A DNA stretch of 64,000 bases from NCBI GenBank assembly GCA_020425605.1, contig JAGQRH010000004.1, positions 1-64,000 on the forward strand, read 5' to 3'. The first letter of the stretch is position 1; each line of letters begins with the position of its first letter. A model generated the notes under the pieces. That model did not search any database and was not told the DNA's origin. It worked only from the letters and a program-made list of their open reading frames with translations. The translations under genes were made by a program, and so were the position numbers. Positions 1 to 64,000 of this stretch are shown here, piece by piece. The DNA comes from Planctomycetota bacterium. Lineage in GTDB: Bacteria; Planctomycetota; UBA8742; UBA2392.

Positions 1-2
1 GG

Positions 3-245
3 ATGGCGAACCGGTTCCCAAAGAAGAAGTACGGCCAACGCTGGCAGGTGGAGTCGCTGTTCAGCCAGGACAAGCGCCGGTTCGGAAGCCAGTCGTCGGC
101 CAGCAGCATCAACGGCCAGTTCGGCGAGCTGTGCCTGCGAGTGCTCGCGCACAACATAGCACTGCTTTTGCGTCGCCGGATTCAGCAACCCCCAAACCCG
201 CTTGAAATGTATGCTTTCAACGGAGCAACCCTGACCCCTTTTTAG
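3..245 (+). pseudogene. DDE transposase, C-terminal part (cut by window edge)
   Basis: Only the last 80 residues are in the window, so the first Met here is probably internal. The segment RWQVESLFSQDKRRFG matches the end of IS4/IS5-type DDE transposases; the Glu in QVES is the likely third catalytic acid, followed by the Lys/Arg-rich helix and a hydrophobic tail (LRVLAHNIALLLRRR). The stop codon lies inside the repeat at 231-249, as when a transposase gene runs into the terminal repeat of its own insertion sequence. Whether the gene is intact upstream cannot be seen. The family within IS4/IS5 is uncertain. Confidence 0.65.
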
Positions 246-249
246 TTCC
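231..249 (+). repeat. Island repeat copy A (CTGACCCC...AGTTCC)
   Basis: The sequence CTGACCCCTTTTTAGTTCC recurs at 2432-2450 and, inverted with a few changes, at 2001-2019 and 6108-6126. Here it contains the stop codon of the transposase fragment, suggesting it is the right terminal inverted repeat of that insertion sequence. The base context upstream (CAACC) differs from the GTAGC of the 2427 copy. Confidence 0.7.
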
Positions 250-288
250 GAGAGCCGGCGGTCCTCGCAGGAGCTTCTCTAGAACGGA

Positions 289-900
289 ATGGCGATTGGT
301 GCCGAAATGAGAATCATGTACCAGGTAAAGCCAACCTACGAGGGTTACTGGTGGGCGGAATTTGTCAATGACGAAGACCGACAGTATTTTGGTGTCGCAC
401 ATCCGCGCCCAGCAGCCTATTTGACCTTGCGTGAGCAATGGCGTGCCCGGCACTTAAGGTACTACAACAATCCAGAGTTCCCGGGATTTGATCCTGCGTC
501 AGGTCAGTGCCCTGTTTTTCTGAGCTTTGACAGCGAGTTCGCCGTCTCGTCCCAGAAAGCTGAAGAAGTAATCCGAACGCTCGGCGTGGAGTGTGAACTT
601 CTTCCTATGATGGTCTCGGGTGAAGATTATCAGTGGCTACGACTTCCAGTGTTGCAGAATACTGTGGATATCACCAAATCTACGTACGACACGTACTCTA
701 CCGGAGATATTCGCAACATCACCTCCTACTGGTTCAACTATGACAGCATCGGCGAACATCAACTCTTCCGAATTATCGAGTACCGGTCAACTCGGATATT
801 CTGTACAGAACAGTTCAGAGAGACGTATCACGACTGCAGGTACACAGGGATGCGATTCCTCGAAGTTGATACCGCTCAGCCTCAGTCGCAAGGCCCGTGA
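289..900 (+). CDS. Imm11-like (DUF1629) orphan immunity protein
   Basis: This is a 203-residue soluble protein with no signal peptide. Its C-terminal third (HQLFRIIEYRSTRIFCTEQF, then a TGMRFLEV segment) has the pattern of the Imm11/DUF1629 family: a serine- or cysteine-flanked beta strand, then 'receptor-like' residues and a final TG-x-x-F. Imm11 proteins are usually partners of polymorphic toxins, but no toxin gene is next to it. The start at 289 has a weak upstream AGGAG about 15 nt away; Met at 307 is an alternative. Base composition is visibly lower in GC than the genes after 6.2 kb, consistent with transfer. The family call is by eye and moderate. Confidence 0.55.
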   Translation: MAIGAEMRIMYQVKPTYEGYWWAEFVNDEDRQYFGVAHPRPAAYLTLREQWRARHLRYYNNPEFPGFDPASGQCPVFLSFDSEFAVSSQKAEEVIRTLGVECELLPMMVSGEDYQWLRLPVLQNTVDITKSTYDTYSTGDIRNITSYWFNYDSIGEHQLFRIIEYRSTRIFCTEQFRETYHDCRYTGMRFLEVDTAQPQSQGP

Positions 901-1066
901 TTTGTGCGGGCCCACGCGGTGGGTTCGAAGCGGTCGTCCTGGCCTGCGCCTGTACGAGGACCTCTCCTGCGGGGGAGAGCTTCAACCACACGGGGACGAA
1001 CAGGCGCCCGGCACCGGCCAGTGTGGCGTTGAAACTTCAAAGTCCGTGGTCAGGAGAGACTTGATC

Positions 1067-1798
1067 ATGCCCCCACACTTCACTCGGATGGCGTCCATCG
1101 CCGCGCTTCTGGCCCTAGGCGTCGCGCTACTACTTTTCGGACCAATGTTGCGTCACGCAGTGGTGAGTGCCGAGGACGCGAATGCCGGCAATTCGCGTGC
1201 TCCCAAGGCGTATTCCAAAGCGGTCGCATACAAGACTGGTCCGCTTCCCGAAGGCACACGTGTCTTCCTGTTCTGGTTTCAGCAGGACCACAGCACTGTG
1301 TATTGTGAATTGACCCCCATCACGGAGTCCGAGTACGGGCTCATGGCCCCTGGCTTCTCGCTGATTCCGGAAGAAGTGCATGTTCAGCTGATCTCCGGCA
1401 ACCGCTGTTACGTATTCGAGGCGGCCGTCGATTCAAGTCGAGTGGTCGACATTTCGCAGCAATGCGGCAAGGCAGTCGAGTCATGGGGCAAGCTCCCGTC
1501 GATTGGAAGTCCCGGAGTAGAACGAGTTTGGTTTAGTGTGAAAGACGCCGATCTGGAAGGTGACAACCGGACAGCGACGGCCGAGATTCTCGACAAGAAA
1601 GTGGCGGATGCGCCCTACGCGATACACTTGATGCGGCGCGGAAACGGCGAGTACATCGGTTGTGTAGACATCACCGAGGGATCTGTCATCGAGACAGTGG
1701 AAGTTAGCGTCACCATCACCGAGGAGGGTTCAACTCTGGAGCGACGGTTGATGGGAACTGTGCTCAGTCGCACCCCGGTGGTTCCGCCAGTGCGCTAG
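1067..1798 (+). CDS. Hypothetical secreted or membrane-anchored protein
   Basis: A 243-residue protein with a hydrophobic segment at about residues 8-27 (MASIAALLALGVALLLFGPM), so probably exported or anchored in the inner membrane. The start at 1067 is preceded by CAGGAG at good spacing; the open frame continues further upstream but overlaps the previous gene and is unlikely to be translated. The rest is soluble, with three or four Cys residues (YCELTP, NRCYVF, QQCGKA, IGCVDI) that could form disulfides outside the cytoplasm. I do not recognise a family. It lies between an Imm11-like gene and a large palindrome. Confidence 0.6.
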   Translation: MPPHFTRMASIAALLALGVALLLFGPMLRHAVVSAEDANAGNSRAPKAYSKAVAYKTGPLPEGTRVFLFWFQQDHSTVYCELTPITESEYGLMAPGFSLIPEEVHVQLISGNRCYVFEAAVDSSRVVDISQQCGKAVESWGKLPSIGSPGVERVWFSVKDADLEGDNRTATAEILDKKVADAPYAIHLMRRGNGEYIGCVDITEGSVIETVEVSVTITEEGSTLERRLMGTVLSRTPVVPPVR

Positions 1799-1858
1799 GC
1801 GTTGCTGGGCGCAATGAGAGAGGAAATCCCGGGCGACGGCCCGCGCGTGACCGTCATT

Positions 1859-1884
1859 CCTGAGCGTCACGCGTGACGCTCAGG
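1859..1884. repeat. Perfect 26-nt palindrome
   Basis: The half CCTGAGCGTCACG is followed directly by its exact reverse complement CGTGACGCTCAGG. It sits 60 nt after the stop of the 243-aa gene. There is no T-run, so a classical intrinsic terminator is unlikely; a protein-binding dyad or a REP-like hairpin is possible. Confidence 0.6.
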
Positions 1885-1906
1885 TTCGTTCGCTTCGCGA
1901 ACTTTC

Positions 1907-2011
1907 GACAGCCCGGCGCCGGTCACCACGGACGAGGTCTACGACAACGCCGTGCCCAACGGCAACAACCCCACCGCACAGGCCTGCGTCGACCAGGAAG
2001 GGAACCAATAA
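1907..2011 (+). pseudogene. 3' fragment of an unidentified gene, cut by repeat copy D
   Basis: In one frame the DNA encodes a 34-residue protein-like tail beginning DSPAPVTTDEVYDNAVPNGN and ending VDQEGNQ. The last codons and the stop lie inside the island repeat at 2001-2024, so the true C-terminus appears to have been replaced by the repeat. No start codon or upstream body is present. The parent gene is not recognised. Confidence 0.35.
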
Positions 2012-2450
2012 GGGGTCGGGCTACTTCTTGTTGCTGTATTTCTAGCCCTTTCCTGGCTCCAGCTCCTTCATGGGGTATCCTGCGTGGTGGCGTTACCTGA
2101 CATTCCAGGCCCGGCCGTCCCTCGGGCCGAGTGTGTCGGGCAGCGGTACTTGCAGGTACTGCAGTGCAGTCATGCCGACGTCGATCAGGCCGAAGCGTGC
2201 AGACTCGAACTTGCGGTTGCAGAACAACACGCCCGGCACGAGTCTGCGCGGTGCTTGCACGCCAGTGAGAACGTACGCAGAAACGCGGCGTAGTCGTTGG
2301 GCCTATGGGAAACAACCGCCCGGCCGTTGCCCCGTTTGATAACATGGCAGCAAAGTCGGCAGGATCAATGCAAGCACAACAGGCATAGGGAAAGGCCACC
2401 ACCCCACATAACTAGGGCCACTAACAGTAGCCTGACCCCTTTTTAGTTCC
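2001..2450. mobile_element. 450-bp segment bounded by inverted 24-nt repeats (MITE-like)
   Basis: The left end (2001-2024, ending GGGGTCGGGCTAC) and right end (2427-2450, starting GTAGCCTGACCCC) are imperfect inverted repeats of one another, with three differences by eye. Inside, 2025-2243 is a copy of the DNA just downstream of and within the 3' end of the phosphodiesterase gene at 6132-6350; 2244-2426 has no recognised content. The arrangement fits a non-autonomous element related to the transposase at the left edge that captured a gene end, or a scar of recombination between repeat copies. Confidence 0.5.
2093..2243 (-). pseudogene. Duplicated 3' end of the phosphodiesterase gene
   Basis: This stretch encodes the last ~49 codons of the phosphodiesterase at 6200-8566, including the LIDVGMTALQYLQVP segment and the same TAA stop. 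Together with flanking DNA, the duplicated block is 2001-2243, matching 6108-6350 with no net gaps and about 21 mismatches counted by eye (roughly 91% identity). It has no start or promoter and is a gene fragment. Confidence 0.8.
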
Positions 2451-2518
2451 AAAGAAGACTGGATCGCAGAAGACTGGGAGCAATACGAAAAGGGCTGTTT
2501 GAGATGCCAAAGAAGCTC

Positions 2519-2530
2519 GGGGGGGGGGGG
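2519..2530 (+). repeat. G12 homopolymer
   Basis: Twelve consecutive G residues lie about 40 nt before the preferred start of the leucine-rich-repeat gene. Tracts of this length can slip in replication, or can be an assembly artefact. A second run of ten G occurs at 4545-4554 in the IS66 remnant. Confidence 0.8.
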
Positions 2531-2570
2531 CAGGGCGACCGGGAGCCAGTCAAAAAGGAGAATGACAGCG

Positions 2571-4439
2571 ATGACTACCTCAGTTGCGACAACTAGGTTA
2601 ACGTTCTCGGTTCCAACAGGAACAACTGACAATCACTTGGTTTGTTCTCGTGATACGGCCTTGCTCACGCCTACAACCTCCGCGTCTGCGTTGCACCTTC
2701 TCCCCTTTGCCAGAATAGAAGGGCCACTCGCAGCGCTAACGTACTCTGGATGTGCAAATGCTTGGTTGTTGACCCTAGGTTTCTTGGTCGTGGTGGTGGC
2801 GCCAGGTTGCCTGCCGGCGCAAGGGGCTCGTTTATCGATCCCCGTCCAAGCGTCGGTTCGGGTAGTTTCATCGGTCGACGAGATCAACGCGCTGCCTGAG
2901 TCAACGGCAGCCATTGAACTTGTAGGTGGTACCAGCAAAGAATTTGCTGCGCTTGGTCGCCTTCGTAACGTCAGATGGCTGGGTCTTCGCCGTCCTATAG
3001 ACTTTTCGGACGTTGAGTGTGCGGTTCTCAGCGATCTCCCGCTACTAGAAAGGCTGGACCTGATTTCTGTTCCTCCCCTGCCTGATTCCAAGAGGTTAGC
3101 CCCGCTAACGCAGTGCCCACGGCTGAAAGCGCTCAACATCTTGGGAAGCGGCATTTCCGCTGATGAGGTCGTGCAGTTTAGTGCAAAGTCAAAAGTGCTA
3201 AGAGAACTGAGCTGCCCATCCGCAATATTTGACGAAGAAGCGGCATGCGCCTTGCGCGAGAAGGCGTCCATTACGCAGCTCACGCTAAGCGGAAACATCT
3301 TGCCGCAAAAACTCAGCATGCTAGCTAGCCTGTCTACACTTACAGACTTGCGGTTGTCAGGCCGACTATCACAATTCGCCGGTAAGGACGCGCTTGCCGT
3401 ATTGGCGGGGTTGACTGAGCTTCAACACCTTGAGCTTCCTCAACGACTGCGATGCAATGAGATAGCGCTAGAATGGTTGCAGGAGTTGCCTCGCCTGCGA
3501 GAGTTGGAAGTCAATTCGTCGACAGGACTCGGGGCAGCTTTGGGAACCTTGGCCGGTAGCCTCGCTTCACTGGAGTCCCTCTCTATCTATAATTGCGAAA
3601 TCGACCAAGTGTTTTTCGATCAGCTTGCTCGATCATCGACTATAACCTCTCTGTCTATTCGAAACAGCAGTTCTGTGGGCTTTCCTCCGACTTCCGCCAC
3701 ATCGGTGCCTGAGGATGCGTGGCTAGTTGAACTGTCGGCGCTAGCGACAGTTCAGACACTTTGGCTGGATGAGTGCCAGAACGTTACCGACGTTGGCCTG
3801 CAAGCCTTGCGGAGACTGGAGTCACTAAGCTCCCTAACTCTGAATGGATGCGTAAAGTGCGGGGACATCGCCATCGCCTGCATTGGCGAATTGGAAGGGC
3901 TCGTAAGCCTTCGACTCAGCGATGTACGCTTGGCTTCTGCGGAAGGATTCGCCCCTCTTGCGAAGTTGGGCAAGCTCGAAACGCTTTCTCTCCGCAGCTG
4001 TAGTTGCGCGCGTTTGGATGTACTGACGGACAATGCAACCTGGAATCTGCAGAGCCTAGTCTTAGACGATTGTAGGCTACTCACAACACGTCAATACCAG
4101 TTCGTGGAGCGAATCACCGACCTAAGGGAGCTATCGCTGGCGGGTTGCTCTGGGTTGACTACGGAGGTCATGAGGGGACTGGTCAAACATCTTCCAGATC
4201 TAGCCGTGCTGTGCGTGGCATCCACCGATGTTAGCGATGAAGGCCTCACCGCTCTCCGGAAGGCAGGCAAGCTGAAGTCTTTGTCTCTGAGCTATTGCCG
4301 CAACTTAGGTTGTGAGAAAGTATTAGAAGTGGTGGCGGAACTCCCGCTAACTGACCTGTACGTTTACGGTGACCTATTTTCGTCAGACTGTGTCAAGAAG
4401 ATGCAGGCGGTGCTACCGGGGTGTCGTATCTGGGAATGA
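2571..4439 (+). CDS. Leucine-rich-repeat protein with membrane segment
   Basis: About 622 residues. The body carries many leucine-rich repeats of the cysteine-containing (AMN1/F-box-like) type, for example LSSLTLNGCVKCGDIAIACI and LKSLSLSYCRNLGCEKVLEV, each ~25 residues. A hydrophobic stretch (AWLLTLGFLVVVVAPGCLPA) near residue 62-81 probably exports or anchors it, with the repeats outside. The start is uncertain: ATG 2571 has AAGGAG 10 nt upstream, while the open frame extends back to 2499 across a G12 run. The repeats suggest protein binding; no enzymatic domain is seen. GC is clearly below that of the core genes, and it lies between repeat copies B and C, so it is likely imported. Confidence 0.7.
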   Translation: MTTSVATTRLTFSVPTGTTDNHLVCSRDTALLTPTTSASALHLLPFARIEGPLAALTYSGCANAWLLTLGFLVVVVAPGCLPAQGARLSIPVQASVRVVSSVDEINALPESTAAIELVGGTSKEFAALGRLRNVRWLGLRRPIDFSDVECAVLSDLPLLERLDLISVPPLPDSKRLAPLTQCPRLKALNILGSGISADEVVQFSAKSKVLRELSCPSAIFDEEAACALREKASITQLTLSGNILPQKLSMLASLSTLTDLRLSGRLSQFAGKDALAVLAGLTELQHLELPQRLRCNEIALEWLQELPRLRELEVNSSTGLGAALGTLAGSLASLESLSIYNCEIDQVFFDQLARSSTITSLSIRNSSSVGFPPTSATSVPEDAWLVELSALATVQTLWLDECQNVTDVGLQALRRLESLSSLTLNGCVKCGDIAIACIGELEGLVSLRLSDVRLASAEGFAPLAKLGKLETLSLRSCSCARLDVLTDNATWNLQSLVLDDCRLLTTRQYQFVERITDLRELSLAGCSGLTTEVMRGLVKHLPDLAVLCVASTDVSDEGLTALRKAGKLKSLSLSYCRNLGCEKVLEVVAELPLTDLYVYGDLFSSDCVKKMQAVLPGCRIWE

Positions 4440-4544
4440 TTCTCCCCTTACCGATTACGTCGAACTGGAGTATCCGTCCCGCCCGGCACAAATTGACTTA
4501 TACTACGTGCGATGACGTCGGCATGTTGGTGTTTGTTAGCGGCT

Positions 4545-4990
4545 GGGGGGGGGGCGTAGCTGGGAGATCCCGGGCGGGATCGCAACGATTTCGGGGGTGT
4601 AGGCCTGCAGCCACGCGTCGCAAGGAAGCCTCTTGTGGACTTTCCTAGGACGCGCTGAAAGCAGTTGGGCCAGCATGGTACACGTAGGGATTCACGCCGC
4701 GGCGTTCGGCGGTCTGGATCAGGGTGTAGATCGTCATGGCGCCGCGACCGCCCTTTCCGGAGCCCGCGAACAGCCAGAACTTGCGGCCTCTGACGACGTC
4801 CTTCAACGTTTTCTCTACGAAGTTGTTGTCGATGCCGAGGTAACCCTGCATGATGTGGCGCGACAGCGTGCAGAAGATGAGATTGGCGTAGGCAATCGCC
4901 TCGCCGAGGGCGCTCTTGGGCAGGAAGCCCGCTTTTGTGGCGATGCGCCACTTGCGCCGGGCCAGGTTCACCTCAACGAGGCTGGTCAAC
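4545..4990 (-). pseudogene. IS66-family transposase remnant
   Basis: The minus strand encodes the C-terminal region of an IS66 transposase: LPKSALGEAIAYA, GYLGIDNNFVEKTLK (the DNN-x-x-E block with the last catalytic Glu) and GRKFWLFAGSGKGG. The N-terminal two thirds are absent. Around 4690 the homology moves to another frame: after PYVYHA the pattern continues as MLAQLLSARP in the +1 frame, so a base has been lost. The gene is dead. It lies between the LRR gene and a putative lipoprotein gene. Confidence 0.8.
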
Positions 4991-5122
4991 GAGTTCCTAC
5001 ATACACCAGCTCTCGCAGCGCGAAGCACACTCGCTTCACCCACGACAAGCGCTGAACGCACCCAACTGGACGGACACATGGTGGAGGGACATTCCTGACG
5101 GTGTTTTAGTGAAGCTTGGTAG

Positions 5123-5932
5123 TTACTCAGGCAGATAGCCACCAACCCCGCAAATGCCAACGTCCGGCATCCACTGAAAATACATCACACCTACGTTCTC
5201 GTTCTCAATGTCCACGCCGGCGGAGTAATACACACGCGCATTGAATGCTTTCGAAGGTTGGCCATCCCGGCCAACATAGTGTCGTTCGCGTAATTCTATT
5301 CGCCTGACCCAGGGGAAGTGGGCCACCCTGTTGCGGTAGTCCTCGTGCACTACGAGGGCCTTCGCAAATGCAAGAGTCTCCGCTCCCCATCCGCTACGGA
5401 CTTCGAAGTCACTCTCGGCCGAAAGGTGCCCATCTACATTGATCTCACGCACAGGCCAAAGCGAGGCATCCTCCGGCGCCTCGCCACTAGTCTGAGCCAA
5501 CTTTAGCCAATACCCGTGCAGCCAAGCATCATCCAGCAATAGTCTCTCAGCCATGCGCCTATGGGATACTGGAACACGAAAACGATAAACCCTACTCCCA
5601 TCATGTGTGCTAGCAATGTCATTCGCGGCGAGAAGGTTCTCTATGTTGTGCACCGCAATTCGATCGGAGCCAAGGCAACTTGCCACCAAGACCATCTCAA
5701 CGGGCTGGGCCATCTCCCCGCCAGCACGGTCATGCTCAGTAACAATCGCCGCTTGTCTCGGAGTTTCTGGTAGGTCGCCGTTGAAACTTGCAGAGCTCTT
5801 GGAAGTCGTATCTGCACAAACGGACTCGGTGTCGGCAGACGAATTGTGACACGATATGACGACAACTCCTAACATAACCGGCAGGACCAGTTGCGTGACA
5901 GATGCGAGAATAGCTGAGCATGGGGGCTTCAT
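5123..5932 (-). CDS. Putative lipoprotein of unknown function
   Basis: About 269 residues from ATG 5932. That start overlaps the TGA of an upstream gene remnant in an ATGA arrangement, which is why it is preferred over the Met six codons earlier (5950). The N-terminus has a hydrophobic run ending VVVISC, a plausible lipobox with Cys as the lipid-modified residue. The middle is soluble, with LLAANDIASTHDGSRVYRFR resembling the compact alpha/beta repeat of DUF2007-like domains; the C-terminal half, rich in aromatic residues, is unrecognised. It belongs to the lower-GC island. Confidence 0.5.
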   Translation of the reverse strand: MKPPCSAILASVTQLVLPVMLGVVVISCHNSSADTESVCADTTSKSSASFNGDLPETPRQAAIVTEHDRAGGEMAQPVEMVLVASCLGSDRIAVHNIENLLAANDIASTHDGSRVYRFRVPVSHRRMAERLLLDDAWLHGYWLKLAQTSGEAPEDASLWPVREINVDGHLSAESDFEVRSGWGAETLAFAKALVVHEDYRNRVAHFPWVRRIELRERHYVGRDGQPSKAFNARVYYSAGVDIENENVGVMYFQWMPDVGICGVGGYLPE

Positions 5933-6107
5933 TCGCCGTCTCCTACCCATGGTTCGTCATCAAAACCGTCGTCAGCCGGATACTCGACTCCATGATTCTC
6001 GCCAGTCTTGCCGTCCGTAATGTCCCAGGTAAGCTTGATTCTTGCCTAGAAGTCACTTTGTTTGCAGCCCGACGTGCATCCATTCTTGATGCGGATATAT
6101 ATCCATA
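5929..6107 (-). pseudogene. 3' remnant of a gene coupled to the downstream lipoprotein gene
   Basis: Reading the minus strand from repeat copy C, one frame gives IYIRIKNGCTSGCKQSDF, a stop (6046-6048), then ARIKLTWDITDGKTG and the acidic tail YPADDGFDDEPWVGDGE. Its TGA overlaps the ATG of the 269-aa gene as ATGA, the layout of a translationally coupled operon. The 5' part is missing at the repeat boundary, and the in-frame stop shows decay. Family unknown. Confidence 0.4.
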
Positions 6108-6131
6108 GGAACTAAACAGGGGTCAGGCTAC
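6108..6131 (-). repeat. Island repeat copy C, island/core boundary
   Basis: GGAACTAAAC followed by AGGGGTCAGGCTAC; inverted relative to copies A and B. DNA on its right (6132 onward) is the phosphodiesterase 3' flank and gene, DNA on its left is island sequence with a truncated gene. It therefore marks the junction. Confidence 0.65.
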
Positions 6132-6199
6132 TTTTTGTTGCTGTATTTCTAGGCATTTCCTGGCTCCAGCTGCTTCATGGGGCATCCTGCGTGGTTGCG

Positions 6200-8566
6200 T
6201 TACCTGACATTCCATGCGCGGGCATCCTTCGGGCCCAGCGTGTCGGGCAGCGGTACTTGCAGGTACTGCAGTGCAGTCATGCCGACGTCGATCAGTCCGA
6301 AGCGTGCAGACTCGAGCTTGCGGTTGCTGAACAGCACGCCCGGCACGAGTTTGGGGTCGTAGCTGCAGTGGTCGCCGGACCAGTTCCTTAGATTGTCGGC
6401 GATGATCGGCTCGTCGGCGCCGCCTAGGCTGGTCTGCCAGCTTACCCGGTAGCCGCGGGCGTAGCCGATCTGCAGGTCGCCGGCCTCGCCCAGCCGCTCG
6501 CCTTCCCAGATGTCTTCGCGACGCTTAACGACGCTGATGACCGGCACATAACCGTGCGCCTGATCGTCAGTCAGCTTCGACAACCTGGCGATGATCTCGG
6601 TCTTCAGCGCCTCGGCCTCCTCCTCTGTGACGATGCCGTTCGGCTCGCGACCTCTTAAATTGATGTAGATCTTGCTGAGCCCGAGGGCGTACGCGCGTGT
6701 CTTGCTCCAGTCGTATGGACCGTAGTACCCGCTTTCATTGTCGAAGAGCTGCGCCATGGTCGGCGCGCCGGTTTTCTCCTTCAGCACGAGGTAGCCGTTC
6801 TCCTGCAGCCAGCGATTCAGGTTCACGGCGCGATAGAACGGAAGAAAGCCGTGGTCGCTGCAGATCACCAACAGCGCGTCTTTCGGCAGTGCGTGCATGA
6901 CCTCGCCGATCAGCCCGTCGTACTTCACATAAAAGTCGTGGATCGCCGTCTTCCACTCGGCCGGCGCGTGCGGGTCGTGATTGGGGTGCTTCTCATCCAT
7001 GTGCCGCCACATCATGTGGGAGACCCGGTCGATCTCGTAGGTGAACGCGACCAGCAGGTCCCATTCATCGCTGCGCCCGAGCAGCCCGAGTATCTGCGCG
7101 CGCTTCTCATCGAAGCTGAGCTGGCAGGTTTCCATGAACGTGCCGTCGTCGATCACGCCGTCCTGCAGCGCACTTGTGGCTTCCGCCCAGCCGACGGTCT
7201 CGAACATTCCGTACTCGTCGGCGAGCCATGCGCCGAACTCCAGCGGCTGCGAGATTGCGAACTGCGGCAGTTGCTCTTTCGGGTCGAAGTTCACCGGTGT
7301 CGCATACAGGCGAACCTGCCGCCCGCCCGCCAGCAGCTTGAAGCTGACGGTGCCGTGAAGCTCGATCAGTCCCCCAATGTCGTAGACGACGCGCATGTGC
7401 CGAACCCACTCGCCGACCTTGAGCGGAACTTCCGACTGCTCCACGACATTGTCGGCGGGGAGCTTGAGCACGACTCCCCCACCCTCGGCGCGCGTCACCG
7501 TGAACGGGATTTCTTCGCGCGGCATCAGATCGAGTTCGTGGTCCTCCCACTGCTTCCAGCGCGCTTTGTCAAACTTGGCCGGGGGTCCCAGCAGGCGGGC
7601 CTGCGCCACGTCGCCGTCGAACTTGAGGTCCTCGATGCGCCCGGACATCTCGGTCAGCCCGCCGGCCAGCTCGTTGTGCGGCTCGCTGAACAGCGTGTAG
7701 GTGTGGAACGTGCCCATGGCGTCCGGCGTCGCGAGCCCGGTGGTCATCTTGGATTCCGCCAGCTCCTCGGCCGCGGGCCAATTCACGGGTGCGCCGATCA
7801 CCCTGCAGCGCACGCCGTGATCATCCGCGATTTTCCAGAACGTGGTGCCTGTGCGGGAGGTAACCGGCTGCGGCATGCTTTCGGGCAGGTTGTTCACAAA
7901 CGCAAACAGCCCGACTGCCAGCGCGAGAAACGGGATCAGCCAGTACGCACGTTTCAGTCTGTTGCGCACAAGAAAGTAGCCGAGCAGCGGCATCGCAACC
8001 GCAATTCCCGCCAGCGCGATCAGGGCCCAGCGCCGGTTGTCCAGCCCGCCAAGCGGCGAGGCCAGAATCATCCCGATCGCAATGGTCGCCGGTATCAGCG
8101 GATGCACGGGCCGCGCCTTGCGTGGCAACAGTGCAGCCATGTGCGCGAACAGGTACGCAAACAAGAGGACGCACGCGGCCAGCGCCAATGCAATCGGCAA
8201 TCGTTGCCACGGCGTACCGCCGATCAACGGCTGCTCATTGGGGCGGGCCAGCGAAAGCTCCGGCTCGTAAGTACCTTCCCTGCGCTTCAGGAACCCGAAG
8301 ATGCCCGTCTTGCCGGGGTTCAGCCCGGTGGTCATGGTGGACCATGCGGCCGGGCTCATGGGCGGATACGATGTCTCGAGATGTCGGTAAGTGCCTTCGT
8401 CGCGCAGCTTTTTGAAGTTGGGCAGGTCGCCCGCATCCATCCACTTCTCGGCCAGGCGGGTGTCTACGGCATCGATACCGAGCACGACCGCCTTGCGCGG
8501 AGCCTCCTGCGCGAACATCGGCGTGGCAAGAAGCAGCAGCAGGATCAGCGTGGAAGCGTTGCGCAT
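6200..8566 (-). CDS. Alkaline-phosphatase-superfamily phosphodiesterase, membrane-anchored
   Basis: 788 residues from ATG 8566, which gives a clean signal peptide (MRNASTLILLLLLATPMFAQ). The open frame extends to 8614, but a TAGTAT -10-like hexamer lies inside that extension. Motifs follow the type I phosphodiesterase/nucleotide pyrophosphatase fold: VVLGIDAVD (first metal aspartate), SPAAWSTMTTGLNPGKTG (nucleophile Thr region) and ICSDHGF (metal Asp/His). An insert of about four hydrophobic helices (residues ~130-240) separates the first catalytic block from the rest, so the protein is probably membrane-bound with a periplasmic catalytic domain. The substrate is unknown. It is divergent from the AAA+ regulator gene, and its 3' end is duplicated at 2093-2243. 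Confidence 0.8.
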   Translation of the reverse strand: MRNASTLILLLLLATPMFAQEAPRKAVVLGIDAVDTRLAEKWMDAGDLPNFKKLRDEGTYRHLETSYPPMSPAAWSTMTTGLNPGKTGIFGFLKRREGTYEPELSLARPNEQPLIGGTPWQRLPIALALAACVLLFAYLFAHMAALLPRKARPVHPLIPATIAIGMILASPLGGLDNRRWALIALAGIAVAMPLLGYFLVRNRLKRAYWLIPFLALAVGLFAFVNNLPESMPQPVTSRTGTTFWKIADDHGVRCRVIGAPVNWPAAEELAESKMTTGLATPDAMGTFHTYTLFSEPHNELAGGLTEMSGRIEDLKFDGDVAQARLLGPPAKFDKARWKQWEDHELDLMPREEIPFTVTRAEGGGVVLKLPADNVVEQSEVPLKVGEWVRHMRVVYDIGGLIELHGTVSFKLLAGGRQVRLYATPVNFDPKEQLPQFAISQPLEFGAWLADEYGMFETVGWAEATSALQDGVIDDGTFMETCQLSFDEKRAQILGLLGRSDEWDLLVAFTYEIDRVSHMMWRHMDEKHPNHDPHAPAEWKTAIHDFYVKYDGLIGEVMHALPKDALLVICSDHGFLPFYRAVNLNRWLQENGYLVLKEKTGAPTMAQLFDNESGYYGPYDWSKTRAYALGLSKIYINLRGREPNGIVTEEEAEALKTEIIARLSKLTDDQAHGYVPVISVVKRREDIWEGERLGEAGDLQIGYARGYRVSWQTSLGGADEPIIADNLRNWSGDHCSYDPKLVPGVLFSNRKLESARFGLIDVGMTALQYLQVPLPDTLGPKDARAWNVR

Positions 8567-8626
8567 GGGAACCGGAATCACTAATACTAGGGGTCCGCTC
8601 ACGAACCCTATCACGGCCGGAAAAAC

Positions 8627-9619
8627 ATGTCAGTACAGGACCAGCCAACCATCACGAGCGCGTACCGTTCCGTCGGCGTGACGTTCGAGTCGCTGGTATG
8701 CAACAGCGAGCCTTTTCGCGAGGCCATCCGCCTTGCTGCGAGCGCTGCCGGCAAGGATGTATCGATTCTGCTGCTGGGCGAAACGGGCACAGGCAAGAAT
8801 TTAATAGCCCAGGCGATCCACAACGCTTCGCGACGTCACACCAAGCCATTTGTGAGCGTGAACTGCAGTGCGATTCCGGACAGTCTGCTCGAGTCGGAGT
8901 TGTTCGGCAGCGAGAAGGGCGCGTTCACCAGCTCAGACAAGCTCCGGCGCGGCAAGTTTGAGCTGGCTGACGGCGGCACGCTGTTTCTGGACGAAATCGG
9001 CGACATGAGTGCCGTGGCACAGGCCAAAGTCCTGCGCGCGTTCGAATATCGCCAGTTCGAGCGTGTCGGCGGCGAAGAGACGCTGCACACTGACGTCCGC
9101 ATCATCGCCGCGACCAATCGCCCGCTGGATTCGCTGCTTGCCACCGGCAAGTTCCGCGAAGACCTGTTCTATCGAATGAACGAATTCACCATCGAGGTGC
9201 CGCCGCTGCGCACCCGCAAGCCGGAGATTGAGCCGCTCGCACAGCGCTTCATCAAGGAGTGCAACGAGCGCTTCGGCACACACATCAAGGGAATCGCACC
9301 CGAGGCCATGAAGAAGATGCAGGCGCATAGCTGGCCGGGCAACGTGCGCGAGCTGAGGGCGGTCATCAAGCGCGCCAGTGTGTCGGCTCCCGGCGAGCAG
9401 ATTCGCGCTGACGATCTGCGCTTGTCAGTCGGCCCGACGCCGACGGACGATGTCAAACCGGACGGCGACCTGTCCATGAGCAGCGTCGAGGCCAAACACA
9501 TCGAGAAAGTGCTGAACAAGACCGGCTGGAACAAGAAAGAAACCAGCGGGCTGCTCGGCATCAGCCGTCCCACGCTTGATCGAAAGATCAGCGAATACAA
9601 CCTGAAGAAACCGGACTAG
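8627..9619 (+). CDS. Sigma54-activator-like AAA+ regulator with altered GAFTGA loop
   Basis: 330 residues. After a short N-terminus without a receiver, PAS or GAF domain (PspF-like layout) comes an AAA+ domain: Walker A GETGTGKN (51-58), ELFGSEKGAF, Walker B GGTLFLDEIGD, sensor region AATNRPL and the R-finger segment FREDLFYRMN. The C-terminus has a Fis-type helix-turn-helix (KKETSGLLGISRPTLDRKI). The L1 loop, normally GAFTGA and used to contact sigma54, reads GAFTSS (98-103). Without it the protein may not open sigma54 promoters and could act as a repressor or on another target. It is divergent from the phosphodiesterase gene; its stop is 6 nt from that of the convergent GNAT gene. Confidence 0.85.
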   Translation: MSVQDQPTITSAYRSVGVTFESLVCNSEPFREAIRLAASAAGKDVSILLLGETGTGKNLIAQAIHNASRRHTKPFVSVNCSAIPDSLLESELFGSEKGAFTSSDKLRRGKFELADGGTLFLDEIGDMSAVAQAKVLRAFEYRQFERVGGEETLHTDVRIIAATNRPLDSLLATGKFREDLFYRMNEFTIEVPPLRTRKPEIEPLAQRFIKECNERFGTHIKGIAPEAMKKMQAHSWPGNVRELRAVIKRASVSAPGEQIRADDLRLSVGPTPTDDVKPDGDLSMSSVEAKHIEKVLNKTGWNKKETSGLLGISRPTLDRKISEYNLKKPD

Positions 9620-9625
9620 CTGGGC

Positions 9626-10087
9626 CTAGAGCACGCGCTTGAGGCGAGGACCGATCTGCTCGAAACTCTCCCGGCTGTAGAACTCGATCGCGCGAGCCAT
9701 CGATTCCGAGCGTGACGTCGTCGTCAGCTCCAGCCGACGCCAGCCTCGTACTTGCGCAACCTCTACCAATGCATCCAAAAGGGCCTTGCCTATGCCCGTC
9801 GAGCGCAACTCCGGCGTAACGTAAAATTCATCGATCACGCCGTACGTGCCGCCCGCGTGAAGTGCGGCCGACTGGGCCGCCGATATGAATCCTACCGGTC
9901 GATCGGTCTCGGCCATCAGCACCAGATGCTGGTCGCCGGCCAGCAAGTCTGTCGCGAGCGCGACTTCGGATTCCTCATCCAGCCCGCTACTGGAGCCATC
10001 CAGCTCAGCCAGGAACGCGCGCATGGCCTCGCACAGGACTTCCGCGTCCTCAGTCGTTGCCAGGCGGATCCTTACCTGCGCTGCCAT
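9626..10087 (-). CDS. GNAT-family N-acetyltransferase
   Basis: 153 residues, the usual GNAT length. It begins VRIRLATTEDAEVLCEAM (beta1-alpha1), has IDEFYVTPELRSTGIGKALL with the acetyl-CoA loop R-x-x-G-x-G, and ends with a beta5/alpha4 region WRRLELTTTSRSESMARAIE and YSRESFEQIG. The acceptor is unknown; small molecules or protein N-termini are typical. It starts 9 nt after the pmbA-like gene stops and is probably co-transcribed with it. Confidence 0.85.
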   Translation of the reverse strand: MAAQVRIRLATTEDAEVLCEAMRAFLAELDGSSSGLDEESEVALATDLLAGDQHLVLMAETDRPVGFISAAQSAALHAGGTYGVIDEFYVTPELRSTGIGKALLDALVEVAQVRGWRRLELTTTSRSESMARAIEFYSRESFEQIGPRLKRVL

Positions 10088-10096
10088 GCTGCTGTC

Positions 10097-11449
10097 CTAG
10101 AAACCGGTCGGACTACTGAATCGCCACTTGTTGATCTTCATCGCGGGCACTACGAAATTGCCACCGAACAGCGCGCCCCCGCCCGCATGCGCTTCTTTGC
10201 CGATCGCATCAATGTGGGCGAATGCGCTGAGCAAGGACTGCGTGAACCGCATGTTCTTGACGGCATGCGTGGTCTTGCCGTTCTCAATCATGAATGTGCC
10301 CGCGCGCGTCATGCCGGTGATGCTTACTTCCTGCCGGTTCACGACGTTCGTGTAGTGCAGCTTCGTGACCAGCAGCCCGCGCTCGGTGTTTGCGATCATT
10401 TCCTCTACGCTCTGGTCGCCGGTGCTTACAACCAGGCTGCCGGGGCCCGCGCCGCCTGCATCCGGCTGGGGGCTGGCGTGGCCGGTGTTCTTCTGGCCGC
10501 ACATTTCTGCACTGCGGCGATCGTGCACCACAGCTTTGACGGTGCCATTTTCGACGAGCGTGACCTTCTGGGTGGCGAAGCCCTCCATGTCGAACGGTGT
10601 GCCGCCAAGCTCCGGATGGAAGGGGTTTTCCACGATCGTCAGTTTCTTGTCGAGGATCGCCTGGCCAAGCTCGCCACGGTGGAAGCTTCGACCCTCGGCA
10701 AATGCCAGACCGTTGGCGGTCAGCCAGCCCCAGAAGAGCATCATCTCGGCAATCGCCGACGGCTCGAAGATCACGGTATACTCACCGGGGTCAATTGCCT
10801 GCGGCCTAACGCCCTGCTCGGCCTTCATTGCCGCGCGCTGGCCGGCCGTCCATGGGTCGCACCTGGCGACGTCCAGGTTGAAGCTCTCGGCCCAGCCTTC
10901 GACGTTGCCGTTCTCAAGGAACGCGCTGACGCTGAACTCAGCCTTCGTGCCTGACTTGTAGGCAAAGACGCCGGTACTGGTGCCGTATGCGAGCGCACCC
11001 TCGTCCGTGTCAAAGATCCCGGCGCCCTCCAGCTTGCGCTTGTCAAAGTCTGCCAGCACCTTGCCAATCGCCTCTGCGCGCTGGGCCGGCGAATACTTGG
11101 CCGTGCCCTCATGCCAGGCGTGAACCGGCTCGTATTCCGGCTGCTTGTCGATCAGCGGCAGCAGCTTGTCATCCCTGGCAGCGACGCGTGCAACAGCCAG
11201 TGCGCTCTGCACACCGCGCCTGATGCTTTCGTCGTCGAACTGGTTGATCGTTGCAACGCCCTGCCGCCCGTCCGTTATCACTCGCAGTCGCAGGGACTGG
11301 TCCGTCAGGCCCACGTTCTGGGTAATCACGTTGCTCGAGAAGCGGGTGCTGTTGGTCGTGCTGGAGTAGACAATCGCCTCAACCTGTTCGGCATCGGCGA
11401 GCTTCACAACTTTGCTGATCAAAGACTGGCATTCGTCGCGGCTGAGCAT
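10097..11449 (-). CDS. pmbA: PmbA/TldE-type protein (TldD-PmbA family)
   Basis: 450 residues, the normal size. The sequence shows the family layout: N-terminal domain with VEAIVYSSTTNSTRFSSNVI, a middle with TSTGVFAYKSGT, and the C-terminal beta-rich domain from GEYTVIFEPSAIAEMM to KNMRFTQSLLSAF. The HExxxH zinc motif of TldD is absent, so it fits the TldE/PmbA partner, which forms a heterodimeric protease with TldD for processing small peptides and modified peptides. No tldD gene is in the window. A TACAAT hexamer and AAGGAG precede the start. The GNAT gene follows directly. Confidence 0.85.
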   Translation of the reverse strand: MLSRDECQSLISKVVKLADAEQVEAIVYSSTTNSTRFSSNVITQNVGLTDQSLRLRVITDGRQGVATINQFDDESIRRGVQSALAVARVAARDDKLLPLIDKQPEYEPVHAWHEGTAKYSPAQRAEAIGKVLADFDKRKLEGAGIFDTDEGALAYGTSTGVFAYKSGTKAEFSVSAFLENGNVEGWAESFNLDVARCDPWTAGQRAAMKAEQGVRPQAIDPGEYTVIFEPSAIAEMMLFWGWLTANGLAFAEGRSFHRGELGQAILDKKLTIVENPFHPELGGTPFDMEGFATQKVTLVENGTVKAVVHDRRSAEMCGQKNTGHASPQPDAGGAGPGSLVVSTGDQSVEEMIANTERGLLVTKLHYTNVVNRQEVSITGMTRAGTFMIENGKTTHAVKNMRFTQSLLSAFAHIDAIGKEAHAGGGALFGGNFVVPAMKINKWRFSSPTGF

Positions 11450-11468
11450 TTGGACTCCTTGAGTCCGG

Positions 11469-11474
11469 ATTGTA
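11469..11474 (-). promoter_or_regulatory. -10-like TACAAT before pmbA
   Basis: On the minus strand TACAAT lies 19 nt before the pmbA ATG, implying a leader of about 13 nt that still contains the AAGGAG ribosome site. No good -35 is visible. Confidence 0.35.
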
Positions 11475-11644
11475 GCGCAGAAGCTTTTCCGCGGAAAACC
11501 CTGAACCCTTTTGTGTTTACACCGGTATTACTAATAGGCGCCGACAAATCTCCCGGGCAAGGCGCCGCAATTGGTGCGCCGTTGTTGAGGGCTGTCACAG
11601 ACGTAGTTGACAAGAGCCCCGCGAACAAGGCAGTTTCCCGTCCT

Positions 11645-12220
11645 ATGGCCTATAACAAGGACGATGAACTCGCCCTGATCGCCAAGGCTCGCGAAGGCGA
11701 CGGCGACGCCTATGGTCAGCTCGTTCAAGCCAATCAGGATCGCATTTACGCCAGTGTGCTGCGCCAGATCCGCGATGAACACAAGGCCATGGATATCACC
11801 CAGGAGGCCTTCATCCAGGCCTATCGCGCGATCGACACCTATGAAGATCGCGCACGCTTCAGCACCTGGATGTACCGCATTGCGATGAACCTCATCACCA
11901 GCCACTACCGGCATGAAAGCGCCCAGAAACGCGGCGGAAGCAAGACCGAAACCAGCCTGCAGATCGAAGGCATGCCCGAGCCGGGCGCCGACCAGCGCAC
12001 GCCGGACGACCAGGTTGCGGCCGAAGACATCGGCGTGCTGGTTCGCGCCGCCATTGACGAGCTTGAAGATGAGTACCGCGACGTCGTGGTCATGCGCGAC
12101 CTGCAGGGCCTGAGCTATGAAGAGATCGCCGAAACACTCGACATCGCGCCCGGCACCGTGCGCTCGCGCCTGCACCGAGGGCGCGAGAAGCTGAAAGACA
12201 AGCTCAAGCACCTGATCTGA
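11645..12220 (+). CDS. ECF-type RNA polymerase sigma factor
   Basis: 191 residues. Region 2 covers GDGDAYGQLVQANQDRIYAS to FSTWMYRIAMNLITSHYR (with the DITQEAFIQAYRAI core-binding helix) and region 4 covers IDELEDEYRDVVVMRDLQGL to GTVRSRLHRGREKLKD. This is the RpoE/SigW layout with no C-terminal extension. No anti-sigma gene follows; the next gene is a small DUF4177-like protein. The open frame extends far upstream, but ATG 11645 places region 2 at the usual distance from the N-terminus. No strong ribosome site is seen. A TTGACA at 11607-11612 lacks a matching -10. Confidence 0.9.
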   Translation: MAYNKDDELALIAKAREGDGDAYGQLVQANQDRIYASVLRQIRDEHKAMDITQEAFIQAYRAIDTYEDRARFSTWMYRIAMNLITSHYRHESAQKRGGSKTETSLQIEGMPEPGADQRTPDDQVAAEDIGVLVRAAIDELEDEYRDVVVMRDLQGLSYEEIAETLDIAPGTVRSRLHRGREKLKDKLKHLI

Positions 12221-12297
12221 TTCACTTCACACGAAAGTCCGTCGCCCTTCGCCGCACGCGAGTTAGTATCCGGCGCATTACTCTTGCGGAGAGACCA

Positions 12298-12507
12298 ATG
12301 GGACGCTTCGAATACGCGACAGTTGAGTGGCTTTGGGATTCGGGCGGTCTGCGCGCAGACCTGCCGGGCGGCGCGACCAAGACGGCACAGGGCGAGTACG
12401 CTGCTGTGGTACAGCTGCTCAGTGAACTGGGCCGCGAAGGCTGGGAAGTCGCAAGTTGCGTTGCCAGCGCCAACTGGCTGTTCTGGACGCTCAAGCGCAG
12501 CGCCTAG
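12298..12507 (+). CDS. Small DUF4177-like protein
   Basis: 69 residues, with GGAGA at good distance before the ATG. The pattern of an N-terminal strand (FEYATVEW), a helix with LSELGREGWEVASC and a final strand ending in LKR matches the DUF4177 family of small alpha/beta proteins, whose role is unknown. It is followed 8 nt later by the cupin gene with an AGGAGG site in between, so they form one unit with the methyltransferase gene. Confidence 0.7.
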   Translation: MGRFEYATVEWLWDSGGLRADLPGGATKTAQGEYAAVVQLLSELGREGWEVASCVASANWLFWTLKRSA

Positions 12508-12515
12508 GAGGCGAC

Positions 12516-12884
12516 GTGGAGAAGGTCAACGTAGCCGACAAACTGGCCCGGATTACCGAGCTGTGGTCCCCCACCATCGTCGGTGAGTTGAACGGCCAGT
12601 ACGTCAAGCTCGTGAAGTTCGAGAATGAATACGTGTGGCACAAGCACGAAGTCGAGGATGAGCTTTTCTACGTGATCGACGGCCGCCTCAACATCGAGCT
12701 GCGCGACAAGACGATCGAGCTTTCGCCCGGCGAGTTCTTTGTCGTGCCACACGGAGTCGAGCACAAGCCGGTGGCCGTCACGCCATGCAACGTGCTTCTG
12801 TTTGAGCCTGCGACTACGCTGAACACCGGTGACGCGCAAGCCAACAGCTGGACACGCAAGCCCGACGAGCTGGACCGGCTCTAG
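12516..12884 (+). CDS. Cupin-domain protein
   Basis: 122 residues from GTG 12516, preceded by AGGAGG overlapping the stop of the previous gene. It is a single cupin_2 barrel with motif 1 HKHEVEDELFYVIDGRLNIE (two His and Glu for a metal) and motif 2 PGEFFVVPHGVEHKP (third His). Such small proteins bind a metal and a small ligand; substrate unknown. The TAG stop overlaps the GTG start of the methyltransferase gene (TAGTG), so the two are translationally coupled. Confidence 0.85.
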   Translation: MEKVNVADKLARITELWSPTIVGELNGQYVKLVKFENEYVWHKHEVEDELFYVIDGRLNIELRDKTIELSPGEFFVVPHGVEHKPVAVTPCNVLLFEPATTLNTGDAQANSWTRKPDELDRL

Positions 12885-13624
12885 TGCCCGACGCGTTCGA
12901 CAACTGGATCGAGAAGCTGTTCGCGCGATGGATGGGTGAGCTGACCCACCAGGAAGTTGCGCGCGCTTTGAAGGCGCTCACGCGCGACTATGTGCAGCGG
13001 CGCACACGCCTGCGCGGCAAGGCGCTTGAGGGCCGCGGCAAGCAGGCCGCCTTCGCGCTCTATTATGCGCCGCGCCACTTCGTGATTGTGCGAGAGGTGT
13101 TGAAGGCGCTGGGCACGGCGGCTACCGGCGAGTCGCCGATGCCACTGATCGACCTGGGCTGCGGGAGCGGTGTGGCGGGCGCGGCCTGGTCACTGCATGC
13201 GGGCGGCAACGTCGTGGGCGTTGAGCTTGACCCGGAAATCCTGCGCGAGGCCGCATTCACGTTCAAAGACCTCGGCATCCGCGGGGGCGGCGTGCGCTGT
13301 CACCTGGCGAAGTACCGATGGCCGAAGCCGCCAGTCGGGATCGTGGCGGCCTTCACCATCAACGAGCTGGATGAGCAAGACCGTGAACGCGTCTGGGCAG
13401 AGCTTGAGAAACAAGTCAAGTGCGGCAGCCGTGTGCTGATCATTGAGCCCCTGGCCACAAGAATCGCGCCGTGGTGGCAGGACTGGGCCGAGCGAGCAAT
13501 AGCGATCGGCGGGCGTGCAGACGAGTGGCACTTCGAAGTAGACCTGCCTGAACGCGTTCACCTGCTCGGCAAGTCAGCCGGGCTGAAGCCGGAGCGCCTT
13601 GGCGCGCGAACGATCTGGATCTGA
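12884..13624 (+). CDS. Class I SAM-dependent methyltransferase
   Basis: 246 residues from a GTG that overlaps the cupin stop. The SAM-binding motif I is LIDLGCGSGVAGAAWS, followed by VVGVELDPEIL (acidic end of beta2) and VAAFTINELDEQDR (motif IV region). The helical N-terminus with RKQAAFALYYAPRHF-like residues recalls Rsm22-type ribosome-associated methyltransferases, though this match is loose. Substrate unknown. A strong hairpin terminator follows. Confidence 0.75.
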   Translation: MPDAFDNWIEKLFARWMGELTHQEVARALKALTRDYVQRRTRLRGKALEGRGKQAAFALYYAPRHFVIVREVLKALGTAATGESPMPLIDLGCGSGVAGAAWSLHAGGNVVGVELDPEILREAAFTFKDLGIRGGGVRCHLAKYRWPKPPVGIVAAFTINELDEQDRERVWAELEKQVKCGSRVLIIEPLATRIAPWWQDWAERAIAIGGRADEWHFEVDLPERVHLLGKSAGLKPERLGARTIWI

Positions 13625-13650
13625 ACGCCAATTCAGAGGGAAATGAAAAA

Positions 13651-13680
13651 CCCGCCGTTTGCACGGCGGGCCTTTGTTTG
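13651..13680 (+). terminator. Bidirectional intrinsic terminator
   Basis: Stem CCCGCCGT / ACGGCGGG (13651-13670) with a TTGC loop and a T-rich tail to the right. The left side carries AAAAA, a T-run on the minus strand, so the hairpin can end both the methyltransferase and the convergent atpG transcripts. Confidence 0.85.
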
Positions 13681-13696
13681 TTTTGGCCGAACCGGG

Positions 13697-14578
13697 CTAC
13701 TTCTGCAGCGCCGCTGCGCCGCCGACGATTTCGGCGATTTCCTGCGTAATCTGGGCCTGGCGGGCACGGTTCAGTGTGCGCGTCAGGTGCGTGAGCATTT
13801 CCTGCGCGTTGTCGGTGGCGCTCTTCATGGCCGTACGGCGCGCAACCTGCTCACCGGCGTGGCTCATGACCAGCATGGTGTACATGGTTTGCGTAACGTA
13901 GCGGGGAAGCAGATCAGCCAGGATGTCCGCCGCGGGCGGGCTGAAGATGAAGTCCAGCACGCCCTTCTGCTCGTCTCCAGAATCAGTTTTCGGTGGCTCA
14001 ATCGGCAGCAGCTTCTTGACGGTCGGCGGCTGTGAGCCAAGGCCCTGCCAGTGCGGATACACGACCAGCACTTCGTCGACTTCTCCACTGATGAAATCTG
14101 CCACCAGCTCGTCCACCACGCGGTGCGCGTCGTCGAAGGTGGGCTTGTCCGGGATGTCGACGATCGAGCGATGGATCGCGTACTCCTGGAAGCGCAACGT
14201 CGCCATGCCCTTCTTGCCGATGCAGGTCAACTGAACTTCGCGACCCTTTTCTTTCTCGGCAGCGATGGTGCGCTTTGCCATCTTGATCAAGTTGGCGTTG
14301 AAGCCGCCGCACAGGCCGCGATTGGCGGTCAACAGCACAATCGCAACCTTCTTGACCTCGGTGCGCGTCTGCAGCAGAGGCAGGTCCAGCGACGCGCCGC
14401 CCTCGGCGATGGCGCTGATGATTTCGTTGAGCTTTTCGGTATACGGGCCGGCTGCGGCCACGCGGTCCTGCGCGCGCTTCATTTTGCTGGTGGCGACAAG
14501 CTCCATCGTCTTGGTGATCTTCTTGGTCGAAGTCACTGAGCGAATGCGCTTGCGGATTTCTTTGGGCGATTCAGCCAT
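13697..14578 (-). CDS. atpG: F-type ATP synthase subunit gamma
   Basis: 293 residues, full length. The N-terminal helix (KEIRKRIRSVTSTKKITKTM, then ELVATSKMKRAQ) and C-terminal helix (RRTAMKSATDNAQEMLTHLT) form the coiled coil that turns inside the alpha3beta3 head; the Rossmann-like middle includes LLTANRGLCGGFN. The gene stands alone: its upstream neighbour is divergent holB and its downstream neighbour a convergent methyltransferase, whereas atpG is normally between atpA and atpD. Either the atp operon is split in this genome or this is a second gamma. All core features look intact. Confidence 0.95.
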   Translation of the reverse strand: MAESPKEIRKRIRSVTSTKKITKTMELVATSKMKRAQDRVAAAGPYTEKLNEIISAIAEGGASLDLPLLQTRTEVKKVAIVLLTANRGLCGGFNANLIKMAKRTIAAEKEKGREVQLTCIGKKGMATLRFQEYAIHRSIVDIPDKPTFDDAHRVVDELVADFISGEVDEVLVVYPHWQGLGSQPPTVKKLLPIEPPKTDSGDEQKGVLDFIFSPPAADILADLLPRYVTQTMYTMLVMSHAGEQVARRTAMKSATDNAQEMLTHLTRTLNRARQAQITQEIAEIVGGAAALQK

Positions 14579-14784
14579 GTCATTTCCCGTCAGGGCGCGC
14601 GAGTCTGTAAATGAGGAGGGCCCCGGTCAAGCGTCGTTTTACACTGAGCACCTGTTGGTTTTGTCTCAGAAACTGCGGTATCGCGGAGAGGTGCAGAGCC
14701 CACAGAGAAGGCAACTCTGGCTGGCAGTTCTCCGCGCCTGTGTGCCTATGCTTGAGGCTGGTTTTGTCGTGGTCTGGACTGAGC

Positions 14785-15792
14785 ATGGAACACACAATCC
14801 AGATCATGACCGACGCGCTGTTTCGACCCAAGGGGCATGACCAGGTACGCAAGTGGCTCAAGCACGTGATCGCCGCGCGCAAAGCCAACGGCGGCTACCT
14901 GTTCATTGGCCCTGATGGGATTGGCAAGGCCGCCCTGGCACGCGAGTTTGCAGCGGCCTTGCGCTGCGAAAAGCCCGCCGATGGCTGGTCCTGCGGCGCA
15001 TGCAACGAATGCATGCGAATCTCCAAGGGCCTGCACCCGAGCGTGCGTCAGTTCGCCAAGCCGGATGACAAGTCGGCCTTCCCCGTTGAGCTGGTCCGCG
15101 AAATCGTGGACGAGGCCTCCAAGAAACGCCTTGAGCCCGGGATGCGGACGTTCATCGTCGCGGACGCCGACCGCTTCAATGACAGCTCCGCAAACGCTTT
15201 CCTCAAGACACTGGAGGAGCCGCCGGGCGATCTCGTCTTCATCCTGCTGGCAGAGAATCTGGCCCAGGTTCTGCCGACCATCCTTTCACGTTGCCAGTCC
15301 GTCCGCTTTTCGCCGCTGCAGGATGACCTCGTGGCTGAAGTATCCCGCGGTTGGGAAGGGCTGCCGGTCAATCCGGATTCTCGTGCCGTGCTGGTACGCG
15401 CCGCCCAGGGAAGTCCCGGCCGTCTGCGCCGGATGGCTGATGCAAACGTGCTGGACACCGTGCGCGACTTCCTGAAGTTCGTTCGTGACGACCCGTTCCA
15501 CGCATCCGAGACGTTGGTCGGCTCTGTGCAGGGAGGTGAAGACAACGAGGCCAAACGCGCGATGCTGCGCGAGGCCATTGCACTATTGAGTGCGGCACTG
15601 CGCGACCGGATGCTTTCAAGCATGGGCTGCGCGGACATGAAGCCTCTCACCCGCGCCATAGAAGGCGAACCATATTCAACGGACAGGCTGGTTGCGTCGT
15701 TAACCAGGCTGGATGATCTGCGCTCAAGTCTCGACGGCAACGTCAACCTCAAGCTGTGCTGCGACGCCATCGCACTGGCTTGGCCGGGTTAG
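14785..15792 (+). CDS. holB: DNA polymerase III clamp-loader subunit delta prime
   Basis: 335 residues from ATG 14785; ATG 14806, seven codons later, is an alternative that has CACAAT just before it. The AAA+ domain has P-loop GPDGIGKAALA, a four-Cys zinc site (RCEKPA, SCGACNEC), DADRFNDSSANAFLKTLEEP and the ILSRCQ sensor region (SRC motif). It loads the sliding clamp with tau/gamma and delta subunits. The size and modified P-loop fit delta prime better than the longer tau. It is divergent from atpG, with a 200-nt gap in which no other gene is seen. Confidence 0.85.
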   Translation: MEHTIQIMTDALFRPKGHDQVRKWLKHVIAARKANGGYLFIGPDGIGKAALAREFAAALRCEKPADGWSCGACNECMRISKGLHPSVRQFAKPDDKSAFPVELVREIVDEASKKRLEPGMRTFIVADADRFNDSSANAFLKTLEEPPGDLVFILLAENLAQVLPTILSRCQSVRFSPLQDDLVAEVSRGWEGLPVNPDSRAVLVRAAQGSPGRLRRMADANVLDTVRDFLKFVRDDPFHASETLVGSVQGGEDNEAKRAMLREAIALLSAALRDRMLSSMGCADMKPLTRAIEGEPYSTDRLVASLTRLDDLRSSLDGNVNLKLCCDAIALAWPG

Positions 15793-15828
15793 TATTGCCG
15801 CCCCGCCCTCCCCCGCTACTGTAACGCT

Positions 15829-18504
15829 TTGTTTTCGGCCCTGGCCCGAATGACGCGAACGCGCCCAATTCTGCTTTGCCTGCTGCTGACGGCCTGCTCG
15901 GCCGGTGCGCTGCTTGCGCAAGACAAGCCCGCGGACGGTGACGAGCCGGGCGAGGTCGCGATCAGTTTTGTCGTCGATGAAGACCAGACGACGTTCTGGG
16001 AAGCATGGCGTGAGGTAAGGGCCGACGGAACCGAGGGTCCGTTTGTGCTGGCGCTGCCTTACGCGGTCAGCCTCACATATCAGGACAAAACGCCGGACAA
16101 AGGCGAAATTCGCAAGCTGACACTCCTGGCGGACCGTGCGTTGCTCTGGTTTGAGCCCGGCGAAGGCACGGACGATTCGGATGTCGAAAGCGATCCTTTC
16201 CTGGCCATGACTCGCGGTGCGCGCAATCTTCAGTTCTATGGCGAAGGCAACATCTGGATGAAGTACACGGTGGGCGCGAGTTCCGTGACGATGCGTGCCG
16301 ACCGCCTGTTTCTTGACTTCGCTCGCAGCAAGATCGTCAGCTACGACGCCAACGGCAACGACAACAGCCGCGAAGTCCTGAACCTGCGAGGGCGCGTCAG
16401 CAACGCCAAACTGCATTCAGGCGCTGAAGATTCAGGCAAGGGTCCGGGCGGCCCTCCGCTGAAGTCCGGTATCGGCGTGGGCTCGGCCTCAGATGAAGCA
16501 GCGGGTACCGAAGACACGGTGGGCGCTGCGCCTTCCGACGACGCCAAGCCGGACAAACCGGACAAGTTGCGGTCGCTGCCGCATGAGCAGGGGCTTCGCC
16601 TCTTCGCCCGGGCAGATGAGTTGCGGTTCATGCTGGGTGAAGACCTGAAAGAAGTGGATCTCGAGAACGGCAGCGTCTCATCCAGTTCGCTTGCGATCGC
16701 CTCATATTCACTGGCCGCAGAGAAACTGACGATCCGCCTGACGAAGGTCCGCAGTACCGTCTACCTGACGCGCCCCTCTGTGCGCGTTCTGGACTACCCG
16801 CTGCTGACGCTGCCGACCGAAGACTATGCCTATGACGTCGACAGCCAACCGCCCATCCGGCAGCTGGATTTCATTACAAATGCCCGCTTCGGCTACGCCT
16901 TCCGCCTGTACATCGACGCAATCGCTACCTACGACTTCTTTGCCGACCCGGAGCCTCCGTTCAATCCGCTGCGACTCGGTCCGCAGATCGACTACTTTTC
17001 ACGACGCGGGCTGGGGCTGGGCCTCAACCTGGACTGGGGCGGCGTACGCTCGTTCAAGGAATTCGGCGCCAGCAGCTTCCGCAGCCTCTACATCAACGAC
17101 CCCGGCGACAAGCGAAGCCGCGCCAAAGACCTCGGCTGGTATCCCGTCGAGAAACACAGCCGCGGGCGCATCTACGGCGCGTATTCACAGAACTTCGGCG
17201 ACGGATGGCAGTTCGACCACCTGTTGAATTACTCAAGCGACAAGAACTTCCGCCGCGAGTTCTACGTAAACGAGTACGACAATAACGAACCCGAGAACAG
17301 CTTTCTCCAGCTCACCAAGCGCTACGAGAACCTGAACTTCTTCCTGCTGGTTGAGCCCAAGGTTCATCCGTGGCAATCCCGTACCGAGTACCTGCCAACG
17401 CTCGGCTTCGAGACGTACCGGCAGGCCGTCGGCGACTTCGGGCTGCAGTTCTCAAGCCGCACTGATGCCAGCGTGTTGCGTTTCAAGCCCGGTGACGGCG
17501 ACGACCGCGACGAGATTTCCACGCTGCGTGCAGACAGCACGTCCTGGTTCAGTTTGCCGGTTGAGCTGGGGCCGTTCGCGCTGGACCCGTTTGCAGGCAC
17601 GCGCTTCACGGTTGCCACCAACCACCTGCGCTTTGCTGACGACCAGTCACGCCCGTTCCTGAGCAGCGACGGCACATTCCCGGGCTTGCGTCCGGGAGAC
17701 GAAAAGGCCGACGGGCTTCTGTACCGCTTCCTGCCGTTCTTCGGCGCCAACCTGCAGACTTTCTTCACCGGTACATTCAGCGATGTGCAGATCCCCGGGC
17801 TTGCCATCGACGGTCTGCGGCACGTGTTTGCCCCGTTCGTGCGCTACACCAACTATTTCTACAACAGCCTCGATGACATCCCGGGGCGTGCGTTCACGCC
17901 GCTCGATACGGTTGACACGCTGGACGAATTCCACGAAGTGCGCTTCGGCTTTCGTGAGAGGCTGCAAACGAGAAAGGGTTGGGGCGCTGACCGGCACACG
18001 GTTGATTACTTCGAGGTCATGGCCGAGATCCCGTGGTATCCAAATCGTCGCCGTGACAACAACGACCGCAACTTCGGTGACCTGGAAATCGCCGCGACCT
18101 GGCGCCCCGCACCCGGCTTCACGCTTGAGGGCAACATGTTCATCGACCCCTACAGCGGCAACTTCAACCGTGCGGCTGCCAGCTTCCGCTTTGACGTGCT
18201 GATCCTCGGTCAGACCGGCATCACTGCCAACATTTACTACCGCTTGCTCAAGGCACAGCACCAGGTGGTGGGTATCCAGGGCAATCTTACTACCGGGCTG
18301 TATGGAATCGGCGTGAAGCAGGAGTATGACCTTCAGGCCGGCAAGTTCCGCGACACGCGCATCGAGCTCACCCGCCGCGTGCTGGAGGCGTTTGACCTTG
18401 GGTTCGTTTTTGTGCGCGATGCGCTCGACGGCAGCCTTGGATTCTACTTCAGCATTTCCGCAACCTTCCGTGCGCCAAGCAGCAGCGCGTCCCTACTGCG
18501 CTAA
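15829..18504 (+). CDS. lptD: LptD/OstA-like outer-membrane LPS assembly protein
   Basis: 891 residues from TTG 15829, or 884 from ATG 15850. The TTG lies 7 nt after a TACTGT hexamer, so transcription may begin there. A signal peptide (ILLCLLLTACSAGALLAQ) is followed by an OstA-type beta-jellyroll (residues ~40-330, with VSSVTMRADRLFLDF) and a long beta-barrel rich in aromatic strands (NFGDGWQFDHLLNYSSDKNF, GLRHVFAPFVRYTNYFYN), as in LptD. A Gly/Lys/Asp-rich insert (~205-250) lies within the jellyroll. LTAC could also be a lipobox. It implies an LPS-containing outer membrane. Overall identity to known LptD looks low, but the architecture is clear. Confidence 0.75.
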   Translation: MFSALARMTRTRPILLCLLLTACSAGALLAQDKPADGDEPGEVAISFVVDEDQTTFWEAWREVRADGTEGPFVLALPYAVSLTYQDKTPDKGEIRKLTLLADRALLWFEPGEGTDDSDVESDPFLAMTRGARNLQFYGEGNIWMKYTVGASSVTMRADRLFLDFARSKIVSYDANGNDNSREVLNLRGRVSNAKLHSGAEDSGKGPGGPPLKSGIGVGSASDEAAGTEDTVGAAPSDDAKPDKPDKLRSLPHEQGLRLFARADELRFMLGEDLKEVDLENGSVSSSSLAIASYSLAAEKLTIRLTKVRSTVYLTRPSVRVLDYPLLTLPTEDYAYDVDSQPPIRQLDFITNARFGYAFRLYIDAIATYDFFADPEPPFNPLRLGPQIDYFSRRGLGLGLNLDWGGVRSFKEFGASSFRSLYINDPGDKRSRAKDLGWYPVEKHSRGRIYGAYSQNFGDGWQFDHLLNYSSDKNFRREFYVNEYDNNEPENSFLQLTKRYENLNFFLLVEPKVHPWQSRTEYLPTLGFETYRQAVGDFGLQFSSRTDASVLRFKPGDGDDRDEISTLRADSTSWFSLPVELGPFALDPFAGTRFTVATNHLRFADDQSRPFLSSDGTFPGLRPGDEKADGLLYRFLPFFGANLQTFFTGTFSDVQIPGLAIDGLRHVFAPFVRYTNYFYNSLDDIPGRAFTPLDTVDTLDEFHEVRFGFRERLQTRKGWGADRHTVDYFEVMAEIPWYPNRRRDNNDRNFGDLEIAATWRPAPGFTLEGNMFIDPYSGNFNRAAASFRFDVLILGQTGITANIYYRLLKAQHQVVGIQGNLTTGLYGIGVKQEYDLQAGKFRDTRIELTRRVLEAFDLGFVFVRDALDGSLGFYFSISATFRAPSSSASLLR

Positions 18505-18575
18505 TCGTCAACAAATACACATCTTCCACTCCGTTCGTCCCAAACTAGGCTGCGCGGCGGTATTCGGAGACTGGG

Positions 18576-19886
18576 ATGAAGATCAGCGTTATCGGCTCAG
18601 GCCATGTGGGATTGATCACCGGCGTCTGCTTCGCCGAAAAGGGTCACGAGGTCCTGTGCGTCGACCACGACAAGGACAAACTCACCAAGCTAAAGAAGGG
18701 CGAAGTCCCGTTCTTTGAGCCGGACCTGCCTGAATTGCTGCAGAAGCATGTGGCCAGCAAGAAGCTGGTATTCAGCGACCGGACGGAAGACGCCGTCGAG
18801 TTCGGACAGGCGATCTTCATCTGCGTCGGCACGCCCAGCACCGAACGCGGCAAGGCCGACATGAGCTTTGTCGAGAAGGTCGCGCGCACCATCGCGGAGA
18901 ACCTGAAGGACTACCGCCTGGTCATTGAAAAGAGCACTGTTCCCATCAAGACCGGCGAGCGCATCCGTCGCACAATTGCCCGCTACATCAAGGGTGACGT
19001 TCACTTTGACGTCGCAAGCAACCCCGAGTTCCTGCGTGAAGGCAGCGCAATCTACGACACGCTGAACCCTGATCGCGTGGTGGTTGGCGTCGACTCAGCC
19101 AAGGGCGAAAGCCTGATGCGCGAAGTCTACAAGGGCTTCAACTGCCCCATTGTAGTCACCAGCGTCGGATCAGCCGAGCTGATCAAACACGCCAGCAACA
19201 GCTTCCTTGCGCTCAAGATCACCTACGCCAACTGGCTCTCGCGCCTGTGTGAGGCCAGCGGAGCTGACATCAGCGAAGTCGTGCACGGCATGGGGCTCGA
19301 CCATCGCATCGGCAGCCACTTCTTCGGCGCGGGCATCGGATACGGCGGAAGCTGCTTCCCGAAGGACGTGGACGCACTGGCACACATCAGTGAAGAACTC
19401 GGCGTTGATGCGCCCCTGATCCGGCTGATCAGCGACACCAACAAGTCGCAGCTCGACAACTTCTATCAGCGCATCGAAGCTGAGCTGTGGGTCCTGAACG
19501 ACAAGACGCTCGCCATCTGGGGGCTTGCCTTCAAGCCGAACACGGACGACTTGCGTGAGGCGCCGGCACTGCGGTTGATCGAGAAGCTCAAGGCCGCCGG
19601 GGCCAAGCTTCGCGTGCACGACCCGGTTGCCATGGCGGCCACCCGCAAACTCCACCCGGACCTGTATTACGCGAAAGACCCGATTGACGCCGCTTCCGGC
19701 GCCGACGCTCTGATCGTCTGCACAGAATGGCCGGAATACAAAGAGGCCGACCTCGCCAAGGTGAAGGCCAGCATCCGCGTGCCGATGATCTTCGACGGTC
19801 GAAACTGCATCGACCGCAAGAAAGCCGGCGAGCTCGGAATGACTCTGTTCGGCATCGGCAAAGCACCGGTGAAGCCGGCCGAGTAA
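18576..19886 (+). CDS. ugd: UDP-glucose 6-dehydrogenase
   Basis: 436 residues, usual length, with GGAG before the ATG. The NAD-binding Rossmann fold starts SVIGSGHVGLITGVCF; later come FICVGTPST, EKSTVPIKTGE, NPEFLREGSAIYD, and the catalytic Cys in YGGSCFPKDVDAL. The C-terminal domain has AFKPNTDDLREAPA. It oxidises UDP-glucose to UDP-glucuronate for surface polysaccharide or LPS sugars, fitting its place directly after lptD. Confidence 0.95.
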   Translation: MKISVIGSGHVGLITGVCFAEKGHEVLCVDHDKDKLTKLKKGEVPFFEPDLPELLQKHVASKKLVFSDRTEDAVEFGQAIFICVGTPSTERGKADMSFVEKVARTIAENLKDYRLVIEKSTVPIKTGERIRRTIARYIKGDVHFDVASNPEFLREGSAIYDTLNPDRVVVGVDSAKGESLMREVYKGFNCPIVVTSVGSAELIKHASNSFLALKITYANWLSRLCEASGADISEVVHGMGLDHRIGSHFFGAGIGYGGSCFPKDVDALAHISEELGVDAPLIRLISDTNKSQLDNFYQRIEAELWVLNDKTLAIWGLAFKPNTDDLREAPALRLIEKLKAAGAKLRVHDPVAMAATRKLHPDLYYAKDPIDAASGADALIVCTEWPEYKEADLAKVKASIRVPMIFDGRNCIDRKKAGELGMTLFGIGKAPVKPAE

Positions 19887-19977
19887 TTCGGGCAAGCACC
19901 GAAAACACCAGGCACTGCCCGGGCAGTTCTTTGTGCCTTCATGTGCAACTGGCAGTTCCAATCCGCGCGTAGAAACC

Positions 19978-19983
19978 GACAAT
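19978..19983 (+). promoter_or_regulatory. -10-like GACAAT 7 nt before tsaD
   Basis: The hexamer ends exactly 7 nt before the ATG with no ribosome site between, the geometry expected of a leaderless transcript. Confidence 0.35.
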
Positions 19984-19989
19984 CTCCGC

Positions 19990-21102
19990 ATGCTTGTACT
20001 GGGCATCGAAACATCCTGTGACGACACGGCCGTAGCCCTGGTGGACAACGGCCAGAACATCCTGGCGGGAGCGCGCTCCAGCCAGGAGAAAGTCCACGCG
20101 CAGTACGGTGGCATCGTTCCTGAAGTCGCGTGCAGAATGCACTACGAAACGATGATGCCGCTGGTGCAGAAGGTCTGCGCCCAGTCCGGCAAGCAGCTGT
20201 CCGACATCGACGCGATTGCAGTGACCAATCAGCCGGGGCTCGTGGGCAGCCTGTACGTGGGACTCAGCAGCGCAAAGGCGCTCTCCTGGGCGCTGGCGAA
20301 GCCGCTGGTGACGGTCGACCATATTGAGGCCCACATTTACGCGGCACACCTGGATGATCCTGAGCTGGATTACCCGCACGTTTCGGTCGTCGTCAGTGGC
20401 GGGCACACGGACATCTTCCTGAGCACCGGTCCCACGGAGCACAAGCTGATTACCCGTACACTGGACGACGCGGCCGGGGAGTGCTTTGACAAGGTCGCGG
20501 CGCTGCTCGGCATCGGCTATCCCGGTGGCCCGGCCGTGCAGATGACCAGCCTCGGGGGCGACCGCGATGCCATCAAGTTCCCGCGCGGCGAAGCCGGCCC
20601 GGACGGGCTTCAACTTAGTTTCAGCGGGCTGAAGACAGCCGTGTTGAACGACCTGCGCAAACGCGGCTTCGTGATCGAGGCCCAGCGCAATGCAGGCCGC
20701 CTGATCACAGCGCGCGCACCAGAAGCTCCCGTGCCGAAAAGCGAGACCCGCACCCTCAGCGTGAAGCTGCCGCTGGCGGATATCGCCGCGAGCTTCCAGG
20801 AAGCGGCCGTGGACATCCTGGTTCGGGCAACGCTGGCCAGTACCCGCAAGGTGCGCTGCCGGGCAGTCGTGCTGTGCGGCGGCGTCGCGGCGAACAAGCG
20901 ACTCCGTGAAGTCATGGCTGCCGCCTGTAAGGCGCAGAAGAACACTGCATTCCATGCGCCGCCCTTGAACCTGTGCACCGACAACGCCGAGATGGTGGCC
21001 GGGCTCGGGTTCCACAAGCTGGTGATCGGGCAAGTTGCTTCGCTCGATGCAGACGTGCTTCCCAACAAAGACGAGAAGCGCCAAAAGGCAGGAACGGCCT
21101 GA
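19990..21102 (+). CDS. tsaD: tRNA N6-threonylcarbamoyladenosine transferase
   Basis: 370 residues from ATG 19990 (MLVLGIETSCDDTAV), the conserved TsaD start; a longer frame upstream is not needed. Metal ligands His111 and His115 are in VDHIEAHIYA, and SGGHT and the LSFSGLKTA segment are present. TsaD transfers the threonylcarbamoyl group from the TsaC product to A37 of ANN-decoding tRNAs, with TsaB and TsaE (not in the window). A small insert (residues ~245-260) precedes DIAASFQEAAVD. The rhomboid gene begins 1 nt after the stop. Confidence 0.95.
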   Translation: MLVLGIETSCDDTAVALVDNGQNILAGARSSQEKVHAQYGGIVPEVACRMHYETMMPLVQKVCAQSGKQLSDIDAIAVTNQPGLVGSLYVGLSSAKALSWALAKPLVTVDHIEAHIYAAHLDDPELDYPHVSVVVSGGHTDIFLSTGPTEHKLITRTLDDAAGECFDKVAALLGIGYPGGPAVQMTSLGGDRDAIKFPRGEAGPDGLQLSFSGLKTAVLNDLRKRGFVIEAQRNAGRLITARAPEAPVPKSETRTLSVKLPLADIAASFQEAAVDILVRATLASTRKVRCRAVVLCGGVAANKRLREVMAAACKAQKNTAFHAPPLNLCTDNAEMVAGLGFHKLVIGQVASLDADVLPNKDEKRQKAGTA

Positions 21103-21103
21103 A

Positions 21104-22084
21104 GTGGCAATCCGGCAGTACAACCCCGGCTACATGCCCCCGGCGACGCTCGCGCTTGTCGCCCTCAATGTTGCAATCGCGATTGCGGACATCATCAGCG
21201 GCGGAGTGATTGAGAAGCTCGGCTGGGCGCGCGGCATCGACGTGCAATACGGCGAGTACTGGCGCCTGTTTACCTGTGGCTGGGTGCACGGCAGCGTCAT
21301 GCACATCGCGTTCAACGCCTACGGGATCTATGTCCTCGGCAGCATCGTGGAACGCCTGCACGGCTGGAAGCCAACCGTCATCATCTACATGGTCTCGCTG
21401 ATGGGCGGATCAGCGCTGGCGATGGCGTTCATGGACCCTGCGATTCCGTTGGTCGGCGCATCGGGCGCGGCCTACGGTCTGTTCGGCGCGGTACTCGGTT
21501 TCTTCTACGTGAAGACTGGCAGCCTCAAGGGTCTGGTCCAGATTCCGGCCGCCCGCATGCTGCTGATCTGGCTGGCATTCGGCGCATACATGAGCACACG
21601 GCCAGGCGTCAGTTTGCTGGGACACCTCGGCGGCTTTGTGCCGGGTGTGATCCTAGGAATGTTCTTCGAGCACAAGTACAAGCGCGAGCTCGACCTCTAC
21701 AATTCGCTGGCCGCCGCGTTGGTCTGCGTGGCCATCGCCGGCTTAACCGCATTCGCGTGCGCGCCGTTCACGCGCTCGACGTGGTACGCGACGCGCGCCT
21801 TGCACGCCTACGAAGATGGCGATCTGGAGCGCGGCGACGAGTTGCTGCAAGAAGCCAGGGGCCGGAACCATACGCGCGCGGGGGAACAGAATCTGCTCAC
21901 TCACCTGACAGTCTGGCGCCGCTTTCATGAGGAGCTTCCGAAAGTCTACGACATGGACGCGCTGCGACTGCCTCTGACCCATGCCGCTGGAATCACGAGT
22001 TCGATTTCACCCGGCATGCCATACAATTTCCTTCGGGACCCTGACGCACCAGAGCCGCTTGAACCGGTGGACACAGGCGACTAG
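21104..22084 (+). CDS. Rhomboid-family intramembrane serine protease
   Basis: 326 residues from GTG 21104, directly after the tsaD stop. Six hydrophobic segments are seen. Ser120 in GASGAAYG is the nucleophile and His174 in LLGHLGGF the base; Asn71 in HIAFNAYG fits the oxyanion region. A ~130-residue C-terminal tail after the last helix is soluble and has TPR-like helices (ALHAYEDGDLERGDELLQEA). The natural substrate is unknown. Rhombosortases, which process GlyGly-type C-terminal tails, are shorter, so a link with the Cys-tailed surface proteins at 47-52 kb is only a speculation. Confidence 0.85.
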   Translation: MAIRQYNPGYMPPATLALVALNVAIAIADIISGGVIEKLGWARGIDVQYGEYWRLFTCGWVHGSVMHIAFNAYGIYVLGSIVERLHGWKPTVIIYMVSLMGGSALAMAFMDPAIPLVGASGAAYGLFGAVLGFFYVKTGSLKGLVQIPAARMLLIWLAFGAYMSTRPGVSLLGHLGGFVPGVILGMFFEHKYKRELDLYNSLAAALVCVAIAGLTAFACAPFTRSTWYATRALHAYEDGDLERGDELLQEARGRNHTRAGEQNLLTHLTVWRRFHEELPKVYDMDALRLPLTHAAGITSSISPGMPYNFLRDPDAPEPLEPVDTGD

Positions 22085-22104
22085 AGTTCGTCGCGGAGAA
22101 TCCC

Positions 22105-23409
22105 ATGGCAAGCAATCGCGAGGCGTTTGACGATGCGCGCCGGTACATCGCCGGCGGCGTCAACAGCCCCGTGCGCGCGTTCAAAGCAGTCGGCGAGACG
22201 CCGCTGTTCTTCGCATCCGGCTACGGCTGCAAAATCACCGACATCGAAGGCAATGAATACGTCGACTACGTCGGCTCATGGGGCCCGCATATTCTTGGCC
22301 ACGCACCGGAGCCGGTGATCACGGCGATCACCCGTGCGGCAAAATCCTCCACCAGTTTCGGCGCGCCGACGGTCACCGAGACTGCGCTCGCCCGCATCAT
22401 CTGCGAAGCACTGCCTGACTGTGAGCGCGTGCGCCTGACCAACAGCGGCACCGAAGCAACCATGAGCGCCCTGCGCCTGGCGCGCGGCGTCACCGGCCGT
22501 CCCAAAATCGTCAAGTTCGCCGGCTGCTACCACGGCCACGTGGACAGCCTGCTGGTCAGCGCCGGCAGCGGTGCGCTGACCTTCGGCAGCCCTGACAGCG
22601 CGGGTGTAAACGCAAGCGTCGCGGCCGACACGATTGTTCTGCCGTACAACGACGTCGATCACGTTGAGCGCGCCTACGCCGAGTTCGGCCACGAAATCGC
22701 TGCCACAATTGTCGAGCCGATCGCCGGCAACATGGGCGTGGTCATGCCCGTGCGCGGCTACCTGGAATCGATCGCGGCCATCACGCGTGAGTCCGGCGCG
22801 CTGATGATCATCGATGAAGTCATGACCGGCTTCCGCGTTGCGTGGGGTGGCGCACAACGGCTGCTGAATGTCCAGGGCGACCTGACCGTGCTGGGTAAAG
22901 TAATCGGCGGCGGCATGCCGCTGGCGGCATTCGGCGGACGTCGCGAGATCATGGAACAGCTCGCGCCCGAGGGGCCGGTCTACCAGGCCGGTACGCTTTC
23001 CGGCAATCCGGTCGCGGTCGCGGCGGGGCTGGCCGCATTGACCCAGCTTCGCAACAACCCGGAGATTTATCGCCGCCTCGAAGTACTCTCGGCCCGGCTG
23101 GAGTTCGGGCTGCGCAGTGCGGCGGAACGCGTCGGGCTGCCGGTCTACATCTCGCGCTGTGGCAGTATGCTGACGGTGTTCTTCCAGAGGGGCCCGGTAC
23201 AGGACCTTGATGGCGCCCGACGCAGCAATACGGGTCAGTTCGCGCGCTTCCATGCCCTCATGCGCGAGCAGGGCCATTACTTGCCGCCCAGCCAGTTCGA
23301 GTCCTGGTTCGTGAGCAATGCCCACACCTTCCGCGACATCGATTCCACGATCGCGGCGGCCGAGCGGGCTTTCGCTCAGGTAGCAGAGTCGTCTACAATC
23401 GTGGCATGA
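22105..23409 (+). CDS. hemL: Glutamate-1-semialdehyde 2,1-aminomutase
   Basis: 434 residues, normal length. Motifs: GGVNSPVRAF, TNSGTEATMSALRLAR, KFAGCYHGHVD, LMIIDEVMTGFR, and Lys265 in LGKVIGGGMP, which carries pyridoxal phosphate. The enzyme makes 5-aminolevulinate for haem by the C5 pathway in the cytoplasm. A GGAGA site precedes the ATG. The last codons overlap the start of the next gene as ATGA, so the TPR protein can be translated from the same message. Confidence 0.95.
   Translation: MASNREAFDDARRYIAGGVNSPVRAFKAVGETPLFFASGYGCKITDIEGNEYVDYVGSWGPHILGHAPEPVITAITRAAKSSTSFGAPTVTETALARIICEALPDCERVRLTNSGTEATMSALRLARGVTGRPKIVKFAGCYHGHVDSLLVSAGSGALTFGSPDSAGVNASVAADTIVLPYNDVDHVERAYAEFGHEIAATIVEPIAGNMGVVMPVRGYLESIAAITRESGALMIIDEVMTGFRVAWGGAQRLLNVQGDLTVLGKVIGGGMPLAAFGGRREIMEQLAPEGPVYQAGTLSGNPVAVAAGLAALTQLRNNPEIYRRLEVLSARLEFGLRSAAERVGLPVYISRCGSMLTVFFQRGPVQDLDGARRSNTGQFARFHALMREQGHYLPPSQFESWFVSNAHTFRDIDSTIAAAERAFAQVAESSTIVA
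23394..23399 (+). promoter_or_regulatory. -10-like TACAAT 7 nt before the TPR gene
   Basis: TACAAT inside the hemL 3' end finishes 7 nt before ATG 23406. No ribosome site is present, so an internal leaderless promoter is possible in addition to coupling. Confidence 0.35.
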
Positions 23410-25355
23410 GCAGCATTGCGCTGATCCCGTTTTCCACACGCATCACAGACGAGCGCGCGGGGCATGTTGCCCGCGGGCTGAGCCTTGAGTTGTCCGACTG
23501 GCTGTCGGGACTTGGCGGCGAGCCGTTGGTCCTTACCAGCGCACAAACCGAAGAAGATGGCGCGTGGCGCAAGCTGGTCAGCTTCAGCGAAGAGCTGACG
23601 CCTGAGCACGTGTCCGAGATGATCTTCAGCATGCGCGGTGAGTCGGACGACGAGCCGGACTTTGAACTCGTCGTAAGCGGAATCCTTGAGCAGATCGCCG
23701 ATACGCCATACACAGACGGGCTCGCGCTTGCGCTTACCGTTACCGACCTCAAGGGCGGATTCCCGCGTGGAAGATTCACCGCCGACCTGATGCCTATCAC
23801 GTTCGGCGAGTCGATCGGCCGCCTGTTCAAGGACATCGCCGAGGCGCTTGGCCTCGCGCCCAAGACTGAATACGCACCGGAAACCCGCAATTTCCAGGCA
23901 TGGCTGAACATGCTGATTACACGTGCGCTTTTGCTCGCGGCCGAAGTGGGCGCTGTGGCACGCGACGCCGAGGGCGTTTACAGCCCGGCACTCGAGGCGC
24001 TTCGCCTTGACCCGCAGTTCAAGTCCGCCCGGGACCGCCTGGTTGAGCTCGCACAGGTACTGGTGCTTGAGCGTGGCTTTGAGGCAAAAGACGCATTGAA
24101 GGCCATGGAAGCCGCTGTCTCGCGCTCAGGTGCTGACTGGCGCACGCAGCGCGCGCGCGGGCACATCATGCTTGCGGCCAACGAGCCCTCGAACGCGGCC
24201 AAGGCATTCTGCCAGGTACTCAGCGGCAAACTCGAAGCGCCCGAGAAGACCGAGCGCATGACGGCGGCACTGCTCGCCGGCCGTGCGTTCAACATGGCAG
24301 AGCGGCACCTTGAGGCCCAGCGCGTACTCAGCCTCGCGATGCAGGAAGAGAACCTGCGCGTCGAGGCAATCGTGGAATCAGCCACTTCCAGCGCCGCCCT
24401 AGGTGAGCAGGTCGTGGCAGAGCGCCTCTGGCGGCGAGCTCTTGAGCTTGAGCCGCAGAGTGTCGCGGCACGCCTCTACCTTGCACGGCTGTATCGCTCA
24501 CGCGGTGAGACTGACAAAGCGGCGGAGCAGTACGAAGCGCTGGTTAAGTCACCGGGCCTGCCGCGCGAGGTGTTCGCCGATGCGGCCGAGTTCTTCGTCG
24601 TAAACCGCAAGCATGAACAAGCCCTGAGTGCCGCCGAGCGCTACGCGGATGAGCACCCGGGTGACGCCATTGCGCACGTGCTGATGGCAAGCTCGCTGAA
24701 TGCACTGGAGCGACACAAGCGCGCACTGAAAGCGCTTGAGAAGGCGGAAGTCTGCGTCGGCGTGGAGGAAATCCGCGACCTGGTCACACGCCAGCGCCGC
24801 TACGCCGAACACCCGGAGGTCGAGCAGCGATTCCGCAAGTGGGCCGACGCAGCCATGGTCGGCGACGCCGGAAAAGGCGAGCTGGGCATGCGTGAGCTCG
24901 TTGAGCAATTCCCGGACTTCTGGGAAGCCCACCTGTTCCTTGGCATCGCGCTGCGCCGGCAGGAAAAATGGCAGGAAGCCTGCGAAGTGCTTGAGAACCT
25001 GAAGATGAACGCGCTGTTGCCGACCATCGACAAGGAACTAACCGGCATCTACTCACGCCTCGGCCGCCCGGAACAAGCGCTCGAAGCCGCCCAGGATGCC
25101 ATGGACGCGGCGCCGGAAGACCCGACCCTGCTGACAAACTACGCGGCCGCATTGCTGGAAAATGACCGCGTGGACGACGCCGCCAAGTACGCCGCCCGGG
25201 CCGAAATGCTGATGCCCGGCGACGAGCCGACGAAGAAGCTGCAGGAGCTGATCAAGCTGCGGATGGAAAAGCGCGGAATCATCAAGAACTTCGCCGCGAC
25301 CATAAAGGAAGCCGCCGGCTGGTTCAGGTTCGCTCGCCGCAAGAAGGAACAGTAG
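23406..25355 (+). CDS. Cytoplasmic TPR-repeat protein
   Basis: 649 residues, no signal peptide. Residues 1-170 form an alpha/beta domain (SSIALIPFSTRI, LELSDWLSGLGGEPLVL, FELVVSGILEQI, ALALTVTDLK) that resembles a FlgO- or TolB-like 'SIALIPF' nucleotide-like fold. The remainder is helical with tetratricopeptide repeats, for example AERLWRRALELEPQSVAARL, AEQYEALVKSPG, RPEQALEAAQDAMDAAPED. The C-terminus is basic (WFRFARRKKEQ). It probably scaffolds other proteins. The ATG overlaps the hemL TGA. No specific partner is suggested by context. Confidence 0.7.
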   Translation: MSSIALIPFSTRITDERAGHVARGLSLELSDWLSGLGGEPLVLTSAQTEEDGAWRKLVSFSEELTPEHVSEMIFSMRGESDDEPDFELVVSGILEQIADTPYTDGLALALTVTDLKGGFPRGRFTADLMPITFGESIGRLFKDIAEALGLAPKTEYAPETRNFQAWLNMLITRALLLAAEVGAVARDAEGVYSPALEALRLDPQFKSARDRLVELAQVLVLERGFEAKDALKAMEAAVSRSGADWRTQRARGHIMLAANEPSNAAKAFCQVLSGKLEAPEKTERMTAALLAGRAFNMAERHLEAQRVLSLAMQEENLRVEAIVESATSSAALGEQVVAERLWRRALELEPQSVAARLYLARLYRSRGETDKAAEQYEALVKSPGLPREVFADAAEFFVVNRKHEQALSAAERYADEHPGDAIAHVLMASSLNALERHKRALKALEKAEVCVGVEEIRDLVTRQRRYAEHPEVEQRFRKWADAAMVGDAGKGELGMRELVEQFPDFWEAHLFLGIALRRQEKWQEACEVLENLKMNALLPTIDKELTGIYSRLGRPEQALEAAQDAMDAAPEDPTLLTNYAAALLENDRVDDAAKYAARAEMLMPGDEPTKKLQELIKLRMEKRGIIKNFAATIKEAAGWFRFARRKKEQ

Positions 25356-25404
25356 CCCGGCTGTCCACAGGTCCCCCACCGCCGGATTTTGTCGCAACGG
25401 CTGG

Positions 25405-25410
25405 TACACT
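25405..25410 (+). promoter_or_regulatory. -10-like TACACT 7 nt before the helicase gene
   Basis: TACACT ends 7 nt before ATG 25417 and no Shine-Dalgarno sequence lies between; matches the spacing seen before tsaD, the TPR gene and thiD2E. Confidence 0.4.
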
Positions 25411-25416
25411 CCGTCC

Positions 25417-27459
25417 ATGAGTTTCGCAGACACCATCCTTGGCCCAGACGGGCTGATTGCGTCCAAGCTTCCCGGCTACGAAGACCGGCCGCAGCAGCTT
25501 GAAATGTCGCGCGCTGTAGAGGCCGCACTGGGCGAAGGCCGGCACCTGGTGGTCGAGGCCGGCACCGGCGTCGGCAAGTCGTTTGCTTACCTGGTGCCTG
25601 CAATCCAGCGCGCCGTCTCGGGTAAGCCGGACGACAAGCCGGTCGTGATCAGTACCGGCACGATCGCATTGCAGGAGCAGCTGTACGGCAAGGACATCCC
25701 GTTTCTGCGCAGCGTCTGGGACCAGGAATTCACGGCCGTGCTGGCCAAGGGCCGCAGTAACTACATCAGCCTGCGCCGACTGGCCAATGCAACCAAGAAC
25801 GAAGCGCGCGCAGGTAACAGCGACCTGAATCGTGAGCTGTCACGTATCCAACGCTGGGCCGAGGACACCGGCGACGGCTCGCGCAGCAGCATGGACTTCA
25901 CGCCCAGCGGCGAGGCGTGGGAAATGGTCGTCAGTAGCAGTGACAACTGCCTCGGCCGCGGGTGCCCAAACTTTGAAAAAGAGTGCTTCTACCAGCGCGC
26001 CAAGAAGCGCATTTACAACGCGAACATTCTCGTGGTTAACCACGCGCTACTGTGTGCCGACCTGGCGCTCAAGGCGCAAGGCGTGAACTACCTGCCGGAC
26101 TACAAGTATCTGATCGTGGACGAAGCCCACGATCTTGAGCGCTACGCCAGTGACCATCTCGGCATTCACGTCACCCGCGACGGCATGCGCTACGCCCTCG
26201 GCATGGTGTTCAATGCGCGCACGAAGAAGGGTCTGGTAGATCGCTTTGACTTCCTGCGCGGCTGTCACGACGCCGTACGCACAGCCCGCGACGCGGTCGA
26301 GCACCTGTTCATCGAGGTGGAAGCCTGGACACGCCGAAACGGCAAAAGCCCCGTGCGCGTCAACCAGCCGGATCTTTTCCCAACCGACGCGGCCGAAGCG
26401 CTGATGGAGCTCGCGCTGATGCTGAAGGACGGCACGTTACGAACCGAGAATGAAGAAGAGCGGTTGGACATCGAATCAGTGATGAAACGGCTGAACAACG
26501 CGGCCGCCGGAATCCTCAGCTTCGTGAACCAGCAACTGGAAGGCCAGGTCTACTGGATTGAATCCAACGTCGGCCGCAACGAGCAGAATATCGAGCTGCA
26601 CGCCGCGCCGGTTCACGTCGGTGACCTGCTGCGCAAGCATCTGTTCGAGCGCTGCAAGGGCGTGGTAATGACCAGCGCGACACTGGCCACAGGTCCGGAC
26701 AAGTTCGACTACGTGCGCGGGCGCCTCGGCGTACCCGACGATGCCGAGCAGTTGCAGGTCGGCAGCCCGTTCGACTTCAAGAAAAACGCCCAGATCGTGA
26801 TCCCGCGCGACATGCCGGAGCCCCCAAAGGGCGGCGGAATCGACGCGGCCTACGACAACCGCGTGAACGAAGAAGTCACCGAGGCGATTAAGCGCTCGCG
26901 AGGCGGCACGTTTGTGCTGTTCACCAGCTACGGCCAGATGCGGCGGGTGTACGACGCTCTGCACGCAAAGCTCGAGTTTCTGGGATTCAATCCGCTGCGC
27001 CAGGGCGAGGGGTTATCCCGCCTGCGCATGCTGGAACGCTTCAAAGAAGGCGACAAGATGGTGCTGTTCGGCGTCGAGTCGTTCTGGCAGGGCGTGGATG
27101 TGCCCGGCGAGGCGCTGACAACGGTAATCCTGGTGCGCCTGCCCTTCCCGGTGCCGTCCGACCCATTGGTCGCCGCGCGCATGGAGGAAGTACGCCGTTC
27201 GGGCGGAAGCGACTTTGCCGACTACATGGTGCCTGAGGCGACGATCAAGCTCCGGCAGGGCTTCGGCCGCCTGATCCGCCGCAAAGATGACTTCGGCACA
27301 GTGGTGATTCTCGATTCGCGAATCATCACCAAGGGCTACGGAAAGAAGATCCTGCGCGCTCTGCCGGAGTGCGAGATCACCGACGGCAAGGGCGGCGACC
27401 CCCGCGAACGTGGCACCAAGGCCGAAAAGAAGCCCGTCACCAACCCATTTGAGCTGTAG
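25417..27459 (+). CDS. dinG: DinG/XPD-family ATP-dependent DNA helicase
   Basis: 680 residues. Superfamily 2 motifs: Q-like region RPQQLEMSRAV, Walker A EAGTGVGKSF, DEAH box VDEAHDLE, MTSATL, FTSYGQMRRVYD, SFWQGVDVPGE and QGFGRLIRR. Three Cys of the iron-sulfur site are present (C178, C183, C190 in CLGRGCPNFEKEC), but the first, expected in NY-x-C, is Ser118 (NYISLRRL). The cluster may thus be absent or have another ligand. The family unwinds D-loops, R-loops and forked DNA 5' to 3'. The RluA-type gene follows after 2 nt. Confidence 0.9.
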   Translation: MSFADTILGPDGLIASKLPGYEDRPQQLEMSRAVEAALGEGRHLVVEAGTGVGKSFAYLVPAIQRAVSGKPDDKPVVISTGTIALQEQLYGKDIPFLRSVWDQEFTAVLAKGRSNYISLRRLANATKNEARAGNSDLNRELSRIQRWAEDTGDGSRSSMDFTPSGEAWEMVVSSSDNCLGRGCPNFEKECFYQRAKKRIYNANILVVNHALLCADLALKAQGVNYLPDYKYLIVDEAHDLERYASDHLGIHVTRDGMRYALGMVFNARTKKGLVDRFDFLRGCHDAVRTARDAVEHLFIEVEAWTRRNGKSPVRVNQPDLFPTDAAEALMELALMLKDGTLRTENEEERLDIESVMKRLNNAAAGILSFVNQQLEGQVYWIESNVGRNEQNIELHAAPVHVGDLLRKHLFERCKGVVMTSATLATGPDKFDYVRGRLGVPDDAEQLQVGSPFDFKKNAQIVIPRDMPEPPKGGGIDAAYDNRVNEEVTEAIKRSRGGTFVLFTSYGQMRRVYDALHAKLEFLGFNPLRQGEGLSRLRMLERFKEGDKMVLFGVESFWQGVDVPGEALTTVILVRLPFPVPSDPLVAARMEEVRRSGGSDFADYMVPEATIKLRQGFGRLIRRKDDFGTVVILDSRIITKGYGKKILRALPECEITDGKGGDPRERGTKAEKKPVTNPFEL

Positions 27460-27461
27460 CC

Positions 27462-28196
27462 ATGCCGCGCCCTCGAAAACCACAGCGCGGCTCCAGCTAC
27501 CGCAGTTTTGCCATCGTTCATGAAGACGAACATCTGCTGGTCGTGAGCAAACCGGCCGGGCTGCTCACCAACATGGCCGAGGACGGCGAACAAACGCTGC
27601 AGGACCAGTTGCGCAAGCACTTCAAGCAGCCGGAAATCGCGGCCGTGCACCGGCTGGACCGCTACACATCCGGCCTGGTCATCTTTGGTCGAACGCCGGC
27701 CGCACTATCGGCACTGGGCGAGATGCTTCGCGAAGACCGCTTCGAGAAACGCTACTGGGTGCTGACGGCCGGTGTACCCATGCCACGCAAAGGCACGATC
27801 AACGTCCCGCTGGCAAAGATCGAGCATCCGCGTCGCAAAGTCGCCGTCAGCAAGGCAGCCGAGGCGCAGACGACCATCACCGACTATGAAGTAGAAGAAG
27901 TCCTGGATGCCTACGCGCTGGTCGCAGCCACGATTCGCACCGGCCGAACGCACCAGCTGCGCGCGCACTTCGAGCACATCGGCTGCCCGATCGCGGGCGA
28001 CGGCATCTACGGCAACAGGAAGGCGAACGGGGAATTGCGCCATCAATGTGGGCTGCAGCGCCAGTTCATCCACGCCCGGGCACTCACTTTCACCCACCCG
28101 ATCACCGGCCAGAAGCTGGCCCTGCAGGCGAAGTTGCCCAAAGACCTTAGCCGCGTGCTCAAGTGCCTGCGTGAAAGCGGGTTACAACAAGCGTAA
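27462..28196 (+). CDS. RluA-family pseudouridine synthase
   Basis: 244 residues. The catalytic Asp is in AAVHRLDRYTSGLVIFG, with FEKRYWVLTAG and the substrate-binding RTGRTHQLRAHFEHIG, GDGIYGN. No S4 domain is present; the basic N-terminus (PRPRKPQRGSSYR) may help bind RNA. It converts a uridine in rRNA or tRNA to pseudouridine; the site cannot be told. It starts 2 nt after the helicase stop and is followed by a possible terminator. Confidence 0.9.
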   Translation: MPRPRKPQRGSSYRSFAIVHEDEHLLVVSKPAGLLTNMAEDGEQTLQDQLRKHFKQPEIAAVHRLDRYTSGLVIFGRTPAALSALGEMLREDRFEKRYWVLTAGVPMPRKGTINVPLAKIEHPRRKVAVSKAAEAQTTITDYEVEEVLDAYALVAATIRTGRTHQLRAHFEHIGCPIAGDGIYGNRKANGELRHQCGLQRQFIHARALTFTHPITGQKLALQAKLPKDLSRVLKCLRESGLQQA

Positions 28197-28266
28197 TGAT
28201 GGCGGGCAAATCCGCTTTTTTGGCTTCGATACGCCGTTCCATGCGTTATGATTACGGCCTGAAGGG

Positions 28267-28304
28267 GCCCCTTTTTGGCAAGGAATTGCCGCCGGGGCTT
28301 TTTT
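28267..28304 (+). terminator. Possible terminator after the pseudouridine synthase
   Basis: GCCCC (28267-28271) can pair with GGGGC (28294-28298) around a small internal hairpin GGCAA/TTGCC, followed by six T. Confidence 0.4.
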
Positions 28305-28338
28305 CATTGCCCTGCCCGAACTCGGACGGAGGTCATCG

Positions 28339-30258
28339 ATGTTCACCCCCAGGAAGTTGGTTTTCTCGCTATTCGCCGTGCTGGCGGTGATTGTCTTTGC
28401 CGCACCGGTACAGAACGTGGACGCACAGCGCGTTACACGAGGAAGTTCCGGTAGTTCTTCTGGCGCTTCTGGTGGCTCGTCGCGAAGCAGCGGCGGTGTT
28501 TCCCGCAGCGGCGGCTCGAGTCGCAGCAGCGGCAGCTCGTCGAAGATTGGATCGTCAAGGATCGGATCCTCCGGGAGCAGATCAAGCGGTACGAGCCGCC
28601 CATCGGGATCTGCGACACGCTCTTCATCCGGTTCCAGCCGCTCCTCTGGTACTTCACGTACGCCCAGCAGCTCGCGCTCAAGCAGCGGGATTGGGCGTAC
28701 CCCGAGCAGCTCCGGAAGCAGCCGCGGCTCAACCAGCCGCTCAAGCTCCACGCCGAGCACCACGCGCTCGTCGTCCAGCGGTTCTTCGACCACGCGCACG
28801 CCTTCACGCAGCAGCTACACTGGCTCAAGCTCCGGTACATCCAGTGGCGTGTCTTCGCTTGGACGCAGCAGCTATCGCCCGGCACCATCGCGTACTACTT
28901 CCAGCGGCGTCCCGACCATCAGCCGCGCGCAGCCCAGCACTTCACGCCTTGCGGGCTCGAGTGGCACCACGACGGCCACGCGCTCCGTTGCAACGACACG
29001 CTCATCCTCGGCCACCCGCGCACCGTCTTCACTGGTATCGCGCGGAACCAGCACCAGTCGCGCCGGGACCACAACTTCCCGCGTTCTGGCTCCAAGCGGC
29101 TCTGGCAGCACTTTCAGTGAGCGTAGCACTCTGACCTCATTCCGCAGCCCGACTTCTACAAGCAGCTTCCGCGGCAACACATCACGCCCGACTGAGCCAC
29201 TGAACGGCGGCTATTCCACCAACAGCTACGGCGGCTCAACGCCGCGCTACTACTCGTACAACTACGGGTACAGCTGGCCGGGCTATTACACCGGCTACTA
29301 CTCAAGCAGCGGCTTCTACTTCGGCTACAGCTCAAGCTGGTGGAGCCACTCCTATTACGGCGGCTGGGGATACAATCCCTTCTCCGGCAGCTTTGCTGCG
29401 GCATTCCTGGTCGGCACCGCCTGGCATATCGTGCCCTACACCAGCCTGGGCTGGTTCGGCTACAACTGGGGCAGCCACTGCAGCTACTGGCCCTGGGGCA
29501 CCTGGCGCCATCGCCACCGCTATCACTACCACGGCACCTACTTCTCGGTGCTTCGCCCGTATTGGTACGGCTATTCGCGCTGGTACGACTACCGCCCGTA
29601 CTCCTACAGCTACGTCTCGCTGAACTACGATTCGCTGTACGACGACGGATACAGCGACGGCTACAACCGCGGCTACGAAGACGGCGCGGACGACACGTCG
29701 GCCTACAAGGACAGCCGCCGCCGCGACCAGATCGGCAGCAAGCCCCGCCCGCGCGTGCCGGACAACACCATCGACCGCACCCGTACCGATGCCGCAGAGG
29801 AGTATCGCTACGAAATGAATCGCGGCACGGACTCATTCACCAGCGGTGACTTCAAGTCCGCCACCAAGGCCTACAAGGAAGCGGTCATCCTCAACCCGGA
29901 AAGCGCCGACGCGCGCTACAGCCTTGCCATCAGCGCCTTTGCCGAGGGCAAGTTCGCCTTTGCAGCGTTCGCCCTGCGCCGCGGCGTTGTGCTCGACGCG
30001 GAAAAGGGCCGCATCGACCTTGAGCGTGTATTCGGCGACCCGGTGGTGCTCAAGGGCTACATCGACGGCCTCAACGCCGAGTTGAAGGACAACCCGGAAG
30101 ATGCAGACCTGCTGCTGCTCAGCGGCTACGTTGCGCTCCAGACCGGCGATGCCTCGACCGCGGCCGAGCGCCTCGATCGCGCCCTCAAGCAGACTCCGCA
30201 GGATTCCGCAACCCAGCAACTCCAGCGCGAGGCCATGAAGGCGCTGGAAGAAGAGTAA
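28339..30258 (+). CDS. Secreted Ser/Arg-rich, Tyr/Trp-rich surface protein with TPR tail
   Basis: 639 residues, GGAGG before the ATG. A signal peptide (residues 1-30, ending FAAPVQNVDAQ) is followed by ~260 residues almost entirely Ser, Arg, Gly and Thr, then ~140 residues rich in Tyr, Trp, Gly and His (YSYNYGYSWPGYYTGYYSSS), a DDGYSDGYNRGYEDGADD segment, and ~140 residues of TPR-like helices (FTSGDFKSATKAYKEAVILN). The first part is probably unstructured and the aromatic part may form a sticky or multi-pass surface layer. No family is recognised. The composition recalls eukaryotic SR and FG/YG low-complexity proteins but that is similarity of composition only. A strong terminator follows. 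Confidence 0.7.
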   Translation: MFTPRKLVFSLFAVLAVIVFAAPVQNVDAQRVTRGSSGSSSGASGGSSRSSGGVSRSGGSSRSSGSSSKIGSSRIGSSGSRSSGTSRPSGSATRSSSGSSRSSGTSRTPSSSRSSSGIGRTPSSSGSSRGSTSRSSSTPSTTRSSSSGSSTTRTPSRSSYTGSSSGTSSGVSSLGRSSYRPAPSRTTSSGVPTISRAQPSTSRLAGSSGTTTATRSVATTRSSSATRAPSSLVSRGTSTSRAGTTTSRVLAPSGSGSTFSERSTLTSFRSPTSTSSFRGNTSRPTEPLNGGYSTNSYGGSTPRYYSYNYGYSWPGYYTGYYSSSGFYFGYSSSWWSHSYYGGWGYNPFSGSFAAAFLVGTAWHIVPYTSLGWFGYNWGSHCSYWPWGTWRHRHRYHYHGTYFSVLRPYWYGYSRWYDYRPYSYSYVSLNYDSLYDDGYSDGYNRGYEDGADDTSAYKDSRRRDQIGSKPRPRVPDNTIDRTRTDAAEEYRYEMNRGTDSFTSGDFKSATKAYKEAVILNPESADARYSLAISAFAEGKFAFAAFALRRGVVLDAEKGRIDLERVFGDPVVLKGYIDGLNAELKDNPEDADLLLLSGYVALQTGDASTAAERLDRALKQTPQDSATQQLQREAMKALEEE

Positions 30259-30272
30259 CCCGTCACTGTTCC

Positions 30273-30303
30273 CGGGCCCGGCCAATTGGCCGGGCCCGTT
30301 TCA
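30273..30303 (+). terminator. Strong intrinsic terminator
   Basis: A 26-nt perfect palindrome (half CGGGCCCGGCCAA) followed by TTTCATTT, 14 nt after the stop of the surface protein gene. Confidence 0.85.
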
Positions 30304-30336
30304 TTTCAGCCGTATTGCACACTCCGTGGCCTATGG

Positions 30337-30342
30337 CACACT
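30337..30342 (+). promoter_or_regulatory. -10-like CACACT 7 nt before the 180-aa gene
   Basis: CACACT ends 7 nt before ATG 30349. It lies in the second of two direct repeats GCACACTCCG (30317-30326 and 30336-30345), which could be an operator overlapping the promoter. Confidence 0.3.
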
Positions 30343-30348
30343 CCGGGC

Positions 30349-30891
30349 ATGGCAAGAATCGAATCAACAGATGGCCAGAGCTTCTTTGAATTGACGCCCC
30401 AGCACATCAGCCGTGGCCGTGGCGCAACCGGCGACGAAGACGGCATCGGCTGCATAGTGCGGTTTGAATCCTATGGCGAGCCAATCCAGGGCGAGCCCCA
30501 GCTCACGCGCGGCGGCCTGAACCGGATGGTGGAGAAGCTAAAGAGCTTCACCGAAAAACGCACCGGCATGATGCAGCTGCGCAGCGACACCCAGGAGATT
30601 GAGCTCAGCCTCGCCGCCAAGCGCAGCAAGTGGACGCAGAAGATCAACGTGACGGGACTCGCCGGCGTACCCAAGGAAGACCAGCCGGACTCCGACGTCG
30701 CCGAAGAAATACGGGTCTCATTCGGCGCCACTTACCGCCAGAGCAATGCACTTGGCGGCAGCGTCGAGCATCGCTGCGGCATGGTCTGCACTTTTGACGA
30801 GTTGGCGGCATTTGCCGACGCCCTCAAGGCAGAATACGAAGCCGCGCCCACACGACGCGGTACCGGGAAGATCGAGCCGTCCGGAGCCTGA
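30349..30891 (+). CDS. Hypothetical protein, 180 aa
   Basis: Soluble, no signal peptide. Starts MARIESTDGQSFFELTPQHI; an upstream extension of the frame runs through the terminator and is discarded. The sequence alternates strands and helices (GIGCIVRFESYGEP, LNRMVEKLKSFTEK, QEIELSLAAKRS, EHRCGMVCTFDELAAFADAL). The ending, a Phe-rich helix typical of ligand-binding 'effector-immunity' folds, is not enough for a family call. The gene is followed after 2 nt by a DUF2007-like gene, so they are probably co-transcribed. Confidence 0.6.
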   Translation: MARIESTDGQSFFELTPQHISRGRGATGDEDGIGCIVRFESYGEPIQGEPQLTRGGLNRMVEKLKSFTEKRTGMMQLRSDTQEIELSLAAKRSKWTQKINVTGLAGVPKEDQPDSDVAEEIRVSFGATYRQSNALGGSVEHRCGMVCTFDELAAFADALKAEYEAAPTRRGTGKIEPSGA

Positions 30892-30893
30892 CA

Positions 30894-31307
30894 ATGCCCG
30901 GCGAAGACGACACAAATGTCGAGTGGGTCAAACGTGACTCGCGAGAATGGGTGCTTTTCGCCCACCAGCCGGACCAGCTCACTGCACGCATGACCTGCAC
31001 CTACCTCGAATCCGGCGGCATTGACGCACGTGTAGGCACTCAAGCCGGGCACTACTGCGTTGAAGTGCCTCTGGAGCAGCTGGAAACGGCCTACACCGTC
31101 TACACTCCGGCGGATAGTGGTGTGCTGCCGGCAATGGAAGTCAGCCGCAAGACCGGGATTCATACCGGAATCCACCTGCGTGAGATGCTCAAGAACGCTG
31201 GCTCGGAAGCCGACGAGCCGGAACGCGGCCGGGCCCTTCGTTGGGTGCTTCGATTGGTTGTGATCGCCGCCCTGGTTGGCCTGCTCTTGCTGGTTTTCGC
31301 CGAATGA
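30894..31307 (+). CDS. DUF2007-like domain with C-terminal membrane helix
   Basis: 137 residues. Residues ~18-75 (WVLFAHQPDQLTARMTCTYL, then ESGGIDARVG and CVEVPLEQLETAYTVY) have the layout of the DUF2007 'putative signal transducing protein' family. The last 20 residues are a single transmembrane helix (WVLRLVVIAALVGLLLLVF), making it a tail-anchored membrane protein facing the cytoplasm. The start is 2 nt after the previous stop. Confidence 0.6.
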   Translation: MPGEDDTNVEWVKRDSREWVLFAHQPDQLTARMTCTYLESGGIDARVGTQAGHYCVEVPLEQLETAYTVYTPADSGVLPAMEVSRKTGIHTGIHLREMLKNAGSEADEPERGRALRWVLRLVVIAALVGLLLLVFAE

Positions 31308-31417
31308 GGAGCGAACCAAAGCTCTTCGCATCCGTTATTGGCGTACTCGGCAATTGAGCGCAAGCGCCCCGATGCTGTGCACGGCGACCGGTACTCTCCC
31401 GTGCATGGCGGCTGTTG

Positions 31418-31446
31418 TTGACACCGGTTGGGACCACGGCGATACT
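31418..31446 (+). promoter_or_regulatory. Near-consensus sigma70-type promoter of the antiporter operon
   Basis: TTGACA (31418-31423), a 17-nt spacer and GATACT (31441-31446). Transcription would begin near 31453, giving a leader of about 110 nt before mrpE. No other gene lies between 31308 and 31562. Confidence 0.6.
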
Positions 31447-31562
31447 TCGCGGCCGAGCGGTTTCATAGCTCTGCATCGGCTGTTTGGGCACGGCCGATGG
31501 GAAGTCGTCGCCCGCCTCCCCCCGGCACAGGCGCGGACTGTTTTTGCTGGTCTGGAGATGCC

Positions 31563-32066
31563 GTGCTGCGCCACTTGTTGCTGTTTCTCGTCCTGTGCGG
31601 GTTCTGGGCCATCCTATCTGGCCAGCTCGACTGGTCGGACACCCACCAGCGCTATCTCATGATATGCGGTCTCGTCAGCTGTGCGCTGGCGACGCTGCTC
31701 AGCTGGCGCGTTGGCTTCCTGTTTGAGGAAGGCAACGTGATCCGGATCATGCTGCGCCAGCCGCCCTACCTGTTGTGGCTGCTGTGGCAGATCGTCGTCT
31801 CGAACTGGGACGTCGCCAAGCGTGTGTGGCAGCCCAAGCTCAACGTAGACCCGTCGATGGTGAAAGCGCCCTACACGCTGAAAAGCGAGCTGGCGATTGC
31901 GATTTACGCCAACAGTATCACGCTCACGCCGGGCACCGTCACGGTGCACATCGACTCCGACAAGAAGGAGTTTCTGGTGCATCAGCTGAACCCGGGTGGT
32001 GAAGCCGGATTGAAGCCGATGCACGACAAGGTCGCGCATGTTGAAGGCGAAGGGGCCCAGACATGA
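31563..32066 (+). CDS. mrpE: Antiporter subunit MrpE/MnhE
   Basis: 167 residues from GTG 31563, with GGAG 5 nt before. Two or three N-terminal hydrophobic segments are followed by the conserved soluble domain: LLWQIVVSNWDVAKRVWQPK, then SELAIAIYANSITLTPGTVT and KKEFLVHQLN. MrpE is an accessory subunit needed for full function of Mrp antiporters. The TGA overlaps the ATG of mrpF. Confidence 0.85.
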   Translation: MLRHLLLFLVLCGFWAILSGQLDWSDTHQRYLMICGLVSCALATLLSWRVGFLFEEGNVIRIMLRQPPYLLWLLWQIVVSNWDVAKRVWQPKLNVDPSMVKAPYTLKSELAIAIYANSITLTPGTVTVHIDSDKKEFLVHQLNPGGEAGLKPMHDKVAHVEGEGAQT

Positions 32067-32362
32067 TGTTGGCCCTGGCAACCGAGTCGATGCTTCGCAC
32101 AGACATCCCGACGCTTGTCGGCGGCATCGCGCTGCTGGCCGGTGTGCTGCTGCTGCTTGTGCGGGCGATCGCCGGGCCGACGACCTATGACCGCATCCTT
32201 GCCATGAACGCGATCGGCACCAAAGCGGCGTTGATGATTGCGCTGATCGGCTTCATGACCGAGCGACCCGACTTTCTCGACATAGCGCTCGTCTACGCGA
32301 TCCTGAACTTCCTGGCCACCATTGCGATTCTCAAGTTCATCAGGCACCGGAGGCTCGGCTGA
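32063..32362 (+). CDS. mrpF: Antiporter subunit MrpF/MnhF
   Basis: 99 residues, three transmembrane helices. Conserved features: VRAIAGPTTYDRILAMNAIG between helices 1 and 2, and ERPDFLDIALVYAILNFLAT in helix 3. Translational coupling on both sides (ATGA with mrpE, TGATG with mrpG). Confidence 0.9.
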   Translation: MMLALATESMLRTDIPTLVGGIALLAGVLLLLVRAIAGPTTYDRILAMNAIGTKAALMIALIGFMTERPDFLDIALVYAILNFLATIAILKFIRHRRLG

Positions 32363-32703
32363 TGAATCCAATCGTCGTGGCCATCCTGGACGTAATCGTG
32401 TGGATCCTGCTCGGACTGGGAAGCTTTTTCTCGATCACCGCAGCCGTGGGCGTGCTGCGCTTTCCCGATTTCTACACGCGCCTTCACCCTGCCGGCAAGA
32501 ACGACACCCTCGGCGTGATGTTGTTCAGCGCCGCCATGCTGATCGAATGCCTGAAGTATGAATACAGCTACCTGATCGCCGGCCGGCTGGTGCTGATGGT
32601 CCTGTTCATGCTGATGGCCAGCCCGATTGCATGCCACGCCATCACACAGGCGGCGTACGTTGACGGTCTGCGCCCGTGGAAGAAGGGGGAACCAAGGCGA
32701 TGA
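32362..32703 (+). CDS. mrpG: Antiporter subunit MrpG/MnhG
   Basis: 113 residues, three helices. The signature GSFFSITAAVGVLRFPDFYTRLHPAGK (only part quoted by function: LRFPD and RLH-x-A-G-K) is intact. The C-terminus (ITQAAYVDGLRPW) is the usual conserved end. The TGA overlaps the start of the next gene by ATGA. Confidence 0.9.
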   Translation: MNPIVVAILDVIVWILLGLGSFFSITAAVGVLRFPDFYTRLHPAGKNDTLGVMLFSAAMLIECLKYEYSYLIAGRLVLMVLFMLMASPIACHAITQAAYVDGLRPWKKGEPRR

Positions 32704-33389
32704 ATGGCATGCTGATCATCGACCTGATCCTGCTGGCGCTGCTGCTGATTACCGCAGTCGCCACGGTAGAAGTACGCAACTTGTTCGCCGCGGCGATGAT
32801 ATCGAGCATCTACAGCCTGCTGATCGCCTGCTTCTGGACGACGATGGATGCAGTGGATGTCGCGTACACCGAAGCGGCCGTCGGCGCGGGCATCTCCACG
32901 ATCCTGCTGATCGGCACTCTGGTGCTGACAGGCTCCCGCGAGACAGTTCGCAAGGCCGTTCACTGGCCGGCGCTGTTGGCGTGCCTCGGCGCGGGCGGCG
33001 TGCTGATCTATGGCACGCTGTCGATGCCAGCATTCGGCGATCCCAATGCGCCCGCACAGCAACACCCGCTGTATTCGGGCTATACGCAACAGAACGTCGA
33101 GAAGGCACCGACCGGAAAGAGCCACGAAAACGTCGAAGCGTACAAGGCAGAGCAGGCGGCGAAGCACAGTGAGCACGCGGGCGAGCACGCCGAACAAGAC
33201 CACTCGACAGGCTCAGCGCACGGCGACTTCTACCACGGCCACGTACCCAACCAGGTCACCAGCATCATCGTCGACTACCGAGGCTTCGACACGATGTTCG
33301 AGACCTGCGTGATCTTCACGGCCGGGCTCGGGCTGATCGTGCTGCTTCGCGGGCGCAAGGGCAATCCGCTACGCGGAGGGCTGCTATGA
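32700..33389 (+). CDS. Stand-alone MbhD (DUF4040) plus MbhE-like subunit with His-rich loop
   Basis: 229 residues from ATG 32700 (ATGA with mrpG). Helices at residues 3-80 have the MbhD/DUF4040 pattern: AVATVEVRNLFAAAMISSIY and DVAYTEAAVGAGISTILLIG. After a helix at ~88-108 comes a loop of ~75 residues with about eleven His and many Glu/Asp (around KHSEHAGEHAEQDHSTG), then an MbhE-like end (VDYRGFDTMFETCVIFTAGL). In classical Mrp these domains form the C-terminus of MrpA; here they are a separate gene, as in Mbh/Mbx-type complexes. The His-rich loop might bind a metal. Confidence 0.75.
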   Translation: MNGMLIIDLILLALLLITAVATVEVRNLFAAAMISSIYSLLIACFWTTMDAVDVAYTEAAVGAGISTILLIGTLVLTGSRETVRKAVHWPALLACLGAGGVLIYGTLSMPAFGDPNAPAQQHPLYSGYTQQNVEKAPTGKSHENVEAYKAEQAAKHSEHAGEHAEQDHSTGSAHGDFYHGHVPNQVTSIIVDYRGFDTMFETCVIFTAGLGLIVLLRGRKGNPLRGGLL

Positions 33390-33838
33390 AAGACAACGTC
33401 CTGATGCGCATTGCCGCGCGCTGGAACATGCCGTTCATGCTGATATTCGCCCTCTACACGCAGACCCACGGCGAGCTTGGCCCGGGCGGCGGCTTCCAGT
33501 CGGGCGTGATGATCGCGGCCGCATTCATCGTCTATGGAATGGTATTCGGCGGGCATGAAATGCGCCGCATCGTGCCGCGCTGGGTCACGGACATCGCGGC
33601 CGGCCTCGGCGTGCTTATCTACGCCGGCACGGGCGTCTACTGCATGCTGATGGGCTACGAGTTTCTTGACTACACGGCCATCATGCCCGGCAACCCGGGC
33701 GGCGGCGCCCCCTGGGGCATGACCAGCGTTGAGTACGGCGTTGGCATCACTGTCGCCGCGGTGATGATCACCGTGTTCAACGAAATCACCGAAGGCACAG
33801 CGCCCGAGGACAACACGATCATCATGGAGAAACAGTAG
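33386..33838 (+). CDS. mrpB: Antiporter subunit MrpB/MnhB
   Basis: 150 residues, four helices. Signature region MPFMLIFALYTQTHGELGPG then GGFQSGVMIAAAFIVYG, and a C-terminal TSVEYGVGITVAAVMITVFN. ATGA overlap with the previous gene; mrpC begins on the base after the stop. Confidence 0.9.
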   Translation: MKDNVLMRIAARWNMPFMLIFALYTQTHGELGPGGGFQSGVMIAAAFIVYGMVFGGHEMRRIVPRWVTDIAAGLGVLIYAGTGVYCMLMGYEFLDYTAIMPGNPGGGAPWGMTSVEYGVGITVAAVMITVFNEITEGTAPEDNTIIMEKQ

Positions 33839-34207
33839 ATGCAGGTCGTCTTCGACTACTACAACTACTGGATCTGCATCATCCTGATGATGGTGGGTTT
33901 CTATGGCGTCATCGCCAAGACCAACCTGGTCAAGAAAGCGCTTTCGCTCAGCGTGTTCCAGACCGGCATCCTGGTCTTCTACATCTCGATCGGCAAAGTC
34001 GAGGGCGGCACGGCGCCGGTGCTCGACAAGACTGTCGACAACCCCGCATACAGTAATCCACTCCCGCACGCACTGATGCTGACGGCAATCGTCGTCGGTG
34101 TCGCAACGCTGGCAGTGGCGATGGCCATCATCATCAATATTCGAGAGCGCTACGGCACGATCGACGAGCAGGATCTGGAACAACTCGAACACGAGACACA
34201 GGACTAG
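33839..34207 (+). CDS. mrpC: Antiporter subunit MrpC/MnhC (NuoK-like)
   Basis: 122 residues, three helices related to NuoK. Conserved stretch GFYGVIAKTNLVKKALSLSV and DNPAYSNPLPHALMLTAIVV, with the Pro-His pair before helix 3. Starts directly after mrpB and is followed 1 nt later by a TTG-started mrpD. Confidence 0.9.
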   Translation: MQVVFDYYNYWICIILMMVGFYGVIAKTNLVKKALSLSVFQTGILVFYISIGKVEGGTAPVLDKTVDNPAYSNPLPHALMLTAIVVGVATLAVAMAIIINIRERYGTIDEQDLEQLEHETQD

Positions 34208-34208
34208 C

Positions 34209-35738
34209 TTGGAACTCATCCAGCGAAATCTGCCCGCACTCGTCGTTGTGACGCCCCTGATCATGGGGCTGATCACGTCGATCATCGGCCGCCGCGGTCT
34301 CGGCTGGTACCTGGCCATGGGCACGACGGCGGCCGTGCTCGCCATGAGTATCCAGCTGCTGGCAAACGTGCTCGACAGCGGCACCCAGACGGTGACCTAC
34401 CTGATGGGCAACTGGCCGACGCCCTTCGGCATCGGCTATGTGGTTGATCCGCTCAATGCATCGGTACTGGTGATCGTGTCGATCATCTCGGCTGTCGTGA
34501 CCCTGTACGCACGCAAAAGTGTCGCGAGCGAGATCGCCCACAACCGCCTGCATTTCTTCTATGCGCTGTGGCTGTTCTGCATTACGGGCCTGCTCGGCAT
34601 CACGATCACGGGCGACGCCTTCAACCTGTATGTGCTGCTCGAGATCAGCTCACTGAGCACATACACGCTGGTGGCGCTTGGCCGCAACCGCAACCGGCGC
34701 GCGCTCACGGCGGCGATCAATTACCTCGTGCTCGGCAGCATCGGGGCGTGCTTCTACCTGCTGGGTATCGCCTACCTGTACATGGTGACCGGCAGCCTGA
34801 ACATCGCCGACATCCACGACATACTTGCCAACAAAGTGTTCCCGACCTGGAGCACCGGCGCACCGATGTACCGCACGACGGTGATCGCCGGTTTCGCGTT
34901 CATGGCGGTGGGCCTGAGCCTCAAGCTGGCGCTGTTTCCGCTGCACGGCTGGCTGCCGAATGCCTACACCTACTCGCCTTCCGCCGTGTCTGCGTTGCTG
35001 GCCAGCACCGCGACAAAGGTCGGTGCGTACGTGTTCATTCGAGTCATCTTCACGCTGGTCGGCGTGAACTTCGCCTACACGCTCCTGCACACAGATACCG
35101 TTCTGATGCTTTCAGCCGGCGCAGCCATCCTGTTCGGGTCATGGATGGCGTTCCGGCAGACTAACGTGAAGAAGCTGCTCGCATATTCAAGCATCGGCCA
35201 GATCGGCTACATCACGCTGGGGTTCGCGCTCGGTAACGCGGGCGGGCTTACAGCCTCAGTGATTCACCTGTTCAACCATGCGCTGACCAAAGGCGGCATG
35301 TTCCTGGCGCTTGGCATTGTGGCGTACCGTACAGGCCACACGCGCCTTCAGGACCTGCGGGGTCTGGGGCGCAAGCTGCCGTTCACCATGGCGGCCTTCA
35401 CAGCCGGCGGCCTCGGACTGATCGGCGTGCCGCTGACGGCGGGCTTCATCAGCAAGTGGTATCTCGTCAGTTCATGCATCGAGGCCGGCCGCTATGAGAT
35501 GGCCGCGATCGTTCTGGTTGGGTCGATGATCGCACTGCTGTACACCTGGAAGGTGGTCGAGACAATTTACTTCGGCAAACGCGACGAGAACGCCCCGGTA
35601 GTCAAAGAGGCGCCAATCACGATGCTGGTGCCCGTGCTGCTGCTGGCCGGCGGCAGCATCTACTTCGGCATTGATGCCTCGCTGACTTCGCGAGTGGCTA
35701 CGGCCGCGGCGCACTTCCTGCTGGGAGGCGCGCCTTGA
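34209..35738 (+). CDS. mrpD: Antiporter subunit MrpD/MnhD (proton-conducting)
   Basis: 509 residues from TTG 34209, with CAGGA upstream; the next Met is far inside. About 14 helices. Key ion-path residues are intact: Glu in helix 5 (YVLLEISSLSTYTLVALG) and Lys in helix 7 (GLSLKLALFPLHGWLPNAYT), plus the helix 8 Lys in ASTATKVGAYV. It would translocate protons in the cytoplasmic membrane. The last codons overlap the next gene by TTGA. Confidence 0.9.
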   Translation: MELIQRNLPALVVVTPLIMGLITSIIGRRGLGWYLAMGTTAAVLAMSIQLLANVLDSGTQTVTYLMGNWPTPFGIGYVVDPLNASVLVIVSIISAVVTLYARKSVASEIAHNRLHFFYALWLFCITGLLGITITGDAFNLYVLLEISSLSTYTLVALGRNRNRRALTAAINYLVLGSIGACFYLLGIAYLYMVTGSLNIADIHDILANKVFPTWSTGAPMYRTTVIAGFAFMAVGLSLKLALFPLHGWLPNAYTYSPSAVSALLASTATKVGAYVFIRVIFTLVGVNFAYTLLHTDTVLMLSAGAAILFGSWMAFRQTNVKKLLAYSSIGQIGYITLGFALGNAGGLTASVIHLFNHALTKGGMFLALGIVAYRTGHTRLQDLRGLGRKLPFTMAAFTAGGLGLIGVPLTAGFISKWYLVSSCIEAGRYEMAAIVLVGSMIALLYTWKVVETIYFGKRDENAPVVKEAPITMLVPVLLLAGGSIYFGIDASLTSRVATAAAHFLLGGAP

Positions 35739-37258
35739 ATCCGGAGATGATCCTATCGCTTGCGCTCGGCGTGCCGTTGCTCGGCACATTGCTGATCGTG
35801 ATGGCAGGGCGCGTTCCCAATCTGCGCGAGGCATTCACGCTGCTTACGGCGCTTGCCACGTTCGGCCTCGTCGCGTGCCTGTATCCGTACGTTGTGCACC
35901 AGCAGGCAGTCAGGGTTGAGCTTCTTACGGTCATCCCGGGCGTGCCGCTGGCCTTCAAGCTTGAGCCGCTGGGCATGGTCTACGCGCTCGTGGCGACGCT
36001 GCTGTGGATTCCGAATTCGCTCTATGCCTTCGGCTACATGCGCGCCAACAACGAGAAGCACCAGACACGCTTCTACGCCTGCTTCCCGTTGGCGATTGCC
36101 AGCGCGATCGGCATCGCGTTCGCCGAGAACATCTTCACGATGTTCGTCTTCTATGAGACCCTGACGTTCAGCACGTTTCCGCTGGTCACGCACAAGGGCA
36201 ACAGTGATGCGGTCAAGTCCGGCCGAATCTATCTCGGCGTCTTGCTTACCACGTCTGTCTGCTTCCAGTTGCTTGCCGTCATGTGGATCGTGGCGCTGGC
36301 CAACCAGGGCGACGTAAGCAGCATCGACTTCACCCGCGGCGGCATCTTCCGTGAGGGGCTGGCCAGCAACGCCATCGACCCCAGCATCTTCGGGCTGCTC
36401 TTCTTCCTATACATCTACGGCATAGGCAAGGCGGCCGTGATGCCTGTGCATCGTTGGCTGCCGGCGGCCATGGTCGCACCGACACCGGTCAGTGCGTTCC
36501 TGCATGCGGTGGCCGTGGTCAAGGCAGGCGTCTTCTGCGTGATCAAGGTGACCGTTTACGTCTTCGGCGTGGACACTCTGCGCCGCTACGACCAGGGCGG
36601 CTGGCTGCTGTATGCGGCGGGCGGCACGATCCTGATCGGCTCACTGATCGCCATGTTCCAGGACAATCTGAAGAAGCGCCTGGCCTATTCGACGATCAGC
36701 CAACTCAGCTACATCGTCATGGCGACCGCGTTGCTGACGCCGCTGTCGATCTTCGCGGCAGTGGTTCACATCGTGGCGCACGCATTCGGCAAGATCACCC
36801 TGTTCTTCGCCGCCGGGAGCGTCTACACGGCGGGCCACAAGACGCAGGTCAGCCAGCTCGATGGCATCGGGCGCCGCATGCCATGGACAATGGGAGCGTT
36901 CACCGTCGGTACTCTCAGCATGATCGGCGTGCCCCCGGCCGTAGGGCTCGTAAGCAAGTGGTATCTCATCAACAGCGTGATCGAAAGCGGCCGCATCGCC
37001 GGCGGGCACTTTGATGAGATTTTCGCGTTGGTCGTGATCCTGTTCAGCACGCTGCTGAATGCGGGCTATTTCCTGCCGATCGTCTATCGCGCGTTCTTCA
37101 AGCCGCTCAGCGAGGCAGACCAGAAGCACCCGCACGGTGAGGCACCATGGCCGATCGTAACGGCGCTGATGTTCACGGCCGGGCTGACACTGTTCTTCTT
37201 CTTCTGGAACAAGCCAATGATGGAACTGGCCGAGCTGGTCAGGAGGGCCGTCGGATGA
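35735..37258 (+). CDS. Second proton-conducting antiporter-like subunit
   Basis: 507 residues from TTG 35735 (overlapping the mrpD stop; ATG 35747 is an alternative). NuoM/MrpD-type helices with Glu in VFYETLTFSTFPLV and Lys in GIGKAAVMPVHRWLPAAM, and the further Lys in VAVVKAGVF. A long loop (LANQGDVSSIDFTRGGIFRE) follows helix 6. It probably stands in place of the N-terminal antiporter domain of MrpA. The stop overlaps the 86-aa gene by ATGA. Confidence 0.85.
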   Translation: MNPEMILSLALGVPLLGTLLIVMAGRVPNLREAFTLLTALATFGLVACLYPYVVHQQAVRVELLTVIPGVPLAFKLEPLGMVYALVATLLWIPNSLYAFGYMRANNEKHQTRFYACFPLAIASAIGIAFAENIFTMFVFYETLTFSTFPLVTHKGNSDAVKSGRIYLGVLLTTSVCFQLLAVMWIVALANQGDVSSIDFTRGGIFREGLASNAIDPSIFGLLFFLYIYGIGKAAVMPVHRWLPAAMVAPTPVSAFLHAVAVVKAGVFCVIKVTVYVFGVDTLRRYDQGGWLLYAAGGTILIGSLIAMFQDNLKKRLAYSTISQLSYIVMATALLTPLSIFAAVVHIVAHAFGKITLFFAAGSVYTAGHKTQVSQLDGIGRRMPWTMGAFTVGTLSMIGVPPAVGLVSKWYLINSVIESGRIAGGHFDEIFALVVILFSTLLNAGYFLPIVYRAFFKPLSEADQKHPHGEAPWPIVTALMFTAGLTLFFFFWNKPMMELAELVRRAVG

Positions 37259-37515
37259 AGTATGAGATGAGCCCCGAAGAGAAACGCCTTGCCGCGCTCG
37301 CCTGGGCCGCGGGGCTGCTGCTGCTGGGCATCGTGATACTGGTTGACCTGGGTGTGCATCACCACCCTCACTTCGAGCGTGACGGGCTGACGTTCGACAC
37401 ACTGCCGGAGTTCTACCCGCTGTTCGGATTTGGCGCGGCTTTTGTGTTCATCATCGTGGCAAAGACCTTGGCCATCGCATTGAAACGGAAGGACACGTTC
37501 TATGCAGATGACTGA
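37255..37515 (+). CDS. Small two-helix membrane protein of the antiporter operon
   Basis: 86 residues, ATGA overlap upstream and a 14-nt overlap with the next gene. Two hydrophobic helices (ALAWAAGLLLLGIVILVDLG and FGFGAAFVFIIVAKTLAIAL) flank a His-rich, aromatic linker (HHHPHFERDGLTFDTLPEFY). The tail ends in acidic YADD. Small proteins of this layout are found next to antiporter subunit D genes, but I know no assigned function. Position suggests an accessory subunit. Confidence 0.65.
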   Translation: MKYEMSPEEKRLAALAWAAGLLLLGIVILVDLGVHHHPHFERDGLTFDTLPEFYPLFGFGAAFVFIIVAKTLAIALKRKDTFYADD

Positions 37516-39310
37516 TTTTCCGCCCGCGCTGATACTCTTTGCAGGCGCACTTCTGATTCCGGCCGCGCGCGGAAAGTTGCGCTGGGCGCTGGCCTTCGCG
37601 CTTCCGGTCATTGCACTAGCCGATGCCTGGCAGATCATCGTCGATGGGACCGACGTATACGTGCCTTTCCTCGGCATGACTCTCAATCCAGTCCACGTCC
37701 ATAGCGCCACGCCGGCTTTCGCCACAGTCTTCGCGATCATGGTCCTTGGTGGCCTGCTCTACGCACTGAACCAGAAGCGGCACTACGAGCTGCCGGCCGC
37801 GAGCGTCTACGCCGGCGGAGCCCTCGGAGTGCTATTTGCGGGCGACCTGGTATCGATGTTCATCTTCTGGGAGCTGATGACTCTCGGCAGTACGGTCATC
37901 ATTTGGGCCGGGCGACGCGCCGACAGCCAAGGCGCCGGTATGCGTTACTTCGGAATGCATGCGGCCGGCGGTGTATTACTGCTCATGGGCATCATCATAG
38001 TGATATCTCAGCGTGTCCATTCGGGCGACGCCGACCCACTGGCGTTCCGACACTTCGACTCCATGGTGACACTCTGGAGCACGTTGAGTTGGGATTCGAT
38101 CGGCATGTGGCTGATACTGATCGGCATGCTCGTGAATGCGGGCGCGCCGCCCTTCAGTTCGTGGATTCCCGACGCGTACCCGCAGGGAAGCCCATCGGGC
38201 ACGGTGTTTCTCAGCGCGTTCACCACCAAGACGGCCGTGTTCACACTCATGACGGCGTTTGCCGGCGTCGAGGTGGTGATCTACTTCGGGCTGTACATGG
38301 CCGTCTACGGCGTTGTTTATGGGATTCTGGAAAACGACATCCGCCGGCTGCTCAGCTATTCACTGGTCAACCAGGTCGGCTTCATGTTGGTCGGCATAGG
38401 CATAGGCACGCACCTTGCCATCGACGGCGCCGCCGGCCACGCGTTTGCCCACATCATATACAAGGCACTGCTGTTCATGGCGACCGGAAGCGTGCTGTGG
38501 GCGACCGGAAGAACCAAGATGAATCAGCTGGGCGGGCTGTACCGGACGATGCCTGTCACGATGTGGTGTTTGATCATCGGCGGGCTGTCGATATCCGGGT
38601 TCCCGCTCACGTCAGGTTTCACATCCAAGAGCATGGTGCTGGAGGCAATCACGAACGAATCGGCCCGCATGGCGGACTTAGGCCAGAGCCACACCTACCT
38701 GATTGTCACGTGGATCATATTCGAGGCTGCCACCGCGGGCGTCTTCATCGACGCCTTCATCAAGTTGACCTGGTTCGTGTTCTTCCAGAAGGACTCGGGC
38801 CTCCGTCCACCGGAAGTACCCTGGAACATGAAGGCGGCGATGATCGGGTTCGCCGGAATATGCATCTTCCTGGGCATCTTCCCGGGCCCCCTTTACGCAA
38901 TCCTTCCCTACAAGGCCGAAGCGGCCGAGTTCGCGAATGTCGTCTACAGCGTCGACCACGTGATGTTGATGCTCGGGATGCTGCTGTTTGCCGGGCTTTC
39001 CTTCTTTGTGCTGTTGCCGCTCATGAAACGGTCGGAGTCGATCACGCTGGACATCGACTGGATCTGGCGACGCTTCATTCCCAAATTCTGGCACGATGTC
39101 GTAACGCCGCTGCTCGAAGGTCTGGATCGCGCGCAGAAGGCTGTGCTTGAGTTCCTGCCATCTTCGTTCACAGATGACGGCTCAATGCCAGCGAGCGTGC
39201 GTCGGCGACTGCCCGGCTCATGGGCCGTATCCGTGCCGGTGCTACTCATTACGTTGATGTTGCTTGCCTACCTGGTGGTCTATTTCTGGCTGCTGCCTGC
39301 GACCAGCTAG
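37502..39310 (+). CDS. Third proton-conducting antiporter-like subunit, helix-7 Lys replaced
   Basis: 602 residues. The helix 5 Glu is kept (MFIFWELMTLGSTVIIW), but the helix 7 Lys position is Asn (GMLVNAGAPPFSSWIPDAYP); the helix 8 Lys is in SAFTTKTAVFTL. The C-terminus adds ~100 residues: an amphipathic stretch (PKFWHDVVTPLLEGLDRAQK) and a last helix (VPVLLITLMLLAYLVVYFWL), a lateral-helix-type extension as in NuoL-like subunits. This may be the distal subunit of the complex. Its stop overlaps by 4 nt the stop of the convergent membrane protein gene. Confidence 0.85.
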   Translation: MQMTDFPPALILFAGALLIPAARGKLRWALAFALPVIALADAWQIIVDGTDVYVPFLGMTLNPVHVHSATPAFATVFAIMVLGGLLYALNQKRHYELPAASVYAGGALGVLFAGDLVSMFIFWELMTLGSTVIIWAGRRADSQGAGMRYFGMHAAGGVLLLMGIIIVISQRVHSGDADPLAFRHFDSMVTLWSTLSWDSIGMWLILIGMLVNAGAPPFSSWIPDAYPQGSPSGTVFLSAFTTKTAVFTLMTAFAGVEVVIYFGLYMAVYGVVYGILENDIRRLLSYSLVNQVGFMLVGIGIGTHLAIDGAAGHAFAHIIYKALLFMATGSVLWATGRTKMNQLGGLYRTMPVTMWCLIIGGLSISGFPLTSGFTSKSMVLEAITNESARMADLGQSHTYLIVTWIIFEAATAGVFIDAFIKLTWFVFFQKDSGLRPPEVPWNMKAAMIGFAGICIFLGIFPGPLYAILPYKAEAAEFANVVYSVDHVMLMLGMLLFAGLSFFVLLPLMKRSESITLDIDWIWRRFIPKFWHDVVTPLLEGLDRAQKAVLEFLPSSFTDDGSMPASVRRRLPGSWAVSVPVLLITLMLLAYLVVYFWLLPATS

Positions 39311-39972
39311 GACTCAGACTCGGGCAGCTTCTTCGCCGCGAGCTCGATCTTGCGAGTGCTGCTGGCTGCGAAAACCAGCAAGAGCGCTCCGACGGCCAGC
39401 ATGTAGTTCAGCTCGCGCGTGTGCCATTCGACGAACTTGCTGTCGTCGCCATCTTCCAGCTCTACCCGACCGGGAATCCTTGGGGCGAAACTGCCGGGGT
39501 TGGGAGTATCGTTCACGACTTTGGGCTCGGTGTAACTGAGAAAGCCCTTCGCGGCCACGCCGCTCGGGATCAGCAGGATCAGCGCCACAATCAGTATCCC
39601 AGCGCCCGCGAGACCCAGCGGGATCAACCTGCGCCCGGCTGAGCGCCAATCGCCTTCATCGGTTCGACGCAGCAGACGGGCGAACGAGAACATCTCCAGC
39701 CCGGCCCAGCCGGCAAGCACGATGCCGACGTACCCCCCCCAGCTGTGGATGACCCCAATGACTCCAGACAGCGCGGAAACCGTGCGAACTACGTCACCTT
39801 CAAAACCCTGCGTGCCGGTGCGGTAGAGCGGATCGTCATACAGCAGCGTGATGCTTGCGACGCCGCTGAGCCCCATCAGGAACAACAGGCCAAAGCAGAT
39901 TCCGCAAGCCCACAATGCGCGGCGGGCACGGCTGACGATCTCGGCCTTGTCGGGTGCAACGGGCTCTGTCAT
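39307..39972 (-). CDS. Four-helix membrane protein of unknown function
   Basis: 221 residues with hydrophobic helices near 20-45, 68-95, 115-138 and 188-208. Between helices 3 and 4 lies a ~45-residue outside loop (GFLSYTEPKVVNDTPNPGSF). Two His (IHSWGG and EWHTRE) lie near the membrane ends, as in b-type cytochromes, but too few ligands are seen to call a haem protein. The gene converges on the antiporter operon with overlapping stops. A run of eight C (39733-39740) lies inside. Confidence 0.55.
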   Translation of the reverse strand: MTEPVAPDKAEIVSRARRALWACGICFGLLFLMGLSGVASITLLYDDPLYRTGTQGFEGDVVRTVSALSGVIGVIHSWGGYVGIVLAGWAGLEMFSFARLLRRTDEGDWRSAGRRLIPLGLAGAGILIVALILLIPSGVAAKGFLSYTEPKVVNDTPNPGSFAPRIPGRVELEDGDDSKFVEWHTRELNYMLAVGALLLVFAASSTRKIELAAKKLPESES

Positions 39973-40004
39973 GGCTTCATGGTCGCAATCTGGGCGCCAA
40001 AACG

Positions 40005-40030
40005 AAAGCCCCCGACTGAGTCGGGGGCTT
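40005..40030 (-). terminator. Intrinsic terminator after the first L,D-transpeptidase gene
   Basis: Stem AAGCCCCCGAC / GTCGGGGGCTT with a 3-nt loop, followed on the minus strand by CTTTCGTTTT. Confidence 0.85.
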
Positions 40031-40047
40031 TTGATTACTTGCGGAGC

Positions 40048-41001
40048 CTACTTGCTCTGGATCACTACCTGCGTGTTGACCGGAACGATGTCGTAGATCT
40101 CCTCGATATCGCCGTTCTTCATCCGCACGCAACCCTGGCTGCATTCGCCCGGGATCTGGCTCTCTTCTTCGGCGCGGCAGCCGTGGATGCCATAGCCCTG
40201 GAGCTTCGGGTCGCCCTTCAGGCCCAACCAGCGTGAGCCGATGCGGTGCTTTTCGTGGCCGTAAGGGTAGCTGCCGTCTGCGGGCTTCGGGATGCGATTC
40301 TTGATCGTGAACTCACCGAGCGGCGTGCAGCCGGCAAGCCCGAGGCCGACTTCGTAGCGCTGGATGAACTGGCCGTCGAGCATCAAGTCCATCACGAACT
40401 TGTCCTTGCGAACGATCAGCTCAAACGTGCCGCCCAGGATCCGCAGATGCTGGCCGACGTCGATGCGGGTGGACTTAAGGCCGTTCAGGCGCTGGATCAT
40501 TTCCCAGGTGGTTCCCTTGGCATGGGCGATTTTGCCGAGAGTGTCGCCGGCCTTGACGGTGTAGGTGGTCAGGTCGCCGCCTTCGCCGGCACTCAGGAAG
40601 ATCTGGCTGTTGATGTCGCGCAGAACCTGCAGCGCTTTTGCCTCGTCTTCTTCGCTGAGGTTGTCGTTGAGTGCTGCCGTCAGCGCAACGCGTGCATCGC
40701 GGAGCTTGGCGTCCTCATACAGGGCGAGCCCGTTGGCGAGGTTCACATCAACCGCCGGCTCGATCTTGCTTGGCACGGTGTTGTCCGTTCCGACGACGGC
40801 GCTGTCGGTTGCGGGCTCTGCGTCTTCGTCGCCTTCGGCCACGACCGCATCCGTGAAGGTCGGGTCGCCCAGGTGCTCGGACGTGCTTTCGACCGGTGCA
40901 GGCTCAGGCCGCTGGACCTCGCCCTTGCTGTTCAGAGTGGTGAGGGCGCACCCGGCCATAAGGGCCGAGAGCATCATGGTGTAAAGAAGCGTTTTCATCA
41001 C
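40048..41001 (-). CDS. LysM-YkuD L,D-transpeptidase, lipoprotein
   Basis: 317 residues. The signal peptide ends in a lipobox (LMAGC), so the protein is probably an outer- or inner-membrane lipoprotein in the periplasm. An acidic linker leads to a LysM domain (TYTVKAGDTLGKIAHAKGTT to VGQHLRIL), which binds peptidoglycan, and a YkuD domain with GYGIHGC and the catalytic Cys in CSQGCVRMKNGD. It would form 3-3 cross-links or attach proteins to peptidoglycan. The paralogue at 41099-42052 is immediately upstream and also 317 residues; the two are tandem. Confidence 0.9.
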   Translation of the reverse strand: MMKTLLYTMMLSALMAGCALTTLNSKGEVQRPEPAPVESTSEHLGDPTFTDAVVAEGDEDAEPATDSAVVGTDNTVPSKIEPAVDVNLANGLALYEDAKLRDARVALTAALNDNLSEEDEAKALQVLRDINSQIFLSAGEGGDLTTYTVKAGDTLGKIAHAKGTTWEMIQRLNGLKSTRIDVGQHLRILGGTFELIVRKDKFVMDLMLDGQFIQRYEVGLGLAGCTPLGEFTIKNRIPKPADGSYPYGHEKHRIGSRWLGLKGDPKLQGYGIHGCRAEEESQIPGECSQGCVRMKNGDIEEIYDIVPVNTQVVIQSK

Positions 41002-41098
41002 TTGCTCCGTGGAGGACTACAGGTGTTTGGTTTCAGGACTTTGTTTCGCGCGACTTTGGCAGGCGGCCCAGCTTCAGGCTTGCCTCCATACGCGCTGT

Positions 41099-42052
41099 CT
41101 ATGCCTTCACTTCGACTTTGTTTCCGATGCGGACGATGTCGTACAGCTCGACTACATCAGCATCCTGCATGCGGATGCAACCGGCGCTGGTCATGCCCGG
41201 AATGCTGTCCGGATACTGGGTGCCGTGGAAGCCGATACCCGTGCGGTGATCGGCATACTCATCAAGCCCGATCCAGCGCAGTTTCATTTCGCCGCGTGGG
41301 TCATTCGGGCCCTGGGCGGACTTCTCCGGATCGACGGTCATGCTGATGATGGTCGTGCTGCCTTCCGGCGTGTTGTTGTTGCGGCCGTGGGCGATGATGT
41401 ACTGCCGTACCAGGTACTCGCCGAAGTAGATGCTTGCCGTGAAGTCACGCTTGTGGACCACGAGATGCGGGTCGCCCTTGGGGACCTTCAGGTTGTCGTT
41501 CGGGTGAAGCATGGCCTTGCCACGAGGGCGGTTGTTGAGGTCATACAGGAGGTTGGTGCTGATGTGATGCTTGCGGGCGATCTTGTCGTAGCTGTCGCCG
41601 GGCTGGACTACGTAGTTGTCGCAGAACTCGTTGTGCACTGCACTGAGGAACAACTCGTCCGTGATGGTGTGAAACAGCTCGATTGACCGGCCACGCTCTT
41701 CGGCCGGCAGCGGGTTTTCCAACAGCTGCGCCAGTCGGGCGTAGCCGTCGCGCAGGGCCTTCTCGCGCCCTTCGCCTTCCGTTGTTGCAAGGTTTGCGCT
41801 GACGTCGTGCAGCAGGCTCTCGACCTGAGCCAGCGATTGTGAATCGCCGCCGCCCGTCTGTTCGCCGATCTGCGGAGCGTCACCATCCATACCGGGGATC
41901 AGGTCGCTGATGGACGACTCGGTTGCGTCGCCCTTGCTACCGCCAAACATGTAGAAGCCACCGGCGCCCAGCGCGATCAGGATCGCTGCTGCGATGATCA
42001 TGATGCTTTTGCCGCCGCTCTTCTTGCCTCGCCTGCTTCTGCGTGATGCCAT
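41099..42052 (-). CDS. LysM-YkuD L,D-transpeptidase, membrane-anchored
   Basis: 317 residues. A basic N-terminus (SRRSRRGKKSGGKS) and one transmembrane helix (IMIIAAAILIALGAGGFYMF) anchor it in the inner membrane, unlike its lipoprotein neighbour. LysM: NYVVQPGDSYDKIARKHHIS. YkuD: IGFHGTQYPDSIPGMTSAGC then IRMQDADVVELYD, with the catalytic Cys in SAGCIRM. An AGAGG ribosome site precedes the ATG. The 97-nt gap to the next gene downstream has no clear hairpin, so a joint message is possible. Confidence 0.9.
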   Translation of the reverse strand: MASRRSRRGKKSGGKSIMIIAAAILIALGAGGFYMFGGSKGDATESSISDLIPGMDGDAPQIGEQTGGGDSQSLAQVESLLHDVSANLATTEGEGREKALRDGYARLAQLLENPLPAEERGRSIELFHTITDELFLSAVHNEFCDNYVVQPGDSYDKIARKHHISTNLLYDLNNRPRGKAMLHPNDNLKVPKGDPHLVVHKRDFTASIYFGEYLVRQYIIAHGRNNNTPEGSTTIISMTVDPEKSAQGPNDPRGEMKLRWIGLDEYADHRTGIGFHGTQYPDSIPGMTSAGCIRMQDADVVELYDIVRIGNKVEVKA

Positions 42053-42148
42053 GGTCAGCCTCTTCTCTGGTGATGCGTGACGGCGCGTCGGTGCCGCGCC
42101 ATGTCAGTGTTCGGCATGGCACGCGCATGGAATTGAGGAAAATCGTGA

Positions 42149-42904
42149 TCAGGCGCCGGCGTCGAGTGACGCGCGCGCGGCGATTCCGGCATAGACTGCC
42201 CGGGCGCCCGCCTTTTTCAGGCATCTGGCGGCGGCACCCATGGTTGCGCCGGTTGTCATGACGTCATCGATCAGCAGAACGACCTTGCCGTCGATATCGG
42301 ACGTTCGCCCATCACGCACTTCGAAAACACCCTCTACATTGGCCTTTCGTTGCGCGGGTGACAGGGTCGCCTGGCGCTCGGTCTTCTCGGAACGCCGGAG
42401 CAGGTCATTCAGCAGCGGCTTTTCCAGCGTTCGTGCCAGCGGGCGGGCGATCAACTCGGCCTGGTTGTAGCCGCGCTGGAAACGGCGGATGATATGCAGC
42501 GGCATGGGCACGACTGCTTCCACTTTCTCGGCTATGCCGCGGTCAAACGCCAGTTGCGCCAGCCAAGCTGCCAGCACGTCGGCCAGCTTGCGTTCTCCGC
42601 CGAACTTCAGGGCGAGGCAGATCTCTTTCAACACGCCCTCATACTTGCCGACGGCGACGACTTCGCGCGTACCGAAGCCGTCACGATACTCACGGCAGCT
42701 GGCGCATTCCCGGATCACGCCGACGCCCGCGCCCTGTGGGGCGCCACAGCGCGTGCAGTAGTCGGCGCCTGCGACCTCGACCTCGCGCAATACCTCCGGT
42801 GCGACCGGTCCGGTTTCGTCACCCATCAACGGCCGGCCACTGACGGCGCAATGCCGAGGCAGCAACAGGTCAAGCAGGCCACCAGCGAGATAGCGAATCA
42901 TCAC
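42149..42904 (-). CDS. comF: ComF-family phosphoribosyltransferase-like protein
   Basis: 251 residues. N-terminal zinc-ribbon Cys pairs (YCTRCGAP and CASCREY) precede the type I phosphoribosyltransferase fold, with ALKFGGERKLADVLAAWLA, VPMPLHIIRRFQRGYNQAEL and the PRPP loop VLLIDDVMTTGATM. ComF proteins assist DNA uptake in competent bacteria or act in recombination, but no other competence gene is here. The start overlaps the NUDIX stop (ATGA), so they are coupled. Confidence 0.9.
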   Translation of the reverse strand: MMIRYLAGGLLDLLLPRHCAVSGRPLMGDETGPVAPEVLREVEVAGADYCTRCGAPQGAGVGVIRECASCREYRDGFGTREVVAVGKYEGVLKEICLALKFGGERKLADVLAAWLAQLAFDRGIAEKVEAVVPMPLHIIRRFQRGYNQAELIARPLARTLEKPLLNDLLRRSEKTERQATLSPAQRKANVEGVFEVRDGRTSDIDGKVVLLIDDVMTTGATMGAAARCLKKAGARAVYAGIAARASLDAGA

Positions 42905-43407
42905 GCGTCGCCAAGATAATTGTTATGTGGCTTGAAGCCGCTCGCAACGTCGTTGGCCAGTCGCCCCGCGAGGGTCTTGGGGAAGAAGTTGCGATCCACC
43001 AGGTCGACAAGCGGCACCCATTCGAAGCCGGTGCAGTAGTTGTCGAGTTGTTTGCCCATGCGGACTTCGCCGCCGCGTTTGCAACGGAAGAATATCTCCA
43101 GTTGGTGTGTGTCTTCGGTGATTCCGCCGTGCAGGACCTTGGCCGTTCGGCCCAGCAATTCACGAACGTAGACGATGTCACCCGGGCTGATATCGATGCC
43201 AAGCTCTTCCCGCACTTCGCGCCGGAGGCCTTCACCCAGGGTCTCCTGCTTCGCAATGCCGCCGCCGGGCGTGACGCACCAGCTGCCCTTGTCGTCGGCG
43301 TAAGTCATCACCAGCAGCCTGTGGTCTTCAATGATCAATGCACGTGCGGCGACGCGGATCGCGCCGGGGATGCTGTCTCTATGCACATCTAGCGGGGCGT
43401 TGCTCAT
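42901..43407 (-). CDS. NUDIX hydrolase
   Basis: 168 residues. The NUDIX box is complete: GGGIAKQETLGEGLRREV followed by REELGI, with the metal-binding Glu pair. The protein hydrolyses a nucleoside diphosphate linked to another group; the substrate cannot be read from sequence. It overlaps comF at its 3' end and the AI-2E-family gene at its 5' end, each by 4 nt, making one operon. Confidence 0.9.
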   Translation of the reverse strand: MSNAPLDVHRDSIPGAIRVAARALIIEDHRLLVMTYADDKGSWCVTPGGGIAKQETLGEGLRREVREELGIDISPGDIVYVRELLGRTAKVLHGGITEDTHQLEIFFRCKRGGEVRMGKQLDNYCTGFEWVPLVDLVDRNFFPKTLAGRLANDVASGFKPHNNYLGDA

Positions 43408-44936
43408 GTCTCGCCGGCGGGTTTGGGCTTCACGGCCGCCAGGGACTTAAAATAGGGCAACAGGAACTCACGTCCAAGGGTTTTGGCAATCGCAGTCAGC
43501 GGCACAGCCAGAAGCGCGCCGAACAGCCCGAACAGCGAGAACATCACGAACACGCCGACCAGCACGGTAACCGGGTGCAGCTCAACCGCGTTGCCAAGCA
43601 GCTTGGGCGTCAGCACAAACTGCTCCAGTGCCTGGATGCCGTGGAAACACAGGCTCATGGCGACAATCGCGACCACGCCGGCATTGGGGTCGATCGCCAT
43701 CACGATCACGGCCGGGATCCAGCTGAACACCATTGCGGCATACGGTATCAGCACACCAATGCCGCCCAGCAAGCCGAGCAACACCGCGTACTTCACGCCA
43801 AAAACCAGGTACACCGTCGTCGTCAGCACCGTGATGATGCAGACAATCACCATGCGGCCACGGAAGAACGCCTTCAGCATTCCGTCGATCTTGCCCAGGA
43901 TACGCTCAATGCGCGGGCGATGGTTGCCCGGCAGGTATTCGCGACCGCGCGCGACAACCTTCTCCCAGCCGACCATGAAGTAGAACGTGTAGATCGGCAC
44001 CAGTGTAATGAAGAGCAGCAAAGTGAAGATCGACAACAGGCCGCTGCTAACCACTCCTACTATGCCTTCCGCAGCCTTGGCCCCTCCCTTGGATAGTGTA
44101 CGACCGTCCTCTTCGGGTACGGTCGCGCCGAAGCGCAGCAACCATTCGTTTACAGAGACGCGGCCATCCTTGTTGCCGTCCATCAGGTCAAACTCGGCTT
44201 CGTCGATCTCGCTGCGGTCCAGTACGAGGTTGCTGTTCACGTCTGCGCGCTGGAAGGCGCCCATCAGGTCCGCCCGCGCCGCCACCATTGACGCGCGCGC
44301 AGTGGCAGCCTCCGGCGACTCGACCTTTGACGAAGTCGGCGCAAACTTCTCGATCGCCAACTCGGTTACTCGCCCGAACGGGTCTTCCTTCGGATCCAGG
44401 TGAAGCTCTGTAGGCGTGTTGTTGTTCCAGTCGGCGATCCATTCATCCTGATGATCCTTGAACTCCTGCAGCATCTCACCCAGTTGGTTCCCCATGCCCT
44501 CCACGTCACGGACGACACTGGCCACGAACCAACTGCCCACGGCCGCGCTGGCCGCCAGGAATGCCACAAAAATCAAAAGCACAGCGCGGGTTCGGCTGAC
44601 ACCGCGCTTTTCCAGCCCCTTCACCAGCGGGTTCAGGATGTAGGCGATCGCCATGGCCACCAGCAGCGGCACAAACACGGCCGAGAGGTAATAGCCCAGA
44701 AACAGGGCCCCCACGACCGCCGCAATCACGATCAGCCATTGCACATTGCGAATGCGAAGAAGCTGGCTGTAGTCCGCCCGCAGCGCGTTCTTCAGCGTTG
44801 CCGGCAGCATGACCGTATCGCGGGACTCATCCCGCGACGCGGGCGGCTTCGGCGCGGCGTTCTGCTTCGAAGGCGAAGCAGCCGGCGGTTTCGCGCCGGG
44901 CTGGTTGCCGCCTTGCTTCTTCTTCTTCTTGGCCAT
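43404..44936 (-). CDS. AI-2E/UPF0118-family membrane protein with embedded EF-hand pair
   Basis: 510 residues from ATG 44936 (MAKKKKKQ), preferred over a longer frame. After a Lys/Pro/Ala-rich cytoplasmic N-terminus come the family's helices (66-103, 116-143, then from ~290), with the C-terminal block ALEQFVLTPKLLGNAVELHP typical of the family. Between the second and third helical blocks, in the usual amphipathic domain, two EF-hand loops are present at residues 232-243 (DVNSNLVLDRSE) and 253-264 (DGNKDGRVSVNE). Both have acids or amides at positions 1, 3, 5 and Glu at 12. Such loops are not part of the standard family. Calcium may gate or stabilise the protein. Operon with NUDIX and comF. 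Confidence 0.85.
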   Translation of the reverse strand: MAKKKKKQGGNQPGAKPPAASPSKQNAAPKPPASRDESRDTVMLPATLKNALRADYSQLLRIRNVQWLIVIAAVVGALFLGYYLSAVFVPLLVAMAIAYILNPLVKGLEKRGVSRTRAVLLIFVAFLAASAAVGSWFVASVVRDVEGMGNQLGEMLQEFKDHQDEWIADWNNNTPTELHLDPKEDPFGRVTELAIEKFAPTSSKVESPEAATARASMVAARADLMGAFQRADVNSNLVLDRSEIDEAEFDLMDGNKDGRVSVNEWLLRFGATVPEEDGRTLSKGGAKAAEGIVGVVSSGLLSIFTLLLFITLVPIYTFYFMVGWEKVVARGREYLPGNHRPRIERILGKIDGMLKAFFRGRMVIVCIITVLTTTVYLVFGVKYAVLLGLLGGIGVLIPYAAMVFSWIPAVIVMAIDPNAGVVAIVAMSLCFHGIQALEQFVLTPKLLGNAVELHPVTVLVGVFVMFSLFGLFGALLAVPLTAIAKTLGREFLLPYFKSLAAVKPKPAGET

Positions 44937-44988
44937 GAGTGTGTCAGATTCTATGGCCCAACCGTGCAAGGGCAACGGTCACCAATGA

Positions 44989-45016
44989 AAAGAGGCGGCC
45001 CGAAGGCCGCCTCTTT
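44989..45016 (-). terminator. Intrinsic terminator after the toroid-protein gene
   Basis: Perfect 12-bp stem (AAAGAGGCGGCC and its complement) closed by a 4-nt loop; the T-run CTTTTC follows on the minus strand. Confidence 0.85.
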
Positions 45017-45030
45017 CGATACGTCTCTGT

Positions 45031-46725
45031 CTAGTGGCCTTCTTCGAGGCGCAGGTAGCGGTAGTACACCTCAAGCGTCAGGCAATTGATCGCTGTGGCG
45101 TACACGCGGCCGCCGGCTGAACTCCAGGCGTCGACTGCGTCCCAGCTGCCGTGCTCATCGAGCGCTTCCTTGCTGGTCAGGCCGGCCTTCTTGTCGCCCT
45201 CGGTGTAGCCGCGCTGGTGGTCCAGCAGGGTTGAGGACATGGCCTTTTCCCAGGTCTTCCAGGTGCCGCCGCCGACCTGATACAGGGCGAGGCTTGCGTA
45301 GTACCAGTAGTAGTAGTCGATCTTGTACTGGTCCCAGCTCGGCAGGTAGTCCTTCTCGGTGCAGGTCTTGGCCTGTGCCTTGATGGTCTTGTCGTTCAGG
45401 TCAGCCTTGCCCATGAACAGCATGCTCATGACGTAGATGCTGTCCATCGACGGGTTGTGCTCGAACTCCTGGCTGCTGCGAAGGCGGGCGTTGTTGCTGC
45501 CCGGGCTGTCGTAGCCGGTCTTCGGATAGCCGTTCACGTCGACGGTGACCATCTTGTACCACTCGGCCGCGTCGTTGTAGCACTTGGTGTAGTCGAACTC
45601 GAGGCCGGCCATCTTGCAACTCTTGAGAGCCAGCACCATCCAGCCCGAAACCGAGCTGTCGTTGATGCCCGGCTGCACGCCGTAGCGCCAGCCAAGGCCC
45701 GGGTTCTGGCACTTGAGGATGAAGTCGACTGCCTTGTCAGCGATCGGCTTCAGCACCTGGTCACCGGACAGGCCGTACGCCTCAGCCATGGCCATCGCGC
45801 AGATGGCGTGGTTGTATACGAAGTGGTCGTCTTCCTTGGCGCCGAAGCAGCCGTCGTTGTCCTGAACCTTGCGCAGGTACAGGATCGCCTGACGGCAGGT
45901 GGCGCGGTAGTCGCCTTCCTTGTGGTCATAGCCCGCGCCGACGAAGGCCAGCAGAGCCATACCGGTAAGCCCGATGTCGCAAGTCGCTTCCCAACCCTTG
46001 TCGCCGGAGGGGCTACCTGGATCGACGAACTCGGTGTTGTAGGTCTTCTTGGCGCTGGTGCGGGTGCTGTCGTCGCTGAAGGTGGTGCTGCTCCAGTAAC
46101 CTTCGCGGTTCTGGTGATCCTTCAGCCACTCGAGCGCGGCGCGGTTACGGTCGTCGTGCGGACGGCCACCACCGCCACGGGCACGGCGATAGGCAAAACC
46201 ACCCTTGCCGCCACGGCCGCCGCCACCACCAACGCCACCACCCAGGCCGACGGCGCTGGTCGTGGAGTTCTTGTTCGGGTGCGGTGACTCGTTGTCGGAC
46301 GGGTCGTCGTTCGGGTTCTCGGCGAGGTCGTTGTTCGGCTTGTCGGAAGGGTCTTCGTTGACCTCATCCTTCGCGTCTTCAACGATGCGCTCGTCTTCGG
46401 TCGGGTCTTCCTGGACCGGCTCATCCTTCGGGTATTCAACCGGCTGCTCGGGCGGCTGCTCGGGTGGTGGCGGCTCAGCAATCTGTTCCTGCTGGGCCTG
46501 AATCACCTCGATCTTTGCGCGTTCCGGCGTCGTCGGGATGATGAACCAGGCGATCACGAGCAGGATGACGTGCACGGCCAGTGCAATCGCCACCCAGGGC
46601 ACTGAAGCCAGCGCCGTAAGATCTTCGCCGGTGGAGCCTGCGGGCATCTGTTCTTCCTGCCCGTAATACTCCTGATCAGCCGGCTCTTCGTAGTATTGCT
46701 GTTGACCCGCCACAGCTGCCTCCAT
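45031..46725 (-). CDS. Prenyltransferase-type toroid protein on a TonB-like Pro-rich stalk
   Basis: 564 residues. A cytoplasmic Gln/Glu/Tyr-rich head is followed by one membrane helix (VPWVAIALAVHVILLVIAWF), a Pro/Glu stalk (EPPPPEQPPEQPVEYPKDEP) that continues as Asp/Asn-rich repeats (about 80 residues), a Gly-rich hinge and a ~370-residue alpha/alpha toroid like squalene-cyclase/terpene-cyclase repeats (NREGYWSS, DNDGCFGAKEDD, NPGLGWRYGVQPG). The layout matches the planctomycete proteins annotated as prenyltransferase/squalene oxidase repeat. Catalytic DxDD-type acids are not seen, so a binding role is more likely. The first segment resembles TonB in composition, but the C-terminal TonB domain is lacking. 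Confidence 0.8.
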   Translation of the reverse strand: MEAAVAGQQQYYEEPADQEYYGQEEQMPAGSTGEDLTALASVPWVAIALAVHVILLVIAWFIIPTTPERAKIEVIQAQQEQIAEPPPPEQPPEQPVEYPKDEPVQEDPTEDERIVEDAKDEVNEDPSDKPNNDLAENPNDDPSDNESPHPNKNSTTSAVGLGGGVGGGGGRGGKGGFAYRRARGGGGRPHDDRNRAALEWLKDHQNREGYWSSTTFSDDSTRTSAKKTYNTEFVDPGSPSGDKGWEATCDIGLTGMALLAFVGAGYDHKEGDYRATCRQAILYLRKVQDNDGCFGAKEDDHFVYNHAICAMAMAEAYGLSGDQVLKPIADKAVDFILKCQNPGLGWRYGVQPGINDSSVSGWMVLALKSCKMAGLEFDYTKCYNDAAEWYKMVTVDVNGYPKTGYDSPGSNNARLRSSQEFEHNPSMDSIYVMSMLFMGKADLNDKTIKAQAKTCTEKDYLPSWDQYKIDYYYWYYASLALYQVGGGTWKTWEKAMSSTLLDHQRGYTEGDKKAGLTSKEALDEHGSWDAVDAWSSAGGRVYATAINCLTLEVYYRYLRLEEGH

Positions 46726-47210
46726 TCACATCTAGGCGTTTTCCCCGGGAAGGGAATGTTTCTTGCGACCCCTAAATAAACGGGGCCTGTGCAGGGTGGT
46801 TCGTTTCCACCCAATAAAAAGCGAAGATTCTTTGTCAGTCCGAAGGGCAGAATGCTACCGCTCGCCCTATCTACACGCAAGTTCAATCATGATTGTGGTT
46901 TAGGCGGTATTCTTGAGGCGGCGAGCCAGCAACCAGACAACTGCGTCCAAGCAAACGACATTGCGTGCTGCTTGTCACTTTGGCGGCAAGTGGAGCGCAT
47001 TCGTCCACCACAGGGCCAACGGCGTGAAAATCGGGCGCCACGCGCGCAAATGATTGATCGTGCGTGCTAACTACGTGCGTTTGGGATTGAGCCTCGCTAA
47101 TCTGTGCGAATTGGGCTCTAGGCACAGGCTTGAATTGGTGGACTCTCGGCCCTGAGGACCGCAGTTCCACTGAAATCTCAGCAACGATTGGGTACGAGAG
47201 GGGACCACCC
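46726..47210. other. 485-nt divergent intergenic region
   Basis: It separates the minus-strand toroid gene from the plus-strand surface-protein operon and must hold promoters for both, but no convincing -35/-10 pair was found. A small hairpin GGGTGG/CCACCC (46794-46812) is present. Open frames in it have no family resemblance or ribosome site and are not called. Confidence 0.6.
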
Positions 47211-50200
47211 ATGAGAATTCTATTTGCAGCTCTTGCTGCAGTGGGAGCGCTTTTTGCGAGTGGCTTGTCAGCACAGTACACCGACGCATCGTATTCTTCG
47301 GATGGCGCCCCTTTTGGGTTCTGGATCACTCAGGTCGAGCTCAAACGGGGCGCAACCACCCTCTTGTCGAACAGTTCTGGGTACACTGCGACCCCCTACA
47401 ATACCTACTACAACTCGGTCTCCTGCTCGCCGCTTACGGCCTCCGCCCAGCACAGCATCTCCGTGACCTTCGGCAATGGCAGCTACTACATGGGGATTGG
47501 CGCATGGATCGATTACAACGACGACGGCGACTTCCTCGATTCGGGCGAGTACCTCGGCGGGAGCAGCCCAAACGTCCTCCAACCCGGACCCTGTTCCATC
47601 AACTTCACTCCGCAAACGACGACGGGCGCCAGCCTCAAGCGTCTGCGCATCCGCGCGGCCTACACCGGCACGTCCACGGGCATGCCACCCAATCACCCGA
47701 CCAACTCGCTCGCCTATGGCGAAGCTGAGGACTATCTTGTCAATTTCGGTTTGACGATCATCACCCCGTCGCCGCTGCCGCACGGTGCCGTCGGCGTGGC
47801 GTATAGTGCAGTGATCCAGGCAGCTGCGGGCACGACGCCCTACATCTGGCAGAATCCTACGACGTACTTAACGGCGGGATCGCTCCCGGCCGGGCTGACG
47901 GCCAGCCCGTCAGGCAATGATCTGCTGATCTCGGGTATGCCCACCGCCCAGGCGGTCTCGAACTTCACGGTTGCGGTGCAGGACAGCACGTCCGGTACAC
48001 CACTCTCAGACAGCAAGGCGTACCAGATAACGATCCTCGCGCCTGGCGCCAGCCTCCCGTTCGCCGAAGACTTCAGCTCGGGAACCGGCTGGACGCTGAA
48101 CGGCCCGTGGCAGATTGCCCCCGCACAAGCGTTCTCGATGAGTTCACCGCCGATGTACGAACCGGGCACAGACCACACCAGTTCCACCACCGATAACCAG
48201 ATCCTCGGCGACACGATCGGCAACGTGTATGCGACCAACGACAGCACCACCTACTACGCTGAGTCTCCCTATTTCGACTGTTCGTCGGCGTCGATTGTAC
48301 GGCTTCGCTTCTGGCGCGTGCTCGGCCTTGCCGTTGGGTCGCAGGCCAGCATCGACCTCAGTATCAATGGCACGACCTGGATGAACGTCTGGACCCATCC
48401 CGGCACCTCGACGATTTATGAATCCGCTTGGACAAGCATCTTCTATGACATCAGCGGCATGGCGGCCGGCTACCCCAACGTAAAAGTGCGCTTCGGCATC
48501 GGCCCAACGGGCGCGGTGGCACACACAGGCTGGTGCATCGACGACCTGATCATCGAGGAGCCGTCCATGGACATGGACGTGCGTGAGGGCAGCGCCTCAG
48601 GTACCCCGATTACCGACAATGAAGCGGTCGGCGGGCTACGCGACTTCGGCTTGATCCCGACGAACACATCGTCGTCGCCGCTGTACATTGTCATCACCAA
48701 CAATGGACCGACGCCGATCACATTCGGGACGATTGCCAAGGTCGGTGCCCAGCCGACGGATTTCTATCTCAACACGTCCGCACTTGCGAATCCCCTGCCT
48801 GTCGGACAAACGACCTCCTTCACGATTATCTTCTATCGCACCACCGTCGGCGTCAGCACCGCCACCATTCAGATTCCGCACAACGCCGCCTACTCCGGAA
48901 CCACACCGTTCGACATCAACTTGACGGCCGAAGCCTATGTGCCGAATCCGATCATCCAGATTTCGACTGGCTCACCTACGGGCCCAACAATTGCCCATCA
49001 ACAGTCACCGGTGAGCACCAATCGAGACTTCGGATCGCAAAACGTGTCGGCCGGCCCTACAGCAGCGCTCACCCTGTACATCAGCAACACGGGCACCGGA
49101 ACTCTCAGTATCGCCACGCCGGACATGGGCGGCACCTGGTGGACGGAGTTCACGGTGAATTCTACCGGTATGCTTTCTTCGCTCACGCCGGGGCAGTCCA
49201 CCAGTTTCACAGTTGCATTTGACCCAAGCTCGGCGGGACAGAAGGATGCGTATGTCCGCGTCGTGCACACGGACGGCTCCCAGCCAAGCCCTTACTTCAT
49301 ACCGGTCACCGGTCTGGGTGTCGTAGTACCGACGCCGTCCATGTCGCTGGCGCTCGGAGCGACGGCCGTGCCCGATGGAAGCAGCCCGAGCCTCGGCAAT
49401 CTCACGGTCGGGTTTACCGCAAACCTGCAGTTCACCATCAGCAATACCGGCACCGCGGACCTGAACCTGACCGGCACCCCGCCGGTCGCGCTCAACGGCC
49501 AAACGGGCTGCACGGCGTCCATCAATACGGGCGTCGGCACAACTCTGGTTACGCAGGGGAGCAACACCACGTTCAGCGTGGACGTCATGCCGACTGCAAC
49601 GGGCACATGCACTTTCCAGCTGTCAATCGACAACGACGACCCGGTCCGGAATCCGTACAACGTCACGTTTTCGGCCAACGGCGTACCTCCGGCGCCCGAC
49701 ATGGCGCTTGAATACAACTCGGCAATCGTCAGTGACGGAGGAGGGGCTTCGGTCGGCAACGTGACCGCCAGTATCGCGACGAACCTGACGTTCTTGATTC
49801 TCAACAATGGCCAGGCTGATCTTAATCTCACCGGCACGCCTGAAGTTGCAATCGTCAGCGCAACTGGCTGCAGCGCGGCCATTAACTCGGCACCCGGAAC
49901 TACCCTGATCACGCCTGGCAACAGCACGAGCTTCAGTATCGACGTCACGCCGTACATTCAGGGGTTCTGGAGTTTCCAGCTTTCCATCGACAACGATGAC
50001 GCGGCGCACAATCCCTACAATGTCACGATGCAGGGGACGTCGACGGTTATTGCCTCCGAGATTCGAATCATCACACAACCAATCAACGCCACGCCTGGGC
50101 AGGTGTTCAGCGTACCGCCGGTGGTGGCGGTGACGGACTCGGCGGGTGCTGTGCAAACAAACGACAATGTCACGCAAGTAACCGTCGCCATCACGTCCGG

Positions 50201-50537
50201 AACGGGAAACCCCGCAGCCGCGCTGGCAGGCACGATGACCAAGACAGCAACCGGCGGCTACATCGCGTTCACCGACCTTGAGATCGACACCGCCGCAAGT
50301 GGCTACTCACTGACCTTCACCAACACAAATGGCAGTTACGGCTCGGTCGTCAGCGATACGTTCAACGTCGCCAAGAGTGGTGCAGGCGGCGGCGGTGGTG
50401 GTGGTGGTGAAGAAAGCAAGTGCAGCACTAGCTCCGGGAACGGCGGCGCCATGCAGCTGCTGGCGTTGCTGACAATGTTCAGTCTGCTGATCCGACTGAG
50501 GCGCAGAACGCATTCGACACATGGAGGTACCTGGTAA
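47211..50537 (+). CDS. Large secreted choice-of-anchor-D surface protein with Cys-type C-terminal tail
   Basis: 1108 residues from ATG 47211 (signal peptide MRILFAALAAVGALFASGLS). Domains in order: a GEVED-like domain (~20-180; GIGAWIDYNDDGDFLDSGEY), a putative-Ig He_PIG-like domain (~185-285; SLPAGLTASPSGNDLLISGM), a jellyroll of MAM/anchor-J type (~285-450), and four to five choice-of-anchor-D (ASH-like) repeats (FGLIPTNTSSSPLYIVITNN, LNLTGTPPVALNGQTGC) ending in an Ig-like module. The tail has a Gly run, then SKCSTSSGNGG, a helix and RRR. The gene overlaps its paralogue by TAATG. It probably sits on the cell surface as an adhesin or structural protein. Confidence 0.8.
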   Translation: MRILFAALAAVGALFASGLSAQYTDASYSSDGAPFGFWITQVELKRGATTLLSNSSGYTATPYNTYYNSVSCSPLTASAQHSISVTFGNGSYYMGIGAWIDYNDDGDFLDSGEYLGGSSPNVLQPGPCSINFTPQTTTGASLKRLRIRAAYTGTSTGMPPNHPTNSLAYGEAEDYLVNFGLTIITPSPLPHGAVGVAYSAVIQAAAGTTPYIWQNPTTYLTAGSLPAGLTASPSGNDLLISGMPTAQAVSNFTVAVQDSTSGTPLSDSKAYQITILAPGASLPFAEDFSSGTGWTLNGPWQIAPAQAFSMSSPPMYEPGTDHTSSTTDNQILGDTIGNVYATNDSTTYYAESPYFDCSSASIVRLRFWRVLGLAVGSQASIDLSINGTTWMNVWTHPGTSTIYESAWTSIFYDISGMAAGYPNVKVRFGIGPTGAVAHTGWCIDDLIIEEPSMDMDVREGSASGTPITDNEAVGGLRDFGLIPTNTSSSPLYIVITNNGPTPITFGTIAKVGAQPTDFYLNTSALANPLPVGQTTSFTIIFYRTTVGVSTATIQIPHNAAYSGTTPFDINLTAEAYVPNPIIQISTGSPTGPTIAHQQSPVSTNRDFGSQNVSAGPTAALTLYISNTGTGTLSIATPDMGGTWWTEFTVNSTGMLSSLTPGQSTSFTVAFDPSSAGQKDAYVRVVHTDGSQPSPYFIPVTGLGVVVPTPSMSLALGATAVPDGSSPSLGNLTVGFTANLQFTISNTGTADLNLTGTPPVALNGQTGCTASINTGVGTTLVTQGSNTTFSVDVMPTATGTCTFQLSIDNDDPVRNPYNVTFSANGVPPAPDMALEYNSAIVSDGGGASVGNVTASIATNLTFLILNNGQADLNLTGTPEVAIVSATGCSAAINSAPGTTLITPGNSTSFSIDVTPYIQGFWSFQLSIDNDDAAHNPYNVTMQGTSTVIASEIRIITQPINATPGQVFSVPPVVAVTDSAGAVQTNDNVTQVTVAITSGTGNPAAALAGTMTKTATGGYIAFTDLEIDTAASGYSLTFTNTNGSYGSVVSDTFNVAKSGAGGGGGGGGEESKCSTSSGNGGAMQLLALLTMFSLLIRLRRRTHSTHGGTW

Positions 50538-52177
50538 TGCTCAAGCCCATTCTGATCGCACTGGTCGTCTCAGCTCTGGCCGGTGCTGTCGCCGCGCAGG
50601 GTGTACTTGAAGTACGAGAAGGTGGTGCCGGGGGAACTCCGATCACCGATGATCAGGCCGTTGGCGGCCAGCGCGATTTCGGACAGATCGCTGTTTCCAC
50701 ACAAAGTGCCCCGCTGACGATTTACCTCACCAATACGGGGACGACTGCGATCACGTTCTTGACCATGACCAAGACGGGGGCCCAGCCCCTCGATTTCTAC
50801 CTGAACACATCTGCAATGACGAATCCGCTGGGCGTGGGCCAATCAACCGCATTCACGATCACGTTCTATCGCACGACGGCAGGCACGAGCACCGCAGCAG
50901 TCCATCTTCCGCACAACGCCGTTTCATCGGGTACCTCTCCGTTCGACATCAACTTAACCGGAGAGGCGATCGTGCCGCAGCCCAGGATCACAGTCACTGA
51001 GGGGTCCGTCGGCGGTACACCAATTGCCCATCAGCAGTCTCCCACAGGGACTGGCCGAGACTTCGCGACGCAAGACATCTCAGCCGGACCGACGGCCGCG
51101 ATCACGATCTTCATAACGAACACGGGTACCGGCACGCTCGCGCTGGCAACGCCTGACATGGGTGGAACCTGGTGGACAGAATACGTCGTCAACGCCACCG
51201 GGATGCTTTCCAGCCTTACGCCTGGACAATCCACGAGTTTCACGGTCGCATTCGATCCGGCTTCGAACGGGCAAAAAGATGCGTACGTGCGGATCGCGCA
51301 CACGGACCCGACCCAGCCCTCTCCCTATTACCTGCCGGTCACCGGCGTCGGTACGACCACACCGCAGCCTCTGATGCAGCTGTGGTACAACACGACGATG
51401 ATCACGGACGGCGGCTCGCTGAACATCGGCACGTTCACAGCAAGCTCGCCAATCAGCGTGGGCTTCACAATCCAGAACGCCGGCGCGGCAAGCCTGAACC
51501 TGACCGGAACGCCACTGTTGGGCGTCTACAACACGGCTGGCTGCAACACGTCCATCACCACCCTGCCCGGTACACCTGTCGCGGTCGGCGGTTCGACCAA
51601 TTGCAGTATCGACGTAACGCCGACTTACCACGGCAACTGGAGTTTCGAGCTCTGGATCGCCAACAACGATCCGGCCCGAAACCCATACAACGTAACGATC
51701 CAGGGTACCGGCGTGGTCACGGCAACCGAGATCCGCATGATCACCGAGCCGACCGACGCAACGGCCGGACAAGTCTTTCCCACGCCGCCGGTTCTGGCCG
51801 TCACCGATGCCAGCGGCGCAGTGCGGACGGATGACTACACAACACAAGTACTGGCAAGCATCAGCTCAGGCACGGGCCACCCATCTGCGGTACTTGGCGG
51901 CACGCTGACGGTCACGGCCATCGCCGGCTACATTTCGTTCAACGACCTTGAAATCGACCGCGGCGGCATGGGCTACACGCTGACGTTCACCAACACCAAC
52001 GGCCCCCTCGGAAGCACCGTGAGCACTACTTTCGACGTAGCCTCAACCGGCGGCGGCAAGAAAGACAGCGGCGGTGACGAAGAGAGCTGCAGCACCGGCA
52101 CGGGAAGCGGTGGCACTGTGTACGCAGCCCTGCTGCTCAGCCTGATGGCGTTGGTCGTTCGGCGCAGCAGAGCGTAA
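50537..52177 (+). CDS. Choice-of-anchor-D surface protein, paralogue with Cys-type tail
   Basis: 546 residues. Signal peptide MLKPILIALVVSALAGAVAA, then the same series of anchor-D repeats and final Ig-like module as the C-terminal half of the preceding protein, with long near-identical stretches such as GTWWTEYVVNATGMLSSLTP. A duplication of the 3' part of that gene fused to a new signal sequence is the simplest explanation. The tail is SCSTGTGSGG, a helix (TVYAALLLSLMALVV) and RRSR. The start overlaps the upstream stop, so both are made together. A weak inverted repeat follows (52193-52228). Confidence 0.8.
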   Translation: MLKPILIALVVSALAGAVAAQGVLEVREGGAGGTPITDDQAVGGQRDFGQIAVSTQSAPLTIYLTNTGTTAITFLTMTKTGAQPLDFYLNTSAMTNPLGVGQSTAFTITFYRTTAGTSTAAVHLPHNAVSSGTSPFDINLTGEAIVPQPRITVTEGSVGGTPIAHQQSPTGTGRDFATQDISAGPTAAITIFITNTGTGTLALATPDMGGTWWTEYVVNATGMLSSLTPGQSTSFTVAFDPASNGQKDAYVRIAHTDPTQPSPYYLPVTGVGTTTPQPLMQLWYNTTMITDGGSLNIGTFTASSPISVGFTIQNAGAASLNLTGTPLLGVYNTAGCNTSITTLPGTPVAVGGSTNCSIDVTPTYHGNWSFELWIANNDPARNPYNVTIQGTGVVTATEIRMITEPTDATAGQVFPTPPVLAVTDASGAVRTDDYTTQVLASISSGTGHPSAVLGGTLTVTAIAGYISFNDLEIDRGGMGYTLTFTNTNGPLGSTVSTTFDVASTGGGKKDSGGDEESCSTGTGSGGTVYAALLLSLMALVVRRSRA

Positions 52178-52192
52178 GTGGTGCCCGGCCGC

Positions 52193-52228
52193 TCGCCAGA
52201 AGGGTCTTGTGTGCGTGCTTTCTGGCGA
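52193..52228. terminator. Possible terminator between converging genes
   Basis: Stem TCGCCAGAA (52193-52201) and TTCTGGCGA (52220-52228) with an 18-nt loop; only a loose T-rich tail. Lies between the surface-protein operon and bshC. Confidence 0.35.
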
Positions 52229-52234
52229 ACTCTT

Positions 52235-53812
52235 CTACATCACCGCGACGTGGTGGCCGAAGTCGAAGACTTCGGGGACGCTGTCGATGGCTTCGATCAG
52301 CTTGAGGCCGTAGCGGGCGTAGGCGCTGAGTAGCGTGATCACCCGCTCCTGCGGCTTGTCTTCGGGGAAATAGCGGTTCAGCAGTGGCTGCATCTCGCCG
52401 CCGCCTTCTGTGATGCTGAGCGGGTCATATTTGACCCGTGTCATCACATCCCCCACTGCGCGCATCGTGCGCTGCTCGAACTTGACGATATCCTGCTCAA
52501 GCGGCTTGGCGAGGCCCGTCAGATTCTCGCGCAAGTCATGGAACGCACGGCGCACAGCCAGTTGCGCCTCATCGCTCACGATGCCCGCCTCGTTCTGCCG
52601 CCACTTCAGGCGCTTCCGGAACGCGACGATCTTGTCGAACAACTTCGCATCCGCGGCGTCGACCAGCGTCATCGACAAACGAGGGAACAGCGACGGCATG
52701 AACACCTGCGACGTCCGGTGCAGGCCTTTCAGCAGGCCGTGATACGCAATCTCGGCCTGACCGCCGACGTATGCAACGGTCGGGAAAATCGCGTTCTGTA
52801 CCAACGGCCGCAGCAGCACGTTCGGCGTGAACTTGCCCGGCTCGGCCCGGATCTGTTTCAGCAGCTCGGTCTTCGAAATCGACTCGTCCGAGCCCTCAAT
52901 GACCAGCCGCTTGCCTTCGGTACTGACATGGCGGCGCTCGCCGCGTACGGTCTTGAACAGGTTCAGGTGGTTTGAAATAGGCACGCCTGCGGGCAGACCG
53001 AGGGCATCCAGGCGCTCGGCGACGCGTTGCAGGGCCGTACGACGCTCCTCGCGCTTTTCGACTTCAAGTAACAGCAGGCGCTTCCACGCCGGGTGATCGA
53101 CCAGCGCCCATGGCTCGATGACGACCAGCCCGCGCGACCCCAGCAGCTCGTTCAGCAGCCGCGTGAAGGCGGCACCGAAATTGCGCCCGGCGCCCTCACG
53201 CAGCAGCAGCGACGCCCGCTCGGCGAACGGGCCGTCGCCCAGGGCTTCCTGCGCCGCCTGCCATGAAGCGTCTTCCGGGCCCGGCAGCATGATGTCGCGC
53301 ACGTGGCGTTTGCCGGCCGGTATGTCAAAGCGGAATTTGCGCAACTCGCCGCCTGCGCCGACGCTTCGAATCCGGTTGATTTCCTCGATGTCGCTGTCGT
53401 CGCTGGCGTTCCAGAAGATCGGGATGCACGGCTGGCCTGACGCGCGCTCAACTTCGCGGGCAAGCCGCACGGCCGTGAGCGCCTTGTACAACACCAGCAC
53501 CGGGCCACCGCCGAGCCCCGCCTGCTGGCCGGTAACCACGCAGACGGCCGCAGGGTCGGCCAGACGCTCGATGTTCTCATGCACGGCGCGAGGTGCAGGG
53601 TGGCGCTCGGCGTACTGTTTCAGCAGCTGGACGATCGTTTCGCGCTCAAAACGCGGCTTCCACGTGCGGTTCAGCAGGCGGCTGGCCTGCGCGGCGAGAT
53701 GCTCCGGCCGGCGGTAGTCGCTGCTGTAAAACGCCTCCACGCGGGCGAAATCGGTGATATACCGTCGGCCGAGCTCATTGCCGCCGTCGAGATAGGCATG
53801 GTCTGAAGGCAT
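52235..53812 (-). CDS. bshC: Bacillithiol biosynthesis cysteine-adding enzyme BshC
   Basis: 525 residues from ATG 53812; the frame extends upstream through a repeat-rich spacer and is discarded. Characteristic BshC segments: VCVVTGQQAGLGGGPVLVLY, KALTAVRLAREVE, IPIFWNASDDSDIEEINR, ISNHLNLF, and NAIFPTVAYVGGQAEIAYHG near the nucleotide site; a C-terminal coiled coil (LKWRQNEAGIVSDEAQLAVR) closes it. BshC couples L-cysteine to glucosaminyl-malate, the last step to bacillithiol. The GT2 gene next door is not of the BshA (GT4) type, and bshA and bshB are not in the window. Confidence 0.9.
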   Translation of the reverse strand: MPSDHAYLDGGNELGRRYITDFARVEAFYSSDYRRPEHLAAQASRLLNRTWKPRFERETIVQLLKQYAERHPAPRAVHENIERLADPAAVCVVTGQQAGLGGGPVLVLYKALTAVRLAREVERASGQPCIPIFWNASDDSDIEEINRIRSVGAGGELRKFRFDIPAGKRHVRDIMLPGPEDASWQAAQEALGDGPFAERASLLLREGAGRNFGAAFTRLLNELLGSRGLVVIEPWALVDHPAWKRLLLLEVEKREERRTALQRVAERLDALGLPAGVPISNHLNLFKTVRGERRHVSTEGKRLVIEGSDESISKTELLKQIRAEPGKFTPNVLLRPLVQNAIFPTVAYVGGQAEIAYHGLLKGLHRTSQVFMPSLFPRLSMTLVDAADAKLFDKIVAFRKRLKWRQNEAGIVSDEAQLAVRRAFHDLRENLTGLAKPLEQDIVKFEQRTMRAVGDVMTRVKYDPLSITEGGGEMQPLLNRYFPEDKPQERVITLLSAYARYGLKLIEAIDSVPEVFDFGHHVAVM

Positions 53813-53819
53813 GGGCGGA

Positions 53820-53896
53820 ATGATCAATGAAGATTGGCCAATGATCAATGAGGTGACAGAGCCAATTGACCATTGATCTCTGATCATTGACCATTG
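53820..53896. repeat. AT-rich repeats between bshC and the glycosyltransferase gene
   Basis: ATGATCAATGA occurs at 53820-53830 and 53841-53851, followed by related words in the opposite sense: CCATTGATC, TGATCATTGA and CCATTG (to 53896). The block is AT-rich against a GC-rich surround and lies where divergent promoters must be. It may be an operator or a small repeat family. Confidence 0.5.
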
Positions 53897-53907
53897 CCCC
53901 GGATTCC

Positions 53908-54711
53908 ATGCCCGAGACTGCCGCCTCAACCGAGCCTCCCACCGCCTCCGGCGCCAATAGCGGCGTCGGGCTATCGATTATCATTCCGGCCTACAATGAA
54001 GCCGCGAGGCTGCCGGCGTTCCTGGACTCGGTCGTCGCCTGGTGCAGCAAGAACCGGCCGGGCACTGAGATCATCGTGGTGGATGACGGCAGCAGCGACG
54101 GCACAGCCGCCACGGCCGCCCGGGAAGCAGTGCGAGTCATCTCGCATTTGCAGAACGCCGGCAAGGGTGCCGCCGTCCGGACCGGCATGCTTGCGGCAAC
54201 CGGGCGCATGCGCCTGTTCGCGGACGCCGACGGCGCAACCACAATGGACGAATTGCCGGCGCTTGAGCGCGCGATTGCGGAGGGCGCCGACATCGCCGTC
54301 GCCAGCCGCGAGGGCGCGGACAAGCTGGTGCAGGCCAGCCCGCTGCGCCGCTTTCTGGGGCGCTGGTTCAATCGTGCCGTGCGAATGGGCGCTGTGAAGG
54401 GCATCCGGGATACCCAGTGCGGTTTCAAGCTGTTCGGCAGCCCGGCCGCGCTGGAGTTATTCAGTATCGCGCAGGAGGACGGGTTCGCGTTCGACGTCGA
54501 GTTGCTGCTCATTGCGCAGCGCCGCCGGCTGAAGATCGCCGAAGTGTTCGTGAACTGGACCGAGATGGCCGGCAGCAAGGTCAGCCTGTTTCGCGATGGT
54601 TGGCGGATGTTGCAGGCCGTGCGACGCATCAAGAAGCGCTACAAACGCGGCGAGTATGAGCGTGCGACGCCGAAACTGACGCCTTCTACGGAGGCCGCGG
54701 CAACAGGCTGA
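53908..54711 (+). CDS. Family 2 glycosyltransferase, ALG5-like
   Basis: 267 residues from ATG 53908. GT-A fold motifs: SIIIPAYNEAARLPAFLDSV, EIIVVDDGSSDGT, NAGKGAAVRTGML, and the metal site FADADGATTMDELPALE. The segment KGIRDTQCGFKLF with EDGFAFDVELLLIAQ is typical of dolichyl-phosphate beta-glucosyltransferase (ALG5)-like enzymes that load glucose or a related sugar onto a polyprenyl phosphate. No membrane helix is seen. The methyltransferase gene starts 4 nt after the stop. No ribosome site is obvious. Confidence 0.85.
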   Translation: MPETAASTEPPTASGANSGVGLSIIIPAYNEAARLPAFLDSVVAWCSKNRPGTEIIVVDDGSSDGTAATAAREAVRVISHLQNAGKGAAVRTGMLAATGRMRLFADADGATTMDELPALERAIAEGADIAVASREGADKLVQASPLRRFLGRWFNRAVRMGAVKGIRDTQCGFKLFGSPAALELFSIAQEDGFAFDVELLLIAQRRRLKIAEVFVNWTEMAGSKVSLFRDGWRMLQAVRRIKKRYKRGEYERATPKLTPSTEAAATG

Positions 54712-54715
54712 TCTG

Positions 54716-55444
54716 ATGGAAACCGCCGAATACGATCGCATGGCCCGGGTAGAGGAGCGCCACTGGTGGTTTCGGGCGCGGCTGGCCGTGGTTCGCACGT
54801 TCCTGCGCAAGTACGTGCCGCCCGGTGTCGGGCTGGATTGCAGCTGCGGCACCGGCATGACGCTGAAGCAGCTTCCACAGTGGGTGCAGATCGGCGCCGA
54901 CCTGCACGGCCTGGCGCTGAAACACACGCGGGAGCGAGGCCTCGAGCGACTGATACAGGCCGACCTGCGCCGCCTGCCGATTGCAGACGCGAGCCTCGAT
55001 CTGGTGACATCGCTCGACACGCTTGAGCACATCGACAACGACCAGGCTGCACTAAGCGAGATCTTCCGCATACTCAAGCCAGGCGGGCACGGGCTGTTCA
55101 CGGTACCGGCGCACCCCTGGATGTTTTCGGCCCATGACCGGGCACTACACCACGTACGTCGCTACCGCCGTGCCGAATTCCGCGACAAGGTGACCTCGGC
55201 CGGCTTCCGCATTCGCAAGTATCGGTACATCAATACGGCCCTTTTCCCGCTGGTGGCCGCGGTGCGGTTGGTCAGCAGGGATGACGGACAAGGCGACGGC
55301 AAGAGCGACACGGAGCATGTACCTGCCGGGCCGGTGAATTTCGCTCTATACAGCATCTTTGCGAGCGAGCGCTGGCTGCTGCCGTGGCTGCCGAGCCTGA
55401 TGGGCGTCAGCCTGCTCTGCCTCGTTCGCAAGCCCGCGACGTAA
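54716..55444 (+). CDS. SAM-dependent methyltransferase paired with the glycosyltransferase
   Basis: 242 residues. The N-terminal EERHWWFRARLAVVRTFL is the known start of a Methyltransf_11/23-type family common in polysaccharide loci. SAM-binding motif I is GLDCSCGTGMTLKQL, motif II region DLVTSLDTLEHIDND, and FRILKPGG. The C-terminal part has two hydrophobic stretches (LFPLVAAVRL and WLLPWLPSLMGVSLLCLV), suggesting membrane contact. With the ALG5-like enzyme it probably modifies a lipid-linked sugar. Confidence 0.8.
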   Translation: METAEYDRMARVEERHWWFRARLAVVRTFLRKYVPPGVGLDCSCGTGMTLKQLPQWVQIGADLHGLALKHTRERGLERLIQADLRRLPIADASLDLVTSLDTLEHIDNDQAALSEIFRILKPGGHGLFTVPAHPWMFSAHDRALHHVRRYRRAEFRDKVTSAGFRIRKYRYINTALFPLVAAVRLVSRDDGQGDGKSDTEHVPAGPVNFALYSIFASERWLLPWLPSLMGVSLLCLVRKPAT

Positions 55445-55550
55445 ACCACCACCGCTCTGTCACTTACGAAACCACTGCCAATCATTAAGCGGTGCTGAAC
55501 CATTCATTTTCTGATTCGTTCGTAAGCAGACACTGGGCGAGTTAGACTTA

Positions 55551-55568
55551 GGGTGCATATGTGCACCC
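55551..55568. promoter_or_regulatory. Hairpin in the leader of the CAP-domain gene
   Basis: GGGTGCA / TGCACCC with a TATG loop, 22 nt before the start codon. It could be a 5'-UTR hairpin or an operator; no T-run follows. Confidence 0.35.
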
Positions 55569-55589
55569 GTGCGGCCATTTGGAGACGCC

Positions 55590-56792
55590 ATGGCCCGTAG
55601 TCGCTTGGTTCCGACCCTGAAGTGGATTGTGTTGTTATTGGTCATGCTGGTCATGGCCGCCCCGGCGTTGTCCGCCCAGGACGATGACGACGATTTCATC
55701 AAAGAGCTGCGCAAGAAGAAGGCGCGAGAAAAGGCCATTGCCGAAGGCAAGGACCCGGACGCCGTCGAGAAGCCGCCCGAGCCCGCCAAGCCAAAGCTGC
55801 CGCCCACTGCTTCCGGTTGGGTCAGCACGATCCAGCGCAAATGGGACTCCGACAAGGAAACAGACCAGCAGCTCGTGAAAGAGGCCGTCGAAGCGCTCAA
55901 GGGCGCCATCGGCGAAGACAAAGAGCTGGCTGCAAAGGTCGCCGAAGACTTCAAGGGCTTCAAGGAAAAGGAAGCAGCCCGCGCCGTAGACGACGCGATC
56001 CGCGCTTCCGGTGTCACGGTTGATCGCCTGCGGACGGTGCTTGATGAGAATCGCCCGCTCGCACTCAAGGCCATCATGGATCCGGCCTACACGGAATCCG
56101 ACGGCTGCAAGAAACAGCCCGAAGTCGACGCCGCATGCAAGCCACTGTTTGAAGTCTGGCGAGATCCGGTCGGCTACGCGGCCGAGCACTTCGGCCTCGA
56201 CCTGGCGGCACCGGCCGCAAAGCTGGATGCCCTGGCAGCGACACTCGGCGAAATCGTACCCGAGCTGGCAACCTGGCCCGAGGGCTTTGACGGCGCCGAG
56301 GCCATGATGCGCCAGAAGGGCGCCGAGCTGTTAAACGTCAAGGAGAAGGAATACAAGGCCAACTCAGGCGTGCTCGAGGCCAATGAAGCGCTGGAAGGCG
56401 GCACCCTCACCGATGAAGACAAGCGCCACGTCCGTGTTCTGAACGACTACCGGATGATGCTTGGCAAGGGCTGTGTTTCGATCAACTTGAGCCTGTGCAA
56501 GGCCACGACCGGCCACTCGCAGTACATGAACAAGATCAAGAAGCTTGCGCACAACATTCCGGGTGAGCCTGGTGGCGCGACACCGCAGGCGCGCGCCAAG
56601 AATGCGGGCTTCGCCGGCAGCGTCGCCGAGAACTGCCTGGTTGGCGCGGAAAACGGTGATCAGGCCGTGTGGCAGTGGTACGGTGCGGCAGAACACCATC
56701 GCAACATGATCGGCAACCACAGCATCATCGGCGTCGGGCATGACGGCGCGTACTGGACGCAGAATTTCTCCGGCGGAGGCAGAGGCCGGTAG
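55590..56792 (+). CDS. Secreted CAP-domain (SCP/YkwD-type) protein
   Basis: 400 residues from ATG 55590 with GGAGA upstream. Signal peptide to about residue 29 (LLLVMLVMAAPALSAQ), an acidic, Lys-rich helical middle (~30-250) and a CAP domain: LNDYRMMLGKG, ATTGHSQYMNKIKKLAH, AKNAGFAGSVAENCLVG, then AVWQWYGAAEHHRNMIGNHS and a final IGVGHDGAYWTQNFS. The His, Glu and second His of CAP cavities are present. CAP proteins outside cells bind lipids or act on cell walls; its role is open. The HEAT-vWA gene follows after 82 nt. Confidence 0.85.
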   Translation: MARSRLVPTLKWIVLLLVMLVMAAPALSAQDDDDDFIKELRKKKAREKAIAEGKDPDAVEKPPEPAKPKLPPTASGWVSTIQRKWDSDKETDQQLVKEAVEALKGAIGEDKELAAKVAEDFKGFKEKEAARAVDDAIRASGVTVDRLRTVLDENRPLALKAIMDPAYTESDGCKKQPEVDAACKPLFEVWRDPVGYAAEHFGLDLAAPAAKLDALAATLGEIVPELATWPEGFDGAEAMMRQKGAELLNVKEKEYKANSGVLEANEALEGGTLTDEDKRHVRVLNDYRMMLGKGCVSINLSLCKATTGHSQYMNKIKKLAHNIPGEPGGATPQARAKNAGFAGSVAENCLVGAENGDQAVWQWYGAAEHHRNMIGNHSIIGVGHDGAYWTQNFSGGGRGR

Positions 56793-56874
56793 CACGACGA
56801 GGGGCGAGACGGGAATCGCCAGAAGAATCGAATCGCTGGGCAGTGGGGTGCGAATCCGTGGGAGGATTGACTCA

Positions 56875-58539
56875 ATGACAAGCAGACTCTGGACCAAGAC
56901 TATGCTGGCAGGCGCGTGCCTGACGGCATTAATGTGCGTCTCTACCACTACCGTGGGCGCAGACGCGGCCGACGAAGCCGTCAGGATCGCCAGCAAGAAC
57001 ATCACCGACAAGAACCCGGATGTTCGCGCCAAGGCCGTGGCAGACCTCGCCCGTGCGAACAACAAGTCGGGTGCCACGTTCATCATGACCTGCCTTGCCA
57101 CAGAAGACGACGGACCGGCCGGCTGGAACATGGCTGAGTCCATCTCGATGCTCACGTCGGAAGAAGCGCTCGACGTCGTCGAGAAGAACGTGCTGAAGTG
57201 GAACAGGCCGGAAAACCTGTTCGGCGCGTTCTGGACGTTCCTCGGCCTGAGCCAGCAGAACAGCGAACGCGGCAACGCGATTCTGCGCCAGGCGATCGAA
57301 GACTCCAAGGATGATGACATCTATCTGCGCTCGGCCGCGATCGAGGCCATGGCACGCACCGGCCGAACCGACATGGCCGAGCTGCTGCTGAAGGTGCTCA
57401 AGACCTACGAAGAAGACTGGGACGAAAAGACGCCGATCATCGCACTGACTTGCATCCAGGCGTCGCCGAAGATGACCAACGGCGGCGACACGACGCTGCG
57501 CAACAACATCGTACTCGCGCTGGCCGACATCCTCGAGAAATCCAAGGATGACCGCATCCAGTGGTTCACCTGCAAGGCATTGGCTGAGATCACCGGCGAA
57601 GACACCTACATCGAAGCACGCTTCTGGCGCTGGTGGGTTGAGATGGGTGGCAAGAAGGTTGCCCGCGGCGACGGTGGTGGCGATGGCAACACGGTCGCGG
57701 GTCGCGACGTGCCCAAGTTCTTCAAGGCCGCGGCCGTCGGCAAGCGCGTGATGTTCGTGATCGACATTTCCGGCTCGATGCAGGGCCCGGTCACGATGCC
57801 GCCGCCCGAGAAAGAGCCCGCCAAGGAAGATCCGAAGAAAGAAGACGGCCCCGTCACCGGCGGCAAGAAGAGCGGCAAAGACGGCGACGATGACGACAAG
57901 GAAAAGAAGGCCGAGATTCCGCCGCCCGACTACAGCAAGGTCAAGACGAAGATGGACCTCGCAAAGGTCGAGCTGATTCACACGCTTAAGTACCTGCCTG
58001 ATGACTATTGGTTCAACGTTGTGATCTACTCGACCGGCCACGACTGGATCGACGGCAGCAACAAGGAATTCGTCCAGGCCACGGAAAGCAACAAGGCCAA
58101 GTTCATCAAGAAGGTCGAGGCGCTGAACTGGGCACAACTCACCAACATCCACGGTGCGCTGACCCGCGGCTTCTGCGGCAACAAGCGCAAGTCGCTTGAC
58201 CCGAACAAGATCGGCAAAAAGGAAAACAACCCGGCATGGGACCCGGAATGCCTGCGCACCGGCGCCACTACGATCTTCTTCCTGACGGACGGCACGCCGA
58301 CCATCAGTGACGATTGCACCGATGGCGGCCAGGTGGGGCGTCCCGGTGGGCCGATGATCGGCAACGGGCGGTTCTGTCAGCCCGAAAACATCGCGCTCGA
58401 CATGGCGCGGATGAACGTGTTCCGCAAATGTGTGATCAACACGGTGGGCATCGGCCCCCACGACGGTCGGCTACTTGAGGCGCTGGCGCGCATGTCCGGC
58501 GGCGAGTACATCGACCGTACGGGACTCGCGGGACGCTAG
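56875..58539 (+). CDS. Secreted HEAT-vWA protein 1, charged insert after MIDAS
   Basis: 554 residues from ATG 56875 with GGAGG upstream. Signal peptide (MLAGACLTALMCVSTTTVGA). Residues ~35-245 are HEAT-like helices (NITDKNPDVRAKAVADLARA, DDDIYLRSAAIEAMARTGRT). The vWA domain starts VGKRVMFVIDISGSMQG, with MIDAS DISGS at 297-301. Directly after this strand, ~50 residues of Lys, Asp, Glu and Pro are inserted before the first helix (KMDLAKVELIHTLKYL). The later MIDAS Thr (TNIHGAL) and Asp (FFLTDGTP) are present. It probably binds a partner through a metal outside the cytoplasm. Related to the next gene. Confidence 0.85.
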   Translation: MTSRLWTKTMLAGACLTALMCVSTTTVGADAADEAVRIASKNITDKNPDVRAKAVADLARANNKSGATFIMTCLATEDDGPAGWNMAESISMLTSEEALDVVEKNVLKWNRPENLFGAFWTFLGLSQQNSERGNAILRQAIEDSKDDDIYLRSAAIEAMARTGRTDMAELLLKVLKTYEEDWDEKTPIIALTCIQASPKMTNGGDTTLRNNIVLALADILEKSKDDRIQWFTCKALAEITGEDTYIEARFWRWWVEMGGKKVARGDGGGDGNTVAGRDVPKFFKAAAVGKRVMFVIDISGSMQGPVTMPPPEKEPAKEDPKKEDGPVTGGKKSGKDGDDDDKEKKAEIPPPDYSKVKTKMDLAKVELIHTLKYLPDDYWFNVVIYSTGHDWIDGSNKEFVQATESNKAKFIKKVEALNWAQLTNIHGALTRGFCGNKRKSLDPNKIGKKENNPAWDPECLRTGATTIFFLTDGTPTISDDCTDGGQVGRPGGPMIGNGRFCQPENIALDMARMNVFRKCVINTVGIGPHDGRLLEALARMSGGEYIDRTGLAGR

Positions 58540-58549
58540 GATTTGTTGG

Positions 58550-58577
58550 CCGGGGGCGCTCGAGCGCCCCCGGTTTT
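58550..58577 (+). terminator. Intrinsic terminator between the two vWA genes
   Basis: A 24-nt perfect palindrome (half CCGGGGGCGCTC) followed by TTTTC. Confidence 0.85.
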
Positions 58578-58621
58578 CTACCCGCACATGAACAGACCCC
58601 TTCAGGATTGGAACCCCGTTC

Positions 58622-60242
58622 ATGCCTCTGCGACGCATCGCGCTCTTCAGTCTTCTCACTTTGCTTGCGCTGCTCTGCAGTATCCCGGCACATGCCGGTG
58701 ATGATGAAGTGACCAACCGGCTGGGCAAGGCGGCCGGCAGCGAAGACCCCCGAAGAACGCGCCCGGGCCGTCGAAGATCTGTGCCGCATCAACAACAAGC
58801 TGGCCGCGGGCTATGTCCTGGCGGCTCTTCAGGTAGAGCGTGACGGGCCGGCCGGATTTCGCATGGGCGACGCCGTCGCCGACCTCACTGACGCCGACGC
58901 CCTGAAGCTGATCGGAAAGACCGTCGGAAAGTGGAACAAGCCCGAAAACCTGATGGGCGCGGTCTGGTTACTGACCGGGCTCGCCAAACAGCGCAGCAAA
59001 GCGGGCGACGAAGTGCTGGCCGGGCTGGCCGACGACGTAAGCGAGCGCGATATCTACTTCGGGTCGGCGTTCATCGAGGCGCTGGCAAGTGCCGGACGAA
59101 CCGACATGGGGCACCTGCTGCCGCCGTTGCTGGCCGAGTACAACTCCCGCTGGGAAAACGAGCGCTGGCTGTTCGCACTGACGGTGCTTGCCGCCTGCCC
59201 GCGCCTGGTCAGCGCAAAGGACAACGACACGCGATTCGAAGTCGTCCTGAAGCTGGCCGACATCCTCGACAAGGCCAAGGATGACCGAATCCGCTGGTTC
59301 ACCAGCAAGGCGTTGGGCGACATTTCAGGCAAGCCGCCGTACGTGCAGTCCCAGTACTGGCGCTGGTGGGTAAAAGTCGGCGGAGTCACACCGGATGATC
59401 AGCCCGAGCATGAAGGCAAGACATCCACCGGCAAGCGGCCACCTGCCTTCTTCGACGCCGAGGCCGTCGGAAAGCGCGTCGTGTTTGTGATCGACGTGTC
59501 GGGCTCCATGAGTTCGCCCGTTGAAATGGGTGAAGACCCGCCCAGCCCGAAGACTGACAAGAAAGACGGTCCTGTCAGCGGCAAGCGCAAGGGCGACAAG
59601 GACGACGACAAGAAGGATGACGAAATTGAAAAGCCGGACTACAGCGGCGTCGTAACCAAGCTGGACCTCGCCAAGGTTGAGCTGATCTTCACGCTCAAGA
59701 ACCTGCCGCAGGACTACTCGTTCAACATCGTCACGTACGGCTCAACACACAGCATGCTGATCCAGAGCCGGTCAGAATTCGTCCAGGCCACGGATACGAA
59801 CAAACAGACGTTCATCAAGAAGGTCGAGCAGCTGGAAGTGATGGGCGCGACCAACATCCACGGCGCACTGAACCGCGCCTTCTGCATCAATGAAAAGAAG
59901 TCTCTGGACCCGGCCGACATGATGAACGGCAAGGCCGATCCGGCTTCGGACCTGAACTGCCTGCTCGGCGGCGCCACCACGATCTTCTTCCTGACCGACG
60001 GCTCACCGAATGTCAGCGATGAAAAGAACCCGCCGGACCGCGTCGCCGACCCGATGGCACGCCCGAGGTTCACGGTCACCGAAAACATCATCCTTGAAGT
60101 CCGCCGCCTGAACCTGTTCCGGCGCGCGGTGATCCACACGGTCGGCATCGGGCCTCACCCCAGGCCGTTGCTCGAGGGCCTTGCCAAGGCCACCGGCGGT
60201 CAATACATCGACCGCAGCGGGCAGCACCAACTCCCGGATTAA
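58622..60242 (+). pseudogene. Secreted HEAT-vWA protein 2, single-base frameshift
   Basis: A paralogue of the previous protein, broken near its start. ATG 58622 gives a signal peptide (RIALFSLLTLLALLCSIPAH) and GDDEVTNRLGKAAGSEDP; at the run of five C (58747-58751) homology moves to the +1 frame, which continues PEERARAVEDLCRINNKLAA. Deleting one C gives one frame of 540 codons with no other break. The rest carries HEAT repeats, MIDAS DVSGSMSSP, the charged insert (DKKDGPVSGKRKGDKDDDKK) and FFLTDGSP. The open part alone runs from 58863. It could be a recent mutation, phase variation or a read error. Confidence 0.8.
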
Positions 60243-60291
60243 GGCTCACTCGGGCGCAATTTGTTACACTTGCCCCCGAGGAGGAGGAGCC

Positions 60292-61839
60292 ATGCGAAAG
60301 CTGATCTGGACAGCATCGGTTGCCATTGCACTGTTGCTGCTGGCCGCGCCGAGGCCCGCCGTCGCCGACGAAAACTTCGGCGTCACACCCGAAAAGAAGC
60401 TCGCCAAGGCACTGGAAAACCTGGCCGACACCTGCTTCGAGTGCGGCGACGCGGCCAAGGGCAAAGGGCTCTACACCTACGCCCGCTCATACTTCAGCCA
60501 CGGGCTCGAGTTCGACCCCGACCACAAGAAGATCCGCAAGGTAATGGGCTTCGAGCGCAAGAAGGGCACCTGGGTCCTCGAAGAGGACATGATCCCGCTC
60601 ACGGACAAAATCAACGAGTCCAAGCGCGACGAACTGGTTGAGAAGCTGCGAGTCGACACCGCGCCGGTGCGCGAGAAGGCGGCCGAGAAGCTCTGGGAAT
60701 TCGTTGAAGATACCGAGCTCGCCGCGCCCCAGCGCATGCTGGCGCTCTACCACGTGCTGCAGCTCTTCCCGGAGCATCGCGGGGCCCAAAAGGCCGCGCG
60801 CAGCATGCCGGCCGACTACTGGTACAAGCACCAGCTCGACGACGACGCCGACACCAACCGCGTTGTGTGGGTCCAGCGCGCTGACGCCGGTGAAGCGTTT
60901 GAGGAGAAGTCCCCCTACGAAGAACAGAGCGGGCTGCCGATGTCCAAGCGTCGCACCAAGTACCTCGTGATCCACGTCGACATGGGCGACAAGGGCGCCG
61001 AATGGGCCAGGAACATCGCGCAATACGGCGAAGCCTGCCGCACAAGGATGCTTGAGTTGCTGGGCACGGACGCACCCAAGGAGCCGGCTGCCGACGAAAA
61101 TCGCCTGCACTACACCGTGCTGATCGAACGCGACCGGTTTGCCAGGTTCGTAGAGAAGTGCTCAGGCATTCCGGATGCCAGCGATCGCAAGACCCGCGCA
61201 GAGAATTCCAGCGGCACCCCGGTCTACAAGCCCTACGGCGCATGCTGGTTTTATCCAAACACGACGAATGACTTCGGCATCCGTGACGGGCTGGCGCACG
61301 ACCTGGGCTACAAGGAAATGGTCCGGCACTTCGGCAGCGAGAACTACTACTGGCTGACGCGCGCATTCGGCTACGTGATGAGCACGCAGATGAACGGCTC
61401 AATCCTCTCACAATTCTTCGCCGTCAAGAGCACCGGCACCATCGACACCGGTGGTGCTGAGGCGCTGCCTGGCCTCGGGAACAGCCCGGCCGGCTGGCGA
61501 CTGCACGTCGCAATGACGGTCGCAGGCGAAACACCGCTGACGCTGACGGACCTGGTCAAGATGCGCCCGCAGGACTATGGCCAGAACGAAATGGCCGCCG
61601 CCTACTGCTTCACGGACTACCTGCTGCACGAGCACAAGGAAAAGCTGGGCGAGTTCATGGACGACGCCTACAAGGCCTTCGTCGCCCGCTACAAGGAAAA
61701 GAAACCGGCAGAGAGTGCGCAGGAATTGCTGGATCGCATGCTGACGGTGCTGGGCACAAACGAGGCCGACTTCATGACCGCCTTCAAGGCATGGGCGATC
61801 GCCAACTACATCAGCCTGCCAACCGGCAAAGAGAAGTAG
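60292..61839 (+). CDS. Secreted protein of unknown function (515 aa)
   Basis: A strong GAGGAGGAGGAG site precedes ATG 60292. Signal peptide MRKLIWTASVAIALLLLAAP. Residues 35-150 hold a TPR-like pair and a helical region (ENLADTCFECGDAAKGKGLY); the central part (~215-400) alternates strands and helices. Its stretch RDGLAHDLGYKEMVRHFGSE sits where DUF1570-type metallopeptidase-like proteins of planctomycetes carry HExxH, but the zinc motif is absent, so no peptidase activity is claimed. It follows the vWA pair and probably belongs to the same extracytoplasmic set. A short hairpin (61840-61858) without a T-run follows. Confidence 0.6.
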   Translation: MRKLIWTASVAIALLLLAAPRPAVADENFGVTPEKKLAKALENLADTCFECGDAAKGKGLYTYARSYFSHGLEFDPDHKKIRKVMGFERKKGTWVLEEDMIPLTDKINESKRDELVEKLRVDTAPVREKAAEKLWEFVEDTELAAPQRMLALYHVLQLFPEHRGAQKAARSMPADYWYKHQLDDDADTNRVVWVQRADAGEAFEEKSPYEEQSGLPMSKRRTKYLVIHVDMGDKGAEWARNIAQYGEACRTRMLELLGTDAPKEPAADENRLHYTVLIERDRFARFVEKCSGIPDASDRKTRAENSSGTPVYKPYGACWFYPNTTNDFGIRDGLAHDLGYKEMVRHFGSENYYWLTRAFGYVMSTQMNGSILSQFFAVKSTGTIDTGGAEALPGLGNSPAGWRLHVAMTVAGETPLTLTDLVKMRPQDYGQNEMAAAYCFTDYLLHEHKEKLGEFMDDAYKAFVARYKEKKPAESAQELLDRMLTVLGTNEADFMTAFKAWAIANYISLPTGKEK

Positions 61840-61884
61840 CATCGGCCAGAGGCCGGTGCGCACTACATGGCCAAGCTGGCCAAG

Positions 61885-63318
61885 CTACACGCTGAGGCCT
61901 TCGCCCTTGAGGGCCTCGCCTTCTGCAAGAATGGGTCTGACGCACTCATCGAGAAACTCGCGCGTCTGCTGCGGCGCCATGCCGACGAAGCGTGATGCAT
62001 CCAGCAGGTCATCGAGACCGACCTTGCTGAACAGCGCGTCGCCCTTCAACCGGTCGATCAGGTCGTTGTCCGGCGCGCCCTCGGTCTTCATCCGTTTGAT
62101 CGCTGCATGAGAGTGCACGCGGATCGCCTCATGAATCTCCTGCCGGTCGCCGCCGGCGCGCACGGCCTGCATGATGATCTTTTCCGTGGCCATCAGCGGC
62201 AGCTCACGCTTCACGCGGGCCGCGATCACCGGCTGGTTCGCGATCAGCCCGCTCCCGATGTTGTGCAGAATGCTCAGCACCACATCGGCGGCGAGAAACG
62301 TTTCCGGTATGCTCATGCGCCGGTTGGCGCTGTCATCGAGGGTGCGCTCCAGCCATTGCTCGGCAGCCGTGGAGGCCGCATTGGCCGGCAGGTTGATCAG
62401 GTAGCGCGCGATGGCGCAGCATCGTTCGCTGCGCATCGGGTTGCGCTTGTATGCCATGGCGCTGCTGCCGATCTGCTTTTCCTCGAACGGCTCGTCCAGC
62501 TCGCCGAGTCCGCAAAGCAGGCGAATGTCCGTCGCCAGCTTCTGCGCACTGACGCCAATGCCCGCAACCGTGGACAGCACCTGATGGTCGTACTTTCGAG
62601 GGTAGGTCTGACCAGTGACGGCAAATGCCTTCTCGAAGCCCATCTTCTTGCAAACGGCCCTATTGAGCTGTTTGACCTTCTCTGCATCGCCGTCAAATAG
62701 TTCGAGGAAACTGGCCTGGGTACCGGTGGTGCCCTTCACTCCGCGCATCGGCATTTCGCGCTCGAGGCGCGAGAGCTCGACGTAATCGCTGACAAGGTCC
62801 TGCAGCCACATCGCCGCGCGCTTGCCCACGGTTGTAAGCTGCGCGACCTGGAAGTGGGTCGCGCCAAGGCAAGCCAGATCAGCATGCTTGCCTGCAAACT
62901 CGGCAAATGCGGCGATCACACCGCGCAGGCGTTTCAGCAACATGCGCAGGCCTTCACGCATCAGGATCAGCTCGGCGTTGTCCGTCACGTAGCAACTGGT
63001 CGCGCCCAGATGAATGATCGCCTTGGCCGCAGGCGCGACGTCGCCATACGTATGCACGTGCGCCATCACGTCGTGGCGGAACTGTTTCTCGTAGTCGGCC
63101 GCCTTTGCGAAATCGATGTCGTCGAGGTGTGCACGCATCTCGGCCAGAGCGGCGTCGGTGATCTGGCTCAGGCCTAGCTCCTGCTCGGATTCCGCCAGTG
63201 CCACCCACAAACGGCGCCAAAGCCCGATCCGCTTCTGCTGGCCGAAAAGCTGCCGCATCTCCTTGGCCGCATAGCGCCCGACCAACGGGTGCTGGAAGGT
63301 GTCATGGTCTGCCATCAT
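61885..63318 (-). CDS. purB: Adenylosuccinate lyase
   Basis: 477 residues. Fumarase/aspartase-superfamily signature GSSAMAYKRNPMRSE, with HLGATSCYVTDN and the catalytic His region ATHFQVAQLTTVGKRAAMW. The enzyme splits adenylosuccinate to AMP and SAICAR to AICAR in purine synthesis. The start MMADHDTFQHPL is used, Met2 being equivalent. A TATAGT hexamer lies 15 nt upstream on the minus strand. Divergent from thiD2E with 45 nt between. Confidence 0.95.
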   Translation of the reverse strand: MMADHDTFQHPLVGRYAAKEMRQLFGQQKRIGLWRRLWVALAESEQELGLSQITDAALAEMRAHLDDIDFAKAADYEKQFRHDVMAHVHTYGDVAPAAKAIIHLGATSCYVTDNAELILMREGLRMLLKRLRGVIAAFAEFAGKHADLACLGATHFQVAQLTTVGKRAAMWLQDLVSDYVELSRLEREMPMRGVKGTTGTQASFLELFDGDAEKVKQLNRAVCKKMGFEKAFAVTGQTYPRKYDHQVLSTVAGIGVSAQKLATDIRLLCGLGELDEPFEEKQIGSSAMAYKRNPMRSERCCAIARYLINLPANAASTAAEQWLERTLDDSANRRMSIPETFLAADVVLSILHNIGSGLIANQPVIAARVKRELPLMATEKIIMQAVRAGGDRQEIHEAIRVHSHAAIKRMKTEGAPDNDLIDRLKGDALFSKVGLDDLLDASRFVGMAPQQTREFLDECVRPILAEGEALKGEGLSV

Positions 63319-63351
63319 CGTCTCCCCCGGCGACTATAAGCCGGCTGCCGC

Positions 63352-63357
63352 TATAAT
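63352..63357 (+). promoter_or_regulatory. Perfect -10 TATAAT placing the mRNA start at the thiD2E start codon
   Basis: TATAAT ends 7 nt before GTG 63364, so transcription should begin on or next to the start codon; no ribosome site is present. The -35 region is poor. Confidence 0.5.
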
Positions 63358-63363
63358 CTACGC

Positions 63364-64000
63364 GTGGACAAGTCCTTGCGAGTCATTGACGCCAACCTGA
63401 ACCGAGCGCGCGAAGGTCTTCGCACGGCCGAGGAGTACGCACGCCTTGTGTTGGAAGACGCCCCGGCCGCCCAAGCGCTGAAAGACGTGCGCAAGCATGT
63501 CCAGGCTTGCACCGAAGCCTTCGGGCCCGGGCTGCTGGCCGCGCGCGACATCGAGGGTGACCCAGGCACACGGCCGGAAGCTGACGACGTGCGGCGTGGC
63601 TCCGAGCGTGACATCGCCGCCGCCGGGCTGAAACGTGCGCAGGAGGCCCTGCGTGTGGTTGAGGAGTTCGCCCAACTTCACTCACCTGCCGCCGCGGGCG
63701 CAGCCGCCAAAGCGCGCTACGCCGCCTACCAGGCGGAGCAGAGCCTGTTCGTCTTGACCCCACAACGCGCCGCGCTGGCTTCGCCGGTGATGGTCGTATT
63801 CTCAAACATGGCTGCCCGCGATGACTGGCGTGACGTGCTCGCGAGCCTGCTGGATGCCGGAGCGCGCCTGTTCCAGTTGCGCGAAAAGGACATTTCCGCC
63901 CGCAACTTCGTCGCCCACGTGGTGGCCTTCAAGGCCGTGACTCGCAAACACGAGGCTACCGTCATCATCAACGACCGGGCCGACGTGGCAGCCGCCACCG
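63364..64000 (+). CDS. thiE: ThiD2-ThiE fusion, thiamine-phosphate synthase (cut by window edge)
   Basis: The first 212 codons are present; the gene runs off the right edge. From GTG 63364 the N-terminal ThiD2-like domain begins SLRVIDANLNRAREGLR, has AARDIEGDPGTRPE and AAGLKRAQEALRVVEEFAQL. At residue ~140 the TIM-barrel ThiE part starts (LASPVMVVFSNMAARDDW), with FQLREKDISARNF and VIINDRADVAAAT. ThiE joins the pyrimidine and thiazole moieties to give thiamine phosphate; ThiD2-type domains are linked to this step. The start is likely leaderless. Confidence 0.85.
   Translation, partial: MDKSLRVIDANLNRAREGLRTAEEYARLVLEDAPAAQALKDVRKHVQACTEAFGPGLLAARDIEGDPGTRPEADDVRRGSERDIAAAGLKRAQEALRVVEEFAQLHSPAAAGAAAKARYAAYQAEQSLFVLTPQRAALASPVMVVFSNMAARDDWRDVLASLLDAGARLFQLREKDISARNFVAHVVAFKAVTRKHEATVIINDRADVAAAT

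Follow-up and report, generated by a model that had tools for sequence, protein, structure and literature searches.

RAYTs, the REP-associated tyrosine transposases, are usually regarded as domesticated enzymes that spread tiny palindromes. Among the closest described systems, TIRYT elements carry inverted repeats with a GGGGWSAS motif, and REPs reportedly occur for the most part downstream of coding sequences (PMC3733652); a nuclease activity of the E. coli RAYT on REPs is reported by way of PMC6006769. Within the coverage of our literature search, which left most subscription journals outside, no report linking a RAYT or a REPIN to cargo or defence islands was found.

In this study, we report the organization of an island at the left-hand end of a 64,000-nucleotide stretch of DNA, hereafter the window, which comprises positions 1 to 64,000 of contig C109 of genome G000 and therefore begins at a contig end. 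A pattern search of the window located the 19-nt word CTGACCCCTTTTTAGTTCC (on the opposite strand, GGAACTAAAAAGGGGTCAGG) exactly on the + strand at 231-249 and 2432-2450, and on the - strand at 6108-6126 with one mismatch and at 2001-2019 with three. The copies of the corresponding 20-nt repeat are A (230-249), D (2001-2020), B (2431-2450) and C (6108-6127). By chance, 0.01 such matches would be expected in the window, and none of 100 shuffles yielded four, which bears out the four copies of alternating orientation described in an earlier, sequence-only reading of this DNA. The repeat is not confined to this place, a possibility which that reading had allowed for: the genome holds 14 copies of the 19-nt word with up to 3 mismatches, against one for a control with the reversed pattern. 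The repeat constitutes the outermost 20 nt in a left end (LE) of approximately 60 nt, with consensus GGAACTAAAAAGGGGTCAGGCTACTTTTTGTTGCCCTATTT...GGGGTTTGTAGC, of a TIRtron/REPtron-like element, and its main owner is a RAYT/TIRYT element (HUH Y1 transposase). The features of the island are the following.

3..245, + strand: C-terminal end (80 residues) of an IS5-family DDE transposase (DDE_Tnp_1, 3.6e-5, Pfam; IS5, 1.3e-9, NCBIfam)
230..249, - strand: copy A, outer 20 nt of a RAYT LE
250..2000, no strand: cargo block 1, 57% GC (window 61%); the GGAAC ends of A and D face the block
289..900, + strand: Imm11-family immunity protein gene, cargo 1 (PF07791, 27.1 bits, cut-off 22.1, Pfam)
1067..1798, + strand: predicted membrane or secreted protein gene, cargo 1
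2001..2246, + strand: copy D, comprising an LE (2001 to ~2045) and, after it, a duplicated 3' tail of the phosphodiesterase-like gene
2252..2386, - strand: decayed RAYT 5' fragment, ~codons 1-45 (tblastn, 58% identity, 6e-11)
2390..2450, - strand: copy B, LE upstream of the RAYT fragment (repeat at 2431-2450; alignment of 20 LEs)
2451..6107, no strand: cargo block 2, 55% GC; the GGAAC ends of B and C face the block
2499..4439, + strand: LRR protein gene, cargo 2 (Pfam LRR families)
4645..4951, - strand: IS66 transposase C-terminal remnant within cargo 2 (DDE_Tnp_IS66, 8.5e-12, Pfam)
5123..5950, - strand: predicted lipoprotein gene, cargo 2 (ORF)
6108..6150, + strand: copy C, LE just past the phosphodiesterase-like gene 3' end (repeat at 6108-6127)
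6200..8614, - strand: phosphodiesterase-like gene (6203-8614), resident and complete (Phosphodiest, 5.8e-32, Pfam)

The island is carried at the 3' end of the phosphodiesterase-like gene (804 aa), which was matched over nearly its full length in four of five relatives; the tails of its orthologues in these five relatives, where read, bore no such cassette. Copy D begins exactly at GGAAC. A 246-bp direct repeat (2001-2246 and 6108-6353, 91%) starts with copies D and C and includes the 3' tail of this gene, so that the length of 20-24 nt formerly given for the repeat is exceeded at both. The tail duplicate in D corresponds to codons 754-804 (88% identity). Genes had been said to be truncated at D and C, which holds for the fragment at D and not for the gene at C, which is complete. 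The transposase at 3..245 is cut by the contig start and, as had been noticed, stops inside copy A, its last residues being read from the repeat; copy A is joined to an IS5 end (GTTGCTCCGTTGAAA) and not to CTACTTT. Pfam and NCBIfam gave no significant family for the product of 1067..1798 and none for the lipoprotein gene, and the true start of the LRR gene is probably further in. The unit between D and B consists of the tail copy and the RAYT fragment, with an LE at both ends. This RAYT fragment at copy B (approximately codons 1-45, - strand) had been missed in the sequence-only reading.

On contig C76 of the same genome, a Y1/HUH transposase gene has the word approximately 60 nt ahead of its start codon. 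The NHFH and YVERNP motifs are present in the sequence of this RAYT, which matched Y1_Tnp (1.8e-16) and reached 80.0 bits against NF047646 (NCBIfam "REP-associated tyrosine transposase", cut-off 80), three other RAYTs falling just below at 70-77 bits. This copy is cut by the contig start, and its relatives in G004 and G005 are 95% identical to each other. In several species, complete RAYT genes have an LE directly upstream, and these LEs share the word and 40 nt more of common sequence; elsewhere, RAYT 5' fragments stand behind the word. Approximately 60 nt are conserved across an alignment of 20 LEs, and the arrangement recurs in other planctomycete genomes. Given the LEs immediately upstream of complete RAYTs and the NCBIfam match, the RAYT interpretation, which had formerly been left undecided against that of insertion sequence ends, proved right for most copies. 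GGAAC is outermost in the LE, and on its inner side are RAYT genes, RAYT fragments, IS5 copies or short filler. On contig C244 of G005, LE-like ends (L170, 8571 on the + strand and 9495 on the - strand) surround a complete RAYT. A REP hairpin with the same GGGGTCAGGC core as the LE is located on the 3' side of the C76 RAYT and at many other genome sites; the cognate hairpins flank the RAYT gene and are dispersed in the genome (hairpin z-score -8.65). Single-strand folding of the LEs gave weak structures, no better than shuffles. As regards the GT[AG]G tetranucleotide that RAYT/TnpAREP systems have at the hairpin foot, GTAG stands next to CCTGACCCC on the strand opposite the LE and is absent from the foot of the REP hairpins.

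An LE model built on sequence was searched in six genomes of the genus, scoring 150 of approximately 1,500-2,100 candidates per genome, and at least 49 LE ends were obtained at E<=1e-3. Among LE neighbours 450-5000 bp apart, 8 of 12 pairs had GGAAC facing inward, against 25% expected (binomial p=0.003), and at E<=0.04 the inward pairs were 13 of 18 (p=3e-5), in both cases with a model trained partly on these very copies and with neighbouring pairs that share ends. The spacing of inward pairs was 0.6-3.7 kb, and none was closer than 450 bp at E<=0.04 among the candidates scored. The pair on contig C58 of G001, whose content has 62% GC and may not be cargo, was kept in the count.

The base composition changes at the same boundary. 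Over 600 nt at 40 LEs, GC content was 55.9% outside GGAAC and 62.2% inside (p=2e-6), and the LEs with no recognised partner followed the same trend (57.6 vs 62.3%, p=0.003). The blocks between inward pairs had 50-60% GC, with one exception (62%), and nearly all flanks at least 60%. REP hairpins with the same core had no significant asymmetry (64.0 vs 62.7%); this control rules out that any GGGGTCAGGC word would show the bias. Three further LE loci in other genera were mixed, with the step at one (L033) and its reverse at another (L162), and therefore the pattern is claimed for one genus only. It must be noted that all assemblies are MAGs and that many LEs are single.

LEs and truncated units are concentrated at the 3' ends of resident genes, and orthologous sites differ in their cargo. 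Next to a conserved TPR gene, on its 3' side, G000 and G005 have in common an LE (+) at the tail and a RAYT-LE (-) opposite, with an SPFH gene beyond, and the block between differs; G001-G004 have no LE at this site. Three different AT-rich blocks occupy the 3' end of an acyltransferase gene in G005, G004 and G003, that of G003 with no recognisable LE, and no block of such kind was present there in G001 and G002. A RAYT unit at an Rrf2-like gene is common to G002 and G003; its LE faces a lipoprotein block in G003 and in G002 borders directly on a 124-bp duplicate of the tail of the Rrf2 gene. Gene-tail copies near LEs were found for the phosphodiesterase-like gene (window), the acyltransferase gene (G005), the Rrf2-like gene (G002) and a thiolase-like gene (C78), and on contig C278 of G004 an LE is duplicated together with adjoining sequence. 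In the window, G004 and G002, the duplication has one of its edges at GGAAC. Conventional short target duplications, for which the earlier reading had proposed to look, were not found; instead, gene-tail duplications of approximately 120-250 bp adjoin the LEs. Among the genomes compared, we found neither a clean empty site with both LEs nor an identical cassette at two sites.

The genes in the AT-rich blocks bounded by LEs are of the immunity, anti-phage, restriction, LRR and lipoprotein kinds. The block contents include the Imm11 protein of the window, a YezG-like protein whose score narrowly missed the cut-off, DUF7919, a cytosine methylase with Vsr, Ppl/TrlF, LRR proteins (at several LE-side loci) and small lipoproteins; unrelated LE loci have LRR proteins, methylase/Vsr and one family of lipoproteins in common. 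Complete RAYT units have their gene on the other side of the LE, the cargo lying outside the element. The former proposal that the repeats are recombination points for cargo agrees with the pattern of paired ends that face AT-rich cargo, cargo that differs at orthologous sites and duplicated tails; the mechanism behind this pattern is what we infer below.

The observed ownership of the repeat, pairing of the ends, GC boundary, cargo difference at orthologous sites and tail duplications would be explained if LE-bounded defence and immunity blocks were exchanged with the RAYT cutting the LE and thus assisting insertion. We consider this explanation, taken whole and with the RAYT ownership of the repeat included, to be rather probable. 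The RAYT would nick single-stranded DNA at the LE, and the nicked ends, together with flanking RAYT and gene-tail homology, may promote homology-assisted or one-ended insertion, the outcome being the gain, replacement and stacking of cassettes. On this view, two successive events would be stacked in the window on the 3' end of the phosphodiesterase-like gene, one for cargo 1 (flanked by A and D) and one for cargo 2 (flanked by B and C), the D-B unit separating the cargos. The position of the cargo outside the RAYT element, the lack of a conserved target and the weak folding of the LE count against the explanation, as do the failure to find a clean empty site with both LEs or an identical cassette at two sites and the acyltransferase-site block of G003, in which no LE is recognisable. 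As a pattern in one genus, the association between LEs and exchanged blocks is well supported; as a mechanism, it is weak. That the RAYT/TIRYT drives a cassette system, its ends being both entry points and boundaries for immunity and anti-phage genes at the 3' ends of conserved genes, is a doubtful extension.

The word could instead be the terminal inverted repeat of an IS5-family insertion sequence, the RAYT link being secondary. In its favour, copy A belongs to an IS5 end, and one complete IS5, in G003, bears the word at each of its ends (L152, 3067 and 4087). The insertion-sequence option of the original reading is partly true in that IS5 ends carry or adjoin the word. It fails at the IS5 ends of C82, C66 and C98 in the own genome, which lack the full word and show that it is not the terminal repeat of every IS5 copy. 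In addition, the LEs at complete RAYTs in several species extend 40 nt beyond the word, and the proposal is very improbable. IS5 as sole owner is ruled out by the ends devoid of the repeat. At the C98 locus, an LE comes after an IS5 left-end remnant (CTTCCGG joined to GGAACC) and in C82 CTTCCGGGTTGCC is uninterrupted, a comparison which supports GGAAC as the outer boundary of the LE. Further IS5-family transposase fragments are present in C76, C66 and C131. Either IS5 copies may lie inside RAYT ends or RAYT ends may have been picked up by IS5.

It could also be argued that gene 3' ends are variable hot spots in which RAYT units simply collect and that LEs take no part, the defence and immunity genes arriving via ordinary homologous or illegitimate recombination. 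The main evidence for this is the acyltransferase-site block of G003, devoid of a recognisable LE; the reported location of REPs mostly downstream of coding regions (PMC3733652) and the fact that the assemblies are all MAGs with many unpaired LEs point in the same direction. However, the LE pairs are biased toward facing inward, the GC step follows LE orientation and is absent at REP hairpins, and duplication edges are exactly at GGAAC, and we regard this alternative as somewhat unlikely. A quite improbable one is that cargo-bearing mobile units, such as large REPIN-like or passenger transposons, are moved whole by the RAYT and have the paired ends as their true terminal inverted repeats. CCTGACCCCTTTTTAGTTCC/GGAACTAAAAAGGGGTCAGG forms a palindrome if no cargo is present, the two inverted ends of a pair are alike over up to 45 nt (93%) and some cargo families recur at unrelated LE loci; nevertheless, complete RAYT units carry their gene on the opposite side, with GGAAC outermost, and no cassette with the same two ends was found at two sites.

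We retain RAYT-assisted exchange of LE-bounded blocks as the preferred explanation. If RAYT ends do organise the turnover of defence and immunity genes, RAYTs would have a selectable role and GGAACTAAAAAGGGGTCAGG would be a sequence landmark for finding further cassettes in planctomycete accessory islands. With respect to known systems, the locus resembles TIRtron/TIRYT elements in having an HUH transposase gene, inverted repeats with GGGGWSAS (here GGGGTCAG) and a dispersed repeat family, as well as in the complete RAYT of G005 with LE-like ends on both sides; unlike those elements as described in the passages of PMC3733652 consulted, its ends face exchanged accessory gene blocks. As in RAYT/TnpAREP systems with REP/REPIN (PMC6006769 and PMC3116915), scattered GGGGTCAGGC-core hairpins flank the RAYT and the ends are paired and inverted. 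In contrast to a REPIN, in which two inverted REPs are separated by a short spacer, whole genes lie between the ends, the inward pairs are 0.6-3.7 kb apart, and the ends are longer than a REP. The insertion 3' of a fixed target tetra- or pentanucleotide that characterises IS200/IS605 elements, with both ends defined, has no counterpart, since no conservation of the target sequence was visible outside GGAAC across the 14 copies of the own genome. The IS5 family is approached by some IS5 ends joined to the repeat, once at both ends, but most repeat copies are joined to a RAYT or to gene tails. Composite transposons and 3'-end integrative islands likewise have accessory genes between element copies and a duplicated gene 3' tail; in the present case, however, the block edges coincide with RAYT ends and no integrase was noticed in the blocks examined. 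What is new here is not the owner of the ends, an element of a known kind, but the exchanged defence and immunity blocks with which it is associated.

The left end (LE) of the RAYT element, followed by about 37-45 RAYT codons and a REP hairpin, was present in two species (L187, 124-372; L177, 3625-3830), and this arrangement of LE, short RAYT 5' piece and hairpin may be a deletion derivative of the element, non-autonomous and recurrent. LE units were duplicated in tandem at L152, 4789-5199 (205 bp, 99.5%), and at L158, 2794-2903 (54 bp, 96%).

The 3' end of the acyltransferase gene carried defence genes in two relatives of the same genus, G004 and G003:

L177 841-3603 (G004), Ppl/TrlF-family anti-phage ATPase (PADLOC, 2.9e-150)
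L200 1462-4024 (G003), Vsr, predicted restriction endonuclease and cytosine methylase

In G004 the acyltransferase gene was immediately followed by the ATPase gene, then by an LE and a RAYT fragment. The G003 block occupied the same site, and no LE was recognisable at it.

Within the window, the segment between copies B and C of the 19-mer (cargo 2) contained a further transposase remnant:

4645-4951 (-), IS66 transposase C-terminal remnant

Since this remnant has the LRR gene on one side and the lipoprotein gene on the other, cargo 2 may be composite in its own right. Two runs of at least 10 G were observed in this block (2519-2530 and 4545-4554). Elsewhere, a 26-nt perfect palindrome (1859-1884) separates cargo 1 from copy D.

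In a gammaproteobacterial MAG (L031, 1691-1760), a 67-nt palindrome (GAACTAAAAAGGGGTCAGG...CCTGACCCCTTTTTAGTTC) has the identical 19-mer as its arms; therefore, the word extends beyond Planctomycetota.
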